DNA from: Streptomyces sp. TN58
GTDB taxonomy: Bacteria > Actinomycetota > Actinomycetes > Streptomycetales > Streptomycetaceae
Length of the DNA stretch: 64,000 bases
Assembly: GCF_001941845.1 (NCBI RefSeq)
Contig: NZ_CP018870.1
Coordinates: 6,424,001-6,488,000, forward strand
Reading direction: 5' to 3'
Part shown: one piece after another, positions 1 through 64,000 of the stretch
Layout of the letters: every line of letters begins with the position of its first letter
How positions within the stretch are numbered: position 1 is the stretch's first letter
Position numbers and translations under genes: made by a program
The notes under the pieces: model-generated
Seen by the model: only the letters and a program-made list of their open reading frames with translations
Database searches by the model: none
What the model was told of the DNA's origin: nothing

Positions 1-710
1 ATGGCGCCCACGACCCGCCAGGCGTAGAAGTAGGCCTCGGCGCCGTCCTCGCTCATGTGGATGCCGAGCCGGTGCATCGCGTCGAGGACGAGGAGGGAGA
101 AGCAGATCTGCCCCCCGATCATGTCCTCCTGGCAGATGGGCAGCCCGTCCTGCTCGACGTCCCAGTGGCCGCCGTGGCGCAGGTGGTGGCGGACCGCCGC
201 GTGCAGCAGCCGCACCTTCTGCGCGGCGGGAATGAACTTGCTGCCCTCCGCGAAGGAGTTCGTCTGCATGAGGTAGGTGACGAACTGCCCGGTGTTGGCC
301 ATCCGCCGCGAGGGGTAGGCCAGGGAGTGCGTCGAGGCGAGCAGCCGGGACAGCCGGGGGATGGCGTACGTCGCGGGCATGGCCGCGAAGGACAGGCCGG
401 TGTTGATGTGGGCCGCGTTGTCCATGAAGAACAGCCGGGCCTGCTCCATCACGTCCCAGTCCACCCAGCTGGGCGGCATGGCGGTCGCCTCGAAGTAGGA
501 ACGGGCGGACTGCGGCAGCTGCTCGGGGAGCTTGTCGCCGGTGGTGGTGAAGAACCGCATGAGGGTGTTGAGGTCGCCGACCTCCTCACGGCGGAACATC
601 TCGGCGACGGTCTCGTCGGCGAGCGGATCGCCCTGCATGCGCAGGGCGTCGAGCGCGGCGTGGTCGTAACGGGTGCGCGCCGGGGCGGTCTTGGTGGCGT
701 TGGCGTTCAC
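1..710 (-). CDS. MpaB-family oxygenase-like protein (DUF2236), C-terminus cut by window edge
   Basis: The reading frame runs off the left edge, so only about 236 N-terminal residues are visible. The pattern fits the MpaB/DUF2236 family, which includes the haem-dependent rubber oxygenase Lcp: a run of helices, then R-L-L-H-A-A-V-R and a later G-L-P-I-C-Q-E-D segment followed by Y-A-W-R-V-V-G. The GTG at 708-710 is chosen because AAGGA lies about 8 bases upstream. The next gene upstream on the same strand is a polyprenyl diphosphate synthase, so an isoprenoid-derived substrate is plausible but only inferred. I cannot see whether the family's haem ligands are all present because the frame is incomplete. 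Confidence 0.8.
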   Translation of the reverse strand, partial: MNANATKTAPARTRYDHAALDALRMQGDPLADETVAEMFRREEVGDLNTLMRFFTTTGDKLPEQLPQSARSYFEATAMPPSWVDWDVMEQARLFFMDNAAHINTGLSFAAMPATYAIPRLSRLLASTHSLAYPSRRMANTGQFVTYLMQTNSFAEGSKFIPAAQKVRLLHAAVRHHLRHGGHWDVEQDGLPICQEDMIGGQICFSLLVLDAMHRLGIHMSEDGAEAYFYAWRVVGA

Positions 711-880
711 GTCGGTCGTCCTTGTCGTGTCGTGGGGTGCGGGACCGGCCGGGCCGGTCCCGGGCGGCCTCCGCGGCGGCGGGAGCCCGGTGGCGGCGCC
801 GGCGAGGGGGCGGTGCCGGGGCGCGGTGCCGGGGGCGCGGTGGTGGGGGGGCGCGGTGGTGGGGGGACGCGGTCGCCCGG

Positions 881-1915
881 CTACAGGGAGCGGTCGGCGG
901 CCGTCGCGGCCAGCTCCCTCAGCGCGGACCGGGCCTCGGCGGGCATCGCCGCGAGGTCCAGCGCGGCCCCGGCCCGGCCGATGCGCTCGCGGATCATCGC
1001 CTCGACCTGCTGCCTGGCCCCGCAGCGCTCCATCAGCTCGCGGACCGAGGAGGCCTCCTCCTCGCCCAGCTCCGGATTGCCGACCAGCTTCGCGAGCAGC
1101 CGGCGGTCGTCGGGTCCGGCCGCCGCCACGGTCAGCGCGAGCAGCGCCGTGGGTTTGGCGTCCCGCAGGTCGTCCAGGTTCGACTTGCCCGTCCGCGCGG
1201 GCTCGCCGAAGGTCCCGAGCAGGTCGTCGCGCAGCTGGAAGGCCTCGCCGAGCGGGAGGCCGTAGCCGGAGAAGGCCTCCAGCAGGGCACGGGAGCCACC
1301 GCCGAGAGTGGCGCCCAGGTGCAGCGGCCGCTCCACCGTGTACTTGGCCGTCTTGAAGCGGGCGACCTCCAGGGACTCCGCCACCAGCGGCTCCCGCTCC
1401 GTACGCGCCTGGGTGCGCAGCACCTCCAGGAACTCGCCGGCCATCGTCTCGCGCAGCAGGGTGGACCAGAGCGGAACGGTCCGGGCCAGGTAGGCCCCGG
1501 GCAGTCCGCAGGAGGTGAACACGTGCCCGGCGTACCCCATCAGCAGGTCGCCGAGGATCATGGCGAGGGCGGTGGAGCGCTGCCCGTTCGCGGCGAAGGC
1601 GGCGTGCGCGGTGAGCTGCCCGTGCCGCATCCGGCTGTCGTCGATGATGTCGTCGTGGGTGCAGGCCGCGGCGTGGACGAGTTCCATCGCGGCCGCGGCC
1701 CGGATGACCCCCTCGCAGTCCGGCTGGCCGGCCGCCCGCCACCCCCAGTACAGGAAGGCGGCCCGGATCCGCTTGCCGCGGGCCAGGGACCGGCGCAACT
1801 GCTCGGACAGCGGGGTGAGTTCGGCGTGCAGGCCGAGCAGGGCCTGCTCCTCCTCGTCGGCCAGCCGGACCAGCACCTCGTCGATGCGTTCCTTGAAGCC
1901 GGTGTGGTCATGCAC
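881..1915 (-). CDS. Polyprenyl (isoprenoid) diphosphate synthase
   Basis: A 344-residue trans-isoprenyl diphosphate synthase, which condenses isopentenyl diphosphate onto an allylic diphosphate. The first aspartate-rich motif is visible as DDIIDDS, after the family's A-A-M-E-L-V-H-A-A segment, and the second as FQLRDDLLG. A KRIRAAF segment near the N-terminus matches the substrate-binding G-K-x-x-R region. Length is normal for geranylgeranyl/farnesyl diphosphate synthases, and chain length cannot be told by eye. It starts at GTG, overlapping the last 8 bases of the small gene upstream, so the pair is probably translationally coupled. The MpaB-like gene follows about 170 bases downstream across a G-rich spacer. 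Confidence 0.9.
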   Translation of the reverse strand: MHDHTGFKERIDEVLVRLADEEEQALLGLHAELTPLSEQLRRSLARGKRIRAAFLYWGWRAAGQPDCEGVIRAAAAMELVHAAACTHDDIIDDSRMRHGQLTAHAAFAANGQRSTALAMILGDLLMGYAGHVFTSCGLPGAYLARTVPLWSTLLRETMAGEFLEVLRTQARTEREPLVAESLEVARFKTAKYTVERPLHLGATLGGGSRALLEAFSGYGLPLGEAFQLRDDLLGTFGEPARTGKSNLDDLRDAKPTALLALTVAAAGPDDRRLLAKLVGNPELGEEEASSVRELMERCGARQQVEAMIRERIGRAGAALDLAAMPAEARSALRELAATAADRSL

Positions 1916-2258
1916 AGGGGCGGCCCTCGGAGGTGGTCTGCTCCGCGACGCGCCGGGCCATGGTGTCCAGGTAGTTCTCGTTGCCCATGCCCGCCCGGCG
2001 GGTGGCCAGTTCGCCGCGCTTGCGCAGCTCCACGACTCCCTCGGTGAGCAGTTCGCGCAGGTCGGCGCGGCGTAGCGCGTCCTGCGCGCGGTCGGCGGTC
2101 TGCCGCAGGTGGTCGAGGGCCAGATCGGCCGCTCCGGCGGCGAGCAGCGTCAGGAGTTCCAGGGACGCGCCCGCGGCGCCGGCGCCCCCGGGCCGCTCCT
2201 GGCGCTGCCGTTCCTGTTCCCCGTGGTATGCGGTCTGGTCGTGTTCGGTCTGGGACAT
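1908..2258 (-). CDS. Small helical protein of unknown function, isoprenoid operon
   Basis: A 116-residue protein of unrecognised family. The ATG at 2256-2258 is chosen over an in-frame upstream start at 2441 because AGGAGT sits 10 bases before it. The first 30 residues are rich in Q, E and G and probably disordered. The rest is predicted helical, with repeated A-L-R-R-A-D-L-R-E-L-type segments and a C-terminal G-N-E-N-Y-L-D-T-M-A-R-R stretch. It overlaps the start of the polyprenyl diphosphate synthase, suggesting an accessory or partner role. There is no signal peptide or membrane segment. Confidence 0.7.
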   Translation of the reverse strand: MSQTEHDQTAYHGEQERQRQERPGGAGAAGASLELLTLLAAGAADLALDHLRQTADRAQDALRRADLRELLTEGVVELRKRGELATRRAGMGNENYLDTMARRVAEQTTSEGRPCA

Positions 2259-2619
2259 GCTCGGGTGCACTCCTGGTCGCGTCGCGCCTCGTGGTGTCGG
2301 CGAAGGCGGCCGCCGGTCGCTCCGGTGGCCGCCCCTGGTCCTGCGGAGCCAGTCAACCCAGTACCGTCCCCGCGCGGCGAACCGCGACCGGTGATCTCCC
2401 CCGCACGAGCACGGAGTTTCCACCGGGAGAGTGATCATCACCGCTACGGACGATCACCACCGCCGCCTGAGGTGTAGGGGGTGTCCGGCGGATCAGGGCC
2501 GGGCCCGGGCTGTCCGGCACCGCGCGTTGCCGCGTTGTCGTCGGTCGCCGACGCTCCGCGTCGACTCCCTCCTCCGCCTTGCGATCCACGGCACCGGACA
2601 GCCCGAGCTGTCCGCCCCT
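2259..2619. other. Intergenic stretch upstream of the isoprenoid group
   Basis: No convincing gene on either strand. On the minus strand this must hold the promoter of the isoprenoid group. A short AT-richer patch around 2430-2455 includes a TGATCA palindrome, but no clear -35/-10 pair could be fixed. A partial copy of the terminator arm (GGGTGTCCGGCGG) occurs near 2480-2493 as an unpaired sequence. Confidence 0.5.
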
Positions 2620-2654
2620 GACCGCCGGACACCCCCTAGGGGTGTCCGGCGGTC
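2620..2654 (-). terminator. Perfect 16-bp hairpin at the end of the glycosidase operon
   Basis: GACCGCCGGACACCCC (2620-2635) and GGGGTGTCCGGCGGTC (2639-2654) are exact reverse complements around a 3-base loop. The right arm overlaps the stop codon of the GH89 gene, so the hairpin forms immediately at the end of that mRNA. There is no T-run, which is usual for Streptomyces terminators. Confidence 0.8.
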
Positions 2655-4959
2655 AGCCGGCGGCCGCCGGAGGAAGGGCCGCCGCCACCGCCGCGGCCAG
2701 CCGGTGGGGGTCCCCGCCCGGCCGGTCCGGGTGCCGGGTGGTCCGCCGGGCCCACTCCTCCTCGAAGGCGTGCCAGTCGATCTCCCTCGGCTGGGCCTTG
2801 CGGACCAGCGCCTCGTCCAGCGCCGCGAAGTAGGCAGCCCACCGCCGGGCGTACAACTCCGAGACCAGACCGCTCCATTCACGGTTGGCGTAGTCGTGCA
2901 GGAAGCCGCCCTCGCTGGTGCTCCGCCGGCCCCACACGCTCAGCAGCGAGCGGGCGTCGTACTCGTACCGGTCCTGCTCGGCCCGGTCCGCGCCCTGGGA
3001 GCGGGCCCTGGCGAGCCAGGTCCCGAGGAGCAGGTTCGGGTCGGAGCCGGTCACCTGGTCCAACAGCCGCATGGTGTCCTGCCATTCGGCCGTCAGCGTG
3101 CGGAAGCGGGCCAGGTCCTTGGCCTCGTAGGCCGCCTTGATCCTCGGAAGCAGCACCCGCGAATGGTTGGCGAGGGCCTGCCGCGCGGTGTCCACCAGGT
3201 CGAAGCGGTAGGCGCTGGAGCCGCGCAGCGCCGGGTCCACCTTCAGCAGGTGGTCCAGGGCCCGGCGTACCGAACCGGCCGGATAGCGCATGGACTTGGG
3301 GCTCCAGTGCGCCGCCCCCGCCGCGGACAGGCTCGGCCGGGCGCTGAAGAGGCTGTCCTGCGACTCCGACCACAGCCCCGAGGAGGTGCTGTACGGGCCC
3401 TTGCGCAGCTCCTCCCAGGCGGCGGCGGCCTCGGCGTCGGGGCGGCCGTAGCGGCGGGCCGCGAAGCCGGCGAACCACGCGCGGTGGTCGATCGGCCCGG
3501 CGTCCCAGGCGAGGTCGGTGAAGAGGTCGAACGCCGCCGGATTGGTCCCGGTGGCCTCCGGCAGGTAGGCGATGCCGGCCAGCGCGCTGTTGCCCTTGGC
3601 CCGCCAGGGGCCGAAGCGTTCGAGCCACACCGAGGTGTTCGCACCGACCGTCGTGTGCCCGCCGAAGTTGTAGATGGTGCCCATCGCGTACGGGGCGCCG
3701 CCCCAGCGGGTCTCGCGGTCCAGCCGGTTGTACCGGTCGGACAGCCCGTCCAGGATCAGCAGCCGGGAGGTGTCCACCCCGGCCAGCAGCTCCGGCGTCG
3801 GGTCGTCCTGCCAGCCCAGCACGGCCCACAGCGCCCCCGGGTGCGCGGCGTGCAGCGCGGCCTGGATGGCGCCCGCCGCCGCGCCGACGTCGACGGAGCC
3901 GGTCTGCCCGCCCTCGTGCAGGGGGCTCATCCGGTACATCGTGCTGTCCCCGAACACCGCGCGCTGCTCCGCGTAGTAGGCGGCGGCCAGCTTCGCGAAG
4001 ACGGGCGAGGCGGGATCCAGCCAGTCGGGGCGGTCGAAGCCCGCCCAGTCGCCCTGGGCGACCGTGGCCGCACCCGCGTTGCGGGCGGCGAAGCCGGGCG
4101 GCACGGTGCCGAAGTAGCCGGGCAGCACCGGCGTCATGCCGAGCCCGCGCAGCTGGTCGGCGATCCGTCCGCCGAGCTCGGCGCGTTCGCGCATCAGCCG
4201 CTCGGAGACCGGGCCGCCGAAGCCGCTGAGGTTCTGCAGCAGCCACCAGCTCTGGTGGGCGGGTCCGGGGATCCACTGCCGCAGTTCCTCGGCGGAGTAC
4301 CCGAAGCGCTGGAGCGCCCGGTGGTACGGGTACTCCGCGCCGACCTGCACGAACACCTCGTTGATGCCGTGCAGGGCCAGCAGGTCGATCTGCCGCTGGT
4401 GTTCCTCGAAGGTGCGGTACGGGCCCGAGTACCCGTCGTCGGTGTCGTTGAGTGCGTAGCGGTGCGGGACCAGCGCACTGCGGGTGACCGGCGCCGGTAC
4501 GGCCGGCAGCCGGGCGGGCAGTATGCCGATGCTGTCGCCGGGCCAGCCGATGTCGGCGCCGGCGACGTGCTGGAGGTACCAGCCCACGCCCGTGAGCAGG
4601 GTGGCCCCGGTGCTGCCGCGCACGGTGATCGCGCCGGCGGTCCCGGAGACCGTGAAGGTGTCGGCTCCGGCGGCCGGATCGGCCACCAGGGTGAACTGGC
4701 GGGCGTGCCGCGGGAGCAGCCGCTCCAGGGCGGCGCGCGCGGGCGCGGTGTCGAAGGTCGCCCCCGGCAGGAGCCGTACGCCGGCACGCGCGGACGACCC
4801 CGCGCCCGGGGCGGTGGCTCCGGGCGCGGGGGCCGCGCAGACCACGGCCAGCAGCGTCGCGCAGAGCGCGGCGAGGGCGACCGGGCGGGCGACAGGGCGG
4901 ATGGCGGGCAGGTGGGTGCCGGGCAGGCGGCGCCCGCTTCGGGGCATCGGGTTCGTCAT
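2653..4959 (-). CDS. Secreted alpha-N-acetylglucosaminidase, GH89 (NAGLU-like)
   Basis: A 768-residue homologue of NAGLU, which removes terminal alpha-linked N-acetylglucosamine from glycans. The N-terminus (about 1-50) is basic then hydrophobic and alanine-rich, a signal peptide. An N-terminal alpha/beta domain follows, then the large barrel domain containing the family's N-F-G-G-H motif (YNFGGHTTVGAN, comparable with the N-F-G-G-N-H region of human NAGLU) and the segment MSPLHEGGQTG. The C-terminal helical domain ends in an alanine/proline tail. It begins 16 bases after the stop of the GH27 gene, so the two form one operon. The GH family call is confident; the natural substrate is inferred. 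Confidence 0.9.
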   Translation of the reverse strand: MTNPMPRSGRRLPGTHLPAIRPVARPVALAALCATLLAVVCAAPAPGATAPGAGSSARAGVRLLPGATFDTAPARAALERLLPRHARQFTLVADPAAGADTFTVSGTAGAITVRGSTGATLLTGVGWYLQHVAGADIGWPGDSIGILPARLPAVPAPVTRSALVPHRYALNDTDDGYSGPYRTFEEHQRQIDLLALHGINEVFVQVGAEYPYHRALQRFGYSAEELRQWIPGPAHQSWWLLQNLSGFGGPVSERLMRERAELGGRIADQLRGLGMTPVLPGYFGTVPPGFAARNAGAATVAQGDWAGFDRPDWLDPASPVFAKLAAAYYAEQRAVFGDSTMYRMSPLHEGGQTGSVDVGAAAGAIQAALHAAHPGALWAVLGWQDDPTPELLAGVDTSRLLILDGLSDRYNRLDRETRWGGAPYAMGTIYNFGGHTTVGANTSVWLERFGPWRAKGNSALAGIAYLPEATGTNPAAFDLFTDLAWDAGPIDHRAWFAGFAARRYGRPDAEAAAAWEELRKGPYSTSSGLWSESQDSLFSARPSLSAAGAAHWSPKSMRYPAGSVRRALDHLLKVDPALRGSSAYRFDLVDTARQALANHSRVLLPRIKAAYEAKDLARFRTLTAEWQDTMRLLDQVTGSDPNLLLGTWLARARSQGADRAEQDRYEYDARSLLSVWGRRSTSEGGFLHDYANREWSGLVSELYARRWAAYFAALDEALVRKAQPREIDWHAFEEEWARRTTRHPDRPGGDPHRLAAAVAAALPPAAAG

Positions 4960-4975
4960 CCGTTCGCTCGGGCCG

Positions 4976-6664
4976 TCAGACCGGCAGGGACCAGGCCTGG
5001 TCGACCCGGTGCTCGCCGCAGGGGGTCAGCCGCAGCCGCTCGGCCGGGGCGTCGGGAGTGGCGGCCCGGGCGGGCGCGGTCAGGCACATGCCGCTCGCCT
5101 CCTCCACGAGGGACCCGTCACGCCGGTGGTGCCAGCTCTGGCCGGGCTGCCCGCTGTGCCGCGGCGCGCAGTCGGCCAGCTCCACGGCGCCGTTCTCGCC
5201 CGCCGACAGGCATTCGCCGGCCAGCCGCAGGCGGTTGTCGTCACCCAGGAACCACCGCTGGTCGGGGGCCCCGGTGCAGCCCGCCATCACGACCGCGCCG
5301 ACACCGCTGGTGTTGGCCCCGTCCGCGCACCGGACGCCGTCACCGACGATCTGCCCGGTCGGAACGGCCTCGGCGCAACCGCGCGGGCTGAGCCGCCACA
5401 CGGCGGTGTCATGGCCGGCCAGCTTCCCGGTCAGCGCGTCGGAGACCTCGGTGCGCGCGCCGCTCCACAGGTCCTGCGCATCGGCCGTGCACGCGTTCAG
5501 GCCGATCTCGTCCAGCGGCACCCTGATGTCGCGGGTGTTCGACGAGCGGTTGAGGACGGCCACCGCCCGGTCGCCGTTCGCGAGCGGGCGGACCAGGATC
5601 TCGAAGGTGGCGTTGGAGGAGACCACGGCGCCCTGGCGGCCCATCGGGTCCTGGTCCAGGGCGATCAGCCGGGTGTTGCCGAGGGCGTCGAGGCCCGCCG
5701 GGGTCAGCTTCGAGACGTCGGAGGACAGGATGAAGGGGGCCGCCATCATGGCCCAGAGGGCCACCTGGCTGCGGCTCTCGGCCGCCGTGAGGCCGGGGGC
5801 GCCCGCGATCAGGAAGTCGGGGTCGTTCCAGTTGCCGGGGCCCGCGTACCGGCCGAGCCACCGGTTGTAGCCGTAGTTGCCCATCACCGAACTCCACCGC
5901 GAGGTGGCGGGCGAGGCGGGGTTGTGGACCTTGATGTCCTTGCCCTCGCGCCACAGCTGGCCGGTCTCGCCGACCCAGCCGAGCACCTTGTGCCAGTCGG
6001 AGCCGCCCCACTCGCCCTGCTGGAAGTAGGCGGGGGCGGAGGCCGACAGGACCATGTCCCGGCCGCTCTCGCGCAGGGCCTTCGCGACGGCGTTGTAGGC
6101 GTCCCGGTAGGCCTGCTCCTTCGTGCGGCCCTCCGGCACCCACAGGTTGCAGCCGTCCATCTTGACGTAGTCGACCTTCCAGGACGCGAACTGCCGTGCG
6201 TCCCGGGCGTAGTGGTCCGGCCCGCCGCCCTCGGGGGCGCCGCTGCCGGGGTACTTCTCGCACGTGAGGGAACCGGCGTCCTGGTAGATGCCGAACTTAA
6301 GGCCCTTGGCGTGCAGGTACTCGCCCAGCCAGGCCATGCCGTGCGGGAACTTCGCGGTGTCGACCACCAGGTTGCCCCGCGCGTCCCGGCTCCTGGTCAT
6401 CCAGCAGTCGTCCACGGTCACCGTGTCGTAGCCCTTGGCGGCGAGCCCCGTCGAGACGAGGGCGTCGGCGTTGGCGACCACCTTGGCCTCGTCGATGTCG
6501 CACATGTAGTGCGCCCAGTTGTTCCAGCCCATGGGAGGGGTGAGCGCGAGCGGGGTGTCCGAGGTCGCCCGGGGCTCGGCCGCCACCGGGGCGGGGGAGA
6601 GCGCGAGGGCGAACAGGGCGGCCGCGGTCAGGCAGGGGAGCGTTGCGCGCAGGCGAGGCGGCAC
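4976..6664 (-). CDS. Secreted alpha-galactosidase, GH27 with C-terminal ricin-type lectin domain
   Basis: A 562-residue glycosidase. The GTG start at 6662-6664 is chosen because AAGGAG lies 5 bases upstream; a longer frame begins before the promoter. Residues 1-29 are a signal peptide ending in A-P-V-A-A. The GH27 barrel opens with TPPMGWNNW. The nucleophile is the Asp of YVKMDGC (about residue 170) and the acid/base is the Asp of WNDPDFL (about 281). A beta-sandwich follows, then from about residue 440 a cysteine-rich region with Q-R-W and Q-A-W repeats typical of a ricin B carbohydrate-binding module. First gene of the operon with GH89. Confidence 0.93.
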   Translation of the reverse strand: MPPRLRATLPCLTAAALFALALSPAPVAAEPRATSDTPLALTPPMGWNNWAHYMCDIDEAKVVANADALVSTGLAAKGYDTVTVDDCWMTRSRDARGNLVVDTAKFPHGMAWLGEYLHAKGLKFGIYQDAGSLTCEKYPGSGAPEGGGPDHYARDARQFASWKVDYVKMDGCNLWVPEGRTKEQAYRDAYNAVAKALRESGRDMVLSASAPAYFQQGEWGGSDWHKVLGWVGETGQLWREGKDIKVHNPASPATSRWSSVMGNYGYNRWLGRYAGPGNWNDPDFLIAGAPGLTAAESRSQVALWAMMAAPFILSSDVSKLTPAGLDALGNTRLIALDQDPMGRQGAVVSSNATFEILVRPLANGDRAVAVLNRSSNTRDIRVPLDEIGLNACTADAQDLWSGARTEVSDALTGKLAGHDTAVWRLSPRGCAEAVPTGQIVGDGVRCADGANTSGVGAVVMAGCTGAPDQRWFLGDDNRLRLAGECLSAGENGAVELADCAPRHSGQPGQSWHHRRDGSLVEEASGMCLTAPARAATPDAPAERLRLTPCGEHRVDQAWSLPV

Positions 6665-6698
6665 GGGGTCTCCTTGACGTGGGGGCAGTCGTGCGCCC

Positions 6699-6727
6699 AG
6701 TGCAGCGACGCCGCTACGCAGTGTCAA
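6699..6727 (-). promoter_or_regulatory. Candidate promoter of the GH27-GH89 operon
   Basis: On the minus strand a perfect -35 hexamer TTGACA (6722-6727) is followed after 17 bases by TGCACT (6699-6704), a weak -10. The predicted transcript would start near 6692, about 25 bases before the GTG, leaving room for the AAGGAG site. The -35 and the spacing are convincing, the -10 less so. Confidence 0.5.
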
Positions 6728-6792
6728 CGCAAGTCGCTGGTTGTCGGCTGATGACCAGCAATATGGCTGCAATCGATGTCACACGAAAGAGG

Positions 6793-6819
6793 AGATACGG
6801 CGTATGATACGATGTATCT
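6793..6819 (+). promoter_or_regulatory. 27-bp dyad operator with embedded -10 box before the TetR gene
   Basis: AGATAC (6793-6798) pairs with GTATCT (6814-6819), and CGTAT (6801-6805) pairs with ATACG (6807-6811), both around base 6806. Eleven of 13 half-site positions match. A consensus-like -10 hexamer TATGAT lies at 6803-6808 inside the dyad, so a bound dimer would block RNA polymerase. The TetR-family gene starts right after it, which points to autoregulation. Confidence 0.75.
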
Positions 6820-6820
6820 T

Positions 6821-7462
6821 ATGCCGAGGAGTTCCGACGCCCTGGACCGCGCCACCCCCGGGGCCATCGCCGCCGCCGCGCTGCGGATCCTCGACGAGGA
6901 GGGGCCGCAGCGCCTCAGCTTCCGCACCCTCGCCGACCGGCTCGGCGTCTCCCACGCCACCGTCCAGCGCCGCTGCGCGGACCTCGCCGGACTGCTCGAC
7001 CTGTGCACCGAGCACCTGGCCGCACAGCTCCCCGAGATCCCCGCCGGAACGGACTGGGCCGAGGCCACCGAGCAGCGCTTCCGCGCGCTGTACCTGCTCC
7101 TCACCGCCCACCCCGGCCTGCTCGTGCTGCGCGGCGGCCGGCCCTGGCTCGGGCGGCAGCTGCTGGCCCGCCTCGTCGAGCCCGCCCTCGCCGACAGCGT
7201 CGCCGCGGGGATGACCGTCACCGAGGCGATCAGCGCGTACCGCCGCATGTACCTGCTCACCCTGGGCAGCGCCGCCTTCGTCGACCACCGGGATCCGGCT
7301 GCCGCCACCTCCGCCTCGCGCGCCGCCCTGGCCGCACTCGACCCCGAGGAGTTCCCCGTGCTCTCCGGCGGACTGCCCGACGTACTGCCGGCCCTCACGG
7401 ACCACGAGGTGTACTACGGCGCCCTGCGCCAGCTGATCCAGGCCGCCCGGCCCGCCACCTGA
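6821..7462 (+). CDS. TetR-family transcriptional regulator
   Basis: About 213 residues. The N-terminal helix-turn-helix reads I-A-A-A-A-L-R-I-L-D-E-E-G then F-R-T-L-A-D-R-L-G-V-S-H-A-T-V-Q-R-R, as in TetR proteins. The rest is the helical ligand/dimer domain, of unknown ligand. The start is uncertain: ATG 6821 sits 13 bases after an embedded TATGAT, implying a leaderless or nearly leaderless mRNA; ATG 6812 and ATG 6776 are in frame. The GAGGAG at 6789-6794 is too far from 6812 or 6821 to be a normal ribosome site. The dehydratase gene follows after 14 bases and is the likely co-regulated partner. Confidence 0.85.
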   Translation: MPRSSDALDRATPGAIAAAALRILDEEGPQRLSFRTLADRLGVSHATVQRRCADLAGLLDLCTEHLAAQLPEIPAGTDWAEATEQRFRALYLLLTAHPGLLVLRGGRPWLGRQLLARLVEPALADSVAAGMTVTEAISAYRRMYLLTLGSAAFVDHRDPAAATSASRAALAALDPEEFPVLSGGLPDVLPALTDHEVYYGALRQLIQAARPAT

Positions 7463-7476
7463 TGGGGAGACCGACC

Positions 7477-8478
7477 ATGAAGCGACCGCAGAACGCGCAG
7501 GACACGCACCCGCACCCGCACGGGGGGCACCCGCACCGGCAGCACCCGCGGCGGCTCGACTACGCGGCCGTGCGGGCAGCCGCCGCGCGCATCGCCGGCG
7601 GGGTGCGGCCCGTCACGGTGGCTCCCGCGGCCGACGGCGTCTGGTACGCCCTGGAGTACCTCCAGCACACCGGCACCTTCAAGGCGCGCGGCGCCCGCAA
7701 CTTCCTCGCCGCCCACCACGAGGCCGGCACCCTCCCGGCCGCCGGCGTCACCATCGCCTCCGGCGGCAACGCCGGGCTCGCCTGCGCCTGGGCCGCCCGT
7801 GCGCTCGACGTACCCGCCACGGTGTTCCTGCCCGCCAACGCCCCCCGCGTGAAGGTGGACCGGCTGCGCGGCTACGGGGCCGGCGTCCGCCTCGTCGGCG
7901 ACCGGTACGCCGAAGCACAGGCCGCCTGCCAGGAGTTCGCCGCCGCGAGCGGCGCGCTCAGCAGCCACGCCTACGACCACCCGCTCATCGCGGCCGGCGC
8001 CGGGACCCTGCTCGACGAGATCCGCGAGGCCCTGCCCGGGCTGGACACCGTGGTCGTGGCGGTGGGCGGCGGCGGACTGTTCGCGGGAGTGGCCACGGCC
8101 GCGCGCGAGCACGGCGTACGGGTGGTGGCGGCCGAACCGGAGAACTGCCGGGCCCTGAACGCGGCCCTGGAGGCGGGCCGGGTCGTCGACGTCACCGTGG
8201 ACTCGGTGGCGGCCGACTCCCTGGGGGCCACCCGCGTCTCGGCCGACGCGCTGGCGGCGGCGCAGGAGAAGAACGTCACCTCGGTCCTCGTGGCGGACGA
8301 GGCGATCACGGCCGCGCGGCGCGCCGTGTGGGAGGAGCACCGGATCGTGGTCGAGGCCGGCGCGGCCACCGCCCTGGCGGCGTACCACGGCGCGCCGGAG
8401 CCGCTGGGGGAGCGGGTCGCCGTCGTCCTCTGCGGGGCCAACACCGACCCCGGGGACCTGACCGGCCCCGTCGCCTGA
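7477..8478 (+). CDS. PLP-dependent threonine/serine dehydratase-like enzyme
   Basis: 333 residues, fold type II PLP enzyme, expected to deaminate serine or threonine to a 2-oxo acid. The PLP lysine lies in TGTFKARGARN, a variant of the S-F-K-x-R-G-A motif. A-S-G-G-N-A-G-L-A binds substrate, and VAVGGGGLFAG is the glycine loop that holds the PLP phosphate. The first 25 residues are rich in H, P and Q (D-T-H-P-H-P-H-G-G-H-P-H-R-Q-H) and are unlike the family, a possible metal-binding tail. The start has GGGGAG 7 bases upstream. Likely an operon with the TetR gene. Confidence 0.88.
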   Translation: MKRPQNAQDTHPHPHGGHPHRQHPRRLDYAAVRAAAARIAGGVRPVTVAPAADGVWYALEYLQHTGTFKARGARNFLAAHHEAGTLPAAGVTIASGGNAGLACAWAARALDVPATVFLPANAPRVKVDRLRGYGAGVRLVGDRYAEAQAACQEFAAASGALSSHAYDHPLIAAGAGTLLDEIREALPGLDTVVVAVGGGGLFAGVATAAREHGVRVVAAEPENCRALNAALEAGRVVDVTVDSVAADSLGATRVSADALAAAQEKNVTSVLVADEAITAARRAVWEEHRIVVEAGAATALAAYHGAPEPLGERVAVVLCGANTDPGDLTGPVA

Positions 8479-8533
8479 AGCCGGGGGCCGCGGTCGGGCG
8501 GTGGCGGCCGGGCGCCGAGGGACTGAGGCCGGG

Positions 8534-9094
8534 TCAGGCGCTGCCCCCGCCCCCGCCCTCGCGGCTCTCACCCTGGCCCTCCCCGGCCCCGCCCTCCTCA
8601 GCCCCGCCCTCCCGGCCCTCGTCCTCCCGGCCCTCGTCCCGGCTCTCGCGGACGACGACCACCGTGCAGGCGGCGTACTGCACGACCTGCTGGCTCACCG
8701 AGCCCAGCAGCGCGCCCTTGAAGCCGCCGTACCCGCGGGTCCCCACCACCATCAGCTCCGCTTCCTTCGAGGCGTCCACCAGGATCTGCGCCGGCGGACC
8801 CTGCTCGACGCGGCGGAAGACCGGCACGCCGGGGGAGGCGCCGACGGCCGCGGTGACGGTGTCCGCCAGCTTCCGGCGGGCCGCCTCCTCGGCCGTCGAC
8901 GCAACCTGTTCGGCGAACTGTGCCTCCGCCATACCGAGGGCGAAGGGGTTGCGGTTCCAGTCCCAGGCCATGACGGCGTGCACCCGGCCGCCGATCAGCC
9001 GGGCCTGCTCCACGGCCCAGCGCACCGCCCGCCTGGAGTGGCCGGAGCCGTCCACGCCGACGACGATCAGAGGCTCGATGGGGGGCTCACTCAC
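8534..9094 (-). CDS. Universal stress protein (UspA family) with acidic glycine-rich tail
   Basis: 186 residues from a GTG start preceded by AGAGGAA. The single Usp domain opens with PLIVVGVDGSGHSRRA and holds the ATP-binding signature G-T-R-G-Y-G-G-F-K-G-A-L-L-G-S-V-S-Q-Q-V (G-x2-G-x9-G-S/T type). After the final strand (C-T-V-V-V-V-R-E-S) comes a tail of about 36 residues of repeated D/E-G-R-E, G-G-A and E-G units. Related proteins normally stop soon after this strand, so the tail is unusual; its DNA is a run of GGCCCTCCC-like repeats. Monocistronic. Confidence 0.9.
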   Translation of the reverse strand: MSEPPIEPLIVVGVDGSGHSRRAVRWAVEQARLIGGRVHAVMAWDWNRNPFALGMAEAQFAEQVASTAEEAARRKLADTVTAAVGASPGVPVFRRVEQGPPAQILVDASKEAELMVVGTRGYGGFKGALLGSVSQQVVQYAACTVVVVRESRDEGREDEGREGGAEEGGAGEGQGESREGGGGGSA

Positions 9095-9285
9095 GGTGGG
9101 TTCCTCTCGCTTCGCCCGGAAGGTCGTTCTTGTCCCTGTATACACGCCCCGCGGGGGTCGGCCTCGAACGACGATCGTTGCGGCGGGTGACGACTTTCGA
9201 GGACAGCCCGCACCCCCTGCCCCTTGCGAGGGTGTGAGCGTCCAGGCGATCGCCGCCGGACGCGAAGCGACTTGGAGGAACGGGC

Positions 9286-9651
9286 GTGGCTCAGCGCAAG
9301 GGTTGTCTGATCGGCTGCGGAATAGCGCTGGTGCTGGGCATCGGCGTGCTCGCCGTAGTGGTCTTCGGCATGGGCAAGGTCCTCGACATGGCCGAGAAGA
9401 CCGTGGTCGACCCCGCGGTCTACGAGGGCGTGAAGGTCGGCGACGCGGAGAACGACGTCCGCGCGAAGCTCCCGTCGGGCGAGAGCTTCGTCAAGGAGGC
9501 CCTCAAGGAGGGTGGTCCGGCCGAGCCCGAAGGCAGCACCTGCGCCTGGTACATCTCCGGCGCCGACACCGAGCTGGGCGCGGAAACGGTGTTCCGCTTC
9601 TGCTTCAAGGACGGCAAGCTCGCCGAGAAGACCAAGTACCCCATGAAGTGA
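9286..9651 (+). CDS. Small membrane-anchored protein of unknown function
   Basis: 121 residues from a GTG start with GGAGG 7 bases upstream. After a short basic N-terminus with K-G-C-L-I-G-C-G there is one hydrophobic segment (about residues 10-29), then an extracytoplasmic domain of about 90 residues with two cysteines (S-T-C-A-W-Y and F-R-F-C-F-K-D-G) that could form a disulfide. V-G-D-A-E-N-D-V-R-A-K-L-P resembles the start of small SmpA/BamE-like or PepSY-like folds, but I cannot assign a family. It stands alone between oppositely oriented genes. Confidence 0.75.
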   Translation: MAQRKGCLIGCGIALVLGIGVLAVVVFGMGKVLDMAEKTVVDPAVYEGVKVGDAENDVRAKLPSGESFVKEALKEGGPAEPEGSTCAWYISGADTELGAETVFRFCFKDGKLAEKTKYPMK

Positions 9652-9728
9652 AGCAGGACCGGGCGGCCGGTCCCGTCGATCCGGCAGGCACGGCCAAGGG
9701 TGCGGGCGTCGGCCGCCCGCGGCGGCCG

Positions 9729-10787
9729 TCAGCCGCCCGGGGCCGGCGCGGCGGCTCCCGCCGCGTTGCGGATGTCCCGGGGCGCCCGCCCGTCCCACCG
9801 CCGCACCGCCCGCCGCAGCGCGCGCAGGTCGCTGTACCCGACCTGGGCCGCGATCAGGTGGAGCGGCAGGTCGGTGCCGCGCAGCAGCTCCATCGTCCGT
9901 TCCTGGCGCACGGATTCGACCTCCTCGCGCCAGGTCGTACCCAGCTCGCGCAGCCGCCGCTGCAGCGTCCGCGGGCTCATCGCGAGCCGCCCCGCCACGT
10001 ACTCCAGGTTCACGCTGCCCTCCCGGAAGGCACCGGCGAGAACCATCCGGAAGCTGTCCTGCCAGAGCACCACCGGCTGCGCGGCCGCCAGGGTCAGCCG
10101 CGCCTGGTGCGCCAGGAGGCGGTCCAGGCCCGGCTGCGCCTTGGGCAGCGGCGCGCGTACGTCGTCGTCGTGGAAGGTGATCGAGTTGTACGGGGCCCCG
10201 AAGTCGATGCGGGTGGTGCCGAACAGCTCCGCCAGCCGGCGGTACGCGCGGGGCGCGCCGTGCGTGACGCCGACGCGCAGCGGGACCAGAGCGCGGCCGG
10301 TCGCGGCCCGCGCCCGGGTCAGGAACATCGCCAGCGCGAACCAGTCGATGGCCTCGACCACGTCCGGCCCCCAACTGCCCGTCGCGTGCCGGATGGTGAA
10401 GGTCCGCCCGTCCTCCTCGACGAGAAGCTTCTCGTTGGCCGGGTCGGCGATGACGGCGTTGTACTCCACCACCTGGCGCAGCGAGTCCCGAAGGCTGGGG
10501 CCGCTGGTGACCAGGTAGTCCCACAGGCCGAAGGTGCCGATCGGCGCCTCCTCGGCGAGCAGCGCGCCGACCGCCGTCCCCGCCTCGGAGAGCGTCAGCT
10601 CCTCCCACACGGCGAGCGCCGACGGGGTCGAGACCCGGGCCAGGTCGTTGCCCAGCACCTCCGGGCCCAGGTCGTGGAACCGGGCCAACCTGTCCGTGCC
10701 CGCGCCCGTGCCCGTGCGGCGCACGGCGCCGACGACGAAACGGGCGAGGTGCACGGAGACGGTTCCGCGGGCGTGATGAGACTGCAT
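9729..10787 (-). CDS. AraC-family transcriptional regulator (OruR/ArgR-like)
   Basis: 352 residues. The N-terminal two thirds match the 'arabinose-binding' sensor of the OruR/VirF type, and the last 90 residues are the AraC double helix-turn-helix (L-E-Y-V-A-G-R-L-A-M-S-P-R-T-L-Q-R-R-L, then I-A-A-Q-V-G-Y-S-D-L-R-A-L-R-R-A-V-R-R-W). It is divergent from the serine hydrolase gene and may control it. The effector is unknown. Confidence 0.9.
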   Translation of the reverse strand: MQSHHARGTVSVHLARFVVGAVRRTGTGAGTDRLARFHDLGPEVLGNDLARVSTPSALAVWEELTLSEAGTAVGALLAEEAPIGTFGLWDYLVTSGPSLRDSLRQVVEYNAVIADPANEKLLVEEDGRTFTIRHATGSWGPDVVEAIDWFALAMFLTRARAATGRALVPLRVGVTHGAPRAYRRLAELFGTTRIDFGAPYNSITFHDDDVRAPLPKAQPGLDRLLAHQARLTLAAAQPVVLWQDSFRMVLAGAFREGSVNLEYVAGRLAMSPRTLQRRLRELGTTWREEVESVRQERTMELLRGTDLPLHLIAAQVGYSDLRALRRAVRRWDGRAPRDIRNAAGAAAPAPGG

Positions 10788-11014
10788 GGTCGGGTGACGC
10801 TACCAGCCGGCCGGACCAGCGGGCCCGTCCGGCCCGCAGCACGGCGCGGGGGGCCCGCCCCGGCGGCGCGAAACCGCCCCCACCTGGCGGGAAGCCGCTC
10901 CGGGATGGCGTCGGTGGTCCCCTCGCTGACGCGTGCAGGTCCTTATGGCCGCCCACGGCACCTGCCTACGGTGGCGTGGACCACGGCATGACCGACCGAG
11001 TCGAAGGACCCGAC

Positions 11015-12403
11015 GTGACGTTCTCACCTGCCCACTGGCAGAGCCGCCTCGACGCGTTGCGCGCCGCCCACCACGTACCCGGCGCCACCCTCGCGGTGTT
11101 CACCGACGGGCGGATCCACGAACTGGCGAGCGGCCTGCTGCACCGCGGAACAGGCGTGGAGGCCACCACCGACTCGGTGTTCCAGCTCGGCTCGATAGCC
11201 AAGGTCTACACCGCCACCCTGGTCATGCAGCTCGTCGACGCCGGCCAACTGGACCTGGACACGCCCGTCTGCGAGATCCTGCCGGAGTTCCGCCCGGCCG
11301 GATCCCCCTCGGCGGTCAGGGCGATCACCGTGCGTCGGCTGCTCAGCCACACCAGCGGCCTGACCGGTGACTTCACCCACGACGGCGGGCGCGGCGACGA
11401 CTGCCTGGCCGCATACGTGAGCGCCGCCCGCGACATCGCGCTCGACTGCCCGCCGGGCACCGCCGTCTCCTACAGCAGCGTCGGCTACAACGTCCTCGGC
11501 CGCATCGTCGAGGTCGTCACCGGACGCACCTGGGACCAGGCGCTGAAGGAGCGGATCGTCGCCCCCCTGGGCCTGACCCGCACCATGACGCTGCCCGAGG
11601 AGGCGCTGGCCTTCCGTACGGCGATGGGCCACCTCCCGGGCGACGGGCCGGAGCCCGAACCGGCGCCGGCCTGGGACATGATGCCCCGCTCGGCCGGACC
11701 GTACGGACGTGTCCTGGCGAGCGCCGGCGACGTGCTGCGGCTGGCCAAGATGCACCTCGACGGCGGCGCCACCGCGGACGGCACGCAGGTCCTCGGCGCC
11801 CGCGCCGTCGCTGCCATGCAGCGGTGGGAGGTCGACGTCCCCGACCGGTGGACCGTGAGCGCGGACGGCTGGGGGCTGGGCTGGTCGCTCTACGACTGGA
11901 ACGGCGTCCCGGGCTACGGCCACGACGGCGCCGCCACCGGCCAGTACGGCTACCTGCGCGTCGTCCCCGGCGCCGACGTCATCGCCGTCCTGCTCACCAA
12001 CGGCGGCGGCGCCCGCCGCCTCTACACCGACCTGTTCCGCGAGCTCCTCGCCGACCTGGCCGAAGTCCGGACGCCCCCCGCCTTCGCACCGCCCGCACAC
12101 CCGCCGACGGTCGACATGACCCCGCTCCTGGGCACCTACCGGCGCCAGGGCGTCGTCATCACGGTCTCCGCCGGACCCGGCGGATCCCCCCACCTGCGCT
12201 ACGAGTTCGCCGACGGCATGCGGGACTTCTCGCCGCCCCTGGAACTCGACCTCGTGCCCCTCAGCGCGACGGTCTTCGCCGCGGCCGGCCCCGGCCCCTC
12301 CATCGGCGAGAGCTGGCTGCCGGTCGTCTTCGCCGCCCTCGTCGACGGCACCCCCTGCTGCTACATCGGCATGCGCTGCGCCCCCCGCACCTCCCCCCGC
12401 TGA
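11015..12403 (+). CDS. Serine hydrolase of the beta-lactamase/penicillin-binding-protein class C family
   Basis: 462 residues from GTG 11015, chosen because GAAGGA lies 6 bases upstream; ATG 10988 and GTG 10976 are longer in-frame alternatives. The catalytic S-x-x-K is in QLGSIAKVYTA and the Y-x-N motif is YSSVGYN. No signal peptide or membrane segment is seen, so it is probably cytoplasmic, like the many esterase/D-aminopeptidase members of this family. The C-terminal 110 residues form an extra beta-rich domain (L-G-T-Y-R-R-Q-G-V-V-I-T-V). Substrate unknown. It is divergent from the AraC regulator. Confidence 0.85.
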   Translation: MTFSPAHWQSRLDALRAAHHVPGATLAVFTDGRIHELASGLLHRGTGVEATTDSVFQLGSIAKVYTATLVMQLVDAGQLDLDTPVCEILPEFRPAGSPSAVRAITVRRLLSHTSGLTGDFTHDGGRGDDCLAAYVSAARDIALDCPPGTAVSYSSVGYNVLGRIVEVVTGRTWDQALKERIVAPLGLTRTMTLPEEALAFRTAMGHLPGDGPEPEPAPAWDMMPRSAGPYGRVLASAGDVLRLAKMHLDGGATADGTQVLGARAVAAMQRWEVDVPDRWTVSADGWGLGWSLYDWNGVPGYGHDGAATGQYGYLRVVPGADVIAVLLTNGGGARRLYTDLFRELLADLAEVRTPPAFAPPAHPPTVDMTPLLGTYRRQGVVITVSAGPGGSPHLRYEFADGMRDFSPPLELDLVPLSATVFAAAGPGPSIGESWLPVVFAALVDGTPCCYIGMRCAPRTSPR

Positions 12404-12696
12404 CGCGCACGGGCGGGGTCGGGGAGACGGTCGGCAAGGGGTCGAAAGCAGCCGGGCGCGAAGGTCCGCCGGTGGATCGGCGCGCCCCGCCGCGCCCTTC
12501 GTGCTGAAGCGCATCAGTCCAGCTCACAGGGGGTGAGAGCGGCCGGGTTTGGGGGTTGTCCTCCCGGCGGTGCGGGGATCCGGGCCCGTGCGTCCTCGGC
12601 CAGGGGCGGCTCGGCCTCATTGACGGGGTCCTGGCCTCTGGCGACCGTGGGCACCGCCTCCGGCGACGAGGCCGGACTTCTGCGAAGGCGGCGAGG

Positions 12697-14034
12697 ATGA
12701 CCCGTTCGAACCCGTTCCGTACGGCCGTTGCCGCGCTGGCGGCCGGCGCCCTGATGTCGACCGCCGCGTGCGGGCTCGGCGGCGCCGGCGCGGGGGAGGC
12801 GAAGGAGGCCGAGAGAACGGGCAAGGCGGCCGGGGAGATCACCTTCCGCACCCTCCAGCTCAAGCCCGCCTTCACCGGCTACGTACAGGCCGTCATCGAC
12901 GCCTTCGAGGAGAAGTACCCCGAGGTGAAGGTCGACTGGGAGGACGTGCCGGGCGACGGCTACAACGAGAAGCTCGTCGCCGACGCGCAGGCGGGCACCC
13001 TTCCGGACGTCGTCAACCTCTCGACCGACTCCTTCCAGCTGCTCGGCGACCGCGGCCTGCTCGCCGACGTCGCGAAGCTCGGCGGGGACACGGCCGGGGA
13101 GTACGTACCGGGAGCCTGGGAGCAGTTCAAGCTGCCCGGCAGGGGCGACAGCGTCTACGCCTACCCCTGGTACGTGACCCCGGAGATCCTCACCTACAAC
13201 AGGGAGCTCTTCGAGAGGTCCGGCCTGGATCCGGCCGCGCCGCCCACCAGCGTGGAGCAGTTCTTCGACTACGCCGAACAGATCGCCGCCCGGTCCGGCG
13301 GCCGGTACTCCGCCTTCATGGCCGACCCCAAGGGCCGCCTGCCGGGCGACTGGCAGAAGATGGGCGTCCCCCTGCTCAGCCCTCGCAAGGACCGGTTCAC
13401 CTTCGACACCGACAAGGCCGTCGAATGGGTGGAGCGGATGAAGGACCTCTACGCCAAGGGCGCCATGCCCAAGGAGTCCCTCCTGAAGTCCGACGACATC
13501 AACCAGCTCTACGGCGGCGGCAAACTCGTCTTCGGTCCGGGCTCCCCGGGATTCGTCAAGGACATCAAGCGCAACGCCCCGCAGGTGTACGCCAAGACGC
13601 AGGTCGCGGGAGCCGTCACCGGCCGCCTCGGCCACATCGGCATCTACGCCCAGTCCCTCGGCATCCGGAAGGACACCGAACACCCGGACGCGGCCGTCGA
13701 GTTCGCGAAGTGGGTCACCAACGGCCCGAACCAGGTGGAGTTCTCCAGGAAGGCCACCATCTACCCCTCCAACGCGCGAGGCCTCGCCGACCCGTTCTTC
13801 GCCGACAGGGGCGACGGCAGGGACGCCGAGACGCTCGCCCGCGCGGTCGGCGCCGAGCAGCTGAAGAGCGCCGCCCTCGACGCCAACACCCCCGTCCAGT
13901 GGACCAACCAGGTCGGCGACGCCGTCGTACGCGAGGTGCAGAAGGCCATCAAGGGCGAGCAGGACGCCCGGACGGCGGTGAAGAGGGCCGAGGAAGCGGC
14001 GAACCGGCTCCTCGCCGACGCGGCCCGCCCGTGA
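12697..14034 (+). CDS. ABC sugar transporter, substrate-binding lipoprotein
   Basis: 445 residues. The N-terminus is a lipoprotein signal with the lipidated Cys at L-M-S-T-A-A-C-G. The remainder is a family 1 extracellular solute-binding protein (ITFRTLQLKPAFTGYVQAV at the start, later Y-P-W-Y-V-T-P-E-I-L-T-Y-N). The stop overlaps the GTG of the first permease. With two permeases and a GH38 mannosidase downstream, an oligomannoside or mannose-containing glycan is the inferred ligand. Confidence 0.92.
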   Translation: MTRSNPFRTAVAALAAGALMSTAACGLGGAGAGEAKEAERTGKAAGEITFRTLQLKPAFTGYVQAVIDAFEEKYPEVKVDWEDVPGDGYNEKLVADAQAGTLPDVVNLSTDSFQLLGDRGLLADVAKLGGDTAGEYVPGAWEQFKLPGRGDSVYAYPWYVTPEILTYNRELFERSGLDPAAPPTSVEQFFDYAEQIAARSGGRYSAFMADPKGRLPGDWQKMGVPLLSPRKDRFTFDTDKAVEWVERMKDLYAKGAMPKESLLKSDDINQLYGGGKLVFGPGSPGFVKDIKRNAPQVYAKTQVAGAVTGRLGHIGIYAQSLGIRKDTEHPDAAVEFAKWVTNGPNQVEFSRKATIYPSNARGLADPFFADRGDGRDAETLARAVGAEQLKSAALDANTPVQWTNQVGDAVVREVQKAIKGEQDARTAVKRAEEAANRLLADAARP

Positions 14035-14933
14035 CGGCCGGCGGCGGCGACACCGGACTGCCCCACCGCACGTGGTGGACCCCGTACCTCTTCCTCGCCC
14101 CCGGCCTGGTGATGGTGCTGCTGTTCAGCCTGTGGCCGTTCGTCAACACCGTCGTCCTCTCCTTCACCGACGCCCGGATCCTGCGCGGGGGCGGCTACGT
14201 CGGCCTCGACAACTACCGGCGAGCCCTCGCCGACCCCGGCTTCTGGGTCGCGACCGGCAACAGCGTGCTCTACCTCGTGGTCGTCGTCCCCTGCCTGGTC
14301 CTGCTGCCGCTGGCCCTCGCCGTCCTCGTCCAGGCAGAGATCCCCGGCATCGGATTCTTCCGCTCCGCCTTCTACACCCCGGTGATCGCCTCCGCCGTCG
14401 TCGTCGGGCTGATCTGGCAGTGGGTCCTGCGCAGCGACGGCCTCGTCAACACCGTCTTCCGGCGGCTCCACCTGGTCTCCGAGCCGGTCCCGTTCCTGAC
14501 GGACAGCACGATGCTGCTGGTCTCCGCGATGATCGTGACCGTGTGGAAGGGCCTGGGCTACTACATGGTCTTCTACCTCGCGGCCCTCGGGAACGTCCCC
14601 GCCTCCCTCCACGAGGCCGCCGCGATCGACGGCGCCGGTCCCGTCCGCCGCTTCTTCAGCATCACCGTCCCCCAGGTGAAGCCGATGATGCTCCTCGTCG
14701 GAACCCTCTCCGCCATCTCGGCGCTACGTGTCTTCACCGAGATCTACATCCTCGGCGGGGAGGGCGGCGGGCCCGGCGGCGGAGCCCGCACCCTGCCGTT
14801 CCTCATCCGCCAGGTGGGCCTCGGCTTCTCCGGCGAGACCGGCTACGCCTGCGCCGTGTCGATCCTGCTGTTCCTCCTCACCCTCGTCTTCAGCCTGCTG
14901 GGCCGCCGCCTGACCAAGGGGGACGAGGCATGA
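14031..14933 (+). CDS. ABC sugar transporter permease (MalF/UgpA type)
   Basis: 300 residues, GTG start overlapping the stop of the binding protein (GTGA). About six transmembrane helices. The cytoplasmic EAA loop is visible as E-A-A-A-I-D-G-A-G-P-V-R-R-F-F-S-I-T-V-P, which docks onto the ATPase. The stop overlaps the next permease start (ATGA). Confidence 0.93.
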   Translation: MTAGGGDTGLPHRTWWTPYLFLAPGLVMVLLFSLWPFVNTVVLSFTDARILRGGGYVGLDNYRRALADPGFWVATGNSVLYLVVVVPCLVLLPLALAVLVQAEIPGIGFFRSAFYTPVIASAVVVGLIWQWVLRSDGLVNTVFRRLHLVSEPVPFLTDSTMLLVSAMIVTVWKGLGYYMVFYLAALGNVPASLHEAAAIDGAGPVRRFFSITVPQVKPMMLLVGTLSAISALRVFTEIYILGGEGGGPGGGARTLPFLIRQVGLGFSGETGYACAVSILLFLLTLVFSLLGRRLTKGDEA

Positions 14934-15787
14934 CCGCGCCCCCTCCGCCCCGGCGCGGCCGCGACCCGGTACGCCGCCGGCTCGGCCCGGCCGCCCGGTA
15001 CGCCACGCTGCTGCTCATGCTCGTGGTCATGCTGGGTCCGATCGCCTGGCAGTTCCTGACCTCGATCCGCGGCCGCACCGAGAACGTGTACGACGGCGTA
15101 CTGCCCACACAGCCCACCCTCGACAACTACGTCCGCGTCGCCGAGTCCTTCCCACTGCTCCAGTACGCCGGCAACACTCTCGTCGTCGCGGCCCTCGCGG
15201 TCACCTCGAACCTGGTCTTCGCCGCGATGGGCGGCTACGCCCTCTCCCGCGCCGCCTGGAAGGGCCGCGAGGTCGTCTTCACCGTCCTCGTCGCCACCCT
15301 GATGTTCCCCTTCGAGTCCGTGATGATCTCGATGTTCCTCACGGTCCGTGAGATGGGCCTGGTCGACACCCTCGTCGGGGTCTGGCTGCCCGGCGCGGTC
15401 TCCGTCCTCAACATCATGGTCATGCGCGCGGCCTTCCTCGCCGTGCCCAGGGAGGTCGAGGAGGCCGCCGTCCTGGACGGGGCGGGCGAGTGGACCCGCT
15501 TCACCCGGGTCTTCGTCCCTTCCGCCAAGGGCGCTCTGGCCGTCGTCTGCATCACCAGCTTCATGGGTGCCTGGGACGACTTCCTGTGGCCGCTGCTGGT
15601 CCTCACCGACAGCGACCACTACACCCTCCAGCTAGGCCTGAAAACCCTGGCCGGCGCCACCACCGTCAACGACCAGCGGCTCATCGCGGCGGGCGCGATG
15701 GCGGCGCTCCTGCCGATGATGCTGCTCTTCTTCGCCCTCCAGCGTTTCTTCTTCAAGGGCGTGGGCGAGGGAGCCGTCAAGCTGTGA
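14930..15787 (+). CDS. ABC sugar transporter permease (MalG/UgpE type)
   Basis: 285 residues with about six transmembrane helices and the EAA loop E-E-A-A-V-L-D-G-A-G-E-W-T-R-F. Pairs with the preceding permease to form the channel. No ATP-binding subunit is encoded in this operon; in Streptomyces such importers are usually energised by the shared ATPase MsiK, so this is expected rather than a defect. Its stop is 78 bases before the mannosidase start. Confidence 0.93.
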   Translation: MTAPPPPRRGRDPVRRRLGPAARYATLLLMLVVMLGPIAWQFLTSIRGRTENVYDGVLPTQPTLDNYVRVAESFPLLQYAGNTLVVAALAVTSNLVFAAMGGYALSRAAWKGREVVFTVLVATLMFPFESVMISMFLTVREMGLVDTLVGVWLPGAVSVLNIMVMRAAFLAVPREVEEAAVLDGAGEWTRFTRVFVPSAKGALAVVCITSFMGAWDDFLWPLLVLTDSDHYTLQLGLKTLAGATTVNDQRLIAAGAMAALLPMMLLFFALQRFFFKGVGEGAVKL

Positions 15788-15865
15788 ACCGTACCGCCCG
15801 ACCCGCCCGCGCCCGCATGCCCTCCGTACCGACGACCACCACCTCCGGGAGCAGGAGCAGCTGTC

Positions 15866-18800
15866 ATGCATGACGACCGCAGCATCACCGAGCACCGCCT
15901 CCGCCGGGTCCTCCACGAGCGCATCAGGCCCGCCGTCCACTCCAGCCCGCTCCCGCTGACCGTCGAGCGCTGGGACGCGCCGGGCGAGCCCGTACCCGTC
16001 GCCGAGGGCCTGGCGGCACCCTACGAGCCCTGCGCACCCGGCGACACGTGGGGTCCGGCCTGGGGCACCACCTGGTTCAAGGTCACCGGAACGGTCCCCG
16101 CCGCATGGGCCGGACGGACCGTGGAGGCCGTCCTCGACCTCGGCTTCGACCGGATGATGCCCGGCTTCCAGTGCGAGGGCCTGGTCCACCGCGCCGACGG
16201 CACCGGGATCAAGGCGCTCAACCCGTACAACGACTGGGTACGCGTGGCCGACCGCGCCGAGGGCGGCGAGCGGATCGAATGGTACGTCGAGGCCGCCGCC
16301 AATCCGGTCCTCGTCGACCACCGCGCCACCTACGAGGGCGACCTGCGCACCAGTGGTGACCGGCCCCTCTACCGCCTCGCCCGGATGGATCTCACCCTCT
16401 TCGAGACCGAGGTCTGGGAGCTGGTCCAGGACCTCGACGTGCTCTACGAGCTCATGACGCAGCTCGACACCGGCGACGCCCGCCGGTACGAGATCCTGCG
16501 CGCCCTCGGCGCCGCCCTGGACGCGGTCGACCTCTCCGACGTGCCCGGCACGGCGGCCGCCGCCCGCGCACACCTCGCCGACGTCCTCGCAGCCCCCGCC
16601 AACGCCTCCGCGCACCGCATCAGCGCCGTCGGCCACGCCCACATCGACTCCGCATGGCTGTGGCCGCTGCGCGAGACGGTACGCAAGGTGGCGCGGACCG
16701 TCTCCAACATGGTCCACCTCATGGACGGCCACCCCGACCTCGTCTTCGCGATGTCGCAGGCGCAGCAGCTCGACTGGATCAAAACCCACCGGCCCGAGCT
16801 CTTCGAACGCGTCAAGAAGAAGGTCGCGGACGGCCAGTTCGTGCCGGTCGGCGGCATGTGGGTGGAGTCCGACACCAACATGGTCGGCGGCGAGGCGATG
16901 GCCCGCCAGTTCCTCTACGGCAAGAAGTTCTTCCTCGACGAGTTCGGCATCGACACGCACAACGTCTGGCTGCCCGACTCCTTCGGCTACACCGCCGCCA
17001 TGCCGCAGCTCGTCCGGCTCTCCGGCTCCCGGTGGTTCCTGACCCAGAAGATCTGCTGGTCCCAGGTGAACGACTTCCCCCACCACACCTTCTGGTGGGA
17101 GGGCATCGACGGCAGCCGCGTCTTCACGCACTTCCCGCCCGTAGACACCTACAACTCCGACCTCGGCGGCGCCCAGATGGCGCACGCCGCCCGCAACTAC
17201 CGCGAGAAGGGCCGGGGTTCACGATCGCTGGTGCCCTTCGGCTGGGGCGACGGCGGCGGCGGCCCCACCCGCGAGCACCTCGCACGCGCCCGCCGCCAGC
17301 GCGACCTCGAAGGCTCGCCGCGCATCGAGATCGAACGGCCCGACGCCTTCTTCGAGAAGGCCCGCGCCGAGTACGAGGACGCGCCCGTATGGGCCGGCGA
17401 GCTCTACCTGGAGCTGCACCGCGGCACCTACACCTCCCAGGCCAAGACCAAACAGGGCAACCGGCGCAGCGAATCCCTGCTGCGCGAGGCCGAGTTGTGG
17501 GCGGCGACCGCCGCCGTCCGGGTGCCGGGATACGCCTACCCGTACGAGGACCTGGAGCGCATCTGGAAGACGGTGCTGCTCCACCAGTTCCACGACATCC
17601 TGCCGGGGTCCTCCATCGCCTGGGTGCACCGCGAGGCCCGCGAGACGTACGGACGGGTGGCGCAGGAGCTGCGGGACATCACCCTCGCCGCTCAGCGGGC
17701 GCTGGCGGGGGAGGGCACCGAGGAGCTGGTCTTCAACTGCGCCCCGCACGCCCGCCGCGGCATCCCGGCGGGCGGAGCGGGCCGCCCGGCGCAGCCGCCG
17801 GAGCCGGTCACGGTGGAGGAGCGGCACGGCGGCGGACACGTCCTGGCCAACGGCCTGCTGGTGGTGGAGATCGACGCCCGCGGACTGGTCGTCTCCGTCC
17901 ACGACCTCCGGGCGCGCCGCGAGGCGGTCGCCCCGGGGCGCGCGGCGAACCTGCTGCAGATCCACCCCGACTTCCCCAACATGTGGGACGCCTGGGACGT
18001 CGACGAGTTCTACCGCAACAACGTCACCGACCTCGACGACCTCGACGGCCTGGACGGTTTGGAGGTCGCCGAGAGCGGACCCCGGTCGGCGACGGTACGG
18101 GTGACCCGCTCCTTCGGGCGCTCCCGGGCGGTCCAGCAGATCACGCTGAGGGCGGGGGCGAAGACGCTCGACATCGTCACCGACGTCGACTGGCACGAGA
18201 CGGAGAAGTTCCTGAAGGCAGCCTTCCCGCTGGACGTGAAGGCCGACCGGACGGCGTCGGAGACGCAGTTCGGGCACGTCTACCGGGCCACCCACACCAA
18301 CACCTCGTGGGAGGCGGCCAAGTTCGAGATCTGCGCCCACCGCTGGATCCACGCGGAGGAGCCCGGTTGGGGCGTGGCCCTCCTCAACGACTCCACGTAC
18401 GGGCACGACGTGACCCGCGACGTACGGCCCGACGGCGGGCAGACCACCACCGTACGGCTCTCCCTGCTGCGGGCCCCGCGCTACCCGGACCCGGAGACCG
18501 ACCAGGGCGCCCACACCCTGCGGTTCTCGCTGGCGCCCGGCGCGGGGATCGGCGACGCGGTCCGTGAGGGCCACGCGCTGAACCTGCCGGAACGCACCGT
18601 GCCAGGTGCCGGCCCGGTCGCCCCGCTGCTGGCGGTGGACTCGGACGCGGTGGTGGTCGAGGCGGTCAAGCTCGCCGAGGACCGCGGCGGCGACGTGATC
18701 GTCCGCCTCTACGAGTCCCGCGGCGGCCGTGCCACGGCCACCCTCACGGCGAGCTTCCCGATCACGGGCGCGGTCGAGAGCGACCTGCTGGAACGGCCCC

Positions 18801-18898
18801 TCGCGGGATCGGCGGTGGGCGTTCCCACCCCGGCCGACACCGTCCCGCTGACCCTGCGCCCCTTCCAGATCGTCACCCTCCGCCTCCGCCGCCCCTGA
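15866..18898 (+). CDS. Alpha-mannosidase, GH38
   Basis: 1010 residues, cytoplasmic (no signal peptide), the usual length for bacterial GH38 alpha-mannosidases. Zinc ligands are in GHAHIDSAWLWP (about 256-267) and the catalytic nucleophile Asp is in WLPDSFGY (about residue 371). The middle helical domain contains H-Q-F-H-D-I-L-P-G-S, a conserved GH38 segment, and the C-terminal half is beta-rich. It follows the ABC importer genes, so the imported sugar is probably an alpha-mannoside cut inside the cell. The last 26 bases overlap the 3' end of a gene on the other strand. Confidence 0.95.
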   Translation: MHDDRSITEHRLRRVLHERIRPAVHSSPLPLTVERWDAPGEPVPVAEGLAAPYEPCAPGDTWGPAWGTTWFKVTGTVPAAWAGRTVEAVLDLGFDRMMPGFQCEGLVHRADGTGIKALNPYNDWVRVADRAEGGERIEWYVEAAANPVLVDHRATYEGDLRTSGDRPLYRLARMDLTLFETEVWELVQDLDVLYELMTQLDTGDARRYEILRALGAALDAVDLSDVPGTAAAARAHLADVLAAPANASAHRISAVGHAHIDSAWLWPLRETVRKVARTVSNMVHLMDGHPDLVFAMSQAQQLDWIKTHRPELFERVKKKVADGQFVPVGGMWVESDTNMVGGEAMARQFLYGKKFFLDEFGIDTHNVWLPDSFGYTAAMPQLVRLSGSRWFLTQKICWSQVNDFPHHTFWWEGIDGSRVFTHFPPVDTYNSDLGGAQMAHAARNYREKGRGSRSLVPFGWGDGGGGPTREHLARARRQRDLEGSPRIEIERPDAFFEKARAEYEDAPVWAGELYLELHRGTYTSQAKTKQGNRRSESLLREAELWAATAAVRVPGYAYPYEDLERIWKTVLLHQFHDILPGSSIAWVHREARETYGRVAQELRDITLAAQRALAGEGTEELVFNCAPHARRGIPAGGAGRPAQPPEPVTVEERHGGGHVLANGLLVVEIDARGLVVSVHDLRARREAVAPGRAANLLQIHPDFPNMWDAWDVDEFYRNNVTDLDDLDGLDGLEVAESGPRSATVRVTRSFGRSRAVQQITLRAGAKTLDIVTDVDWHETEKFLKAAFPLDVKADRTASETQFGHVYRATHTNTSWEAAKFEICAHRWIHAEEPGWGVALLNDSTYGHDVTRDVRPDGGQTTTVRLSLLRAPRYPDPETDQGAHTLRFSLAPGAGIGDAVREGHALNLPERTVPGAGPVAPLLAVDSDAVVVEAVKLAEDRGGDVIVRLYESRGGRATATLTASFPITGAVESDLLERPLAGSAVGVPTPADTVPLTLRPFQIVTLRLRRP

Positions 18899-19676
18899 CC
18901 GCCCCGGCGGACCCCGGCCCGACCCCCTCGGGCCGGGACACCGCCGCCAGCGCGTCGCGCAGTGCCTGCAGGCGCTCGGTGGTCGGCGCCGGCGCCAGCC
19001 GGTCGAGCAGGTCGAGCAGGTCGAGCCCCTGGGCGGGGTCGACGCTCCCGTAGCTGTCGTGGTGCCCGCGCAGGACGGCACGGAAGACGGCGTGGTGGAG
19101 GGCGGGCACACGGGCGGCCGCCCGCAAGGTGGCGACCTTGTCGCCCCAGGGCACGGGGCCCGAGTGCTCCAGCACCCGCCGGGCCCGGCGCAGCAGGGGT
19201 TCCGGGGCGCCGGGCAGCAGCCGCTCGCGGTCGTCGCCCAGCACCTCGGCGAAGGCCTCGGCCGCGGTGGGGGCGTACTCGAACCAGTCGAACCAGAGCG
19301 AGCAGGTGATCGCCTCGTGCTCGCGCTCGGACTCCAGCCGGCGGCGGTAGCCGCCCCACAGCAGTTCCGCCGGTAGCGGACCCTGCGGGCCCAGGTGCGC
19401 GCTGTGGATCTGATGGGTCACCAGCGGATGCCACCCGAGCAGGTCCATGAGCCCGAGGGCCACCCGCAGCCGGCCCGGGACATCGAGCGAGTCGTCGGTG
19501 AAGGCGAGACAGCCGAGGTGGTCGCACACGTCCCGCGTCGTGAGCACCCGGGCCGGCGGCTCGGCGTCGTACCAGGTGTCCGGGCCGGTCTGCGTGACGC
19601 CGTCCTCGGCGAGCCAGCGCCGGGCCAGCTCTGCGTCGGACACGCCGTCGGGCGCGTGCCCGGGGGAGTCGGTCAT
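18873..19676 (-). CDS. Conserved-looking protein of unknown function
   Basis: About 267 residues from ATG 19676 (GTG 19685 is also in frame); no clear ribosome site, so possibly leaderless. No membrane segment. Visible features are W-Y-D-A-E-P-P-A-R, S-L-W-F-D-W-F-E-Y-A and a helical C-terminus with D-L-L-D-L-L-D-R-L, ending in a glycine tract. I do not recognise the family. It converges on the mannosidase gene with a 26-base overlap of coding 3' ends. Confidence 0.7.
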   Translation of the reverse strand: MTDSPGHAPDGVSDAELARRWLAEDGVTQTGPDTWYDAEPPARVLTTRDVCDHLGCLAFTDDSLDVPGRLRVALGLMDLLGWHPLVTHQIHSAHLGPQGPLPAELLWGGYRRRLESEREHEAITCSLWFDWFEYAPTAAEAFAEVLGDDRERLLPGAPEPLLRRARRVLEHSGPVPWGDKVATLRAAARVPALHHAVFRAVLRGHHDSYGSVDPAQGLDLLDLLDRLAPAPTTERLQALRDALAAVSRPEGVGPGSAGAVRGGGGGG

Positions 19677-19773
19677 CCGGCTCACGCTACGCGGGGCGGC
19701 GTGAACTCCGCCACAGGGGGGCGGGGCGCCCGGGCCCAGGAACGGGGAAAGGGGCCCCGCTGCCTCCCAGCTG

Positions 19774-19795
19774 GTTATGCACCTAGTTGCAAAAC
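19774..19795 (+). promoter_or_regulatory. Candidate MarR-type operator before the dienoyl-CoA reductase gene
   Basis: GTTATGCA (19774-19781) and TGCAAAAC (19788-19795) pair at 7 of 8 positions. The core TGCACCTAGTTGCA (19778-19791) is one base from a perfect palindrome and resembles sites bound by MarR-family proteins in actinomycetes. It lies 54-75 bases before the start codon. No MarR gene is nearby in the window. Confidence 0.5.
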
Positions 19796-19812
19796 CGCGT
19801 GCGGCTCGCTAG

Positions 19813-21882
<2,070 letters not shown>

Positions 21883-21891
21883 CCGAAAGGG

Positions 21892-21923
21892 GATTGTGGC
21901 GGTCCGGGCGGGCCGCCACAATC
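21892..21923 (+). terminator. 11-bp hairpin between the flavoprotein and thioesterase genes
   Basis: GATTGTGGCGG (21892-21902) and CCGCCACAATC (21913-21923) are exact reverse complements around a 10-base loop. It starts 9 bases after the flavoprotein stop. It covers the first possible GTG (21896) of the thioesterase frame, which is one reason to prefer the later start. It may be a partial terminator or an mRNA-end stabiliser. Confidence 0.6.
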
Positions 21924-21928
21924 TCCCG

Positions 21929-22342
21929 GTGACGTTCTCTCCCGCAGACGCAGACAAGATCCTCGCCGACAACTTCGCCCCCTGGGTGCTCGCCCTCGGA
22001 CTGACCGTCCAGGAGACCGGCGAGCGGCACGCCGTCCTGCGGCTGCCCTGGTCCGCGGAGCTCGCCCGCGACGGCGGCGGCCTCTCCGGTCAGGCCATGA
22101 TGGCCGCCGCCGACACCGCCACCGTCATCGCGATCTCCGCCGCGCGCGGCGGGTACGGCCCGATGACCACCGTCCAGCAGTCGACGAGCTTCCAGCGCCC
22201 GGTCGTCGACGCCGACGTACTGATCCACGTACGGGTCACCAAGCTCGGCAGGCGCATGGCCTTCGCCGACATCACCCTGACCCCCGAAGGCGCCGGCGAA
22301 CCGGCCGCCACGGCCTCCACCGTCTACGCCCTGCTCGGCTGA
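21929..22342 (+). CDS. PaaI-like hotdog thioesterase
   Basis: 137 residues from GTG 21929; GTG 21896 would add 11 residues but lies inside the hairpin. The hotdog fold is suggested by G-L-S-G-Q-A-M-M-A-A-A-D-T-A-T-V-I-A (the long central helix with an Asp) and the following T-T-V-Q-Q-S-T-S-F strand. Expected to hydrolyse an acyl-CoA. No clear ribosome site precedes either start. Confidence 0.8.
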   Translation: MTFSPADADKILADNFAPWVLALGLTVQETGERHAVLRLPWSAELARDGGGLSGQAMMAAADTATVIAISAARGGYGPMTTVQQSTSFQRPVVDADVLIHVRVTKLGRRMAFADITLTPEGAGEPAATASTVYALLG

Positions 22343-22362
22343 CGGCCCCCGCCGCACGCGCG

Positions 22363-22413
22363 GACGCCCCCTGCCCCGGCCGCCTGGATCCGGCGGCCGG
22401 GGCAGGGGGCGTC
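22363..22413. terminator. Bidirectional terminator, perfect 21-bp stem
   Basis: The arms 22363-22383 and 22393-22413 are exact reverse complements (beginning GACGCCCCCTGCCCC) around a 9-base loop. It lies between two converging genes, the thioesterase and the secreted aminopeptidase, and can serve both. Confidence 0.9.
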
Positions 22414-22439
22414 GTCCCGGGCCGGACTCCCGGCCCGGA

Positions 22440-24014
22440 TCAGAACCGCCCGGGAGCCCCCGGGAGGGGCACCGGACCGGAACGGCCCGAACCGCGCTTC
22501 CCGGCCGCGTCCGCCGGCGGGTTCTGGCAGGTCACGTCCTGGGCGGGCAGCCGGCCCGTGGCCAGGTACGCGTTCACCGGGGCGTTGGCGCAGGAGGCGG
22601 CGTCGAAGAGGTACACGCCGTGCCCCTCACCGCCGCCCGCCAGCACCATCCGCGAGCCCTTGAGCGCCCGGTGCAGGCCCTGGCCGCTGGTCAGCGGGGT
22701 CTGCGAGTCCCACTCGTTCTGCACCGTCAGCACGTTCGCCTTCTTGTGCATCGGCGTCGCCGACTCCGCCGGCCGGTCCCAGAAGGCGCACGGCTTGATG
22801 TTGGACGCGAAGTCCCCGTACAGCGGGTACCTGGCCTTGTCCTTCGCCGCGTCGCGCTCGTACTGCTCGGTGTAGCGGGGCCAGCTGCCGGTGTCCCCGC
22901 AGACCACGGCCCAGAAGACGGCCGTGCCGTTGTCCGGGGCGGGCTGCTCCGCCGCCCGGCCGAGCAGCTGCAGCTTCAGCCCCCGCACGTCCGTGCCCGC
23001 CGCCTGCGGCCTGCCCTCGGCCGCGGCCTTCAGGGCCGCGATCAGCGGCGTGGCCTGCGCCGGGTAGAAGAACACCCCGCGCGCGGACCGGATCATGTCC
23101 CCGGTGACCTTCGTGCCCTCGAAGTCGATCGGCTCGCGGTCCGCGCGCTCCACCAGCCCCCAGAACGTGGCGGAGACCTCCGCGGGGTCGTCACCGAGCC
23201 CGAACTCGCCCGACCGCTGCGCCGCCCACCGCGTCCACCGCGCGAAGGCGGGCTCGGCCTCGGTGGCCCACACCTGGATCATCCCGCGCCAGATCCGCTG
23301 CGGGTCCACCCCGCTGTCGAGCACGAAGCGGTCGGTGCGCTCCGGGTACATCTGCGAGTACACCGCGCCCAGATAGGTCCCGTACGAGTAGCCCAGATAC
23401 GAGATCTTCCCCTCGCCCAGCACCGCGCGGATGGTGTCCATGTCGCGCGCCGTGTTGCGGGTGGTGATGTGGGGGAGTACCGCGCCGGACTTCTCACGGC
23501 ACTTGTCGGCGACGGTGCGCGCCCATGCCACGTCGGAGGGGAAGGTCTCGGCACGGTAGGGGCGGTCGAAGTGCTGCTCGGCGTCCTCCAGCCCGCAGGT
23601 GATGGGGCTGCTGCCACCGACCCCGCGGGGGTCGAAGCCGATCAGGTCGTAGCCCTCCCGTACCTCTTTGGGCATCAACCCGTCCATCAGCAGCGGCAGA
23701 TCGAGACCGGAGCCGCCGGGGCCGCCCGGGTTCAGCAGCAGGACGCCGTGCCGCTTGGCCGGGTTCTCGCTCTTCATCCGGGACATCGCGATGTCGATCG
23801 TGGGGCCCTCGGGGCGCCTGTAGTCGAGCGGGACCCTGATCGTGGCGCACTCGTACGAGGCCGGCTGCTCGGGGCTGCACCGCTGCCATGCGGGCTTCTG
23901 CCGGAGGTGCTCGGCCGCGGGGGCCGCAGCCGCCTGCGCCGAGGCCAGCAGGGGGACGGTGGTGGCGATGAGTCCGGCGGTGGCGAGCAGTGGTGTGAGG
24001 TGTTTCAGGCGCAC
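22440..24014 (-). CDS. Secreted alpha/beta hydrolase, tripeptidyl aminopeptidase family (Tap/SlpD/SlpE-like)
   Basis: 524 residues from GTG 24014 with AAAGGA 10 bases upstream. Signal peptide about 1-30. The catalytic Ser is in LGYSYGTYLGA, after L-L-N-P-G-G-P-G-G-S-G oxyanion loop residues. The Asp is probably in N-E-W-D-S-Q-T-P and the His in G-E-G-H-G-V-Y. Related Streptomyces enzymes release tripeptides from secreted proteins, and two C-terminal cysteines pair in the family. Monocistronic. Confidence 0.9.
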   Translation of the reverse strand: MRLKHLTPLLATAGLIATTVPLLASAQAAAAPAAEHLRQKPAWQRCSPEQPASYECATIRVPLDYRRPEGPTIDIAMSRMKSENPAKRHGVLLLNPGGPGGSGLDLPLLMDGLMPKEVREGYDLIGFDPRGVGGSSPITCGLEDAEQHFDRPYRAETFPSDVAWARTVADKCREKSGAVLPHITTRNTARDMDTIRAVLGEGKISYLGYSYGTYLGAVYSQMYPERTDRFVLDSGVDPQRIWRGMIQVWATEAEPAFARWTRWAAQRSGEFGLGDDPAEVSATFWGLVERADREPIDFEGTKVTGDMIRSARGVFFYPAQATPLIAALKAAAEGRPQAAGTDVRGLKLQLLGRAAEQPAPDNGTAVFWAVVCGDTGSWPRYTEQYERDAAKDKARYPLYGDFASNIKPCAFWDRPAESATPMHKKANVLTVQNEWDSQTPLTSGQGLHRALKGSRMVLAGGGEGHGVYLFDAASCANAPVNAYLATGRLPAQDVTCQNPPADAAGKRGSGRSGPVPLPGAPGRF

Positions 24015-24169
24015 GGAGCCAGTCCTTTCGGAGGAAGTCGCGTACACCTCAAGCCTGTTGGACAGGAAGGCTCGGCGGAATCATCCCGAAGGGCCGAGCC
24101 GTGTGCTCCTCGCGAATGAGCCGGTATCAGGACAATGGCCGACGCGCCGTCATCGCGCCGGCCGCCAAC

Positions 24170-24748
24170 TCAGCTGCCCACGGCGGGAGTCGGCTGGTGG
24201 CCGGTGTGCTCGGAGGGCGTCGCGGCGCCGGAGGGAGCGGTGTGCCCGGGGCCGGTGTGCCCGGAGGAGGAGCCGCCGCCGTGCTCGGTACCGGTCTCCA
24301 CGGATCCGCCGAGCCGTTCGCGCAGCGCGTTGAGAGCGTCCGCCGACTGGGTGGTGACGACCCACCGGTCGCCCACCAGGTAGACCCCGCCGTACGCCCG
24401 GGCCTCGTCCAGCCAGGCGCGCAGCCCCTGCTGGGCGGCGAACGTGGCCATGCGGAAGGCGCCCTGAGCGGTCTGGCAGCCGCCCTGCCGCAACTCGTCC
24501 GCCTCCACGCCCACTTCGGCGGTGCAGCCGATGGCCGTGGCGATCTCCTCGATCGAGATGCCGGGAGCGGCCGGAGTGGCAGGGGCGGTCGGTGTGGCCG
24601 GGGCGTCCGCGGCGGCCTCCTTCGCCGAGCCGGCCGGCGAGGTGGTGTCGCCCGCGCACCCCCCGCACAGCAGCACGGCGGCGCACACCGCGGCGGCGGC
24701 CGCGAGCGACGGGCGGATCCGGTGGGCGGGGCGGGCTGTGGACGGCAT
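24170..24748 (-). CDS. Putative lipoprotein of unknown function
   Basis: 192 residues. The N-terminus is basic, then hydrophobic, ending L-L-C-G-G-C-A-G, which allows lipidation, although the position -3 residue is a Cys rather than the usual Leu. A T/P/A-rich linker follows, then a domain of about 75 residues with two cysteines (A-I-G-C-T-A-E and G-G-C-Q-T-A) and V-G-D-R-W-V-V-T-T. The last 35 residues are rich in G, H, S and T. Family not recognised. Confidence 0.72.
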   Translation of the reverse strand: MPSTARPAHRIRPSLAAAAAVCAAVLLCGGCAGDTTSPAGSAKEAAADAPATPTAPATPAAPGISIEEIATAIGCTAEVGVEADELRQGGCQTAQGAFRMATFAAQQGLRAWLDEARAYGGVYLVGDRWVVTTQSADALNALRERLGGSVETGTEHGGGSSSGHTGPGHTAPSGAATPSEHTGHQPTPAVGS

Positions 24749-24780
24749 GGAGACCTCGCGGGCTGATCGGGAAAAGGAGT

Positions 24781-24816
24781 CGTGGTGCCCGGGAGGGGAG
24801 GGGCCCGGGCACCACG
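24781..24816 (-). terminator. Perfect 13-bp hairpin after the repeat lipoprotein gene
   Basis: CGTGGTGCCCGGG (24781-24793) and CCCGGGCACCACG (24804-24816) are exact reverse complements with a 10-base G-rich loop. It lies 70 bases past the stop of the minus-strand lipoprotein gene at 24887. Confidence 0.8.
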
Positions 24817-24886
24817 CGTCTTTCGGGGGTGTCGTACTGCTTCAGTGGAACGGGGAGCCCATGGGGGCGGGCCGGCCGTCCCGGCC

Positions 24887-25906
24887 TCAGCCGGTGGCCG
24901 TCACCTTCTTGCCCTTGTCGGACACCGCGAACCAGACGCCCTGCTTGCCCTGTCCGTTGATGTCACCCGGCTCCTTGTCGCCGGTGAAGGTGTACATCGG
25001 CCAGCAGTCGATCGTCAGCTGTTCGGTGCCGTCAGGCCGCTTGAACGTGCCCACCAATTCGGCGGGAATTCCCTTCACCAATTCCTTGTCCACAGCCGAG
25101 ACGGGCTTCCACGTATTGAGGCAGGCGCCCAGGCAGTTCGTCTTCATCGGCCATGCGCTGTCCTTGTCGAACCGGTAGAGCGTGCGGCCCTCCGCGTCCG
25201 AGAGGATGGGGCCGAGCTTGGTGTTCCGGTTGACGCCGATCGGGTCCGCCTTCGCCTGCTCCTGCCCGCCGGCCTGGCCCGCGCCGGAGCCCGCACCCGC
25301 ACCGCCGCCCGCGCTCGGGTCGGCACCGGAGCCCGCACCGCCGCCGGCCTTGGCGGGCTTGCCGTCCGGGGCCAGGACGTGCCAGGTGCCGCCGACGCCC
25401 TCACCGAGGGTGTCGCCCGCCTTGGTGTCCTTCGCGTAGCGGTACACCGGCCAGCCGTCCAGCGTCAACTGCTTGGTCCCATCAGCCCGTTCGACGGATC
25501 CGAGCAGGGTCTTGTCGATGCCCTCACCGGCCGAGGCGTCGTCCGCGGGGACGGCCGGCCAGGCAGTGGCGCAGTCGCCCTCACAGTTGGACTTCGGGGG
25601 CTTGGGGGTGTCCTTGTCGAACCGGTAGAGCGTGAAGCCCGCGCTGTCGGTGACCGTCGATCCGAGCTCCGTGGACGCCCTGACCTTCAGCTCCCCGGCC
25701 GGGCCGGCCTTGACGCTGTCGGCCGCCGGGACCGCGCCCGAACCGCCTCCGTATCCGTCGTAGCCGGAGCCCGCCTGTTTGCTGTCGCCCACCGGCTGGA
25801 CCGAATCACCCTTTCCCGCGGAGTTGTCGCCCCCACCACAGGCGGCGGTCAGCATCAATACCGCGACGGCCGACCCGGCGAATACTCCACGACGCATCTT
25901 CTTCAC
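24887..25906 (-). CDS. SCO0930-like lipoprotein with secreted repeats (PF03640 type)
   Basis: 339 residues. Lipobox L-T-A-A-C-G near residue 23. After a G/S-rich linker come four repeats in two pairs: T-V-T-D-S-A-G-F-T-L-Y-R-F-D-K-D and L-S-D-A-E-G-R-T-L-Y-R-F-D-K-D, each followed by an N-C-x-G-x-C unit (N-C-E-G-D-C, N-C-L-G-A-C) and then a G-W-P-V-Y or C-W-P-M-Y half. A glycine-rich spacer separates the pairs. The function of this repeat is not established. It lies 128 bases downstream of a NuoF-like gene and a cytochrome-like gene on the same strand, which suggests a redox role outside the membrane. Confidence 0.9.
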   Translation of the reverse strand: MKKMRRGVFAGSAVAVLMLTAACGGGDNSAGKGDSVQPVGDSKQAGSGYDGYGGGSGAVPAADSVKAGPAGELKVRASTELGSTVTDSAGFTLYRFDKDTPKPPKSNCEGDCATAWPAVPADDASAGEGIDKTLLGSVERADGTKQLTLDGWPVYRYAKDTKAGDTLGEGVGGTWHVLAPDGKPAKAGGGAGSGADPSAGGGAGAGSGAGQAGGQEQAKADPIGVNRNTKLGPILSDAEGRTLYRFDKDSAWPMKTNCLGACLNTWKPVSAVDKELVKGIPAELVGTFKRPDGTEQLTIDCWPMYTFTGDKEPGDINGQGKQGVWFAVSDKGKKVTATG

Positions 25907-26034
25907 GATCTCTCCTTCGAGTCAGGATTCGCGTTCTCGTGCCTTGGGTAATTTCTACGGGGCCAGTGGCGGACTATGTCGATCTCCTTGGGAATTTGTC
26001 AGATCGCGCCAACATTGAACCGGGGGAAGTTGGT

Positions 26035-27483
26035 TCAGTCCTGCATACGCAGCGCCAGCGCCGGGCACCGGCGCACCGCGCGCTGCGCCTTCTGCCGCAG
26101 CTGCGCGGGCACGGGCATCGAAGCCTGGGACGGGTATCCGTCCGCGTCGAGCCGTACGACGTCCGGGAGGATGTCCACGCACAGCCCGTGGCCCCTGCAC
26201 AGGGTCCAGTCCACCACCAGCCGCTCCTCCGGGGTCTCCTCCTTCGGCAGGGGCAGTGCCCCCACCACCCGCCGGCCGCAGCCGCTGCCGAGCGCGTGGT
26301 CGCGGAACTCGTCCGGGAACGCCGCGAGCGCCGAGGCCACGAAGGCCGCGGTCCCGTCCGGATGGCTGCACGCGCCGCGGCGCCGTACCACCTTCATCCG
26401 GGCTTCGATGGTTTCCAGAGCCGTTCTGCCCCCGCCCCTGACCGCGTCCTCCAGTACGTCGGCCAGCGCGGGCAGCCCCCGGAAGCAGGGGCCGCACTGG
26501 CCGGCGGTCTCGTCCGCCATCCACCGGGCCACCTTGGCCACCTCACCGGCCGGGCAGGTGTCCTCCGGCAGGGGCAGCACCGCGCCCGCGCCCAGGACCG
26601 CGTCGAAGGCAGCGAGGGATCCGCGGGAGAGATCGGCGATGCGCGCCGACCCCGGATCCAGCCATTTGCCGTGGTAGCCGCCCACCAGGACACCCTGGCC
26701 CGGATCGAGGCCGCACAGTTCCAGCACGTACGCCAGTGAGGTGCCCAGGGGAGCCTCGACGACCGTCTTGCCGGCGATGGTCAGCATGACGGTGCCGGGC
26801 TCGGACGGCAGGCCGACGGACCGGTAGTCCAGCGCGCCGAGCCGTGCCGCGACGGCGAGCTGGGCGTAGGTCTCGGTGTTCGAGAACAGGGTGGGCAGGC
26901 CGCCCAGGCCCCGCTCGCTCGTCCGGATCTTCTGCCCCGACGGCAGCGTCGGCCCGCCGTTCAGGCCGTTCACCATGGAGGTGCTCTCACCTGTCACGAA
27001 GCGTTCGGGCAGAGCCTGTACGCGCACCTGGCGGCCGGCGGGTCCGCGCTCGGCGACGGCCGCGCGGAGCGACTGCTCCACGTCGGGCCGGGTGACACCC
27101 ACCACGACGTCCTCGGCGCCGATCGCCGCAGCGGCCAGCAGGGCCCCGTCGAGCACCAGGTGCGGGACGTGCAGCAGCAGCGCCTTGTCCTTGAGGCAAC
27201 TGGGCTCGCCCTCACTGGCGTTGACGACGACAGCGGTCCCCGCGTCGCGGCCGGCCGCGCTCATGACGGCGCGCAGCTTCCGGGCGAAGGGGAACCCGGC
27301 TCCGCCGCGTCCCCGCAGGTCGATGTTCTCGGCGAGGTCGACGAGCTCGTCCGGCCGGTAGCGCGGCATCGATCCGTGCGTGGTCAGATGCGCCACACGG
27401 TCCAGCCGGGGCGCCTGGTCGAGGCCGGCCAGCAGTCTGGGAGCGCCCACACAGCCGAGGCTTGGGCGCGGGAAGCCGCTCAC
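26035..27483 (-). CDS. NuoF-like NADH dehydrogenase flavoprotein fused to a ferredoxin
   Basis: 482 residues from GTG 27483, which overlaps the stop of the upstream gene (GTGA). The N-terminal part matches the 51-kDa subunit of complex I: the FMN/NADH glycine loop is L-R-G-R-G-G-A-G-F-P-F-A-R-K-L, the SLBB-like part follows, and the iron-sulfur region reads G-Q-C-G-P-C-F-R-G with a later G-A-C-S-H-P. The last 70 residues are a small ferredoxin (L-C-R-G-H-G-L-C-V-D-I-L-P and R-R-C-P-A-L-A-L). It probably takes electrons from NAD(P)H and passes them through the ferredoxin domain to the coupled membrane protein. Confidence 0.88.
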   Translation of the reverse strand: MSGFPRPSLGCVGAPRLLAGLDQAPRLDRVAHLTTHGSMPRYRPDELVDLAENIDLRGRGGAGFPFARKLRAVMSAAGRDAGTAVVVNASEGEPSCLKDKALLLHVPHLVLDGALLAAAAIGAEDVVVGVTRPDVEQSLRAAVAERGPAGRQVRVQALPERFVTGESTSMVNGLNGGPTLPSGQKIRTSERGLGGLPTLFSNTETYAQLAVAARLGALDYRSVGLPSEPGTVMLTIAGKTVVEAPLGTSLAYVLELCGLDPGQGVLVGGYHGKWLDPGSARIADLSRGSLAAFDAVLGAGAVLPLPEDTCPAGEVAKVARWMADETAGQCGPCFRGLPALADVLEDAVRGGGRTALETIEARMKVVRRRGACSHPDGTAAFVASALAAFPDEFRDHALGSGCGRRVVGALPLPKEETPEERLVVDWTLCRGHGLCVDILPDVVRLDADGYPSQASMPVPAQLRQKAQRAVRRCPALALRMQD

Positions 27484-28478
27484 AGCCGCCACTCCCGGGT
27501 GGCGAACTGGTCGCCGTCCACACCGGTGCCGCCGCCCATGCCCCGGCCGGCGTCCATGTAGGCGCCGGCCGGGTCCGCCGCGTACACGGCCGTCAGAGCG
27601 GGACCGTCGTCCGACGGCGGAGCGGCCGGACCGGTGAACTTCTCCCGGGAGCTCGACGCCCGCGCGCGCGGTTCACGCCGCGGCCGGGGGACGGCGGCCA
27701 CGACGGGCTGCTGCGCAACGCCTGCCACGCCGGGGATGCCCACCGGCTCCTCGGCCATCCTGGCCTTGACGCGGAAGGCGAGCACGGCCGCGACGCCGAG
27801 CAGGCACAGGCCGTACGACACCGTGACATAGAGGTCGGCGGCGCGCCCCGCCTTCAACCCGTGGACCAGCGAGGCACCCCACGCGGGGTAGGCGGCGAAG
27901 TGCAGGGCACGCCACCACAGGGACCGGCCGTTGGTGGCGAACACGCTGCGCACCGCGCCGGAGACCGCGACGGCGACGAAGAGGTATCCGGCCAGGCTGC
28001 CGAGCCCGACCAGCACCGGCTGCCCGACGTCGGTGAACGGCAGCGCCGCGGCGGACGCGCTCGTCCGCTGTTCCGCGACCTTCACCCAGATGTGCAGGGC
28101 CAGGAAGCCCAGGCCGGACACGGCGAGACCGCGGTGCACGCCCTGAGCCAGCAGCCGGTGGCCCGACTTCAGCAACAGCCGGTCGGTGGAGACCACTCCC
28201 CACAGGACCGTCGAGGTGAGCGAGACGAGCGAGAGCACGCCCGCCCCGAAGTCGAGGAACTCCCACAACTGGGAGAAGGCGCCGGCGCGGGCGGCCACGG
28301 TGACGGAGGCGATGGCCGCGCCGACGGCGCAGATGGCGCCCGGACTCATCCGTCCGGACGTGGGCAGGAGTGAGGGCCGCCGAACGGCCCTCCGTCCGGC
28401 GGTCGGAGCCGATGCCGCGTGTCGGCTCTTACGGCGGGCCCTGTGTGGGCGAGGCATGTGCGGCTGGGGCAAGGGCAT
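27480..28478 (-). CDS. Ferric-reductase-like / cytochrome-b-type transmembrane protein
   Basis: 332 residues from ATG 28478 with AGGAG 6 bases upstream; the same frame stays open far upstream but that part is not coding. After a basic N-terminus there are about six membrane segments. Histidines likely to hold haem lie in G-V-H-R-G-L-A-V, A-L-H-I-W-V-K, A-L-H-F-A-A-Y and L-V-H-G-L-K, as in the ferric reductase transmembrane family. A long polar tail follows (about 100 residues, R/P-rich then D/G-rich). First gene of the NuoF-like/lipoprotein operon and translationally coupled to it. Confidence 0.85.
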   Translation of the reverse strand: MPLPQPHMPRPHRARRKSRHAASAPTAGRRAVRRPSLLPTSGRMSPGAICAVGAAIASVTVAARAGAFSQLWEFLDFGAGVLSLVSLTSTVLWGVVSTDRLLLKSGHRLLAQGVHRGLAVSGLGFLALHIWVKVAEQRTSASAAALPFTDVGQPVLVGLGSLAGYLFVAVAVSGAVRSVFATNGRSLWWRALHFAAYPAWGASLVHGLKAGRAADLYVTVSYGLCLLGVAAVLAFRVKARMAEEPVGIPGVAGVAQQPVVAAVPRPRREPRARASSSREKFTGPAAPPSDDGPALTAVYAADPAGAYMDAGRGMGGGTGVDGDQFATREWRL

Positions 28479-28935
28479 CCAGGTCTCCTGTGCGCCTGGG
28501 CACCGAGCGATCCACCTGGCGCTCGGGACCCCGGGGGTCGTTGTCGTTCTCTGCCCGGCCGCGCTGTGAAACTCCGCGCCGGCCGAGGGAACTTGGGGCC
28601 GGAGTGCAGCAGCATCGTGGAGCTGCACATCAGCTCCACAGGATTTATCGAAACGTGATAATTTCTCGCAGCGTGTCTCCGGCGCATCGAACAACACCGG
28701 AAGATTCCCCTCCAGCGGAGGTTGCGACAGGCCGCCGCTCCGCTCGCCGTCTACGCGTCCCGGAAGGCAAAAACCAGGCAAAGTCGCGGGATCGCGGGTG
28801 GCCGGACCTCTCTCAGGAGGGAGTACGAGGGCCGTAACTCTCCTGTCGAACAGAGAAGTTGACGCGAGACGCAACCTCGGCGGGTCTGCCGCTCTTCCCC
28901 GGGCAGGCCTCACCCCGGCACGAACGAGGAAAACG
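28479..28935. promoter_or_regulatory. Divergent control region with two dyads
   Basis: No gene is seen here. GTGGAGCTG (28617-28625) and CAGCTCCAC (28631-28639) form a perfect 9-bp inverted repeat, and TTATC (28645-28649) pairs with GATAA (28657-28661) in an AT-richer patch just beyond. The region lies between the redox operon (minus) and the PucR-type regulator (plus), so these are candidate operators for that regulator. Confidence 0.5.
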
Positions 28936-30222
28936 ATGTGCGAACTTCTGAACCGCATCTGGTCCCGCCCCCGAGGCGAGTGGACGCGCGTCCTGCGCAG
29001 GGAACTCCCCGCACTGGCCGCCGAGATAGTGGAGGAGCTTCTGCATGGAATTCCGGAATTTTCCGCACTTGTCGATGACAACGATGCCATTGACGCAGAG
29101 TTGCTCCGGCAGAGGGTGGAAGAGGCACTCCTCACCACTCTCGGATACAAGGACCGATCCCTGGAACAAACGGACGAGTACGAGGATCTGGCGGAGAACC
29201 AGGTCGAAACCGAGCCCGCGCGCGGGCTCAAGACGGTGGGCCGGAGCGCGGCCGGCAGCAGGGAGGCGCCGTATGAATGCGAGATAACGCATGAGGGCCG
29301 GCGGGACGACATCCGTGAGGAGGCCCGCCCCGGCTCCCGCGGCGGTGTCCGCGACACGGCCCGGCAGCGCCTGCGAGTGAACCACGGTGAGGAAACGGAG
29401 GAGGCCGTTGAAGGCAACCGGCCGGGCGAACGGGCCCGCCAGGAGCTGTTCAGGACCCTCACCGACGACCGCGTCGCGTCCGACAGCTCCCTCACCGAAC
29501 TCGCCGAGGCGGCCGGATGGCCCCTCCCGCTGGCCGTACGGGCCATTGTTCCGGCCACGCCCGGCGAGGCCCAGCAGCTCGCGAGCGCCATGGACGACGC
29601 CCTCGTCGGGATGTTCGCCGGCCGGCCGTGCCTGCTGGTCCCGAGCCCTGACCCGGAGGTGCGCGTACCGCTGGAGCACCTTCTGCGCGGGCGGTTCGCG
29701 GCCGTCGGCCACGCCGTCCCGCTCCGGGACACGGCCTCGTCCCTGCGCTGGGCCCTGCGTCTGGCGGCGCTGACGCCCAGCCGTCCGGGCCTGGAGGCCA
29801 GGCCCGTCTTCGTCGACGACCACCTCTCCACACTGCTCCTGCTGCAGGACGAACCCCTCGCCCACGCTCTCGCCGCCCGCTGGCTGCGACCCCTCGCCGA
29901 CCTGACCCCGCGCCAGAGCGAGCGGCTGGAGGTGACCCTGCTCGCCTGGCTCGAAGGCGGCGGCGCCCCCGAGGCCGCCAAGGCCCTCAGCGTGCACCCG
30001 CAGACCGTTCGGTACCGCATGCGCCAGCTGGAGAAGCTCTTCGGAACCGGCCTGCGCGATCCGCGGACCCGGTTCGAGCTGGAGATGGCCCTGCGCAGCC
30101 GCCGCCTGATGGCCCAGGTGCGGCGCCAGCATTCACGCGTGACCCGTAGGACGGCACGTGTGATCCAGGCGGACTTCACCCCGGTCGTCGTCGGCCGCAT
30201 GGCCCGCGTCAACGGCCTCTGA
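28936..30222 (+). CDS. PucR/CdaR-type helix-turn-helix transcriptional regulator
   Basis: 428 residues from ATG 28936 with GAGGAAA upstream; earlier in-frame starts lack a ribosome site. The C-terminal HTH_30 domain is clear: A-A-K-A-L-S-V-H-P-Q-T-V-R-Y-R-M-R-Q-L-E-K-L-F-G. The middle region resembles the GGDEF-like domain of this family. The first 130 residues are acidic, charged and of lower GC than the neighbours (N-D-A-I-D-A-E-L-L-R-Q-R-V, Y-K-D-R-S-L-E-Q-T-D), which is unusual. Divergent from the redox operon. Confidence 0.87.
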   Translation: MCELLNRIWSRPRGEWTRVLRRELPALAAEIVEELLHGIPEFSALVDDNDAIDAELLRQRVEEALLTTLGYKDRSLEQTDEYEDLAENQVETEPARGLKTVGRSAAGSREAPYECEITHEGRRDDIREEARPGSRGGVRDTARQRLRVNHGEETEEAVEGNRPGERARQELFRTLTDDRVASDSSLTELAEAAGWPLPLAVRAIVPATPGEAQQLASAMDDALVGMFAGRPCLLVPSPDPEVRVPLEHLLRGRFAAVGHAVPLRDTASSLRWALRLAALTPSRPGLEARPVFVDDHLSTLLLLQDEPLAHALAARWLRPLADLTPRQSERLEVTLLAWLEGGGAPEAAKALSVHPQTVRYRMRQLEKLFGTGLRDPRTRFELEMALRSRRLMAQVRRQHSRVTRRTARVIQADFTPVVVGRMARVNGL

Positions 30223-30230
30223 CGCAACCG

Positions 30231-30276
30231 AAGCGCCCGGCCCGGCCCCGTCGTCACGGGGCCGGGCCGGGCGCTT
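30231..30276 (+). terminator. Perfect 20-bp terminator hairpin after the PucR-type gene
   Basis: The arms 30231-30250 (AAGCGCCCGGCCCGGCCCCG) and 30257-30276 are exact reverse complements with a 6-base loop TCGTCA, followed by TTTCG. It lies 9 bases after the stop. Confidence 0.92.
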
Positions 30277-30441
30277 TCGTGTGCCCGTACGGACCACCCA
30301 CCCCACCGTCCCCCGCCGCCTCCCCACCACCACCCCGCCGCGGCCGTCTCCGTCGACGGTCCCGCCGTCCGCCGCTCACACGCCTGCGAGGGGCGGGCGG
30401 GGACGAACCGGCGGGGGTACGGCGGTGACGGCGGTGGAAAA

Positions 30442-30496
30442 GGTGTGAGCGGTGTGAGCGGTGTGAAGGGGCGTGAAGGGTGTGAGCGGTGTGAAC
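30442..30496. repeat. 9-base direct repeats (GGTGTGAGC) in an intergenic region
   Basis: Units of GGTGTGAGC, GGTGTGAGC, GGTGTGAAG, an imperfect 10-base unit, GGTGTGAGC and GGTGTGAAC follow each other at 30442-30496. It lies in the 500-base gap between two terminators and has no coding frame that uses it. The rest of that gap (30277-30610) shows nothing else recognisable. Confidence 0.75.
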
Positions 30497-30610
30497 GGTG
30501 GTGCGGGGGCCGTGGGTCGGCCGGGCCGGTCCTGCCGGCCCGGCCGACGGGGCGTCCAGGCCCCCTGGTCCCGCCCTCCGTAACGGGGCCGGGGGCCCGG
30601 AACGCAAAAG

Positions 30611-30646
30611 AGGTGCTGGTCCGAAGCCGTCTTCGGACCAGCACCT
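30611..30646 (-). terminator. Perfect 16-bp terminator hairpin after the DUF1996 gene
   Basis: AGGTGCTGGTCCGAAG (30611-30626) pairs exactly with CTTCGGACCAGCACCT (30631-30646) around the loop CCGT. Read on the minus strand it is followed by CTTTTGCG, a short T-run, so it fits termination of the gene ending at 30724. Confidence 0.9.
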
Positions 30647-30723
30647 GTCCCGGGGCGGGCGCGGGGTGAGGAAAGGGGGAGCGCCCGCCCCGGAAGTGGT
30701 TGGGGGGAACCCCGCCGCGAGGG

Positions 30724-32106
30724 TCAGCGGCAGCGGCGCCCGTCGTTGATGCAGCGGACGGCATTGTTCATCAGGCCGTCCGACATCACGTTGATGAAGT
30801 CGCCGTGGTCGGTCACGGGCTTGTGAAGCTGCTCCGGGAAGCTGTCCACGGCGATGCGGGAGCCCGGCGCGACCCCGTACACGATGCGCTGCACCAGCTG
30901 CGGGATGGCGGTGAAGCCCTTCTGGCAGCGGCCGTTGCGGTCGGGGAAGGCCACGTGCGTGCGGTGGTTGGCACTGTCGGCGTTGCGCCCGTCCCAGCAG
31001 CTCTGGAAGGTGAAGGTGCGCACCACGTCGCTGCCCTTGGGGCAGATCGGGTACTTGTCCTTCAGCTGCCGGTTCTCGAAGCCCGTGCAGCTCCAGGAGG
31101 CGTTGGCATTGGCGTTGCCGTTCGAGAAGGCCTTGGCGTCACCCGTGATGATGCGCATGAAGCGGGGCATGGCCTTGACCTTGCCGACGGGGCTTCCCTT
31201 GAACTCGATCGTCACCTGCTTCGGCTTCAGGATCGTGCCGACGTTGCCGTCCTGGCCGCCGCCGGGCGCCTTCGCGTCCCGCTCGACCTTGCCGTCACGC
31301 AGTCGCAGCACGGGCCAGTAGTAGGAGGACTGGTCGCCGTTGGTGCACGTGGTGCCCGCCTTGGCGAGGCTGTCGTTGGTGGAGAAGGCGTCGGTGGAGA
31401 CGTTGCCCACGTAGTCGTGCATGTGGTGCGCGCCGTTGGAGACGCCGGGTGCGACGATGACGTTGTCGGGGTTGAAGTGGCCGTTGTCGTTGCGGCCGCA
31501 CTGGACGCTGAAGGAGCCGTTGGAGGCGCCGCCCTGGACCCTGGGCTTGTTGACGTTCGGGCGGACCTTGGTGATGTTCACGAAGTCGCTCTTGGCCGGG
31601 CCGCTCTTGCTGCCGGCCGCGGCGGACTTGGCGTCGGCACCGGCCTTCACCGCTGCCTCGCCCGCTGCGCCGTCCTGCTCGGCGGGGGCCTTCTTCATCT
31701 CGCAGGCACTCAACTGGGCGATTTCCTGAGGCGGTTGGGCCACCCGGCCGATCGCGTCCTGGACGCCCTTGATGGTCTTCTCCCGCTGCCCCTTGAGGTC
31801 TCCGAGGAGGGCGTCGCCCTGCGCTTCACCGGCGGCGAGCCGCCGGTAGGCCTCCGCCACCTGGTCGTCCAGCTTGGCCAGGTTCGCGTCGACCTCGGGC
31901 TTGGCCTGTTCGGGTACGGAGGTGAGCTTGTCCCCGACGTCGGGACAGTCGATGGTGGTCATCAACTGTGACTTGCGGTTGCCGTCCTGGCCCGCGGACG
32001 CGTTGCCGGCGATGACGGCGACGCCGCCGCCGCCCAGCACGAGCGCGGAGACCACTCCCACGAGCTTCGTCGTCAACCGGGGGCGCTTGTGGCCCTTTTG
32101 CCTCAT
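30724..32106 (-). CDS. Secreted DUF1996 protein
   Basis: 460 residues. Basic N-terminus and hydrophobic segment (about 15-38) ending A-G-N-A-S-A form a signal peptide. A helical region (about 45-135) with one cysteine follows, then an A/K-rich linker, and from about residue 185 the DUF1996 domain with its signature N-G-A-H-H-M-H-D-Y-V-G-N, six or more cysteines, and T-H-V-A-F-P. DUF1996 is frequent in fungi and actinomycetes and its activity is unknown; the histidine cluster suggests a metal site. It starts 9 bases after the DUF4142 gene, so the two are co-transcribed. Confidence 0.9.
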   Translation of the reverse strand: MRQKGHKRPRLTTKLVGVVSALVLGGGGVAVIAGNASAGQDGNRKSQLMTTIDCPDVGDKLTSVPEQAKPEVDANLAKLDDQVAEAYRRLAAGEAQGDALLGDLKGQREKTIKGVQDAIGRVAQPPQEIAQLSACEMKKAPAEQDGAAGEAAVKAGADAKSAAAGSKSGPAKSDFVNITKVRPNVNKPRVQGGASNGSFSVQCGRNDNGHFNPDNVIVAPGVSNGAHHMHDYVGNVSTDAFSTNDSLAKAGTTCTNGDQSSYYWPVLRLRDGKVERDAKAPGGGQDGNVGTILKPKQVTIEFKGSPVGKVKAMPRFMRIITGDAKAFSNGNANANASWSCTGFENRQLKDKYPICPKGSDVVRTFTFQSCWDGRNADSANHRTHVAFPDRNGRCQKGFTAIPQLVQRIVYGVAPGSRIAVDSFPEQLHKPVTDHGDFINVMSDGLMNNAVRCINDGRRCR

Positions 32107-32115
32107 GCGATCACT

Positions 32116-32796
32116 TCACTTCGTCGGTGGGACATTGTCGGAGAGCCCGTCGAAGTCGACCAGCCCGGTGTTTTCAAGGACCGTGATGTGGTCCAGCACC
32201 GTGGCGTTGGCGGACGTGGCGAGGGCTCGCACCATGGAGTTGCGGGTCTGCGCCCGGATCCCGGCCAGCAGGCTGAACACCTTCCCGTGCGCTCGGCGCA
32301 ACAGCTGGGTGAACACCCGCTCGTACTCGTCTCCCTTGGCGCGGTTCATCTGGTCCAGCCACTCCTGCTGCTGAGCGCTGGGCTGGGTGGGCAGGTCGAT
32401 GCCGAGGGCCTGGCCGATCTGGATGGACTGCCGGTCCAGTTCGGCGTGGCCGTCGACGAGGTGCTCCCCGGCCGTGCGGATCGCGGGGCGGGTCCCGCGC
32501 TGCTGGGCCTGCCGGCCGGCGGGCCCCTCCCACAGCCCGGCCAGGCGGACCTTGCGGACGAAGTCGCGGTCCGCGGCCGTCAACGGCCCGTACGCCGTGC
32601 TCACCGTGCCGAGGCCGTCGTCATCGCCCGCCGCGGGTGCGGTGGTGGCGGCTGTGGCCCGGCTGCCGAACTTGTCCACGGGGACCAGCAGGGCGATCAG
32701 GGTGAGCGCCAGCGCGGTGATGACGACGCCGCTCGCGATCGAGTACCGGGTGGCCATCGACCAGCCTCGGCCGTTTCTCCGTCGCGATGACAGCAA
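32116..32796 (-). CDS. Secreted or anchored DUF4142 protein
   Basis: 226 residues from TTG 32796, which has GGAGG 4 bases upstream; ATG 32757 is the alternative. One hydrophobic segment near residues 20-38 follows a basic N-terminus. The rest is a four-helix DUF4142 domain (L-T-A-A-D-R-D-F-V-R-K-V-R-L-A-G-L-W-E, then G-E-H-L-V-D-G-H-A-E-L-D), related to the ferritin-like secreted 'putative outer membrane' proteins. Histidines H and E spaced along the helices could hold metal but this is not established. Upstream member of the pair with DUF1996. Confidence 0.85.
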   Translation of the reverse strand: MLSSRRRNGRGWSMATRYSIASGVVITALALTLIALLVPVDKFGSRATAATTAPAAGDDDGLGTVSTAYGPLTAADRDFVRKVRLAGLWEGPAGRQAQQRGTRPAIRTAGEHLVDGHAELDRQSIQIGQALGIDLPTQPSAQQQEWLDQMNRAKGDEYERVFTQLLRRAHGKVFSLLAGIRAQTRNSMVRALATSANATVLDHITVLENTGLVDFDGLSDNVPPTK

Positions 32797-32985
32797 TGTG
32801 CCTCCTTGCTCCGTGGGGCCGGGAAGGTGGCGGGGCAGGGAGGTTCCGCAAGCGTCGTGCGGTGCAACACCCGCATTCCCGGGGGTGTCACGGGACGGTA
32901 GTGCCCGGCGTGACGCACTTGCCGGAGGACATCACCATCGGACAAACACTCTGGCGCTTTCCCGAAAGGCTGATATCTTCACGCG

Positions 32986-34047
32986 CTAGCGCCCGGGGCG
33001 CGCCTTCGGGGTCCCGTCGGCCGACGGGACCGAGCGTGGTGCTCCATGGCGGGCGGCGACGGCTGCCGCGCGCGCGTGCAGGGAGTCCCGCAGCCACTGC
33101 GGGGCCAGCACCTCCGCGTCCGGGGCGAGCTGCCACAGGGCCCACTCGGCGTGCCTACGGTCCTGGAAGGCGACCTCCATCCGCAGCCGGCCGTCGGCGT
33201 CCGTGCCCGCTTCGGCGTCCGCACCCGCTTCGGCGTCCGCGCCGGCCGCGTCGGCGAGAACGGCCACCGCGCCGGCCGCCAGCTCGTCCCGGCGCGCCGC
33301 GTCCACCCGTACCAGTACGGCGACCTGTTCGGCGCCCTCCCGGAACCGCCGGCTGCGCTCCTGCCAGGCCCGGTCCAGGTCGACCCGCTCCGGCCGCCGG
33401 GCCGGTTCGGACAGCTCCTGCGCGGCCAGGACCCGCGACAGCCGGTAGGTGCGGTCCGCGCCGGCCCGCGTGGCCAGCAGGTAGCCCTGGCCGCCCACCG
33501 TGACCAGTCCGATCGGGTCCACCGTGCGCCACCGGGCTGCCTGGTCCGCGGCCTGGTAGCGGATGCGCAGCCGGTGTCCGGCGAACACCGCGCGCCGGAT
33601 CGCGGCCACCACGGCGTCGGGCAGTTCCTCCGACACCAGCCGCCGCGCGAGGGCGTCGGTGTCCGGGTCGATCAGGAGGCGCCGCGCGGCGCCCGCCGCG
33701 GCGGCCCGCTGGCTCTCGGGCAGCGCGTCGACCACCTTGCGCATGGCCGAGGCGAGCGCCGAGCCGAGCCCGAACGCCTGCGCGCCGCGCCGCGAGCCGG
33801 CGACCAGCAGGGCGAGCGCCTCGTCGTGGTTCAGCCCGGTGAGCTCGGTCCGGAAACCGGGCAGCAGGCCGAATCCGCCGTGCCGGCCGCGCTCGGCGTA
33901 CACCGGCACGCCCGCCGCCGACAGTGCCTCGATGTCGCGCAGCACCGTGCGGGTCGACACCTCCAGCTCCTCCGCCAGCGCGGTCGCCGACAGCCGGCCG
34001 TGCTGCCGCAGCAGCAGTACCAGGGAGACCAGTCGATCGGCGCGCAC
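32986..34047 (-). CDS. WYL-domain transcriptional regulator (YafY-like)
   Basis: 353 residues. N-terminal winged helix (L-S-A-T-A-L-A-E-E-L-E-V-S-T-R-T-V-L-R-D-I), then the WYL effector domain with R-I-R-Y-Q-A and V-D-P-I-G-L-V-T-V-G-G-Q-G-Y-L-L-A. A tandem repeat D-A-E-A-G-A-D-A-E-A-G lies between the WYL domain and the C-terminal WCX-like part, an insertion not expected in the family. Divergent from the RidA gene, with a dyad in between. Confidence 0.9.
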   Translation of the reverse strand: MRADRLVSLVLLLRQHGRLSATALAEELEVSTRTVLRDIEALSAAGVPVYAERGRHGGFGLLPGFRTELTGLNHDEALALLVAGSRRGAQAFGLGSALASAMRKVVDALPESQRAAAAGAARRLLIDPDTDALARRLVSEELPDAVVAAIRRAVFAGHRLRIRYQAADQAARWRTVDPIGLVTVGGQGYLLATRAGADRTYRLSRVLAAQELSEPARRPERVDLDRAWQERSRRFREGAEQVAVLVRVDAARRDELAAGAVAVLADAAGADAEAGADAEAGTDADGRLRMEVAFQDRRHAEWALWQLAPDAEVLAPQWLRDSLHARAAAVAARHGAPRSVPSADGTPKARPGR

Positions 34048-34067
34048 CCGGAAACGCTAGCCGAATA

Positions 34068-34086
34068 CATGACACTCGGTGTCGTG
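34068..34086. promoter_or_regulatory. Dyad between the WYL regulator and RidA genes
   Basis: CATGACAC (34068-34075) pairs with GTGTCGTG (34079-34086) at 7 of 8 positions, with GACAC-TCG-GTGTC perfect at the core. It lies 21 bases upstream of the regulator start and 66 bases upstream of the RidA gene, so it is the likely binding site for divergent control. Confidence 0.6.
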
Positions 34087-34151
34087 ATTGCTTGCGAGGC
34101 TTCACCACGACACAGCACGCACAGTACGTCGCACACGAGAGGTGACCCCGC

Positions 34152-34553
34152 ATGGCACACGCCATCGTCCATCCCGACGGCCTGCACGACCCGGCCCCCT
34201 TCGGCTACAGCCACACCGCCACCGTCCCCGCCGGTACGGAACTGGTCTTCGTCGCAGGCCAGTACGGATCGGGCCCCGACGGCGCCGTCGTCTCGGCCGA
34301 TTTCACCGAGCAGGTGGAGCGGACGTTCCACAACATCGGCGTGGCCCTCGCCGCCCACGGCCTCGACCTGGGCCATGTCGTCCAGCTCCGTACGTACGTC
34401 GTGAACCACGACGTCACCAGGCTGGGGCCGATCGCCGCGGCCATACAGGATCGCTGGGGCGGCAAGCCGCCGGTGCAGACCCTCGTCGGGGTCGCGGCCC
34501 TGGCCACGCCGGACATGCTGTTCGAGGTCGAAGCCGTCGCCGCCCGACCCTGA
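34152..34553 (+). CDS. RidA/YjgF/YER057c-family protein
   Basis: 133 residues, a normal RidA length. Family members hydrolyse reactive enamine/imine intermediates released by PLP enzymes. Visible features are the N-terminal H-P-D-G-L, V-F-V-A-G-Q-Y-G, the helix Q-V-E-R-T-F-H-N-I-G-V-A-L and the V-V-Q-L-R-T-Y-V strand. The RidA catalytic Arg position reads Q-L-R-T-Y-V in place of K-x-x-x-F-x, so the enamine deaminase activity is not certain. Start follows GAGAGGTGA. Confidence 0.88.
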   Translation: MAHAIVHPDGLHDPAPFGYSHTATVPAGTELVFVAGQYGSGPDGAVVSADFTEQVERTFHNIGVALAAHGLDLGHVVQLRTYVVNHDVTRLGPIAAAIQDRWGGKPPVQTLVGVAALATPDMLFEVEAVAARP

Positions 34554-34561
34554 CGCCCAAG

Positions 34562-34600
34562 GGCTGCCCCGGGCCCGGACATGCCGGGCCCGGGGCAGCC
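34562..34600. terminator. Bidirectional terminator, perfect 17-bp stem
   Basis: Arms 34562-34578 (GGCTGCCCCGGGCCCGG) and 34584-34600 pair exactly around ACATG. It sits between the converging RidA and ECF sigma factor genes. Confidence 0.92.
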
Positions 34601-34616
34601 GCGTCCTTCGATCAGG

Positions 34617-35312
34617 TCAGGCGGACGAAGCCGCGAGCACCGCCCCGCACGCCCCCCGCGGGCCCCGACGGGGCCGCGTGGCCGGGGCCTTCGGCTCCGG
34701 CGCGGCCGTGTGGGTGTCCGACAGGAGGGCGGCGAGGGAGGTACGGGCCCGGGCCACGCGGGAGCGGACCGTGCCGATCGGGCACCCGACGGCCGCGGCC
34801 GCCTCCGCGTAGGGCAGACCCAGCAACTGCGTGAGGACGAAGGCCTCCCGGCGCTCGGACGGGATCGCGGCCAGCAGCTCCGCCAGCGCGATCCCGTCCT
34901 CGAAGCCCGGTACGCCGTACGGCTGGGCCTGCTCGGCGGCCGCCTGCCAGTCGCAGCGGTCCGACAGCCGAGGCCGGGCGGCGGCGTGGCGAAGACTGTC
35001 CACGACGGTGCGCCGGGCTATGGACAGCAGCCAGGTACGCGCGGAGGAACGGCCTTCGAACCGGTGGAGTCCGGCGAGCGCACGCAGGAACACGTCCTGG
35101 GTGAGGTCGTCGGCCGCCTGGGCGTCGGCGCTCAGATAGGCGACGTAGCGCCAGACGTCGCGGTGGAGGGCGCGTACGAAGCGGTCGGTCTTCGCGCGGT
35201 CCCCGTCGCGGGCGGCGAGCGCCAGCCGGGTCACCGCCGCGTCGGAGTCCTCCGTGTGCCGGGCGGGACGTGAGCCGGCGGTACAGGCCTGGGGGTTCAG
35301 GGCAGGAGTCAT
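34617..35312 (-). CDS. ECF-type RNA polymerase sigma factor
   Basis: 231 residues from ATG 35312. Region 2 is V-W-R-Y-V-A-Y-L-S-A-D-A-Q-A-A-D-D-L-T-Q-D-V-F-L with R-T-W-L-L-S-I-A-R, and region 4 is L-L-G-L-P-Y-A-E-A-A-A-A-V-G-C-P-I-G-T-V-R-S-R. No typical zinc anti-sigma gene (H-x3-C-x2-C) is visible beside it; the nearest gene on the same strand, upstream, encodes a four-helix membrane protein. Confidence 0.92.
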   Translation of the reverse strand: MTPALNPQACTAGSRPARHTEDSDAAVTRLALAARDGDRAKTDRFVRALHRDVWRYVAYLSADAQAADDLTQDVFLRALAGLHRFEGRSSARTWLLSIARRTVVDSLRHAAARPRLSDRCDWQAAAEQAQPYGVPGFEDGIALAELLAAIPSERREAFVLTQLLGLPYAEAAAAVGCPIGTVRSRVARARTSLAALLSDTHTAAPEPKAPATRPRRGPRGACGAVLAASSA

Positions 35313-35438
35313 CGCCAAAGGTCCTTATGTGCAAGGGGAGTCCGGCGCCGCATGGGCGGCGGGCCGGTGAAGGGCACGGCCTGCCCGCAGGCACGGCCGA
35401 GGGCCCGATGCGCGGCATCCACGGGTCACATGCGGGTG

Positions 35439-35465
35439 ACGAGGTGCACGAGGTGCACGAGGTGC
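35439..35465. repeat. Three perfect 9-base tandem repeats (ACGAGGTGC)
   Basis: ACGAGGTGC occurs three times head-to-tail at 35439-35465, between the sigma factor start and the end of the membrane protein gene. It lies in the probable promoter region of the sigma factor; no coding frame is assigned. Confidence 0.7.
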
Positions 35466-35532
35466 GGCAGTGGCATGCGAGGGGTGCGCGAGAGCGGTCG
35501 CGAACGGGGACGCGGCTTCGGGTGACCAGCTG

Positions 35533-36228
35533 TCACAGGACAGCGGTCGCCGTCGGCGGCCCCCGTGAGGTGATGGCATGGACGAGGGACAGCCGCCGCG
35601 GTGCGCGCGGCCCGCGCCGCCGCCGTACCCGCGCACGCGTCCGGTGGGCGACGGCTGCCGGACGCAGCAGCAGGCGCAGCGGAACCCACAGCCGCGCGCC
35701 CACGGCACGCAGCACTCGGAAGAGGGCGCGCTCGCCGTGGGCGAGCCATAACCCGCACAGCACGGCAGCCGACAGATGGACGATCAGCATCCCCGTCGAC
35801 GATGCCAACACTGGCGGCAGGACCCCGGATCCGTGGTGCCCGACCCCCGCCGGGTGCACGGCCGTCGGGGCGGACGCGGCATCCGACGCCCAGAGCGCGG
35901 CATGGTGCGTGTGCCCGCCCACCACATCCGGGGACGCGGCCGGTGAAGCCGGCCCGACCAGGGACTGGGCCACCGAGAACGCCGAATGCAGCACGGCCTG
36001 CACGGCGACGGCGGCCCCCGTGACACAGAGGATCCCGCGCTCGTGCCCGGCGAGGGACCAGGCAGTCGCCGCGGCCGCGCCGAACCCGAGCGGCAGGGCC
36101 CACCAGGGCACCGCCGTCCCGGACATGAGCATGTGCCCCGTCGCCGCGAGCACCACGCAGAGGGCTGCGAACATCACAGCCCTCAGGGCGCGTAGACAGC
36201 GGACGACCGGCTCCATGGCGGGGCTCAT
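35533..36228 (-). CDS. Integral membrane protein of unknown function
   Basis: 231 residues from ATG 36228 (GGGAGG 11 bases upstream). Four hydrophobic segments are clear: V-M-F-A-A-L-C-V-V-L-A-A-T-G-H, A-L-P-L-G-F-G-A-A-A-A-T-A-W, L-C-V-T-G-A-A-V-A-V-Q-A-V and I-V-H-L-S-A-A-V-L-C-G-L-W. A polar loop rich in histidine (G-G-H-T-H-H-A-A-L-W, G-V-G-H-H-G) lies between helices 3 and 4. The C-terminus is strongly arginine-rich. It lies upstream of the ECF sigma gene on the same strand; the histidines suggest metal handling but this is inference. Confidence 0.72.
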   Translation of the reverse strand: MSPAMEPVVRCLRALRAVMFAALCVVLAATGHMLMSGTAVPWWALPLGFGAAAATAWSLAGHERGILCVTGAAVAVQAVLHSAFSVAQSLVGPASPAASPDVVGGHTHHAALWASDAASAPTAVHPAGVGHHGSGVLPPVLASSTGMLIVHLSAAVLCGLWLAHGERALFRVLRAVGARLWVPLRLLLRPAAVAHRTRARVRRRRGPRAPRRLSLVHAITSRGPPTATAVL

Positions 36229-36423
36229 CCTCGCACCGGCCTCCCGAGCCGCACACCGGGGTGCGCACTTCCGGACAAGTTTCCGCGGACCGGCCCACGC
36301 AGCGGCCGAACCGCCTGTCTCGTGTGGTGCAGGGCACAGCGGAACCCGGGAACCGGGCCGCCACACCACCCGACTGACTACCCGTTCGACCGAGGAGTTC
36401 AACATCGGCGCGAGGGGGACTTC

Positions 36424-37635
36424 GTGGTGTCGGAAGGCACGGCGACGGCATCACCGACGGGCAGGGACGGCGAGCCGGGAGGCCGCCTGACGGCGCTCCT
36501 CACCTGCGCCATGGCGTTCTCGATGCTGCAACTGTTCCTGCTCGGAGCACTCGGCCCGCGCCTCGTGGACGAACTGGGCGTGTCACCGGCCCTGTTGGGC
36601 CTGACCACCACCATCGGCTTCGGAACGGCAGCCGCCCTGTCCCCGGCCGGCGGCCGGATCGTGGACCGGATCGGCCCCCGGCGCTCCCTCGTGGCACTGC
36701 TGCTGCTCTCCGCGGCCGCACTCGCCCTGATCGGCTCCGCACCCGGCGCCGGCCTGCTGCTCGGCGCCGTCGCACTGGGCGGCGTACCGCAGGCGCTCGC
36801 CAACCCCGCCACCAACAAGGCCGTTCTCCGTGCCGTCCCGCCCGCCCGGCGGGGCGCCGTCACCGGCCTGAAGCAGTCCGGCGTGCAGCTGGGCGCCTTC
36901 GCGGCCGGCGCGCCGCTGGCCCTGCTCGCCGCCGGGATCGGCTGGCGGGGCGCCGTGTGGACGGGAGCGGCGGCCGCCCTGGTCGCCGGGCTGTGGGCGC
37001 TGCGGGTCCTGCCCGCCGACCTCCCGCCGCCGCCCGCCGAGCCCCGTACGGACCTCGTTCCGCGCGCGATGGTGGCCTGGCTGGCCGCGTTCTCCCTGTT
37101 CCTCGGCGCGGGCATCGCCTCCGTGAACACCTACCTCGCCCTCTTCGGCGCACAGCGCCTGGGCATGGGCCCGACGACAGCGGGCGCCCTGGTCGCCGTC
37201 CTGGGAGCGGCCGGGATCGCCGGGCGGGTCGGCTGGTCCAGGGCGGCCCGCCCCGGGCGCGCCGAATGGCTCCCGGCCGGGCTCGCGCTCGGCGCGCTGG
37301 GCGCGGCAGCGCTGCTGGGTGCCGCCCTGCTGCTGGGCCCGCTGGTGTGGGCCGGCGCGGTCGCCGTCGGCGTGTTCGCCGTATCCGCCAACGCCGTCTC
37401 GATGGTGCTGGTCCTCCAGCGGGCCGCCCCCGGCCGGGCCGGACAGGACTCCGCGCTGGTCGCGGCCGGGTTCTTCGCCGGATTCGCCCTGGGCCCACCG
37501 CTGTACGGGCTGCTCGCGCAGAGCGGGCGCTACGGCGCGGGCTGGCTGCTGGTGGCGGCGGAGTTCGCGGTCGCCGCGGCCGTCGCGTTCCTGTGGGCGC
37601 TGCGGGACCGGGCACGGCGCGGGACCACGGCGTGA
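36424..37635 (+). CDS. Major facilitator superfamily transporter
   Basis: 403 residues from GTG 36424 (GTG 36427 possible), with GAGGGGG upstream. About 12 membrane segments. The loop 2-3 signature reads G-R-I-V-D-R-I-G-P-R-R-S-L-V. No long loops. Its stop overlaps the start of the GH88-like gene (GTGA), so it probably imports the oligosaccharide that enzyme acts on. Substrate inferred only from that pairing. Confidence 0.9.
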   Translation: MVSEGTATASPTGRDGEPGGRLTALLTCAMAFSMLQLFLLGALGPRLVDELGVSPALLGLTTTIGFGTAAALSPAGGRIVDRIGPRRSLVALLLLSAAALALIGSAPGAGLLLGAVALGGVPQALANPATNKAVLRAVPPARRGAVTGLKQSGVQLGAFAAGAPLALLAAGIGWRGAVWTGAAAALVAGLWALRVLPADLPPPPAEPRTDLVPRAMVAWLAAFSLFLGAGIASVNTYLALFGAQRLGMGPTTAGALVAVLGAAGIAGRVGWSRAARPGRAEWLPAGLALGALGAAALLGAALLLGPLVWAGAVAVGVFAVSANAVSMVLVLQRAAPGRAGQDSALVAAGFFAGFALGPPLYGLLAQSGRYGAGWLLVAAEFAVAAAVAFLWALRDRARRGTTA

Positions 37636-38774
37636 GCGCGGAGACCGGCCGGGCACTGGAGGCGGCCGTGGAGCGGGTCGCGGTGACCGCGGCCGAGGTG
37701 GGCGACCGCTTCCCGCTGTACGCCGCCCCGGCCGACGGGCGGTGGACCACGACCGGCCGCGGCTCCTGGACCGGGGGGTTCTGGGCCGGACTGCTCTGGC
37801 TGCGGGCCCGGTACACCGGAGCCGAACCGGACCGCCGGGCCGCCGCCGCGTGCACGGCCCGGCTCGCACCGTGGGCGGAGGCCGACACCGCCACCCGCGG
37901 CCTCATCTTCTGGTACGGGACTGCACCGGCCGGCGGCGACGCCGAAGCCGCCGAGATCCGCGCCCGGGCCGCCAAGGCCTGCCTCGCCGCCTGCGACCCG
38001 GAGCTCGGGATCCTGCCGTGGGGCGGCGCCCTGGGCGGACCGCGGCTACTGGCCCGGGTGGACGCCGTACCCGGCACGGTTCCGCTCCTCGCGGACGCCG
38101 GACCGGGCGGGGCGGCCGCGGCGGCCGCGCACCTCCACCGGCACCTGGACCTCTGCCTCGGCCCACCCGGCGGCCCCTGCCTCGGCCCAGGTCTCCCTGG
38201 CGGCGCGGACGGGGGCGGCGCGTCCGCGTGGTTCCGGCCCGCCCTGCGCTTCGAGACGGCCACCGCCCGCTGGCGGCCGTGCGACGACCCGCCGCCGGGC
38301 TGGAGCCGGGGAAGGGCCTGGCTGCTCCTGGCGGTCGCCGACGCCCTGCTGCGCCCGGCCGGCACGGCGGGCGCAGCAGGCGACGCCGCCCGGCTCACCG
38401 AGGCCGCCGCCCTGCTGCTCACCCGCGGCGACGTACCGGCCGGCGAGCTGGTCCCGCCGGCCGACACCGCCCTCCCGGACGGCCCCCGCGACACCTCGGC
38501 CGCCGCGATCACGGCGGTCGCCCTGCTGAAACTGGCCCGGATCCCCGGCCCCCGCGCACAGCGGTACGCGCAGCGGGGCGCGGAGATCCTCGGCCACCTC
38601 GTCCGCTCCCACCTCACCGGCGGGGGCGGCGGCCGGCCGGCCGGAATGCTGCTGGACGGCTGCTACGACGCGGCCGCCCGGTCGGCGGTCCGGCACGAAC
38701 TCGTCTGGGGCGACTTCTTCCTGACCCTCGGCCTGGCCGCCCTCCACGGCGTCGTGGACATCACCCGTATATAG
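37632..38774 (+). CDS. GH88/GH105-like unsaturated glucuronyl hydrolase
   Basis: 380 residues, no signal peptide, an alpha6/alpha6-barrel-type sequence (R-W-T-T-T-G-R-G-S-W-T-G-G-F-W-A-G-L-L-W-L at the N-terminus, G-W-S-R-G-R-A-W, and the late D-T-S-A-A-A). A-R-V-D-A-V-P-G-T-V-P-L-L aligns with the family's catalytic Asp segment (D-x-x-M-N-L-P-L-L). The first catalytic Asp, normally H-D-x-G-F, appears as R-G-L-I-F, so one expected residue is missing. Translationally coupled to the MFS gene. The family is likely, the exact activity uncertain. Confidence 0.75.
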   Translation: MSAETGRALEAAVERVAVTAAEVGDRFPLYAAPADGRWTTTGRGSWTGGFWAGLLWLRARYTGAEPDRRAAAACTARLAPWAEADTATRGLIFWYGTAPAGGDAEAAEIRARAAKACLAACDPELGILPWGGALGGPRLLARVDAVPGTVPLLADAGPGGAAAAAAHLHRHLDLCLGPPGGPCLGPGLPGGADGGGASAWFRPALRFETATARWRPCDDPPPGWSRGRAWLLLAVADALLRPAGTAGAAGDAARLTEAAALLLTRGDVPAGELVPPADTALPDGPRDTSAAAITAVALLKLARIPGPRAQRYAQRGAEILGHLVRSHLTGGGGGRPAGMLLDGCYDAAARSAVRHELVWGDFFLTLGLAALHGVVDITRI

Positions 38775-38787
38775 GGGAGACCCGGCC

Positions 38788-40287
38788 TCAGTGCTCGCAG
38801 AGGGAGAACTCCCTCTCGTAGAGCTGCTCGTTGTGCTCGTCGACGAAGAACTTGCGTTCCTGCATGAGCTGTTCCCGGTACTCGCGGGCCTGCTCCAGCG
38901 TCATGGTCGAGGTCTCGGACCAGGGCTGCTGCGGCGGCACGTCGGATGTCGAGACGATCCTCCGCGAGGGGTCGACCAGGAAGAAGGCCAGGATCTTGCG
39001 GTGTCCCGGGCGCGTGGGGTCGGCGAGCCGGAACGAGTCGACGCGGTGCTGCAGGATGTTCGGGAACGCCAGGCACCGGCCCTCCGGGGTCGCGGCCGAT
39101 CCCAGCACCTGGTTCAGCGCGTCCTCGTTCTCCAGGCCGTAGACCTCGCGCACGCCGTCGTCGTCGTTCTGTTCGTAGTCCGGGTCGTCGAGCGCCGCCC
39201 GGAAGCCCAGCCGGCTCTCGGTGATGTTCTCGCTGTCCCAGTAGTAGAGCGCGGTGGAGACGATCCGCTCGTTCACCATCCCCTCGACGTGCCAGGAACC
39301 GCCCGCGTACTCGGGCTTGTCCGGGGTGAGCTGGATGGTGGCGAGCTTGACGATGACCTGGAGGCCGCGCCCGCGCAGGTCGACCCGGGCGGCCTCCGCG
39401 GGCGGTTCGGGCGCGGTGAAGACCGGGGCGTCCGGGATGACCGGCCGGCGGTTCTCCGACCACTCCTCGTAGGCGTCCTCCCACTGGCTGCGGGCTTCGT
39501 TGTACGCGGCGTCGTCACTGTAGGAGGTCCGGCGCGGGTACTCCGGCTTCGAGTCGTACCAGCAGTAGGGGTTGACCTCGATCCGCAGCGGCCGCGGCTG
39601 GCGCAGATCCGTCAGCACGTTCTCCAGCAGCGGGCGCATCCGGGCGAACACGTCGGGGAGGACCGCGAGGAGTCCGGCGTGGGTCTCGGGGTGGACGTTG
39701 TTGACGTACGAACGGAAGGCCACCTCGCCGTCGTCACTGACGTCGACGTCCGTGGGCAGCCACTGGAACCTCTCCGAGAACTCGTACTTCGACCAGCGGT
39801 CCGTCGGGTTCTGCCAGGCGCTCTCGGGACCCCCGCTCACCTCCCGCACCAGACAGAACAGCGAGGGATGGACCAGGTCCAACACCTGCCCGTCCGAACC
39901 GGGATGCCAGTCCTTGTCCTCCTCGGGGACCTCCTCCAGCACCCGGACGGCCTCCCGCAGCCGGGACCTGAGCGTCTCGTCGACCAGCGTGTCCGACTGC
40001 CACACCCCGTCGACGCCCGACACCTCGACTCCGGTCTGCGGGTCCCGCAGGGCGGCGTAGTGGCGCAGTTCGTCCAGCACGTAGCGCACCTGCGCCTCGC
40101 TGAGGCCCTGGTCGACCGCCTCCCGCGTCCACCGGGCGACGATGTCGGCGTCGTCCATCTTGTCGAACCACCGCGGCTTCGCCCGGATGAGCGCGCTGCA
40201 CTGCATCATCTGGAGTTCGCGCAGGATCCGGGGTTTGGCGAACGGTATGGAACGTGACGTGTTGAAGGGGAGCGGGAAGGCGGACAT
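38788..40287 (-). CDS. DUF4246 protein, probable 2-oxoglutarate/Fe(II)-type fold
   Basis: 499 residues from ATG 40287. The family is known mostly from fungi and some actinomycetes and has no established activity. The core carries the pattern of a 2-oxoglutarate oxygenase: H333-x-E335 in G-G-S-W-H-V-E-G, a distal H414 in I-L-Q-H-R-V, and R430 in G-H-R-K-I-L-A-F-F-L-V. No signal peptide. It converges on the GH88-like gene with only 13 bases between the stops. Confidence 0.88.
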   Translation of the reverse strand: MSAFPLPFNTSRSIPFAKPRILRELQMMQCSALIRAKPRWFDKMDDADIVARWTREAVDQGLSEAQVRYVLDELRHYAALRDPQTGVEVSGVDGVWQSDTLVDETLRSRLREAVRVLEEVPEEDKDWHPGSDGQVLDLVHPSLFCLVREVSGGPESAWQNPTDRWSKYEFSERFQWLPTDVDVSDDGEVAFRSYVNNVHPETHAGLLAVLPDVFARMRPLLENVLTDLRQPRPLRIEVNPYCWYDSKPEYPRRTSYSDDAAYNEARSQWEDAYEEWSENRRPVIPDAPVFTAPEPPAEAARVDLRGRGLQVIVKLATIQLTPDKPEYAGGSWHVEGMVNERIVSTALYYWDSENITESRLGFRAALDDPDYEQNDDDGVREVYGLENEDALNQVLGSAATPEGRCLAFPNILQHRVDSFRLADPTRPGHRKILAFFLVDPSRRIVSTSDVPPQQPWSETSTMTLEQAREYREQLMQERKFFVDEHNEQLYEREFSLCEH

Positions 40288-40374
40288 GCCGGTCAATTCT
40301 CTCGGACCTCCGAGTCGGTGTGCGGTGGCCGGAAGGATACTTCAGCGCACTGACACCGCCGCGCGGGCGGCCCT

Positions 40375-41613
40375 TCACACGCCGTGGCCGTAGCCCCGCA
40401 GGACGCGGCGCGCCACCGAGGTGATGTGCAGTTCGTCCGGGCCGTCGAGGATGCGCGCCGCTCGCCCGGTGCGCAGCAGCCCCGGCAGCGGCGTGTCCGG
40501 TCCGAGGCCGGCGGCGCCGTGGACCTGGATCGCGCAGTCCGCGACCTGCTGGAGCGTGCGCGCGGCGGCGACCTTGGCCAGCCCCACCTCCGTACGCGCG
40601 TCCCGCCCCGCGGCGATGAGCGCCACCGCCTCCCGGACGAGGGGACGCGTGGTGCGCAGGGCCAGCAGGGCGTCGAAGACGTGGGCCTGCACCAACTGCT
40701 GTTCGGCGAGCGGCCCGCGCGACCCGTCGTGCGCCGCCGCCCGCCGGCACATCAGGTCGAAGGCCCGCTGCGCCTGCCCGAGCCAGCGCAGGCAGCGCAG
40801 CGTACGGCCGAGCTGGAGCCGCTCACCGGCGATGGCCAGGGCCTCGCCGGGCTCACCGAGGAGGTGGTCGGCCGGAACCCGCACCCCGTCGAGGGCGATC
40901 TCGTACTGTCCCGCCGCTCCCAGTACGGGGAGTTCGCGCACCACGCGGAAGCCGGCGGAGTCCGTGGGCACGAGCAGCAGGGACAGGCCCTCGCGGTCCC
41001 CGTCCTCCCCGGAGGTGCGGGCCATGACGGTCACCAGGTCGGCGTCCGCCGCTCCCGAGGTGAACCACTTGCGGCCGGTGACCCGCCAGCCGCCGTCCGG
41101 GAGCCGCCGCGCGCGGGTGGCGGTCCGTAAGGGGGCGGTGCCGGGCACTCCCGGCTCGGTCATCGCGTAGCAGGCGCGGATCCCGCCGGCGACCAGCCGC
41201 TCCAGGTACGCCTCGCGGACGCCGGGCCGCCCGTGCCCGGCCAGCATCCGCACGTCCAGCAGCGGGGCGGACCCCAGTGCGGCAGGACCGTGGTCACTGG
41301 CTCCCTCTGCCTCGGCAAGCTCGGCGTACGCCGCCAAGGACAGCCCGCCGCCGCCCAGTTCGGCGGGGAGCGGCAGAGCCCACAGCCCCTCGCCGCGGGC
41401 CTCGGCGCGCAGCGCCGCCAGCGCCTCGGCGGCCGCCGGCCCGCCCGCGTCGAGCACGGGCTCCCGGGGGAACACCCGGCCGCGGACGAAGCGGGCGACC
41501 CGTTGCTCGCACGCGTCCACGACCGCGCCCGTGACCGTGACCGTGTCCGTGTCCGAGTCCGCGCCCGTGTCCGCGCCCGTGTCCGTGTCCGCTTCCGCGT
41601 CCGAGACCGTCAT
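40375..41613 (-). CDS. Acyl-CoA dehydrogenase
   Basis: 412 residues from ATG 41613 (no good ribosome site; a leaderless or later start is possible). The flavin-binding region contains T-E-P-G-V-P-G-T and W-F-T-S-G-A-A-D-A-D, and the C-terminus holds the motif I-L-D-G-P-D-E-L-H with the probable catalytic Asp, as in the ACAD10/11-like group. The first 22 residues are a repeat of D-T and A-D units encoded by GTGTCC/GCGTCC hexamers, not part of the enzyme fold. Divergent from the CoA-transferase gene. Confidence 0.88.
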   Translation of the reverse strand: MTVSDAEADTDTGADTGADSDTDTVTVTGAVVDACEQRVARFVRGRVFPREPVLDAGGPAAAEALAALRAEARGEGLWALPLPAELGGGGLSLAAYAELAEAEGASDHGPAALGSAPLLDVRMLAGHGRPGVREAYLERLVAGGIRACYAMTEPGVPGTAPLRTATRARRLPDGGWRVTGRKWFTSGAADADLVTVMARTSGEDGDREGLSLLLVPTDSAGFRVVRELPVLGAAGQYEIALDGVRVPADHLLGEPGEALAIAGERLQLGRTLRCLRWLGQAQRAFDLMCRRAAAHDGSRGPLAEQQLVQAHVFDALLALRTTRPLVREAVALIAAGRDARTEVGLAKVAAARTLQQVADCAIQVHGAAGLGPDTPLPGLLRTGRAARILDGPDELHITSVARRVLRGYGHGV

Positions 41614-41881
41614 CAAGTCCGGGACCGCGTACGCCTCATGTCGTGCGGCTCCGCCACCGCCGCTACGGCGATCTTCCACCGTCCGCCTCCTCTTCCCCGG
41701 GAACGTCCGGGACGCGAGCGATCCGCCGGAAGGTTTCGGCTGACCCCGCGAACCCGCGGGAACTCGCACGAACGGCCGACCGACTGTCTGTTCGTGGAGC
41801 TGGTCGGGCGCACAGGCTCCCCGGTTCCCGAATCCCGCGAGACCCCGGCCGCGGCCACCGCCGCGCCAGGAGAGGAGAGGC

Positions 41882-43702
41882 ATGGCGCCACAGGCGACCA
41901 CGCACACGGTCCGGCCGCTCGACACACTGCGCTTCGACACCTCGGGCCCGCCGCAGATCACCAACGTCGTCAGCGACCACCTGCGGCTGCTCGGCGCCCG
42001 GACGGACCGCCCCGTCCACGTGGACGCGCCCGCCGCCGGCACCACACTCCACGGCGGCGGCTTCGCACCCGTGCACGCGGCCGCCACCTGGGCCGATCCC
42101 GCGAGCGGGCTCACCGACGAGGCCACGGTGCAGGCCGCCACCGGCATCATGGCCGTGCACGGGCGCCGCGACGGCACCCCGCGCGGAGCGGCCGTCGACT
42201 ACGCCGCCACAGCCACCGCCGTCCTCGCGGTCCAGGGACTGCTCGCGAACCTGGTGGGCCAGTCCCGGGGCGCGGCGCCCGCCCAGGTCACCACCGGCGC
42301 GGACCGGGCCGGGCTGCTCGCCGTGTCCCAGTACCTCGCGGCCGCCGGCGCCGACGAGGGCGAGGCGGCCGACATCGCCCCCGGCGGACCGCCGTTCACC
42401 GCCGCCGACGGGACCGTCTTCGAACTGGAGACGCTCGACCCGGCAGCCTGGGCAGCCTTCTGGAAGGAGCTCGAAGCACCCGCCGACGCCCTGCGCAGCG
42501 GCTGGCGGCCCTTCCAGTTCCGCTACGCCACCGCCTGCGCGCCCCTGCCGGCAGCCCTCCACACCACCGCCCGCTCCCACGGCTGGGAACGGATCCGCCG
42601 GGCCGCGGCCGCCTCCGGTGCCGAGGTGTGCGCACTGCGCTCCCTCGCCGACCGGGCCGCCGAGTACGACGGCGCCGCCCCGTGGTCCCTCACGCCGTCG
42701 ACAGCCCGCGCCCCCGCGGCCGCCGCCGACCGGCGGGCGCCGCTGCCGGCCGGGCCCCACCGTGCGCCCGGCGGGCCCCTGGCTGCCGGACCCCTGGCCG
42801 GGCTGACCGTGCTGGAGGCAGGCCGCCGGATCCAGGCGCCGCTCGCCGCGCACCTGCTCGGGCTCCTCGGCGCCGACGTGATCCGCATCGAACCGCCGGG
42901 CGGCGACCCGCTGCGCGGCATGCCCCCCGCCTGCTCCGGGATCTCCGCCCGCTGGCTCGCCCTCAACCGCGGCAAGCGGGCCATGGAGATCGACATCAAG
43001 GCGGAGGCGGACCGGGGACGGTTGCGGGAACTGGCGGCGCACGCCGACGTCTTCCTCCACAACTGGGCGCCGGGCAAGGCCGCGGCCCTCGGCCTCGACG
43101 CCGACGACCTCGCACGGGTCAATCCCGCGCTCGTCCACGCGTACACCAGCGGCTGGGCCGGTCGGCTCGACGGCGCCCCCATGGGTACGGACTTCATGGT
43201 CCAGGCCCGTACCGGGGTCGGCGAGGCCGTCCGCCCCGAAGGCGAGGTCCCCGCGCCCTCGCTGATGACCCTGCTCGACGTCATGGGCGGACTGCTGGGT
43301 GCCGAAGCCGTCCTGGCCGGGCTGCTGCTGCGCGAGCGCACGGGCCGCGGCGTACGGGTCGACTCCTCCCTGCTCGGCGCCGCCGACACGCTGACCGGCC
43401 CCGCCCTGCGCCGGGCGGCCCGCGGGCACAACCCCCGGCGGCCCGCCGGATTCCGCTACCCCCTGGCCACGGCCGACGGGTGGATCGCACCCGCCGACGC
43501 CGACGCCCGCGCCGCCGCCGGCCACGACCTGCGCGGCCTGCCCACGGCCGAGGCCCTGTCCCGGCTGCGTGAGCGCGGACTGACCGCGACCGCCGTCACC
43601 ACCGAACTGTCCGACCTGCACCACGACCCGCGTTTCGCCGGCCGGGTCAGCCGCGACGCGCACGGCGCACCCGCAGTCCCCGACCCCTGGAGCTTCGCAT
43701 GA
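41882..43702 (+). CDS. CaiB/BaiF-family (type III) CoA-transferase, two-half form
   Basis: 606 residues, longer than the usual 400. The C-terminal part starts L-T-V-L-E-A-G-R-R-I-Q-A-P-L-A-A-H-L-L-G and has the catalytic-type Asp in L-M-T-L-L-D-V-M-G-G-L-L-G-A. The N-terminal 270 residues are a diverged half with its own G-A-A-V-D-Y-A-A-T-A-T-A-V-L-A, suggesting a fused, partly degenerate second copy. Its stop overlaps the CoA ligase start (ATGA). Expected to move CoA between carboxylic acids. Confidence 0.88.
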   Translation: MAPQATTHTVRPLDTLRFDTSGPPQITNVVSDHLRLLGARTDRPVHVDAPAAGTTLHGGGFAPVHAAATWADPASGLTDEATVQAATGIMAVHGRRDGTPRGAAVDYAATATAVLAVQGLLANLVGQSRGAAPAQVTTGADRAGLLAVSQYLAAAGADEGEAADIAPGGPPFTAADGTVFELETLDPAAWAAFWKELEAPADALRSGWRPFQFRYATACAPLPAALHTTARSHGWERIRRAAAASGAEVCALRSLADRAAEYDGAAPWSLTPSTARAPAAAADRRAPLPAGPHRAPGGPLAAGPLAGLTVLEAGRRIQAPLAAHLLGLLGADVIRIEPPGGDPLRGMPPACSGISARWLALNRGKRAMEIDIKAEADRGRLRELAAHADVFLHNWAPGKAAALGLDADDLARVNPALVHAYTSGWAGRLDGAPMGTDFMVQARTGVGEAVRPEGEVPAPSLMTLLDVMGGLLGAEAVLAGLLLRERTGRGVRVDSSLLGAADTLTGPALRRAARGHNPRRPAGFRYPLATADGWIAPADADARAAAGHDLRGLPTAEALSRLRERGLTATAVTTELSDLHHDPRFAGRVSRDAHGAPAVPDPWSFA

Positions 43703-45357
43703 CCGCCGACAGGTTCTTACCGCGCGACCTGGTGCCCGCCGAACTCCGGCGTGCCTGGGTGGTCGACGGCACCTGCCCCGACCTCGACCTCTACAGCCTC
43801 TTCCGCGCACGGCAGATCGCCGACCTGCACCGCACCGCCGTCGTCGACGCCAAGGGAGAGCTCTGCTACACCGCACTCGACCGCAAGGTCCGGTGCCTGG
43901 CCACCGGCCTGCGCGACCTCGGGATCGGCCCGGGCGACGTGGTCGGCGTACAACTGCCCGACGCCCGGGCCGCCGTCATCGCCGACCTGGCGCTGGCCGC
44001 CCTCGGAGCGGTCTCGCTGCCCTTCCCCGTGGGGCGCGGCGCCCTGGAGGCCGAGGCCCTGCTGCGGCGCGCCGAGGCCGTCGCCGTCATCGCGGCGGTA
44101 GAGCACCGCGGGCTGCGGCACGCGGAGGAGTTGCGCGCCCTCGCCGGGGCCCTCCCGCACCTGCGGCACGTCATCGCCGCGGGGCGGCCCGGCACCCTGC
44201 CTGACGGAACGGTTCCGCTGTCGGAGCTGCTGCGCGGCGAGCCGCGCGGGTTCGTCCCCGCCCGTCCGGACCCCGACAGCGCCGCCCGCATCCTCGTCTC
44301 GTCCGGCTCCGAGGCCGAGCCCAAGATGGTCGCCTACTCGCACAACGCGCTGGCCGGCGGCCGCGGCAACTTCCTGGCCTCCCTCATCCCCGACGGCACC
44401 CCGCCGCGCTGTCTCTTCCTCGTCCCGCTGGCCTCCGCCTTCGGTTCCAACGGCACCGCGGTCACCCTGGCCCGGCACGGCGGCACCCTGGTGCTGCTCG
44501 ACCACTTCACCGCGGACGCCGCGCTGGCCGCGGTGCGCGAACACCGGCCGACGCACGTCCTCGGCGTGCCCACCATGGTCCGCATGATGCTCGACCGCCT
44601 CGACGGGACGGGCGAGGAGCTGCCGTCGCCCACCGCGCTGGTCCTCGGCGGCGCACCGCTCGACGCGGCCACGGCGGCCGCCGCCGCAGGGGCCTTCGGC
44701 TGCCCCGTCGTCAACCTCTACGGCTCCGCCGACGGCGTCAACTGCCATACCGGACTGGACAGTACGCTTCCGCCCACGGACGGCCACGGCGTCGTCGCCG
44801 GCCGCCCCGACCCCCGGGTCGCCGAGATCCGCATCGCAGACCCCGACACCCACGAGCCGCTTCCCGAGGGCGCCCTCGGCGAGATCGTCTCCCGAGGCCC
44901 GATGACCCCGCTGTGCTACGTCGGCGCCCCCGAGCTGGACGCCCGCTACCGCACCCCCGACGGCTGGGTCCGCACCGGCGACCTCGGCTACCTCGACGCC
45001 GAGAGCGTCCTGCACGTCGTCGGCCGCCTCAAGGACATCGTCATCCGCGGCGGAGCCAACATCAGCCCCGCCGAGGTGGAACGCGAACTCACCACGCACC
45101 CCCAGGTCCGGGACGTGGCCTGCGTCGGCGTCCCCGACCCGCTGATGGGCGAGCGGCTCGCGGCCTGCGTCGTGGCCCGGGGGGCACAGGCCCCCACGCT
45201 CGCCTCACTCGCGCAACACCTCACGGGGCGCGGGCTGGAGCGGTGCAAGCATCCCGAGCGGCTGCTCGTCGTCGCGGAACTGCCCCTGACCGCCGCCGGC
45301 AAACCCGACCGCGCGGCCCTCCGCCGACGGCTGACCGAGAGCAGTGCTCTCGTATAG
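43699..45357 (+). CDS. Acyl-CoA synthetase / AMP-dependent ligase with an early TTA codon
   Basis: 552 residues. The P-loop-like motif is L-V-S-S-G-S-E-A-E-P-K-M-V, a variant of the Y-T-S-G-T-T-G-x-P-K core. Y-G-S-A-D-G and G-W-V-R-T-G-D-L-G-Y mark the adenylation core, and K at T-A-A-G-K-P-D-R-A is the catalytic lysine. Codon 7 (43717-43719) is TTA, which in Streptomyces requires the bldA tRNA, so this operon may be expressed mainly during development. Together with the CoA-transferase and the divergent dehydrogenase it forms a carboxylic-acid-CoA processing group. Confidence 0.92.
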   Translation: MTADRFLPRDLVPAELRRAWVVDGTCPDLDLYSLFRARQIADLHRTAVVDAKGELCYTALDRKVRCLATGLRDLGIGPGDVVGVQLPDARAAVIADLALAALGAVSLPFPVGRGALEAEALLRRAEAVAVIAAVEHRGLRHAEELRALAGALPHLRHVIAAGRPGTLPDGTVPLSELLRGEPRGFVPARPDPDSAARILVSSGSEAEPKMVAYSHNALAGGRGNFLASLIPDGTPPRCLFLVPLASAFGSNGTAVTLARHGGTLVLLDHFTADAALAAVREHRPTHVLGVPTMVRMMLDRLDGTGEELPSPTALVLGGAPLDAATAAAAAGAFGCPVVNLYGSADGVNCHTGLDSTLPPTDGHGVVAGRPDPRVAEIRIADPDTHEPLPEGALGEIVSRGPMTPLCYVGAPELDARYRTPDGWVRTGDLGYLDAESVLHVVGRLKDIVIRGGANISPAEVERELTTHPQVRDVACVGVPDPLMGERLAACVVARGAQAPTLASLAQHLTGRGLERCKHPERLLVVAELPLTAAGKPDRAALRRRLTESSALV

Positions 45358-45400
45358 GACGGCCGTTGTCCGACCCGACCCCGGGCGGCACCATCGGCCC

Positions 45401-45944
45401 ATGGGCCACGCAGAACGGGCACCCGAGCCGGAACACGCGCATGCACAGGCACACGCTTTGCGCGACATCGGCCGACGCCACCTCGACGAGCATGACGCCG
45501 AACGCTGGGCCGCGCTGATCCGGCCCGGCGTACGGCCCGCCATGGCGGACGAGGAGTGGGACGCCGCGGAGCTGCCGAACGGCGGTCCGGCTGGGCGGGC
45601 TGCCCTGGCTGCCGGACGGGACGGACTGGCCGGCCGGCCCCGACGGCGTCCCGCTCGCCTTCCGGGGAGCCGACGTCTTCCGCCACGCCGTCGACCGCAT
45701 GGCCGCCGCCTCCCGGCAGGCCGCCGCCGCTCCCCGCTGGGATCTCGGCGACGTCGACCGGCTGGCCCCGCACCAGGCCAACCACCGCATCACCTCCTTC
45801 GTCGCCCGCCAGTTCGGCGCCCCGAGGACCGACAGCTCGGCAACGTGGCCGAGTTCGGCAACACCGGCGCGGCCTTTACCCCCGCCGCCGTCGCACTCCT
45901 TTCGGCAGGGCGCCCGCGAGGGCATCGACAGCATCCTCCACTGA
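45401..45944 (+). pseudogene. Decayed DUF1963 (YwqG-like) N-part fused to ketoacyl-ACP synthase III C-part
   Basis: From ATG 45401 the frame reads a helical start, then a shift near 45583 opens V-R-L-G-G-L-P-W-L-P-D-G-T-D-W-P, the DUF1963/YwqG pattern. This runs directly into D-V-F-R-H-A-V-D-R-M-A-A-A-S and D-V-D-R-L-A-P-H-Q-A-N-H-R-I, the KAS III (FabH) C-terminal region with its catalytic His. Near 45820 another frameshift (lost base in a C-run) gives E-D-R-Q-L-G-N-V-A-E-F-G-N-T-G-A-A, the Asn region, and the frame returns for E-G-I-D-S-I-L-H then stop. Two unrelated gene remnants joined, with at least two further shifts. Confidence 0.8.
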
Positions 45945-46073
45945 TCCGCCACCGCCCCGTCCGTTCCGCCGGCGCGGCGAACCAGGACCTGAGGCGCCCG
46001 CGGTCACCGGGCAGGCAGCACTCGGATGGGCACCGGCTCCGGGTCGGGGGACGCAAGGGTATTGATCAGATAC

Positions 46074-46484
46074 TCAGCGCCAGGCATTGATGTCCACGAT
46101 CCTGCCGGTCTGCAAGTCGATGCGGCCCTGGAAGTCACCTGCGTTGCGCGTGACCATGATCACGAGCGGTCGGCCGCTCTGGGGGAAGGCGGTGTAGAAG
46201 CCGTGCACGTCGTTCGGGTCCCTCAGCAGGTCGTGCGGCGGCTGCAGCCTGAACAGTTCCGTGCCGTCGGCCCGGTAGACCACCGCGTTGTCCGACGGGG
46301 TGAACGGTGCGCTGTTGATGGCTTCCACCACCAGCACCAGCGTCTCGTCGTACTCCCGCCACGCCAAGACGTCCTGTGGCGGAAGCTCGTACGACTTCTC
46401 GACGTCTCCGGCGGGGCCGCTCCAGCGGACTGTGGTGTCGCCCTGGGTCCAGGTGACCACGACGCCGGGATTTTCTTCTGTCAC
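46074..46484 (-). CDS. Small acidic protein, candidate immunity protein of the RHS tail
   Basis: 136 residues from a GTG overlapping the stop of the RHS tail frame (GTGA). No signal peptide. Rich in V, D, T and W with alternating beta-type strands (V-V-V-T-W-T-Q-G-D-T-T-V-R-W, L-V-L-V-V-E-A-I). I recognise no family. Coupling to the toxin-like tail and its small acidic nature fit a polymorphic-toxin immunity protein; this is inference from position. Confidence 0.7.
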   Translation of the reverse strand: MTEENPGVVVTWTQGDTTVRWSGPAGDVEKSYELPPQDVLAWREYDETLVLVVEAINSAPFTPSDNAVVYRADGTELFRLQPPHDLLRDPNDVHGFYTAFPQSGRPLVIMVTRNAGDFQGRIDLQTGRIVDINAWR

Positions 46485-46828
46485 TTGGGGATCTCCGTGG
46501 GTGGGCCGACTGGGATCAGCCGGGCTCGGTCTCCGAATTCCATGATCTCTATCTGAGTCCCGCCGCCGGGCAGATGGCCTGGCTTCGGGTCCATCTGGGG
46601 TCCGATGATGCTCTCTTGGACGAGGATCGGATCACCGTCCGACATGGGGTAGCGCTGCAGGAGCGAGACGTCCGTCTTCCAGTCGGTGCGGACGGCCAAC
46701 TGAGCGCGAACATACTGCTGGTTGGGGACGTCGTCGAAAGTGCGGAACCCGCCGGGTCGCGTCTGGCCCTGCGAGATCGCCATGTTGAACTCCTCCCCAG
46801 GCTTCGCGAATCGCGCGAGGATCGGCGA
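46481..46828 (-). other. Toxin-like C-terminal domain of the RHS remnant
   Basis: The last 115 residues of the final RHS frame have no repeats. They contain G-G-F-R-T-F-D-D-V, S-L-L-Q-R-Y-P-M, V-Q-E-S-I-I-G-P-Q and L-P-G-G-G-T-Q-I-E-I. The P-G-G-G-x-Q motif and the preceding V-x-x-G-x-x-G-P resemble the C-terminal half of NAD-glycohydrolase/ADP-ribosyltransferase-like toxin domains (TNT-like), but too little matches to name a family. It remains open and keeps its coupling to the immunity-like gene. Confidence 0.5.
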
Positions 46829-48674
46829 CCCCTCCAGATGCGGCGGTTCACGCCTGGCAGCGCGAGCCCCGGCGGGTCGCCCACGGTAGCTGTAGCCGCG
46901 GCGAAGCACGGTCCGCTGGTCCGACCCGGTGGTGAGCCGGCCCACCGCGTCGAAAGTCTGGTGCAGCGCTGTGCTGTCGCCGATGCGCCGAGTCAGTTCA
47001 CGGCCGGCTGCGTCACGCTCGAAGCTCAGCGTTCGGCCCGAGGCCGTGATCTTGCTGCAGTGGCCGCCCTCGTCATAGGCCCAGCGGGTCAGCGCCCCGG
47101 CGGGGGTTGTCAGGCCGGCCAGCCGGCTCAGCTCGTCGTACGTGTAGCGGACCGTACGGCCATCGACATGCTCCTCGACAAGCCGACCGTGCCGGTCGCG
47201 GATGCGGAGCAGCCTGGTGCCGTCGGAGGAGACCGCCGCTGCAAGCAGGTCGAAGACATCAAACTCGAACGTCGCGGTACCGGCGGGGGAGGTTTTGCGG
47301 ACGATCCGCCGAGCACGTCGCGCTCGTAAGCGATCTCCTCGCCCAGCCCGTTCACACGTGAGCGCAGGCGACCGGCCGGGTCGTAGGAGTAGGTCAGCGT
47401 CAGGCCGTCGAAGTCGGTCTCTGAGATCAGCCGCCCCGCCGCATCGTACGCGTACTCCCAGATCAGGCCCTGGGGGTTGCGTACGCCCGTGAGTCGCAGC
47501 AACGCATCGTAGGTGTACTCGTGGCGTACGCCGTCAGGCCCGGTCCGAGCGGCGAGGAGGTCGAAGTGGGTGTACTCGAAGCGGGTCACCCCGCCTGCTG
47601 GATCGGTGAAGGCGGTGCAGTTGCCCTCGCCGTCGTACGTCCATGCCGACTCGGCGCCGTCCGGGTCCACCCGGCGGGCAGGACGTCCCTCGGGGGTCCA
47701 CTCCATGGTCGTCACCCCGCCGAGCGGGTCAGTCACGCGCACGGGGCGACCGAACGCGTCCCGCTCGAACCGTGAGGTGGCGCCTAGAGCGTCCGTGATC
47801 GTGACCGGCAGGCCAGCCGCGTCGGTGGTGAAGCGTGTGACGGCGCCCAGCGGGTTGGTCACCGTGACGACATGACCGCGATCGTCATAGGCGAAGGTGG
47901 TGACGGCACCTGCCGAAGTGGTGAGCGACGTGCGGTTGCCGCGCTCATCGAAGGTCTGGCGGATGACCGTGCCGTCCGCGTTGGTCACTCTTGCGGGCAG
48001 GCCCGGTTCGTCGTACTGGGCCTGCCCGCTATGCGGCCGTCGGGTCGGATTGAGCGGGTAATCCTTCCCGCCTCGTCGTATTCCTGAAGCGAGGTGGCGC
48101 CCAGTGCGTCGGTACGGCTGAGCACGCGTCCGGCGCTGTCGTACTGGTAGCGGGGGACAGCGCCGAGCGGGTCGATCTCGGCAACGACCCGGCACCGCTC
48201 GTCGATCAGGTAGCGGCGGGTGTGCCCGTCGGCGGTGGTGACCGCCGTGACGCGCTCGCCCGTCGCCGGGTCGTGCTCGTCGTACGTGAGCGTGAGGGCG
48301 AGGTGTCCGTCGGCGCCGCCTTCCGCGATGCAGCGGTCCTGGTCGTCGTAGGTGTTTTCGTAGCGGCTGCCATTGGTGTCGATCCACGACGTGATCCGGC
48401 CGCGGTCGTCGTACGCCAGCCGCAGGGGCCGACCGGAGGAGCTGGTGACCTCAGTCAGGTTCCCGTCGGTGTAGCCATACGCGAGGACGCGCGGGCCGCC
48501 GGTCAGATGGAGAGCGGTAATGCGGCCCCCGGGTTTGCCGTTGCGGTCCTCCAGCTGGGCGATCGCCGCCAGGCCGTCCCCCTCGCCGTCCCAGCCCGCC
48601 GCCGGGGAGAACCGTAGGGAGGGGGCGGGCGCGTGCGCCGGCTGGTGTTTGGGGTGCCCATGACCGGTGCCCAC
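46481..48674 (-). pseudogene. RHS-repeat protein, truncated and frameshifted
   Basis: RHS/YD repeats are clear in three consecutive minus-strand frames: 48674 to about 48020 (Y-D-D-R-G-R-I-T-S-W), about 48030 to 47310 (A-Y-D-A-A-G-R-L-I-S), and 47310 to 46481 (D-E-G-G-H, F-E-R-D-A-A-G-R-E-L). Two frameshifts, one near 48020-48030 and one near 47310, separate them. The N-terminal transport/PAAR part is missing (the sequence begins mid-repeat) and so is the conserved core and pre-toxin cleavage region, since repeats jump straight to an unrelated tail near 46830. It is a remnant of a polymorphic toxin gene. Confidence 0.9.
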
Positions 48675-48803
48675 CCCGCCGCGCCCCCGGCCCGCCGCCC
48701 CGTGCGCGCCCCGTGAACCGTTTGGCGGAGATTTGGGGAAACGATGGCGGCCCTCTCCAGGATGGACACGTCCGCATCACCCACTGATGTGAAGGAGATT
48801 CCC

Positions 48804-48884
48804 ATGAAGAAGATCCAGGTCCGCAAGGCCGGTCCGGTCCGTCTGACCTCCTCGGCGTGTGACGTCTACACGAACCCCAGCTGA
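48804..48884 (+). CDS. 26-residue peptide, candidate RiPP precursor
   Basis: A 26-codon ORF with an excellent ribosome site (AAGGAG, 6 bases before ATG). It starts MKKIQ with five basic residues in the first 15 and ends SACDVYTNPS. It is not in the list of longer ORFs. It has no signal peptide. It sits directly upstream of a PqqD-like/HExxH membrane peptidase gene, across a hairpin that could reduce read-through, a layout common in ribosomally made modified peptides where the precursor is made in excess. The S-S-A-C-D-V-Y end is the obvious core; the modification is unknown. Confidence 0.7.
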   Translation: MKKIQVRKAGPVRLTSSACDVYTNPS

Positions 48885-48922
48885 TCGCTCAGTTGAGTCC
48901 CGGCACCTGATCGGCCGGGGTC

Positions 48923-48983
48923 GGCGCCGTCGTGCCCAGGACCGCCCGAGGCGACTCGGGCCGCCCGTCGGCACGACGGTGCC
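48923..48983 (+). terminator. Attenuator-like hairpin after the peptide gene
   Basis: GGCGCCGTCGTGCC (48923-48936) pairs with GGCACGACGGTGCC (48970-48983) at 13 of 14 positions. An inner stem CCCGAG-GCGA-CTCGGG lies at 48945-48960. It lies between the peptide and the metallopeptidase gene, with about 57 bases to the next start. Confidence 0.65.
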
Positions 48984-49040
48984 TCCCGGGCGGCGTGCCC
49001 CGCCCGCAGCCGGTCCGGACCGCAAGCCGAGGGAGGCTCC

Positions 49041-50261
49041 ATGCCGGAGCACGGCATCCGCAATGAGGCAGACACGCCCCTGCCGTTCCACCCGCTGGTC
49101 TACCTGGAGGACGGCGAAGAGGTCACCATCGGGCGGCCCGACACGGACTCCTACGGGATCTTCCCGGTCGACGGCGCCCACCTCGTGCGCCGCCTCGCGG
49201 CCGGCGCCACCCCGTCGCAGGCCGCCGACTGGTACTCCGCCGAGTACGGCGAACAGGTCGACATCGACGACATCATCGGCGCCCTACGCGAACTCGGCTT
49301 CGTCCGCGAGGAGGGCGAGGAGCCCGCGCAGACGGGCCCGGTGCGCTGGCAGCGACTCGGCCGCGCCCTGTTCTCCCCGCCCGCCTGGGTCTGCTACGGG
49401 CTGATCACCGCCTGGGCGCTTTGGCGCATGATCCGCTCCCCGGACCTCGTACCGGCCGCGGAAGACATGCTGTTCAGCGAGTACTACGCCGTCATCAGCC
49501 TGGTCATGCTGGTCGCCGCGGTACCCCTGATCGCCATCCACGAGGCCTTCCACGCCTTGGCCGCCCGGCGTCTGGGCATCGGTTCCAAGACCAGGCTGTC
49601 GCACCGCTTCTACTTCCTCGTGGTCGAAACGGCCCTGGACGGGCTGGTCGCCGTGGAACGCCGCAAGCGCTACCTGCCGATCGTCGCCGGGATGGTCGTC
49701 GACATCGTCCTCGTCTCTCTCCTCGTCACCGTCGCCGACGTCGCCCGCGGCCCCGGCGGTGCCGAAACCACCGCCAGCCGCGTCTGCCTCGCGGTGGCCT
49801 TCGCCGCCGTGCTGCGGGTACTGTGGCAGTTCTTCCTCTACCTGCGCACCGACGTATACGTGCTGATCACCACCATGCTCGGCTGCGTGGACCTGCACAC
49901 CACGTCCGTACGCCTGCTGCGCAACCGCTTCCTGCGACTGCGCGGGCGCACCGAGGGGCTGGCGGACGAATCCCTCTGGCACCCCGTCGACCGCCGGGCC
50001 GCCCGCTGGTACTCCTGGCTGATCGTGGCCGGCTACACCTTCAGTCTCAGCACCTTCCTGCTGGCCCTCGCCCCCGTCTTCGTGGAGATGGTCTCCGGAG
50101 CCGTCAGCCGCTTCGGCGGCGAGGGCTCCAGCTGGGTCGAGCTGCTGGATTCCTCGGCCTTCCTCATCATGGCCTTCTGGCAGAGCGCCCTCACGATCTG
50201 GATCGCCGCCCGGGAGCGTCTGCGCGGCCGCACCTCCCGCACCCACCACGTCATCGGCTGA
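49041..50261 (+). CDS. PqqD-like domain fused to an M50-like HExxH membrane metallopeptidase
   Basis: 406 residues; GGAGG lies 4 bases before the ATG. Residues about 10-92 look like a PqqD/RRE peptide-binding domain (S-Y-G-I-F-P-V-D-G-A-H-L-V-R-R-L, then D-D-I-I-G-A-L-R-E-L-G-F-V). The rest has about six to eight membrane segments with the zinc motif H167-E-A-F-H171 inside A-I-H-E-A-F-H-A-L, and L-D-G-L as a possible third ligand region, as in the YydH-type 'peptide zinc metalloprotease'. Role inferred: bind the 26-residue precursor through the RRE-like domain and cut it at the membrane. Confidence 0.87.
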   Translation: MPEHGIRNEADTPLPFHPLVYLEDGEEVTIGRPDTDSYGIFPVDGAHLVRRLAAGATPSQAADWYSAEYGEQVDIDDIIGALRELGFVREEGEEPAQTGPVRWQRLGRALFSPPAWVCYGLITAWALWRMIRSPDLVPAAEDMLFSEYYAVISLVMLVAAVPLIAIHEAFHALAARRLGIGSKTRLSHRFYFLVVETALDGLVAVERRKRYLPIVAGMVVDIVLVSLLVTVADVARGPGGAETTASRVCLAVAFAAVLRVLWQFFLYLRTDVYVLITTMLGCVDLHTTSVRLLRNRFLRLRGRTEGLADESLWHPVDRRAARWYSWLIVAGYTFSLSTFLLALAPVFVEMVSGAVSRFGGEGSSWVELLDSSAFLIMAFWQSALTIWIAARERLRGRTSRTHHVIG

Positions 50262-50512
50262 CGGGCGTCCCCGTGGGCTCGGCCCCTCCACCTCGACGAG
50301 CCACGCTCGCCCGGGCGTTCGCTTCGCGTCGGTGACCACCCGCTTCGCCAGGACCTTCGGCCGCGATCCTCGACCGGTCCGCCTGCCACGCTACCGGCCG
50401 CCACTGACAACGCCGCTTTGCCCAGCAGGCGAACCGGCTCCCTCTGTCCCGCAACGCGGGAGCTCCGTATCCTCCCCGGCCCGAAGGCCGCGGTATCCAC
50501 GAAGGAGTCCTG

Positions 50513-52654
50513 ATGACCGGCCACTACTGGATCGCGGCGCCCCTGCGCCGCGAACGTGACCGTCTGCGGGCCGGACTCGGCCTGCCCGCCCCCCTGGCCG
50601 TGGTCGACGCGCACCGTCGGCTGCGCGGACCTTACTCCGCGGCGGGCGCCCTGCTGCGCCAGGTCGCCCCCGAGGCGCTGCGCCGCATGCCCGAACTGGC
50701 CGCCCGGCACTACATCGAGCTCCAGGAGAGCACCCCGGAACTGGCGCCCCTCGTACCGCAGAGGATCCGCGCCCTGGAGAAGATGGCCGATGCCCCCGGC
50801 GAGGCCAGCCGCTACCCGGCCCGGCTGCACTCGCTGCGCGTCTCGCACGGGATCGTGGACTTCCTCCTAGCCGCCCTCCCCGGATCCGGGGACGGCCCGC
50901 GCACCCTCGTCGTGGAGAACGTGCAGCACGCCGACGTCACCGACCACGAGTTCCTCGCCGCCGCCCTGCGCCGGATCCCCGCCGAGCTTCTGACCCTGGT
51001 CGTCGCCACCGACACCGCGGAGCTCGGAGATCCGCCGGGCATGGTCTCCGTGTCCCTGCCCGCGGAACTCGCCGTGCGCACCACCCGCGTCCACCACCCC
51101 GGGGCCCCCGCGGGCGCCGACCCCGACGGGCCGACCCCCGACGGTGCCGGGTTCGGCAGCTTGGCCGAGGCCGCCGCCCGGTACGTTGCCGGCGACTGCA
51201 TCAGCGACGAGCCCCCACTGCGCGCCGCGTACGAGGCCCTCACCGGACCCGAGCGCGCTGCCCTGCACGACCGCCGGGCCGAGGAGGTCGCCGGCCGCGC
51301 CGAGGAGGAGCCCTCGCTCCGGCTGGGCACCCTTCCCTACCACCTGCTGCGCGGCAGCGACGGCGACGGCGCCGGACTCGACGCCCTGCGTTGGGCCCAG
51401 CTCCGCTGCAAGTACCTGGGCCTCTATCACGCGGCGGCCGAGATGGGCGAGGAGGGCCGCCACCGTACGGGCCCCGACGTCCGGCCCGAACTGTGGTGGC
51501 CTTTCACCCGCGAGACGGGCGTGTGCCTGGCCGCCGCCGGACGGCCGGAGGAGTCCGCCGCCGTCCAGGAGGAGGCGCGCTCGCAGACCACCATGCCCAA
51601 ACACCACATGAGCCTCGCCTACGAGACGGGCATGCTGTACGCCCGCCACTTCCCGCCGGAGCTGCGCGACGAGCGCAGGGCCCGCGCGTACGTCAACCAG
51701 GCCATCGCGATCTCGGACCTGCTGCCGGACCTGAAGGAACGCGCCTTCTTCTCCGTGTTCAACCGCAACGGCCTCGCCCTGGTCGAGGTCCGCGCCGGCC
51801 GCCCCGACGAGGCCCTGCGGCTGCTGGACGAGGGCATCGAGCGGCTCGACCGAGAGCTCGGCATCGGCGAGCGGACCTGGCACCGCGTCGGCCTGCGCTA
51901 CAACCGCGCCCAGGTCAACGGCATGAGCGGCCGGCTGGAGGACGCCCTGGAGGACTACGCCTCCATCATGGACCTGGACCACGACTTCGCCGACCACTAC
52001 TTCAACCGCGGAAGCATGCTCCGCCGGCTCGGCCGCATCGAGGAGGCCATCGCCGACTACGAGCGGGCCATCACTCTGGAATCGCCCTTCCCCGAGGTGC
52101 ACTACAACCGCGGCGAGGCCCGGCTCGAACTCGGCGACCTCGACGGCGCGCTGGCCGACTTCGACCGGGCCCTCGAACTGGAGCCGGGCAACCTGGAGGC
52201 CCTCCTCGCCCGCGCGGGCCTGCTGGCCGACCAGGGCGAGGCCAAAGCGGCCCTGGCCGATGTCGAGGCCGGGCTGCTGGTCGATGCCGAGCACCCCCAT
52301 CTGCTCTGCCTCCAGGGCCGGTTGTGGGGCGAGGAGGGCCGTACGGCCGAGGCCCGCGACTCCCTCGACGCGGCCCTGCGCCACGATCCGGAGCTGGCCG
52401 AGGCATGGGCGATCAAGGGCGAACTCGACTATGTGGAAGGCGACCTGACCGCCGCACTGGCCGATTTCAACCGAGCGGTGGAGCTGGAGGCCCGGCCCGA
52501 GTTCCGGTTCAACCGGGGTGTGGTTCACGAGGCGGCGGGCAGCCTGGTCCAGGCGGTGGCCGACTTCGACGCGGTCCTCGCCGTCACCGACGACGAAGAG
52601 GCGCGCAGCCGCCGGGAGACCTGCCTGCGCGCAGCCGAGCGGGCGCACCTGTAG
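50513..52654 (+). CDS. TPR-repeat protein with a degenerate ATPase-like N-terminal domain
   Basis: 713 residues; AAGGAG precedes the ATG. The first 330 residues resemble a STAND/AAA module whose P-loop has decayed (G-P-Y-S-A-A-G-A-L-L in place of G-x4-G-K-S/T) and whose Walker B reads L-V-V-E-N-V-Q-H-A-D. From about residue 395 there are at least eight tetratricopeptide repeats (for example F-N-R-G-S-M-L-R-R-L-G-R-I-E-E-A-I-A-D-Y-E-R-A). No signal peptide. Follows the metallopeptidase after 251 bases; likely a scaffold for the peptide system, by position only. Confidence 0.85.
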   Translation: MTGHYWIAAPLRRERDRLRAGLGLPAPLAVVDAHRRLRGPYSAAGALLRQVAPEALRRMPELAARHYIELQESTPELAPLVPQRIRALEKMADAPGEASRYPARLHSLRVSHGIVDFLLAALPGSGDGPRTLVVENVQHADVTDHEFLAAALRRIPAELLTLVVATDTAELGDPPGMVSVSLPAELAVRTTRVHHPGAPAGADPDGPTPDGAGFGSLAEAAARYVAGDCISDEPPLRAAYEALTGPERAALHDRRAEEVAGRAEEEPSLRLGTLPYHLLRGSDGDGAGLDALRWAQLRCKYLGLYHAAAEMGEEGRHRTGPDVRPELWWPFTRETGVCLAAAGRPEESAAVQEEARSQTTMPKHHMSLAYETGMLYARHFPPELRDERRARAYVNQAIAISDLLPDLKERAFFSVFNRNGLALVEVRAGRPDEALRLLDEGIERLDRELGIGERTWHRVGLRYNRAQVNGMSGRLEDALEDYASIMDLDHDFADHYFNRGSMLRRLGRIEEAIADYERAITLESPFPEVHYNRGEARLELGDLDGALADFDRALELEPGNLEALLARAGLLADQGEAKAALADVEAGLLVDAEHPHLLCLQGRLWGEEGRTAEARDSLDAALRHDPELAEAWAIKGELDYVEGDLTAALADFNRAVELEARPEFRFNRGVVHEAAGSLVQAVADFDAVLAVTDDEEARSRRETCLRAAERAHL

Positions 52655-52662
52655 GGGCCGGG

Positions 52663-53214
52663 ATGGACCTTCGTCAGCAGGGGAAGCAGCAGGAGCGCCG
52701 GCGGGAGATCGAGCGGGAGCGCGGGACCGGCGGGGCCGTGTCCGGGGCCGCGTTCACCGAGGCCATGTCGCGGCTGGTCTCGGGGGTGGCGGTGGTCTCC
52801 GCCCGGAGGGGTGACGGCCGGCCCTCGGGGCTGCTCGTCTCCTCCGTCTGCTCGTACAGCGCGGCCCCGCCGTCGGTGCTCGTCGCGCTGGCGCGCACCT
52901 CCCGGACCTGCCGGGAGATCACGGCGGGGCCGGACGCGTACTTCGGAGTCCACCTGCTGGCCCGCAGCCACGCGGCGCTGGCGAAGACCTTCGCGGGCAG
53001 CTCCCGGGACAAGTTCGCCGACGTGCTCTGGGACTGGGACGGGACGGTGCCGCGGCTGTCGGGCGTCCCGGTGTACGCGAAGTGCCGTGCGGGGGCGGTG
53101 CTCCCGCACGGCGACCACGTGATCGTGGTGGGCGAGGTGGTCGGCTGCGCGGTGGCGGAGGACGACCCGCTCGTGTACTTCCGGCGGCGGCTCGACTGGA
53201 GCCTCGGCGGCTGA
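52663..53214 (+). CDS. Flavin reductase family protein (FMN-binding split barrel)
   Basis: 183 residues from ATG 52663, 8 bases after the TPR gene, so co-transcribed. The domain begins A-F-T-E-A-M-S-R-L-V-S-G-V-A-V-V-S and holds S-G-L-L-V-S-S-V-C-S-Y-S, the FMN-binding strand, and F-G-V-H-L-L. The first 25 residues are highly charged (Q-Q-G-K-Q-Q-E-R-R-R-E-I-E). Such proteins supply reduced flavin to a partner monooxygenase; none is encoded beside it, so a distant partner or a role in the peptide locus is open. Confidence 0.88.
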   Translation: MDLRQQGKQQERRREIERERGTGGAVSGAAFTEAMSRLVSGVAVVSARRGDGRPSGLLVSSVCSYSAAPPSVLVALARTSRTCREITAGPDAYFGVHLLARSHAALAKTFAGSSRDKFADVLWDWDGTVPRLSGVPVYAKCRAGAVLPHGDHVIVVGEVVGCAVAEDDPLVYFRRRLDWSLGG

Positions 53215-53239
53215 GCGGGGTAGGCGGGTCAGCAGGGTG

Positions 53240-53276
53240 AGTACGCCGGTACGCGGAGCGCGCATACCGGCGTACT
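53240..53276. terminator. Terminator hairpins between the flavin reductase and SARP genes
   Basis: AGTACGCCGGTA (53240-53251) pairs exactly with TACCGGCGTACT (53265-53276). A second imperfect hairpin follows at about 53297-53342 (GTACGGCTGCG with CGCAGCCGTAC). Both serve the converging genes. Confidence 0.75.
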
Positions 53277-53376
53277 GCTGTCTGCGTGCGCTGGTGTACG
53301 GCTGCGTGCGGGTACGGTCGTGCGAACCCGCAGCCGTACGTACCCATGGCCCTGCGGATGAGCGGCCGTGCGGCCC

Positions 53377-54333
53377 TCAGCCACCCAGCGCAGCGGGGTG
53401 GAGTGCGCCCGCCGGGCGGCAGCCGTCGTGCCGGGTGTTGTCGGGCCGGGCCCCGCTGAGCAGGGCCTGCTGGGCCGCGCGCAGGCCCGGTCCCGGTTCG
53501 ATTCCGGTGTCCTCGACCACGGCGCGCCGGGCCCGGGTGTAGGCGTGCAGGGCCTCGGCGCGGCGGCCCGCGGCGGCCAGGGCGAGCATCAGCTGCTCGT
53601 GGAAGTCCTCGCGCAGCGGGTGGCGCGCGCACAGCTCCTCCAGCTCACCGACAACCTCGCGGGCCCAGCCGCTGCAGATGTCGGCGCCGATCCGGTCGTG
53701 GACGAGGGCGAGCCGTTCCTCTTCGAGCCGGACGGTGTAGTGCGCGGGCAGGCAGGCCGGTCCGAGGTCCTCGAAGGGCGTGCCCCGCCAGAGGGCCAGG
53801 GCCCGGTGAAACGACTCTGCCGCGGTGGTGCAGTGGCCCGCGGCCCGCAGTTCCCGGCCGCGCGCGGCCAGCGTGCGGAACCGGTCGAGGTCCAGTTCCC
53901 CCGGCTGTACGCGCAGCAGGTAGCCGTTGCCGGAGGTGAGCAGCAGCGGGTGCCTGCGGGGGTCGCCGCCCCCGCGGCTGTGCTCAGGGGCGAGCACACG
54001 CCGCAGCCCCGACACGTACATCTGCACGGTCGCCACGGCTGAGCGCGGAGGCCGGTCGTCCCACAACTCGCCGATCAGGGAGCAGATCGGAAAGCGGCGG
54101 TTGGCGTGCAGCAGCAGCAGCGTCAGCAGGGCGCGCCGCTTCAGGGAGCTGGGCGTGCACGACACCCCGCCCCGGCGGACTTCCAGGGGCCCCAAGATCC
54201 GGTACGTCGGCCCGTCGGCCGGCCCGCCCCCGCCGGTCGGCTCTGGGGCGGGCCCGGGACAACGGGGTAAGTCGGGGTCCGCCGGAGGGCCGTGGACGGG
54301 ATCTGACGAGGATCTTTCGGTTCTGGCCAGCAC
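53377..54333 (-). CDS. SARP-family transcriptional regulator (AfsR/DnrI type, short form)
   Basis: 318 residues. After a 40-residue proline/glycine N-terminus, the winged-helix DNA-binding domain runs L-G-P-L-E-V-R-R-G-G with S-S-L-K-R-R-A-L-L-T-L-L-L-L. It is followed by the bacterial transcriptional activation domain (R-L-E-E-E-R-L-A-L-V-H-D-R, H-P-L-R-E-D-F-H-E-Q-L-M-L-A-L). No ATPase or TPR part. SARPs activate secondary-metabolite clusters; the target here is unknown. It lies between the peptide locus and the M28-like gene. Confidence 0.9.
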   Translation of the reverse strand: MLARTERSSSDPVHGPPADPDLPRCPGPAPEPTGGGGPADGPTYRILGPLEVRRGGVSCTPSSLKRRALLTLLLLHANRRFPICSLIGELWDDRPPRSAVATVQMYVSGLRRVLAPEHSRGGGDPRRHPLLLTSGNGYLLRVQPGELDLDRFRTLAARGRELRAAGHCTTAAESFHRALALWRGTPFEDLGPACLPAHYTVRLEEERLALVHDRIGADICSGWAREVVGELEELCARHPLREDFHEQLMLALAAAGRRAEALHAYTRARRAVVEDTGIEPGPGLRAAQQALLSGARPDNTRHDGCRPAGALHPAALGG

Positions 54334-54702
54334 TGGTCTGCCACCCCCGCGCTACCGGCGCCCTCGGGCGCACTGTCCTGTCGGCACGCGGTGGGGCTCA
54401 CCGGCGCTCACGACAATGGATACGGGATCACGCGAGAGGGTGTCAGGGGCACGAACCAGCCAAATCCCAAATAAAATAGATGAACTGCGAACCGGCAGCC
54501 GTCTCGGCCGTATGCCCGCCGCATCTCGGCCAATAATCGGGGCGCCCGGCCCGGCTCGGATCTGCTCCTTGGCAGGGGCCCGCCGCAGGGTTAGCGTGCC
54601 TCGATCTCCTCCGACACGTACGTGCTTCCCGATCGTCGACCGACCGCCGACCACGGCCCTGCCGACCGGTCAGTTCGACCTGCCGTGAGAGGGCAACCCG
54701 CC
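54334..54702. other. AT-richer intergenic region between SARP and M28-like genes
   Basis: No gene is seen. An A/T patch around 54460-54485 (AAATCCCAAATAAAATAG) stands out strongly against the surrounding 72% GC and probably holds the promoter of one or both divergent genes. No clear direct heptamer repeats for SARP binding were found by eye. Confidence 0.5.
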
Positions 54703-56376
54703 ATGTCCGCACGTCGTACCGCCGCGGCGACCGCCACCCTGGCCGCCGCCGCACTCGTCTCCCCGCTGCTCCTCGCCGGCCCCGCCGCCGCGGGCGACGA
54801 AGACCGGGGCCGGGCCGCCGCCCGCGGCGCCGCCCTGGCGGCGCAACTCGTCCGGGAGTCCACGGCCAAGGACGCCCTCCGGCACCTGCGGGCGTTCCAG
54901 TCGGCCGCGGACTACAACGGCGGCAACAGGGTGGCGAGTTCGAAGGGCCACGAGGCCTCGGCTGCATACGTGGAGGGGGTGCTGCGCAACGCCGGCTACG
55001 GGACCTCCCGCCAGGAGTTCGGCTTCGTCTACACCGAGGACCTCGCCGAGTCCCTCACCGTCGACTCGCCCACCCCGCGCGAGGTCACCGTCCAGCTCAT
55101 GGCGTTCACCGCCCGCAGCCCCGAGGGCGGGGTCACCGGGGAGCTGGCCGTGGTCCCCGTCGACGCCGACAACACCCACGGCTGCGAGCCGGGCGACTTC
55201 GCGGCGGGCGCGTTCACCGGCAGGATCGCCCTGGTCAAGCGTGGGGGCTGCTCCTTCGCCGTCAAGCAGGGCAATGCCCACGCGGCGGGCGCGCTCGGCG
55301 CGATCGTCTACAACAACACCCCCGGCAAGATCAACGGGACCATCGGGGACTCCTCCCTCGCCCGCATCCCTACCGGCGGGATCAGCCAGGAGGACGGCGC
55401 GGCGCTGACCGCGGAGGCCGCCACCGGGCCGGTGACGGTCACCCTCGACATCCACGAACTGCGCGAGAACCGCCGCAGCTTCAACGTGGTGGCGGAGACC
55501 CGCGGCGGGGGCGCCGCCAACACGGTCCTCCTCGGCTCCTACCTCGACTCGCAGCACGGCACCCCCGGCATCAACGGCAACGGCTCCGGCTCGGCCGGGC
55601 TCCTCCAGGTCGCGTTGAAACTGGCCAAGTCGCAGGAGAAGGTGGGCAACAAGGTGCGGTTCGCCTGGTGGTCGGCGCAGGAGTTCGGCGTCGCGGGCTC
55701 GCATGCGTACCTCTCCGCCCTGACGCCGGAGCAACGCGCGCAGATCCGGCTCTACCTGAACTTCGAGACGATCGCCTCGCCGAACGGCGCGTTCTTCGTC
55801 AGCGACGGGGACGACTCTGACCGCGTCGGCGCGGGCCCCGGCCCGGAGGGCTCCGCCCAGCTGGAGAAGGGCATCACCGACTTCCTCGACGCGAAGGGCG
55901 TCCCGCACGAGGGCACCGACTTCATCGGCCTGTCGGACTACGCGCCCTTCCTCGCGGCGGGTATCCCCTCGGGAGGCACCTTCACCGGCTCCGACGGCAT
56001 CAAGACCGAGGCCCAGGCGGCCAGGTTCGGCGGCCAGGCGGGCACCGCGTACGACGTGAACCACCACAACCCCGGCGACGACCTCGCCAACCTCCACATG
56101 CGTTCCTTCGACGTCAACATCGACGTCATCGCCGACGCGGCCGGCCGCTACGCGCACGATCTCGGGGCCTTGGCGGCAACTGACCGCCCGATGGCGGAGG
56201 GCCCCACCCCCGCGGTGCCGCCCGCGGCGTCCCGTGGGCCCTGCCGTGCCGTGCCGCACGGCAGGGCTCAGGAGGGGTGCCATCCGGTGGGGAGGACGGT
56301 GGCGTCGCCTCAGCCGGTGGTCCTGGTCGGTGAGCACGTCCCGGACGAGGCGGCGCAGGCCTCGGGGGCGTTGTGA
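54703..56376 (+). CDS. M28-family aminopeptidase homologue, catalytically degenerate
   Basis: 557 residues, signal peptide about 1-31, a PA-like insert domain (about 130-260), then the M28 catalytic domain. Compared with Streptomyces griseus aminopeptidase, with exact spacing kept: zinc ligand His85 is Y280 (G-S-Y-L-D-S), bridging Asp97 is G292 (G-I-N-G-N-G-S-G-S-A), catalytic Glu131 is Q326 (W-S-A-Q-E-F), Asp160 is E355 (N-F-E-T-I-A). Only Glu132 (E327) and His247 (about H455) remain. The last 65 residues, after A-H-D-L-G-A-L-A, run on past where the family ends into sequence antisense to another remnant, so the original stop was probably lost. Probably an inactive binding protein. Confidence 0.85.
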   Translation: MSARRTAAATATLAAAALVSPLLLAGPAAAGDEDRGRAAARGAALAAQLVRESTAKDALRHLRAFQSAADYNGGNRVASSKGHEASAAYVEGVLRNAGYGTSRQEFGFVYTEDLAESLTVDSPTPREVTVQLMAFTARSPEGGVTGELAVVPVDADNTHGCEPGDFAAGAFTGRIALVKRGGCSFAVKQGNAHAAGALGAIVYNNTPGKINGTIGDSSLARIPTGGISQEDGAALTAEAATGPVTVTLDIHELRENRRSFNVVAETRGGGAANTVLLGSYLDSQHGTPGINGNGSGSAGLLQVALKLAKSQEKVGNKVRFAWWSAQEFGVAGSHAYLSALTPEQRAQIRLYLNFETIASPNGAFFVSDGDDSDRVGAGPGPEGSAQLEKGITDFLDAKGVPHEGTDFIGLSDYAPFLAAGIPSGGTFTGSDGIKTEAQAARFGGQAGTAYDVNHHNPGDDLANLHMRSFDVNIDVIADAAGRYAHDLGALAATDRPMAEGPTPAVPPAASRGPCRAVPHGRAQEGCHPVGRTVASPQPVVLVGEHVPDEAAQASGAL

Positions 56377-56680
56377 ACGTGGTGTCGATGACCTCGTAGG
56401 CGACCGGGAGGCGGCGGCCCGCCCGCAGGTCCTCCGGGTGCTGCGGCGGCGCCGCGGTGGTGTCGACGAGCCCGTAGTCGTGCCCGTAGTGGACGATGCG
56501 TCGCCGCGCGTCGCCCTCGCCCGTCCAGCCGGAGTTGGAGGCGGTCTCCTCCTGCTGGGTACGCCGCCAGATGCCCTCCTCCTCGAAGCGGGGCCGGTCG
56601 GCGTTCACCCGTTAGTAGGCGTGCCACCTGCGGAGCTGGGACTCGTCGAGCTGGTCAAAGACCGCGACGGGACACTGCAT
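56126..56680 (-). pseudogene. Small gene of unknown function interrupted by a TAA
   Basis: From ATG 56680 the frame reads 22 residues (F-D-Q-L-D-E-S-Q-L-R-R-W-H-A-Y), then TAA at 56612-56614, and continues in the same frame with R-V-N-A-D-R-P-R-F-E-E-E-G-I-W-R-R-T to about 56380 before dissolving into arginine/proline-rich sequence antisense to the M28-like gene. The two parts read as one domain split by a nonsense change. Family not recognised. Confidence 0.5.
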
Positions 56681-56732
56681 GACGTGTCCTCGGTTTTCTG
56701 CTTCGAGATGGTCCGCCTCACGGCAGGGCGTG

Positions 56733-56822
56733 TCAGCTCAGGGTGCCGACGGCGTCGGTGAGCGCGGCGGTCAGGAAGTCGATGTCCTCGTCGCTGGAGT
56801 TCAGCGGGGGCGCGACGACTGC
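56733..56822 (-). pseudogene. C-terminal remnant of a PLP aminotransferase
   Basis: The last 28 residues of a minus-strand frame read V-V-A-P-P-L-N-S-S-D-E-D-I-D-F-L-T-A-A-L, the standard C-terminal segment of class III-type aminotransferases, followed by a stop at 56733. Upstream the frame enters sequence belonging to the transposase remnant on the other strand, so the rest of the gene is gone. Confidence 0.6.
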
Positions 56823-56824
56823 TT

Positions 56825-57254
56825 CGCAAGGGCGTGGCCTGGCGCGATGTCCCCATTCAGGTCGTTGGCTGTTCAGGAGCGACTGCCTGGCGCCGACTCC
56901 GGGACTGGGCTGAGGCTGGCGTCTGGCCACGCCTGCACGAAGTGCTCCTCGCCGAACTGCGGAAGGCGAGTCGCGTGCCGGTCGACGATCAGGTGGTGTT
57001 TGCTGCCCGGCCGGCCCCGGCCGGGCCCGGTCGACCTGCGCAGGGCCGTTGTATTCCCTCTCATTGCCCGTCGCGGCGTCGCCCACGGTTCCGGCTTGGG
57101 CAAGTGCCGCTGGGTGGTCGAGCGGACCTTCGCCTGGCTCCACCAGCTCAAGCGCCTACGTATCCGCTGCGAGGTACGCGCCGACATGCACCTCGGCCTC
57201 CTTCAACTCGCCTGCAGCGTCATCTGCCTGAGACGACTCCGAACCTCATGCTGA
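56825..57254 (+). mobile_element. IS5-family transposase remnant
   Basis: The N-terminal part reads A-W-R-D-V-P and A-T-A-W-R-R-L-R-D-W-A-E-A-G-V-W-P-R-L-H, and the C-terminal part in a different frame reads G-L-G-K-C-R-W-V-V-E-R-T-F-A-W-L and C-E-V-R-A-D-M-H-L-G-L-L-Q-L. Both are characteristic of IS5-type DDE transposases. The middle with the first two catalytic Asp residues is deleted and the frames do not match. No terminal inverted repeats could be paired. The element cannot move. Confidence 0.85.
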
Positions 57255-57303
57255 AACGACCTCCAAGTGTCCCCCCGGGTCGGGCGGCCGCGTGGTGCTC
57301 GGG

Positions 57304-59049
57304 TCAGGTGTCGACCGCCGCCAGCCAGATCTCGATCTCCACGTCGCCGTCACCGATCACCATCCACTCCTGAAGGACCAGCCGCCGGTCGCCGGCCCGC
57401 CAGGTGACGGACCGTTCGCCGTCACCGCCACGCAGCAACACGGCCCGGTCGTCCGGCAGCGGGGGGCCGTAGCCGGCACGCAGGCGCTCCGCGACGGTGT
57501 CGTAGAGCTCCGCGAAGCGCTGCTCCGTCCAGTCCTGGAGGAAGGGGTACTCGGCCAGCGCCTCCGCCTCCAGGAAGACGCTCGCGACCACCCGTACCGC
57601 GCCGTGGCACAGGTCCTCCGCGTCGTCCTCGTCCAGTCCGTCGACGTCGTAGGGGTCCGCCGAGCCGGGGTGGAAGGGCCGCGGCGCACGGCCCAGGAGC
57701 TCGGCGGCGACGGCCACCGCGTCCCCTTCCCACGCGGGCCCGTGGTCCACGTACTGCCCGGTGTCGCGGAGCAACCGCGGCCGCGCCCGCTCGAAGGTTC
57801 CCGGCCCGGCGGCGCCCTCCCACACGGCCCGGCCGGCCGCGTCCCGCAGTACGACGGACGCCCCGTCGCCGGACGCCTCGACGCGGCACACGTCCCGGCC
57901 CCCGGCGTCGACGTGCACGACCGCGCCGTCGGCGGAGACGAACGCCGCGAGACCGGTGACGTCGTCGAAGCCGGCGACCCAGCCGTCCCCGTCGGTCAGC
58001 GGCTCCCGGTGCGAGGACGGCGTGAACGAGCCGTCCGTACGCAGCACCCCCCACCGCGGTGCGCCGTCGTCCACGCAGGCGACGGCCGCCCCACAGGGGG
58101 AGAAACGTTCCACCCAGGCGTAGCGCGGCCCGATCACCGGCAGCCCTGCCGGATCGACGAACCCCCGGGCGAAGCCGTCGCCGACCTTCAGCAGGCCGCA
58201 CCACAGCTCCTCGTCCATCTCGCCGTCGCGGCGCAGCACCAGCTCGCCCCGGCAGTCCACGAAGCCGGCGAACGAGTCGCCCGCCCCGCCGCCGACGGCG
58301 TACGCCAGACCGTTCCCGTCGAAGGATTCCAGCAGCCGGAAGGACGGTTCGACGATCCATTCGCCCGCGGTGTCCACCAGCCCCCACAGCTCCCCGACCC
58401 GCACCGGCGCCGCCCCGCCCGCGCCGAACGGGCGCGCCCCGTCGAACCGGGGCGCGATCGCCGGGCGTCCCTCGCGGTCCACGTACCCGCAAGGCCCGCC
58501 GGTGACCGGCCGTACGGGCGCCAGGCCGGCGGGCCCGAAGGACCCGGCCGCGTCGAAGCCGCCGCCGATCACCAGCCGGCCCGTGGGATCCGCGTAGCCG
58601 GCGCCGCCCTCGGTACGGACCGCGGCCAGTCCGTGGTGGAACTCCTCCGCACCCGTGAAGCGGGCCGGCACGACCGGAGCGCCGGAGGCGTCCGCGTACC
58701 CGAACAGGCCCGCTCGGCGGAATCGGGACAGCCCCGCCCCGTCGAAGGCACCGGTCCACTCCAGCCCCGGTGCGTCGAGCCAACGGCCCCGCCCGTCCAG
58801 GTACCCCCACCGCCCGGCCAGGTCCGCCGCGGGCGCGACCAGGCCCCCGTCACCGTCCGGGTGGAACGGGCCGACGGCACCCAGTTCGGGCGCACGCACG
58901 AGCGCGCCCTCCGGGTCGACGAGCGCCAGCCGTGTCCCGAACGGTTCGCGCCCCGTCACGGGCACGGCGTACGGCGCGGACGGGACGGGGCGGTGCGGTG
59001 TCACGTACTGCTCCAGCTGCTCCAGGGGCGTTCGGGGGCCGGAGAACAT
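57304..59049 (-). CDS. WG-repeat protein
   Basis: 581 residues. About eight or nine WG (KWG-like) repeats of 40-60 residues occupy residues about 40-400, each with G-R-W-G-Y-L-D, L-F-G-Y-A-D, G-A-G-Y-A-D, P-C-G-Y-V-D, L-W-G-L-V-D or F-A-G-F-V-D followed by a short strand. The C-terminal 180 residues are a separate domain (D-P-Y-D-V-D-G-L-D-E-D-D-A-E-D-L) rich in acidic residues. No signal peptide. WG proteins in bacteria are often scaffolds of unknown role; no partner gene is obvious. Confidence 0.9.
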   Translation of the reverse strand: MFSGPRTPLEQLEQYVTPHRPVPSAPYAVPVTGREPFGTRLALVDPEGALVRAPELGAVGPFHPDGDGGLVAPAADLAGRWGYLDGRGRWLDAPGLEWTGAFDGAGLSRFRRAGLFGYADASGAPVVPARFTGAEEFHHGLAAVRTEGGAGYADPTGRLVIGGGFDAAGSFGPAGLAPVRPVTGGPCGYVDREGRPAIAPRFDGARPFGAGGAAPVRVGELWGLVDTAGEWIVEPSFRLLESFDGNGLAYAVGGGAGDSFAGFVDCRGELVLRRDGEMDEELWCGLLKVGDGFARGFVDPAGLPVIGPRYAWVERFSPCGAAVACVDDGAPRWGVLRTDGSFTPSSHREPLTDGDGWVAGFDDVTGLAAFVSADGAVVHVDAGGRDVCRVEASGDGASVVLRDAAGRAVWEGAAGPGTFERARPRLLRDTGQYVDHGPAWEGDAVAVAAELLGRAPRPFHPGSADPYDVDGLDEDDAEDLCHGAVRVVASVFLEAEALAEYPFLQDWTEQRFAELYDTVAERLRAGYGPPLPDDRAVLLRGGDGERSVTWRAGDRRLVLQEWMVIGDGDVEIEIWLAAVDT

Positions 59050-59071
59050 TGTGGCGGAGCCCGCCGGGGGT

Positions 59072-59878
59072 TCAGGAGGAGCCCATGGCCTTCCTCAGCT
59101 CCGCCGCCGCGTTGCGGTAGACCGGCAGCAGATCGAGGTCGTCACCCGGGTAGTTGACGATCCGCACCTGCTTGGCACCCGAGTCCGGCAGCACCGCGCC
59201 GGTGGACATGTGGGCGTTGTCCAGCACCAGCGACGGCTTCTTCGCGGAGAGTTCGGCGAGCTGCGCCGGGGTCACGGCCTCCGGCCCGTAGGTGCCCACG
59301 GTGGTCGCGCCCGCGAGCTTCGCCGACCAGGCGGTGAAGACCTGGGCCACGACGGACGGGCTGCGGCCGCCTGGCCAGCCGGCCCGGAGCTCCTGGTTCA
59401 GCTTCGCGTACTCGGCGTCGAAGCCGGTCTTCCACCGCGCGGCGGCGTCCGCCGTACCGAACAGTGCGGCCAGACGGCCGACTTCGGCGGACACCTTGTC
59501 GGGGTCGTTGTCGAGTTCCACCTCGACCAGCTTCGCCTCGGAGCCCGCCGCCTCCTTGATCTTCGGGGCGTACGGCTCGAACGGCGCGTACAGCACGAAG
59601 TCGGCCTGGGCCACGGCGGCGAGGTCCGAGGGCCTGGGTTCGTAGTCGGGGGCGTGGTGGACCGACTGCGGCACGATGACCTTGATGTCCTGCGCGCCCG
59701 CCGCCTTCGCGAGGGCGCCCTCCCAGGTGGTCGTCACGACCACGGACGGATTGCCGGGGCGCGGGAGCCCCGGGCCCCCACCCGACGCCGACGAGGCGCC
59801 GTTCCCGCAGCCGGCGGTCAGGAGCAGGGCCGCGCTCAGTGCGAGGGCGGCAGGGACACGGACGCGGGTGCGCGCCAT
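59072..59878 (-). CDS. Zinc/manganese ABC transporter substrate-binding lipoprotein (AztC/ZnuA-like)
   Basis: 268 residues from ATG 59878. Lipobox L-L-L-T-A-G-C-G. Cluster A-I fold with V-V-V-T-T-T-W-E-G at the start, a metal-ligand segment S-V-H-H-A-P-D-Y-E-P-R-P-S-D, and later D-N-A-H-M-S. It lacks the long histidine-rich loop of many ZnuA proteins, as in AztC. The gene start overlaps the last 43 bases of the permease gene. Confidence 0.88.
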   Translation of the reverse strand: MARTRVRVPAALALSAALLLTAGCGNGASSASGGGPGLPRPGNPSVVVTTTWEGALAKAAGAQDIKVIVPQSVHHAPDYEPRPSDLAAVAQADFVLYAPFEPYAPKIKEAAGSEAKLVEVELDNDPDKVSAEVGRLAALFGTADAAARWKTGFDAEYAKLNQELRAGWPGGRSPSVVAQVFTAWSAKLAGATTVGTYGPEAVTPAQLAELSAKKPSLVLDNAHMSTGAVLPDSGAKQVRIVNYPGDDLDLLPVYRNAAAELRKAMGSS

Positions 59879-60705
59879 GAGCTGACTCTCCGTTCGGGTA
59901 AGAAGTGCACCGCGAGGACCAGCGCCCCGGCGGTCAGGACGAGGACCGGGCCGGGCGGCCAGTCCAGCCACAGGGCCAGCAGGAACCCCGTCAGGTTCAC
60001 CACGATGCCGATGCCGACCGCCCACAGGGTGATCGACTTCAGCGAACCGCCCAGGCGGCGCGCGGCGAGTGCGGGCAGCAGCGTCAGCGCGTCGACCAGC
60101 AGCGCGCCGGTGAGTTTGATCGCCCCGGCGACCGCGATGGCGACCAGCACCAGGAGCGCGGCCGTCAGGGCCCGCACCGGTACGCCGGAGCACTGGGCCA
60201 GTTCGCGGTCGTACAGCAGCAGGCCGATCTCCCGCCGCCGCCACCGGAACAGGCAGGGCACGGCGACGGCGAGCACGCCCAGGACCACCAGGTCGGGCGT
60301 CCCGACGGACAGGATCGACCCCCACAACAGGGCGAAGGCACCGGACGCGTTGACCCCGGACACCGCCAGCAGCAACAGCGCCGCCGCGACCGCCAGGCTC
60401 ATCAGCAGCCCCATCGCCCCCGAGAGGCCGTCCGGGGTGCCGGCGAGCGGAGCCACGCCCGCGCCGGCCAGCGCACACGCCACCAGCGCGCACAGCATGG
60501 GGTCGAGCCCGGTCAGCAGGCCCACGGCGATGCCCAGCAGGGCCACGTGCATCATCGCGAACCGGACCGGCATGATGTCGAGCCCGACGATGACGACGCC
60601 GACGACCGGCAGTGCGACGGCGGCCAGCAGCAGTGCCGCGCCCGCTCGTTGAACGGGCAGCAGCCGCAGGAGTTCACCGAGGTCGGCGGTGGCCAGGACG
60701 GTCAC
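59836..60705 (-). CDS. Zinc/manganese ABC transporter permease (AztB-like)
   Basis: 289 residues from GTG 60705, which overlaps the ATPase stop (GTGA). About eight or nine membrane segments, for example L-L-A-A-V-A-L-P-V-V-G-V-V-I-V-G and A-L-L-V-L-V-A-I-A-V-A-G-A-I-K-L-T-G-A-L-L-V. This is the ABC-3 family of metal permeases. The reading frame extends further upstream, but that part is the antisense frame of the ATPase gene. Confidence 0.9.
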   Translation of the reverse strand: MTVLATADLGELLRLLPVQRAGAALLLAAVALPVVGVVIVGLDIMPVRFAMMHVALLGIAVGLLTGLDPMLCALVACALAGAGVAPLAGTPDGLSGAMGLLMSLAVAAALLLLAVSGVNASGAFALLWGSILSVGTPDLVVLGVLAVAVPCLFRWRRREIGLLLYDRELAQCSGVPVRALTAALLVLVAIAVAGAIKLTGALLVDALTLLPALAARRLGGSLKSITLWAVGIGIVVNLTGFLLALWLDWPPGPVLVLTAGALVLAVHFLPERRVSSWRAPASVSLPPSH

Positions 60706-61337
60706 CGGACCTCCCGCAGCCGGCCCGCGGCCATCTCCAGTACGCGGTCGCACCGGTCCGCCAGGGCGCGGTCGTGCGTCACCACGATCAGCGTCACCGG
60801 CAGTGCGGTGAGCACGTCCGCGGCCTCCGCCTGCCCGTCGAAGTCGAGGGCGGCGGTCGGCTCGTCCGCCAGCATCAGCTCCGCGCCCGCCGCGACGCAC
60901 CCGATCGCCCGGGCCAGGTACATGCGCTGCAACTGGCCGCCGGACAGGGTGTGCAGAGGCCTCCCGGTGAGCGCGCCCACGCCGAGCCGGTCCGCGGCCT
61001 CGGCCGCCTCCGCCGGGGCGCGGCTGCCGGCCAGCAGCTCGCTGCCGAGCAGGGGGAACCGCCCGGCGGCGGGCTTCTGCGGGATCCAGGCGCAGGCCCG
61101 GCGCCGCCACGCCCACTCGGCGGGGGAGCGGCCCTCCCGGCCGCCGACCAGGATCGAGCCCGCCATCTGGCGGTGCAGACCGAGGACGGCGCGCAGGAGA
61201 GTCGATTTGCCCGAGCCGTTGGTGCCGGTCAGCGCCACGCGTTCACCGGCGGCGATCTCCAGGTCCACGTCGGCGACGGCCTCCACCCGGCCGTGCCGGC
61301 AGACGACCCCCCGCATGCGCACGTCCATCCCGCCCAT
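60702..61337 (-). CDS. Zinc/manganese ABC transporter ATP-binding protein (AztA-like)
   Basis: 211 residues. Walker A A-L-T-G-T-N-G-S-G-K-S-T-L-L, Q-loop I-P-Q-K, signature L-S-G-G-Q-L-Q-R-M, Walker B L-M-L-A-D-E-P-T, and the H-loop V-V-T-H-D-R. Order of the operon is ATPase, permease, binding protein. No obvious Zur-box-like palindrome was found in the 170 bases upstream. Start ATG 61337 has GAGGGG 6 bases before it; GTG 61340 is an alternative. Confidence 0.93.
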   Translation of the reverse strand: MGGMDVRMRGVVCRHGRVEAVADVDLEIAAGERVALTGTNGSGKSTLLRAVLGLHRQMAGSILVGGREGRSPAEWAWRRRACAWIPQKPAAGRFPLLGSELLAGSRAPAEAAEAADRLGVGALTGRPLHTLSGGQLQRMYLARAIGCVAAGAELMLADEPTAALDFDGQAEAADVLTALPVTLIVVTHDRALADRCDRVLEMAAGRLREVR

Positions 61338-61511
61338 CACACGCCCCTCGATCGTCCTCGACTGCGCGGGACGGCGCGGCTCAGCCGCCCACGTGCCAGT
61401 AGTCGGATGCCGGGCATACGGGGTTCCCGCCGGTCCGGAGCCGCCCGCCCGCGGGGGCGGGGCGCTGATGCTCCGGACGGTCGTCCTCGGACGGGTCCTG
61501 GGCCGGGCGCC

Positions 61512-61928
61512 TCAGGCGGGCGGATCCTGGAGGTTCAGCTGCCAGGACACCCCGAAGCGGTCGTTCACCCAGCCGAACCGGGCGCTGAAACCGTACGAGC
61601 CCACGGGCATCAGCTCCTTGCCCTGGTCGGCGAGGGCGGCGTAGAGCCGGTCGAGCTCGGCCGCGGACCGGCACTCCACGAAGAGCGAGACGGCCGGGGT
61701 GAAGCCGAACTCGTGCTTGACGTAACTGTCGATGCACATGAAGTGCTGCCCGGCGAGCGAGAACGTCGCGCGCAGCACCGTGCCCTGCGCGCCGGGGCCG
61801 TCGGCGCCGTAGCGGGTGATGTCGACGACCTCGGAGTCTTCGAACAGGGAGGTGTAGAAGGTCATCGCCTCCTCCGCCCGGCCCTCGAACATCAGGAACG
61901 TGGTGATCTTCTGCGGTGCCGGGGTCAT
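61512..61928 (-). CDS. VOC-superfamily protein (PhnB-like)
   Basis: 138 residues. The paired beta-alpha-beta-beta-beta modules begin I-T-T-F-L-M-F-E-G-R-A-E-E-A-M-T-F-Y and later G-W-V-N-D-R-F-G-V-S-W-Q-L. This is the 3-demethylubiquinone-methyltransferase-like/PhnB subgroup. Substrate unknown. A partial homologue lies at the right edge of the window. Confidence 0.88.
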   Translation of the reverse strand: MTPAPQKITTFLMFEGRAEEAMTFYTSLFEDSEVVDITRYGADGPGAQGTVLRATFSLAGQHFMCIDSYVKHEFGFTPAVSLFVECRSAAELDRLYAALADQGKELMPVGSYGFSARFGWVNDRFGVSWQLNLQDPPA

Positions 61929-61996
61929 CGAGCCTTCCTCCGGGTGCGGGTACGTGCGTACACAGGCTGGTGCTGCGACCGCAAAAGTTCACCGGG

Positions 61997-62659
61997 TCAC
62001 GGCACGAGGGGGTGTCCGTCGGCGTCCGTGTGATCCTTCTGCGTGGAGAACTTGTTCAGGAACACGTCGTACCGGCCGTCGGGGCGGCGGGTCAGGGTCG
62101 CCCCGTCCTGCCAGACGCCGTTCTCGGCCCACCACGGGCTGCCGAACGGATCGCCCTGGTTCTGGTGGATGTTGTGGACGCCCAGACCGGTGTCGAAGGG
62201 CTCCCCGAAGACCAGCACCGGACGGCCGACCACGAGCATCGGCTCGAAGGCGAGCGCGGCGTCGAGATTGGTCCCCGAGGCCCAGGGCCGGGAGGACTTC
62301 ACCAGCCGTTCGAGCAGTCCCCGCACCCGGTCGGGCAGCCACGGCGGCCAGGATCGGCCGCGCCGCAGGGCCGGATGCCGGATGTAGTCGAGGGCGCCGG
62401 ACCCGTCCGTACGGGGCAGTTCGTGGTAGCCCGGCGCCAGTGCGGCCACCGGGCCGAGCGCCTTGGCGTCCACCGTGAACACCTTCCACTGCACGCCGGT
62501 CGCCGACTCGTGACTGTCGACGTCGACGGCGCACTTGTAGCGCCCGTCCGGCGCGTCGACCCGGAGGTTGACATGGAACCACGCCCCCTCCGTGTCGGGG
62601 GTGTCCCGGAAGTGCCGGTGCAGGGTCCCGGAGAGGACGCCGTAGTGCGCGAAGGGCAT
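61997..62659 (-). CDS. DUF2278 protein
   Basis: 220 residues from ATG 62659, with GGGGA upstream. The family pattern is M-P-F-A-H-Y-G-V-L-S-G-T-L, Y-K-C-A-V-D-V-D-S, L-G-V-H-N-I-H-Q-N-Q-G-D-P and W-Q-D-G-A-T-L. No signal peptide. Function of the family is unknown; the conserved His and Asp residues suggest a nuclease or hydrolase, which I cannot verify. Confidence 0.87.
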   Translation of the reverse strand: MPFAHYGVLSGTLHRHFRDTPDTEGAWFHVNLRVDAPDGRYKCAVDVDSHESATGVQWKVFTVDAKALGPVAALAPGYHELPRTDGSGALDYIRHPALRRGRSWPPWLPDRVRGLLERLVKSSRPWASGTNLDAALAFEPMLVVGRPVLVFGEPFDTGLGVHNIHQNQGDPFGSPWWAENGVWQDGATLTRRPDGRYDVFLNKFSTQKDHTDADGHPLVP

Positions 62660-62768
62660 GGTCCCCAGTGAAGCACCGGCCGGCACGACGGTCGCCGCGA
62701 CGCGCGAAGCGGCGGCCCTCGGCCGGACGTTCTGGCCCTCGGCCGGGCCGGCACGGCCGAGCCGGCCG

Positions 62769-63194
62769 TCAGTAGGTGGGGCAGATGTTGGCCTGGACGG
62801 TGGCGAGGATGAGGGCGCTCTTCGTCGGGCCGAAGCCGCCCGGGTGGTTGGGGCCGATGAAACGCCGCTCGACCTGTGCGACGCGCTTGCCGGGGTCCCT
62901 CTCGTCCTTCATGGCCGCGCACTGGTCGCGTCCGCGGCTGATGGCCTTGTCTTCCTTGCCGTTCACGATCTCGGGGTCTATGCCGTTGAGGGTGGCGAGG
63001 TAGATGACGCGCTTCTCGCCCGTGGGCTCGGGTGGCAGGCCGGCGGTGTCCGAGGGGGTGGTGCCGGTGGGTGCGGCCGACGGCGTGGTCGCGACCGGCG
63101 TGGGTGCGGTGTCGGCCTCGGGATCGCTGGTGCAGCCGGTGAGGGCGAGGAGGGTGACGCCGGCCAGCAGCGTGGCAATCCTGTGTGTGCGCAT
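62769..63194 (-). CDS. Lipoprotein with DUF732-like domain
   Basis: 141 residues. Lipobox L-L-A-L-T-G-C-T. A T/P/A-rich linker, then about 75 residues with G-I-D-P-E-I-V-N-G-K and two cysteines (R-D-Q-C-A-A-M and the near-terminal A-N-I-C-P-T-Y). The spacing fits the DUF732 domain of secreted actinobacterial proteins. Confidence 0.75.
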   Translation of the reverse strand: MRTHRIATLLAGVTLLALTGCTSDPEADTAPTPVATTPSAAPTGTTPSDTAGLPPEPTGEKRVIYLATLNGIDPEIVNGKEDKAISRGRDQCAAMKDERDPGKRVAQVERRFIGPNHPGGFGPTKSALILATVQANICPTY

Positions 63195-63308
63195 CAGGAC
63201 ATGGTGGACGCCCGGGGCCGCGGACAGCGTGCCCCGTGACGTAGCTGTGACGCGCGGGCCCCCGCCCGAGCGCGGCCCTCGCCTCCTGCCCCCGCCCTGC
63301 CCGACGGG

Positions 63309-63767
63309 TCAGGGACGGGCCGGGGGCATGTCGTAGGTGACCCACATGGTGCGCGTGGCCACCTGGTCGTACTTGGCCCTCGCCCGGTGGTTGTCGTCCG
63401 CGGTGATCCAGCGGACCACGCTCCAGCCCCGCTCGGCCGCGAGGTCGCGCAGCGCCCCGAGCAGCAGGTCGGCGGCGCCGGAGCCGCGGTGCTCCGGGGC
63501 CACGAACAGGTCGTCGAGGAAGCAGCCGACCGTGGCCGACAGGGGCCGGGCGAAGGGACGGTAGTGGGCCAGGCCGAGGAGCCGGCCCGAAGCGTCCTCG
63601 GCCACCAGGGCACCGACCTCGTGGGCCGGGTCGGTCACCCACGACCACACCGTGGCGGCCGCCTCCTCGGTCTGCTCCACCTCGTAGAAGTCGGCGTAGC
63701 CCCGGTACAGGGCGCGCCACTGCGCGAAATCCCCAGGCTGCACGGCGCGCACGGTGGTGTCGGACAT
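63309..63767 (-). CDS. GNAT-family N-acetyltransferase
   Basis: 152 residues. The acetyl-CoA motif is L-F-V-A-P-E-H-R-G-S-G-A-A-D-L-L-L (Q/R-x-x-G-x-G/A type). Typical start V-R-A-V-Q-P-G-D-F-A-Q-W. Substrate unknown. Ribosome site GGAGTCC upstream. Confidence 0.9.
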   Translation of the reverse strand: MSDTTVRAVQPGDFAQWRALYRGYADFYEVEQTEEAAATVWSWVTDPAHEVGALVAEDASGRLLGLAHYRPFARPLSATVGCFLDDLFVAPEHRGSGAADLLLGALRDLAAERGWSVVRWITADDNHRARAKYDQVATRTMWVTYDMPPARP

Positions 63768-63855
63768 GGGGCTGGACTCCTGCGGTAGACGGAAGCGGAG
63801 AATCGATCATGCCGGAGTCCGGGCGTGGAGGCAGCTGCCGCGGTGTCGAACCGGA

Positions 63856-63894
63856 GGCCGCCGCATCGCCATCGTGGACGATGGCGCGGCGGCC
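63856..63894 (-). terminator. Terminator hairpin after the partial VOC gene
   Basis: GGCCGCCGC-ATC-GCCATC (63856-63873) pairs with GATGGCGCGGCGGCC (63880-63894) apart from a 3-base bulge; it lies just past the stop at 63898-63900 when read on the minus strand. Confidence 0.7.
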
Positions 63895-63897
63895 GGG

Positions 63898-64000
63898 TCA
63901 GCCCTCGGGCGTGCTGATGTTGACGAGCCAGGTGATGCCGAAGCGGTCCGTGCACATACCGAAGACGTCGCCCCACATCTGCTTCTCCAGGGGCACCGAG
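63898..64000 (-). CDS. VOC/PhnB-like protein, C-terminal end only
   Basis: The last 33 residues of a frame that enters from the right edge: K-Q-M-W-G-D-V-F-G-M-C-T-D-R-F-G-I-T-W-L-V-N, then stop. This matches the C-terminal motif of PhnB-like VOC proteins (W-G-x3-G-x3-D-x-F-G-x-x-W). The rest lies outside the window. Confidence 0.85.
   Translation of the reverse strand, partial: SVPLEKQMWGDVFGMCTDRFGITWLVNISTPEG

Follow-up and report, generated by a model that had tools for sequence, protein, structure and literature searches.

A probable RiPP-type peptide locus in Streptomyces sp. TN58 that combines a 26-residue precursor, an RRE-fused membrane protease and a TPR protein

How could so short a peptide be modified when no familiar synthetase is encoded beside it? 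If a RiPP-type reading is right, this question is raised by a locus of Streptomyces sp. TN58 (whose genome is a single contig of 7.6 Mb), which lies in the window, by which we mean the whole stretch of 64,000 nucleotides that was analysed. A sequence-only reading had described an array of peptide, protease, TPR protein and flavin reductase, which is confirmed here, and had noted the lack of any familiar RiPP synthetase, which is borne out by Pfam searches of 19 window translations (peptide included) that returned no domain of this kind. The features, in window positions, are as follows.

48792-48797, + strand: ribosome-binding site AAGGAG of the precursor, six bases 5' of the start, read from the sequence
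48804-48884, + strand: 26-residue precursor peptide MKKIQVRKAGPVRLTSSACDVYTNPS, with homologues in 45/45 readable M50+TPR loci
48804-48845, + strand: precursor residues 1-14, the conserved leader
48846-48881, + strand: precursor residues 15-26, the variable core, with Cys19 and Tyr22
48923-48983, + strand: long GC-rich hairpin between the precursor and protease genes, from RNA folding
49041-50261, + strand: RRE-M50 fusion, a 406-residue HExxH membrane protein (alignment of 27 sequences, AlphaFold model, fold matches)
49074-49316, + strand: RRE fold, residues 12-92 of the RRE-M50 protein
49539-49553, + strand: HExxH of the RRE-M50 protein
49848-49859, + strand: TDxY of the RRE-M50 protein, with Asp271 as presumed third zinc ligand
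50513-52654, + strand: 713-residue TPR protein, an N-terminal degenerate STAND/P-loop-like domain followed by a TPR superhelix
50612-50635, + strand: HRRLRGPY of the TPR protein, at the expected Walker A position
52663-53214, + strand: flavin reductase-like protein (PF01613, Pfam E 2.5e-31), an optional tailoring or helper enzyme
53377-54333, - strand: SARP/BTAD regulator (PF03704, E 4.5e-39), a possible cluster regulator in the window's clade

A scan of named genomes gave 15 loci with relatives of the protease, and searches found such relatives in at least 13/101 genomes of the window's genus and at least 17/394 of its class at E <= 1e-20. The TPR N-terminal profile was matched in at least 19/394 genomes of the class, at least 20/392 of the genus and at least 55/120 of the family of G417 (Streptosporangiaceae), and a phylum-wide draw gave at least 2/246, namely the window's genome and one already in the set (G190). 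All these tallies are lower bounds, few candidates having been scored per genome, and they count the window's own genome wherever it was drawn. Once loci judged to be duplicates (L065 = L032, L163 = L027, L183 = L033, L184 = L036), repeats of the window itself (L001, L041, L088) and short loci covered by a longer version were removed, 46 loci with both protease and TPR protein remained. This M50+TPR set excludes remote M50 loci without TPR, and counts both L177 and L178, which carry an identical precursor in two genomes.

The peptide has no Pfam match, and NCBIfam held no fitting model for either peptide or protease. As had been expected for homologues of the metallopeptidase, a precursor lies upstream of the protease gene in 45/45 readable M50+TPR loci, the 46th (L016) being cut before the peptide. 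Among 37 distinct precursors (44 loci), K2, R7, G10 and L14 are invariant, positions 6, 12 and 13 are limited to I/V, V/I and R/K, and K3, I4 and K8 are found in 35, 34 and 35 of the 37, respectively; a looser 38th precursor (L194) retains only R7 of the four invariant residues. To bring them into line, the precursors of L038, L040, L171, L172 and L176, whose ORFs begin further upstream, were cut back to an internal residue preceding KK. The pN/pS ratio of 14 precursors (a calculation that left out L015, L035, L037 and L039) is 0.25 for codons 2-17 and 0.61 for codons 18-25; judged by these ratios, the amino-acid sequence is under purifying selection. Neither of the two refuting outcomes named in the sequence-only reading, a lack of upstream peptide ORFs and an unconserved peptide, was therefore obtained. 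We infer a leader/core split after residue ~14, and a short precursor with conserved leader and variable core is the layout of RiPP precursors, which supports the leader-type precursor originally proposed. The tail DVYTNPS, in contrast, is not the conserved part: conservation resides in the leader, and the tails are hypervariable. Past the precursor stop, a hairpin is predicted in 23/23 folded loci (z <= -2.0 in 19/23), with stems that vary in sequence between loci; no Rfam family matched.

These tails read ACDVYTNPS in the window and, for example, AALYSPEGC, ACYYLCGDAA, GTSVYDWWC, NANSLYAPFSCWPF and MACYCYGCCCCGGRAAI in other loci, and Cys and Tyr occur together in 36/37 distinct cores. On a maximum-likelihood tree of 46 proteases, in which the deepest forks of the outer rows are weakly supported, Cys stands three residues before Tyr in every member of the window's clade (26 rows, support 100/98), rows with Tyr before Cys surround this clade, and Cys before Tyr is seen again in L171/L172 and L176, outside a supported group of 35 rows (100/96). 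Such a distribution indicates that the order switched more than once and that the pair was kept. A joint role for the core Cys and Tyr is likely, a covalent Cys-Tyr link being only one form that it could take. The stricter rule that every core has both residues was given up on account of L194, a copy on a plasmid of Streptomyces sp. NBC_01450, among transposases, whose core has neither.

Pfam returned for the HExxH protein a sub-threshold match to PF02163 alone (E 0.047). HExxH and TDxY are invariant in 27 aligned RRE-M50 sequences, and a membrane-helix HExxH with a distal Asp is the arrangement of M50/site-2 proteases. The AlphaFold model matches 6jx3/5v1u with its RRE part, the fold of a RiPP leader-recognition domain, and 8vjm/3b4r with its protease part; profile matches are weak (TfuB1 E 0.072, TbiB1 E 0.19, RseP E 0.52). 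Alignment, model and fold matches thus support the proposed fusion of an RRE to a site-2-protease-like membrane protein and, together with the leader/core split, this fusion points to a RiPP.

The downstream TPR protein had been described as scaffold-like, and this description stands. In the structure model a TPR superhelix spans approximately residues 284-713, the matches listed by the fold search with this model being TPR repeats, and the 18 Pfam families matching the protein are all of TPR type. The first 240 residues display a strand-helix pattern like that of a P-loop domain, with a Walker-B-like stretch around ADxTDxE. HRRLRGPY is invariant in 19 sequences, R38 G39 P40 being its sole invariant part in 16 N-termini that include three remoter rows, and the GxxxxGK of a STAND/AAA Walker A is found in neither alignment. 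A PDB profile search with the N-terminal domain gave one chance-level row (E 0.58). By inspection, our reading is that this would be a dead STAND domain, and the protein may be a scaffold or the partner of a further catalyst. In L176, the TPR match is split over two overlapping frames, a possible frameshift.

An unexpected turn comes from copies of the TPR gene, in Streptosporangiaceae, that have no RRE-M50 gene. Of these, 37 TPR-only loci were counted, the family search having listed further TPR matches, and 36 of them encode, within ~200 bases upstream of the TPR gene, a 24-30-residue peptide of similar N-terminal sequence (MKKIIVRKPGTTRLSGASSVIHKG with its variants, MKKIIVHKPGTAKLSAAASPRHLT, MKPVIVHKPGTVALTGAASPKHVG and some outliers); in L180, three looks found no peptide. 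Tyr is present in 0/36 of these sister peptides and a tail Cys in L117 and L118, and the peptide and TPR genes overlap by 4 bases in L103, L108 and L116. Relatives of the protease, flavin reductase, OYE and SARP regulator were found in 0/37 TPR-only loci, 13 of which cover 3.5-3.9 kb only (~1.5 kb flank), and the protease is present in 20/20 TPR loci of the window's genus. Because TPR-only loci keep a sister peptide, it is the pair of peptide and TPR protein that stays constant, with protease and flavoenzyme as marks of one branch, and the peptide's steadiest partner is the TPR protein rather than the protease. As for remoter RRE-M50 proteins, no TPR protein was found in the sequenced flanks examined; a pattern search found peptides of 18-28 residues whose leader is similar, MKIEVRKVEAVKATQFMT among them, in at least 6/20 remoter M50 loci, and ThiF-family proteins adjoin the M50 gene in 6/7 loci with a scanned neighbour (none in L076). 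The spread of the loci is patchy, with two or three each in several Streptosporangiaceae genomes.

The flavoenzyme is less constant still. A flavin reductase adjoins the TPR gene in 24/46 M50+TPR loci (on the opposite strand in L182), an OYE-type protein occurs in 9/46, the two together in 0/46, and neither was found in 13/46, among which absence may reflect the contig end in L016 and L071 (ending 2 kb and 0.6 kb past the TPR gene). The reductase count combines Pfam and profile searches: tblastn missed the reductase of L174 and gave weak matches only in L167 and L175, and Pfam confirmed L174 and L167. The protease tree groups L036 with all nine OYE rows and places L182 basal to them, an arrangement that suggests replacement of the flavin reductase by OYE in that group. 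L029 and L036 have no flavoenzyme yet share their core with a sister. Replaced or not found in many loci, the flavoenzyme is helpful rather than defining; the flavin reductase was rejected as a universal, obligatory modifying enzyme, and the oxidative step that it had been proposed to feed is not supported as an obligatory one. A SARP homologue is present in 26/46 M50+TPR loci: 25 of them belong to the window's clade (26 rows), and the other is L168.

A RiPP-type peptide pathway is, in our view, probably the best explanation of this locus. From the earlier reading in these terms it retains the precursor, the RRE-protease, the TPR protein and the lack of a synthetase, and it differs in treating the reductase as optional, in placing conservation in the leader and not in the tail, and in taking the TPR protein as a steadier partner than the protease. 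Beyond the conservation, gene order, predicted folds, Cys+Tyr rule and interchange of flavoenzymes seen in the data, leader binding, cleavage, modification, release and regulation would be organised as follows: (i) the precursor, which has a strong ribosome site to itself, would probably be made in excess (given the hairpin after its stop), (ii) the RRE of the membrane metalloprotease would take up the precursor's leader (approximately the first 14 residues) as an additional strand, and the TPR protein would recognise this leader too, (iii) the TPR protein, with its P-loop-like domain devoid of an ATP-binding loop, would hold the peptide as a scaffold or partner, (iv) the short core would be altered, probably via its Cys (one or more) and Tyr, with the flavin reductase (an OYE-type enzyme in relatives) supplying reducing flavin chemistry where present, (v) the site-2-protease-like part would then cut the leader/core junction at the membrane, and (vi) the SARP regulator may switch the cluster in the window's clade. 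In Streptomyces and soil bacteria related to it, peptide, membrane protease and scaffold look like an undescribed way to small modified peptides.

Since TPR superhelices bind peptides, peptide signalling is the main rival: the protease would free a short pheromone, the TPR protein would be its receptor and, in the window's clade, the SARP gene would be the output. TPR proteins are indeed peptide receptors in RRNPP systems, the TPR protein here accompanies the peptide more constantly than any other partner, whether the protease is there or not, and a SARP gene adjoins 25/26 loci of the window's clade. We nonetheless hold signalling to be unlikely: Pfam found no DNA-binding domain in the TPR protein, and thus no HTH before the TPRs as in RRNPP receptors, the loci have no exporter in common, a SARP gene is seen outside the clade in 1/20 M50+TPR loci and in 0/37 TPR-only loci (13 of these with ~1.5 kb of flank), and a fixed Cys and Tyr in free order, along with flavoenzymes, better fit a modified product and find no explanation in signalling. 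Distinctly less probable is that the small peptide and the STAND-derived TPR protein form a toxin-antitoxin-like or conflict pair, one branch having gained the protease and the flavoenzyme. The patchy spread, the several loci in some Streptosporangiaceae genomes, the plasmid copy among transposases and the 4-base gene overlaps would all suit such a pair, but PADLOC matches are generic only (TPR, PrimPol and similar, E 2.1e-5 or worse), a fixed leader with a free core is not typical of toxins, and the RRE fusion and flavoenzymes are left unexplained. Finally, a translated leader that serves to control downstream genes by attenuation and not as a peptide, for which the long hairpin past the stop would speak, is scarcely credible and was rejected on codon selection and recurrence, since purifying selection acts on the amino acids (residues 2, 7, 10 and 14 being invariant), sister peptides retain the N-terminal pattern in differently arranged loci and no Rfam match was found.

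If the RiPP pathway is true, the class would be recognisable by its 14-residue leader pattern, a simple gene hook for genome mining, and would rest on two unusual proteins, a site-2-type protease with an RRE joined to it and a TPR protein with a dead ATPase domain that accompanies the peptide almost everywhere; the two orders of Cys and Tyr that occur naturally in the cores would let the chemistry be read. A bolder and rather doubtful extension is that of an undescribed modified-peptide superfamily of Actinomycetes, the core of which would be a precursor of ~24-36 residues and an ATPase-dead STAND-TPR protein, with RRE-protease and reductase added here to give a Cys-Tyr-linked product. If it is true, the Cys-Tyr link might act in redox chemistry or metal binding as a small group derived from the peptide, like other Tyr-derived peptide cofactors.

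How does this locus compare with known systems? The record of the plasmid copy names its two proteins hypothetical protein and tetratricopeptide repeat protein. The main text of the RRE-Finder paper leaves M50, metalloprotease, flavin and tetratricopeptide unmentioned (PMC7470986), and that of decRiPPter (PMC7794033) lacks the terms M50, tetratricopeptide and PqqD. Membership of the daptide, epipeptide, lasso and FxSxx classes was rejected on class-marker tests. The daptide metalloprotease NF041824 is the same broad kind of protein as the window's protease and weakly matches remoter relatives (L077 E 5e-8, 32.5 bits against a cutoff of 300; L074 E 5.1e-6), but the window protein has no match to it at E <= 1. 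Of the gene families shared widely around these loci (M50, TPR, SARP, flavin reductase, OYE and M28), none is known as a daptide enzyme. The YydH/LiaK epipeptide metalloprotease NF058609 is likewise an M50-type RiPP protease, matched by the remote relative L077 (E 0.029) and not by the window protein at E <= 1, and the Pfam scan of the 19 window translations turned up no radical SAM domain. Precursors of the FxSxx-COOH system end in FxSxx, an ending seen in 0/36 distinct cores. With ThiF/PaaA-like RiPP enzymes the link is through remoter RRE-M50 relatives, to which the ThiF neighbours belong (matches below the Pfam cut-off hint at a PaaA-like N-terminus in L077 and L018), Pfam having found no ThiF among the 19 window translations. 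The lasso B2 protease and asparagine-synthetase-like C protein are absent from these translations too (Pfam) and from the widely shared families, although the RRE fold is closest to the leader-binding lasso B1 proteins (TfuB1, 6jx3; TbiB1, 5v1u/5v1v), from which the window's RRE differs in being fused to a membrane M50-like protease. This protease part is in turn like the site-2 proteases SpoIVFB (8vjm) and M. jannaschii S2P (3b4r), to which the window protein adds an N-terminal RRE, a TDxY where site-2 proteases carry an LDG-type motif, and a presumed substrate of 26 residues.

In the window, the genes for the RRE-M50 protease and the TPR protein are separated by 251 bases (50262-50512), in which no coding sequence was recognised, whereas this gap is only ~10-20 bases in several relatives (e.g. 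the protease-TPR loci L031, L032 and L033). In two of these, from Streptosporangium, an nSTAND1-TPR gene (PF20703, assigned from a scan of L032) lies 5' of the cassette (L031, 2232-4283; L032, 2085-4136). Three other genes of the window deserve mention:

54622-56376 (+), M28 aminopeptidase with a PA domain
47128-48674 (-), RHS/YD-repeat coding sequence in two overlapping frames (47128-48387 and 47985-48674)
38788-40296 (-), DUF4246 protein (PF14033, E 3e-121)

Just six loci, all from the close Streptomyces group, share the aminopeptidase next to the cassette; trimming of the peptide is a conceivable but by no means certain role for it. The RHS gene is apparently broken, and the DUF4246 gene adjoins genes for an acyl-CoA dehydrogenase, a CoA-transferase III and an AMP-ligase.

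The protease-TPR cassette is also found on a plasmid (L194, NZ_CP109482.1), flanked by IS701, IS4 and IS5 transposase genes, where the precursor ORF encodes 57 aa with a core containing neither Cys nor Tyr. At another protease-TPR locus (L176, 5354-7454), two overlapping frames share the TPR match, possibly representing a frameshifted copy.

In Streptosporangiaceae loci pairing a sister peptide with a TPR gene, with no RRE-M50 relative seen (L103-L118, L126-L143, L179 and L195), the peptides end in SVIHKG, SPRHLT or SPKHVG. Four such loci have one gene cluster in common, whose member in L103 is a GNAT acetyltransferase, and six share an upstream 550-aa protein (Pfam scan of L103 alone); L109-type loci share a PAD_porph-type deiminase. 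Finally, the remoter RRE-M50 loci L017 and L072-L076, several of which adjoin ThiF-family proteins, harbour peptides of 18-28 residues (e.g. MEIKVRKVEDVKATGLQV), apparently another family of mini-precursors.
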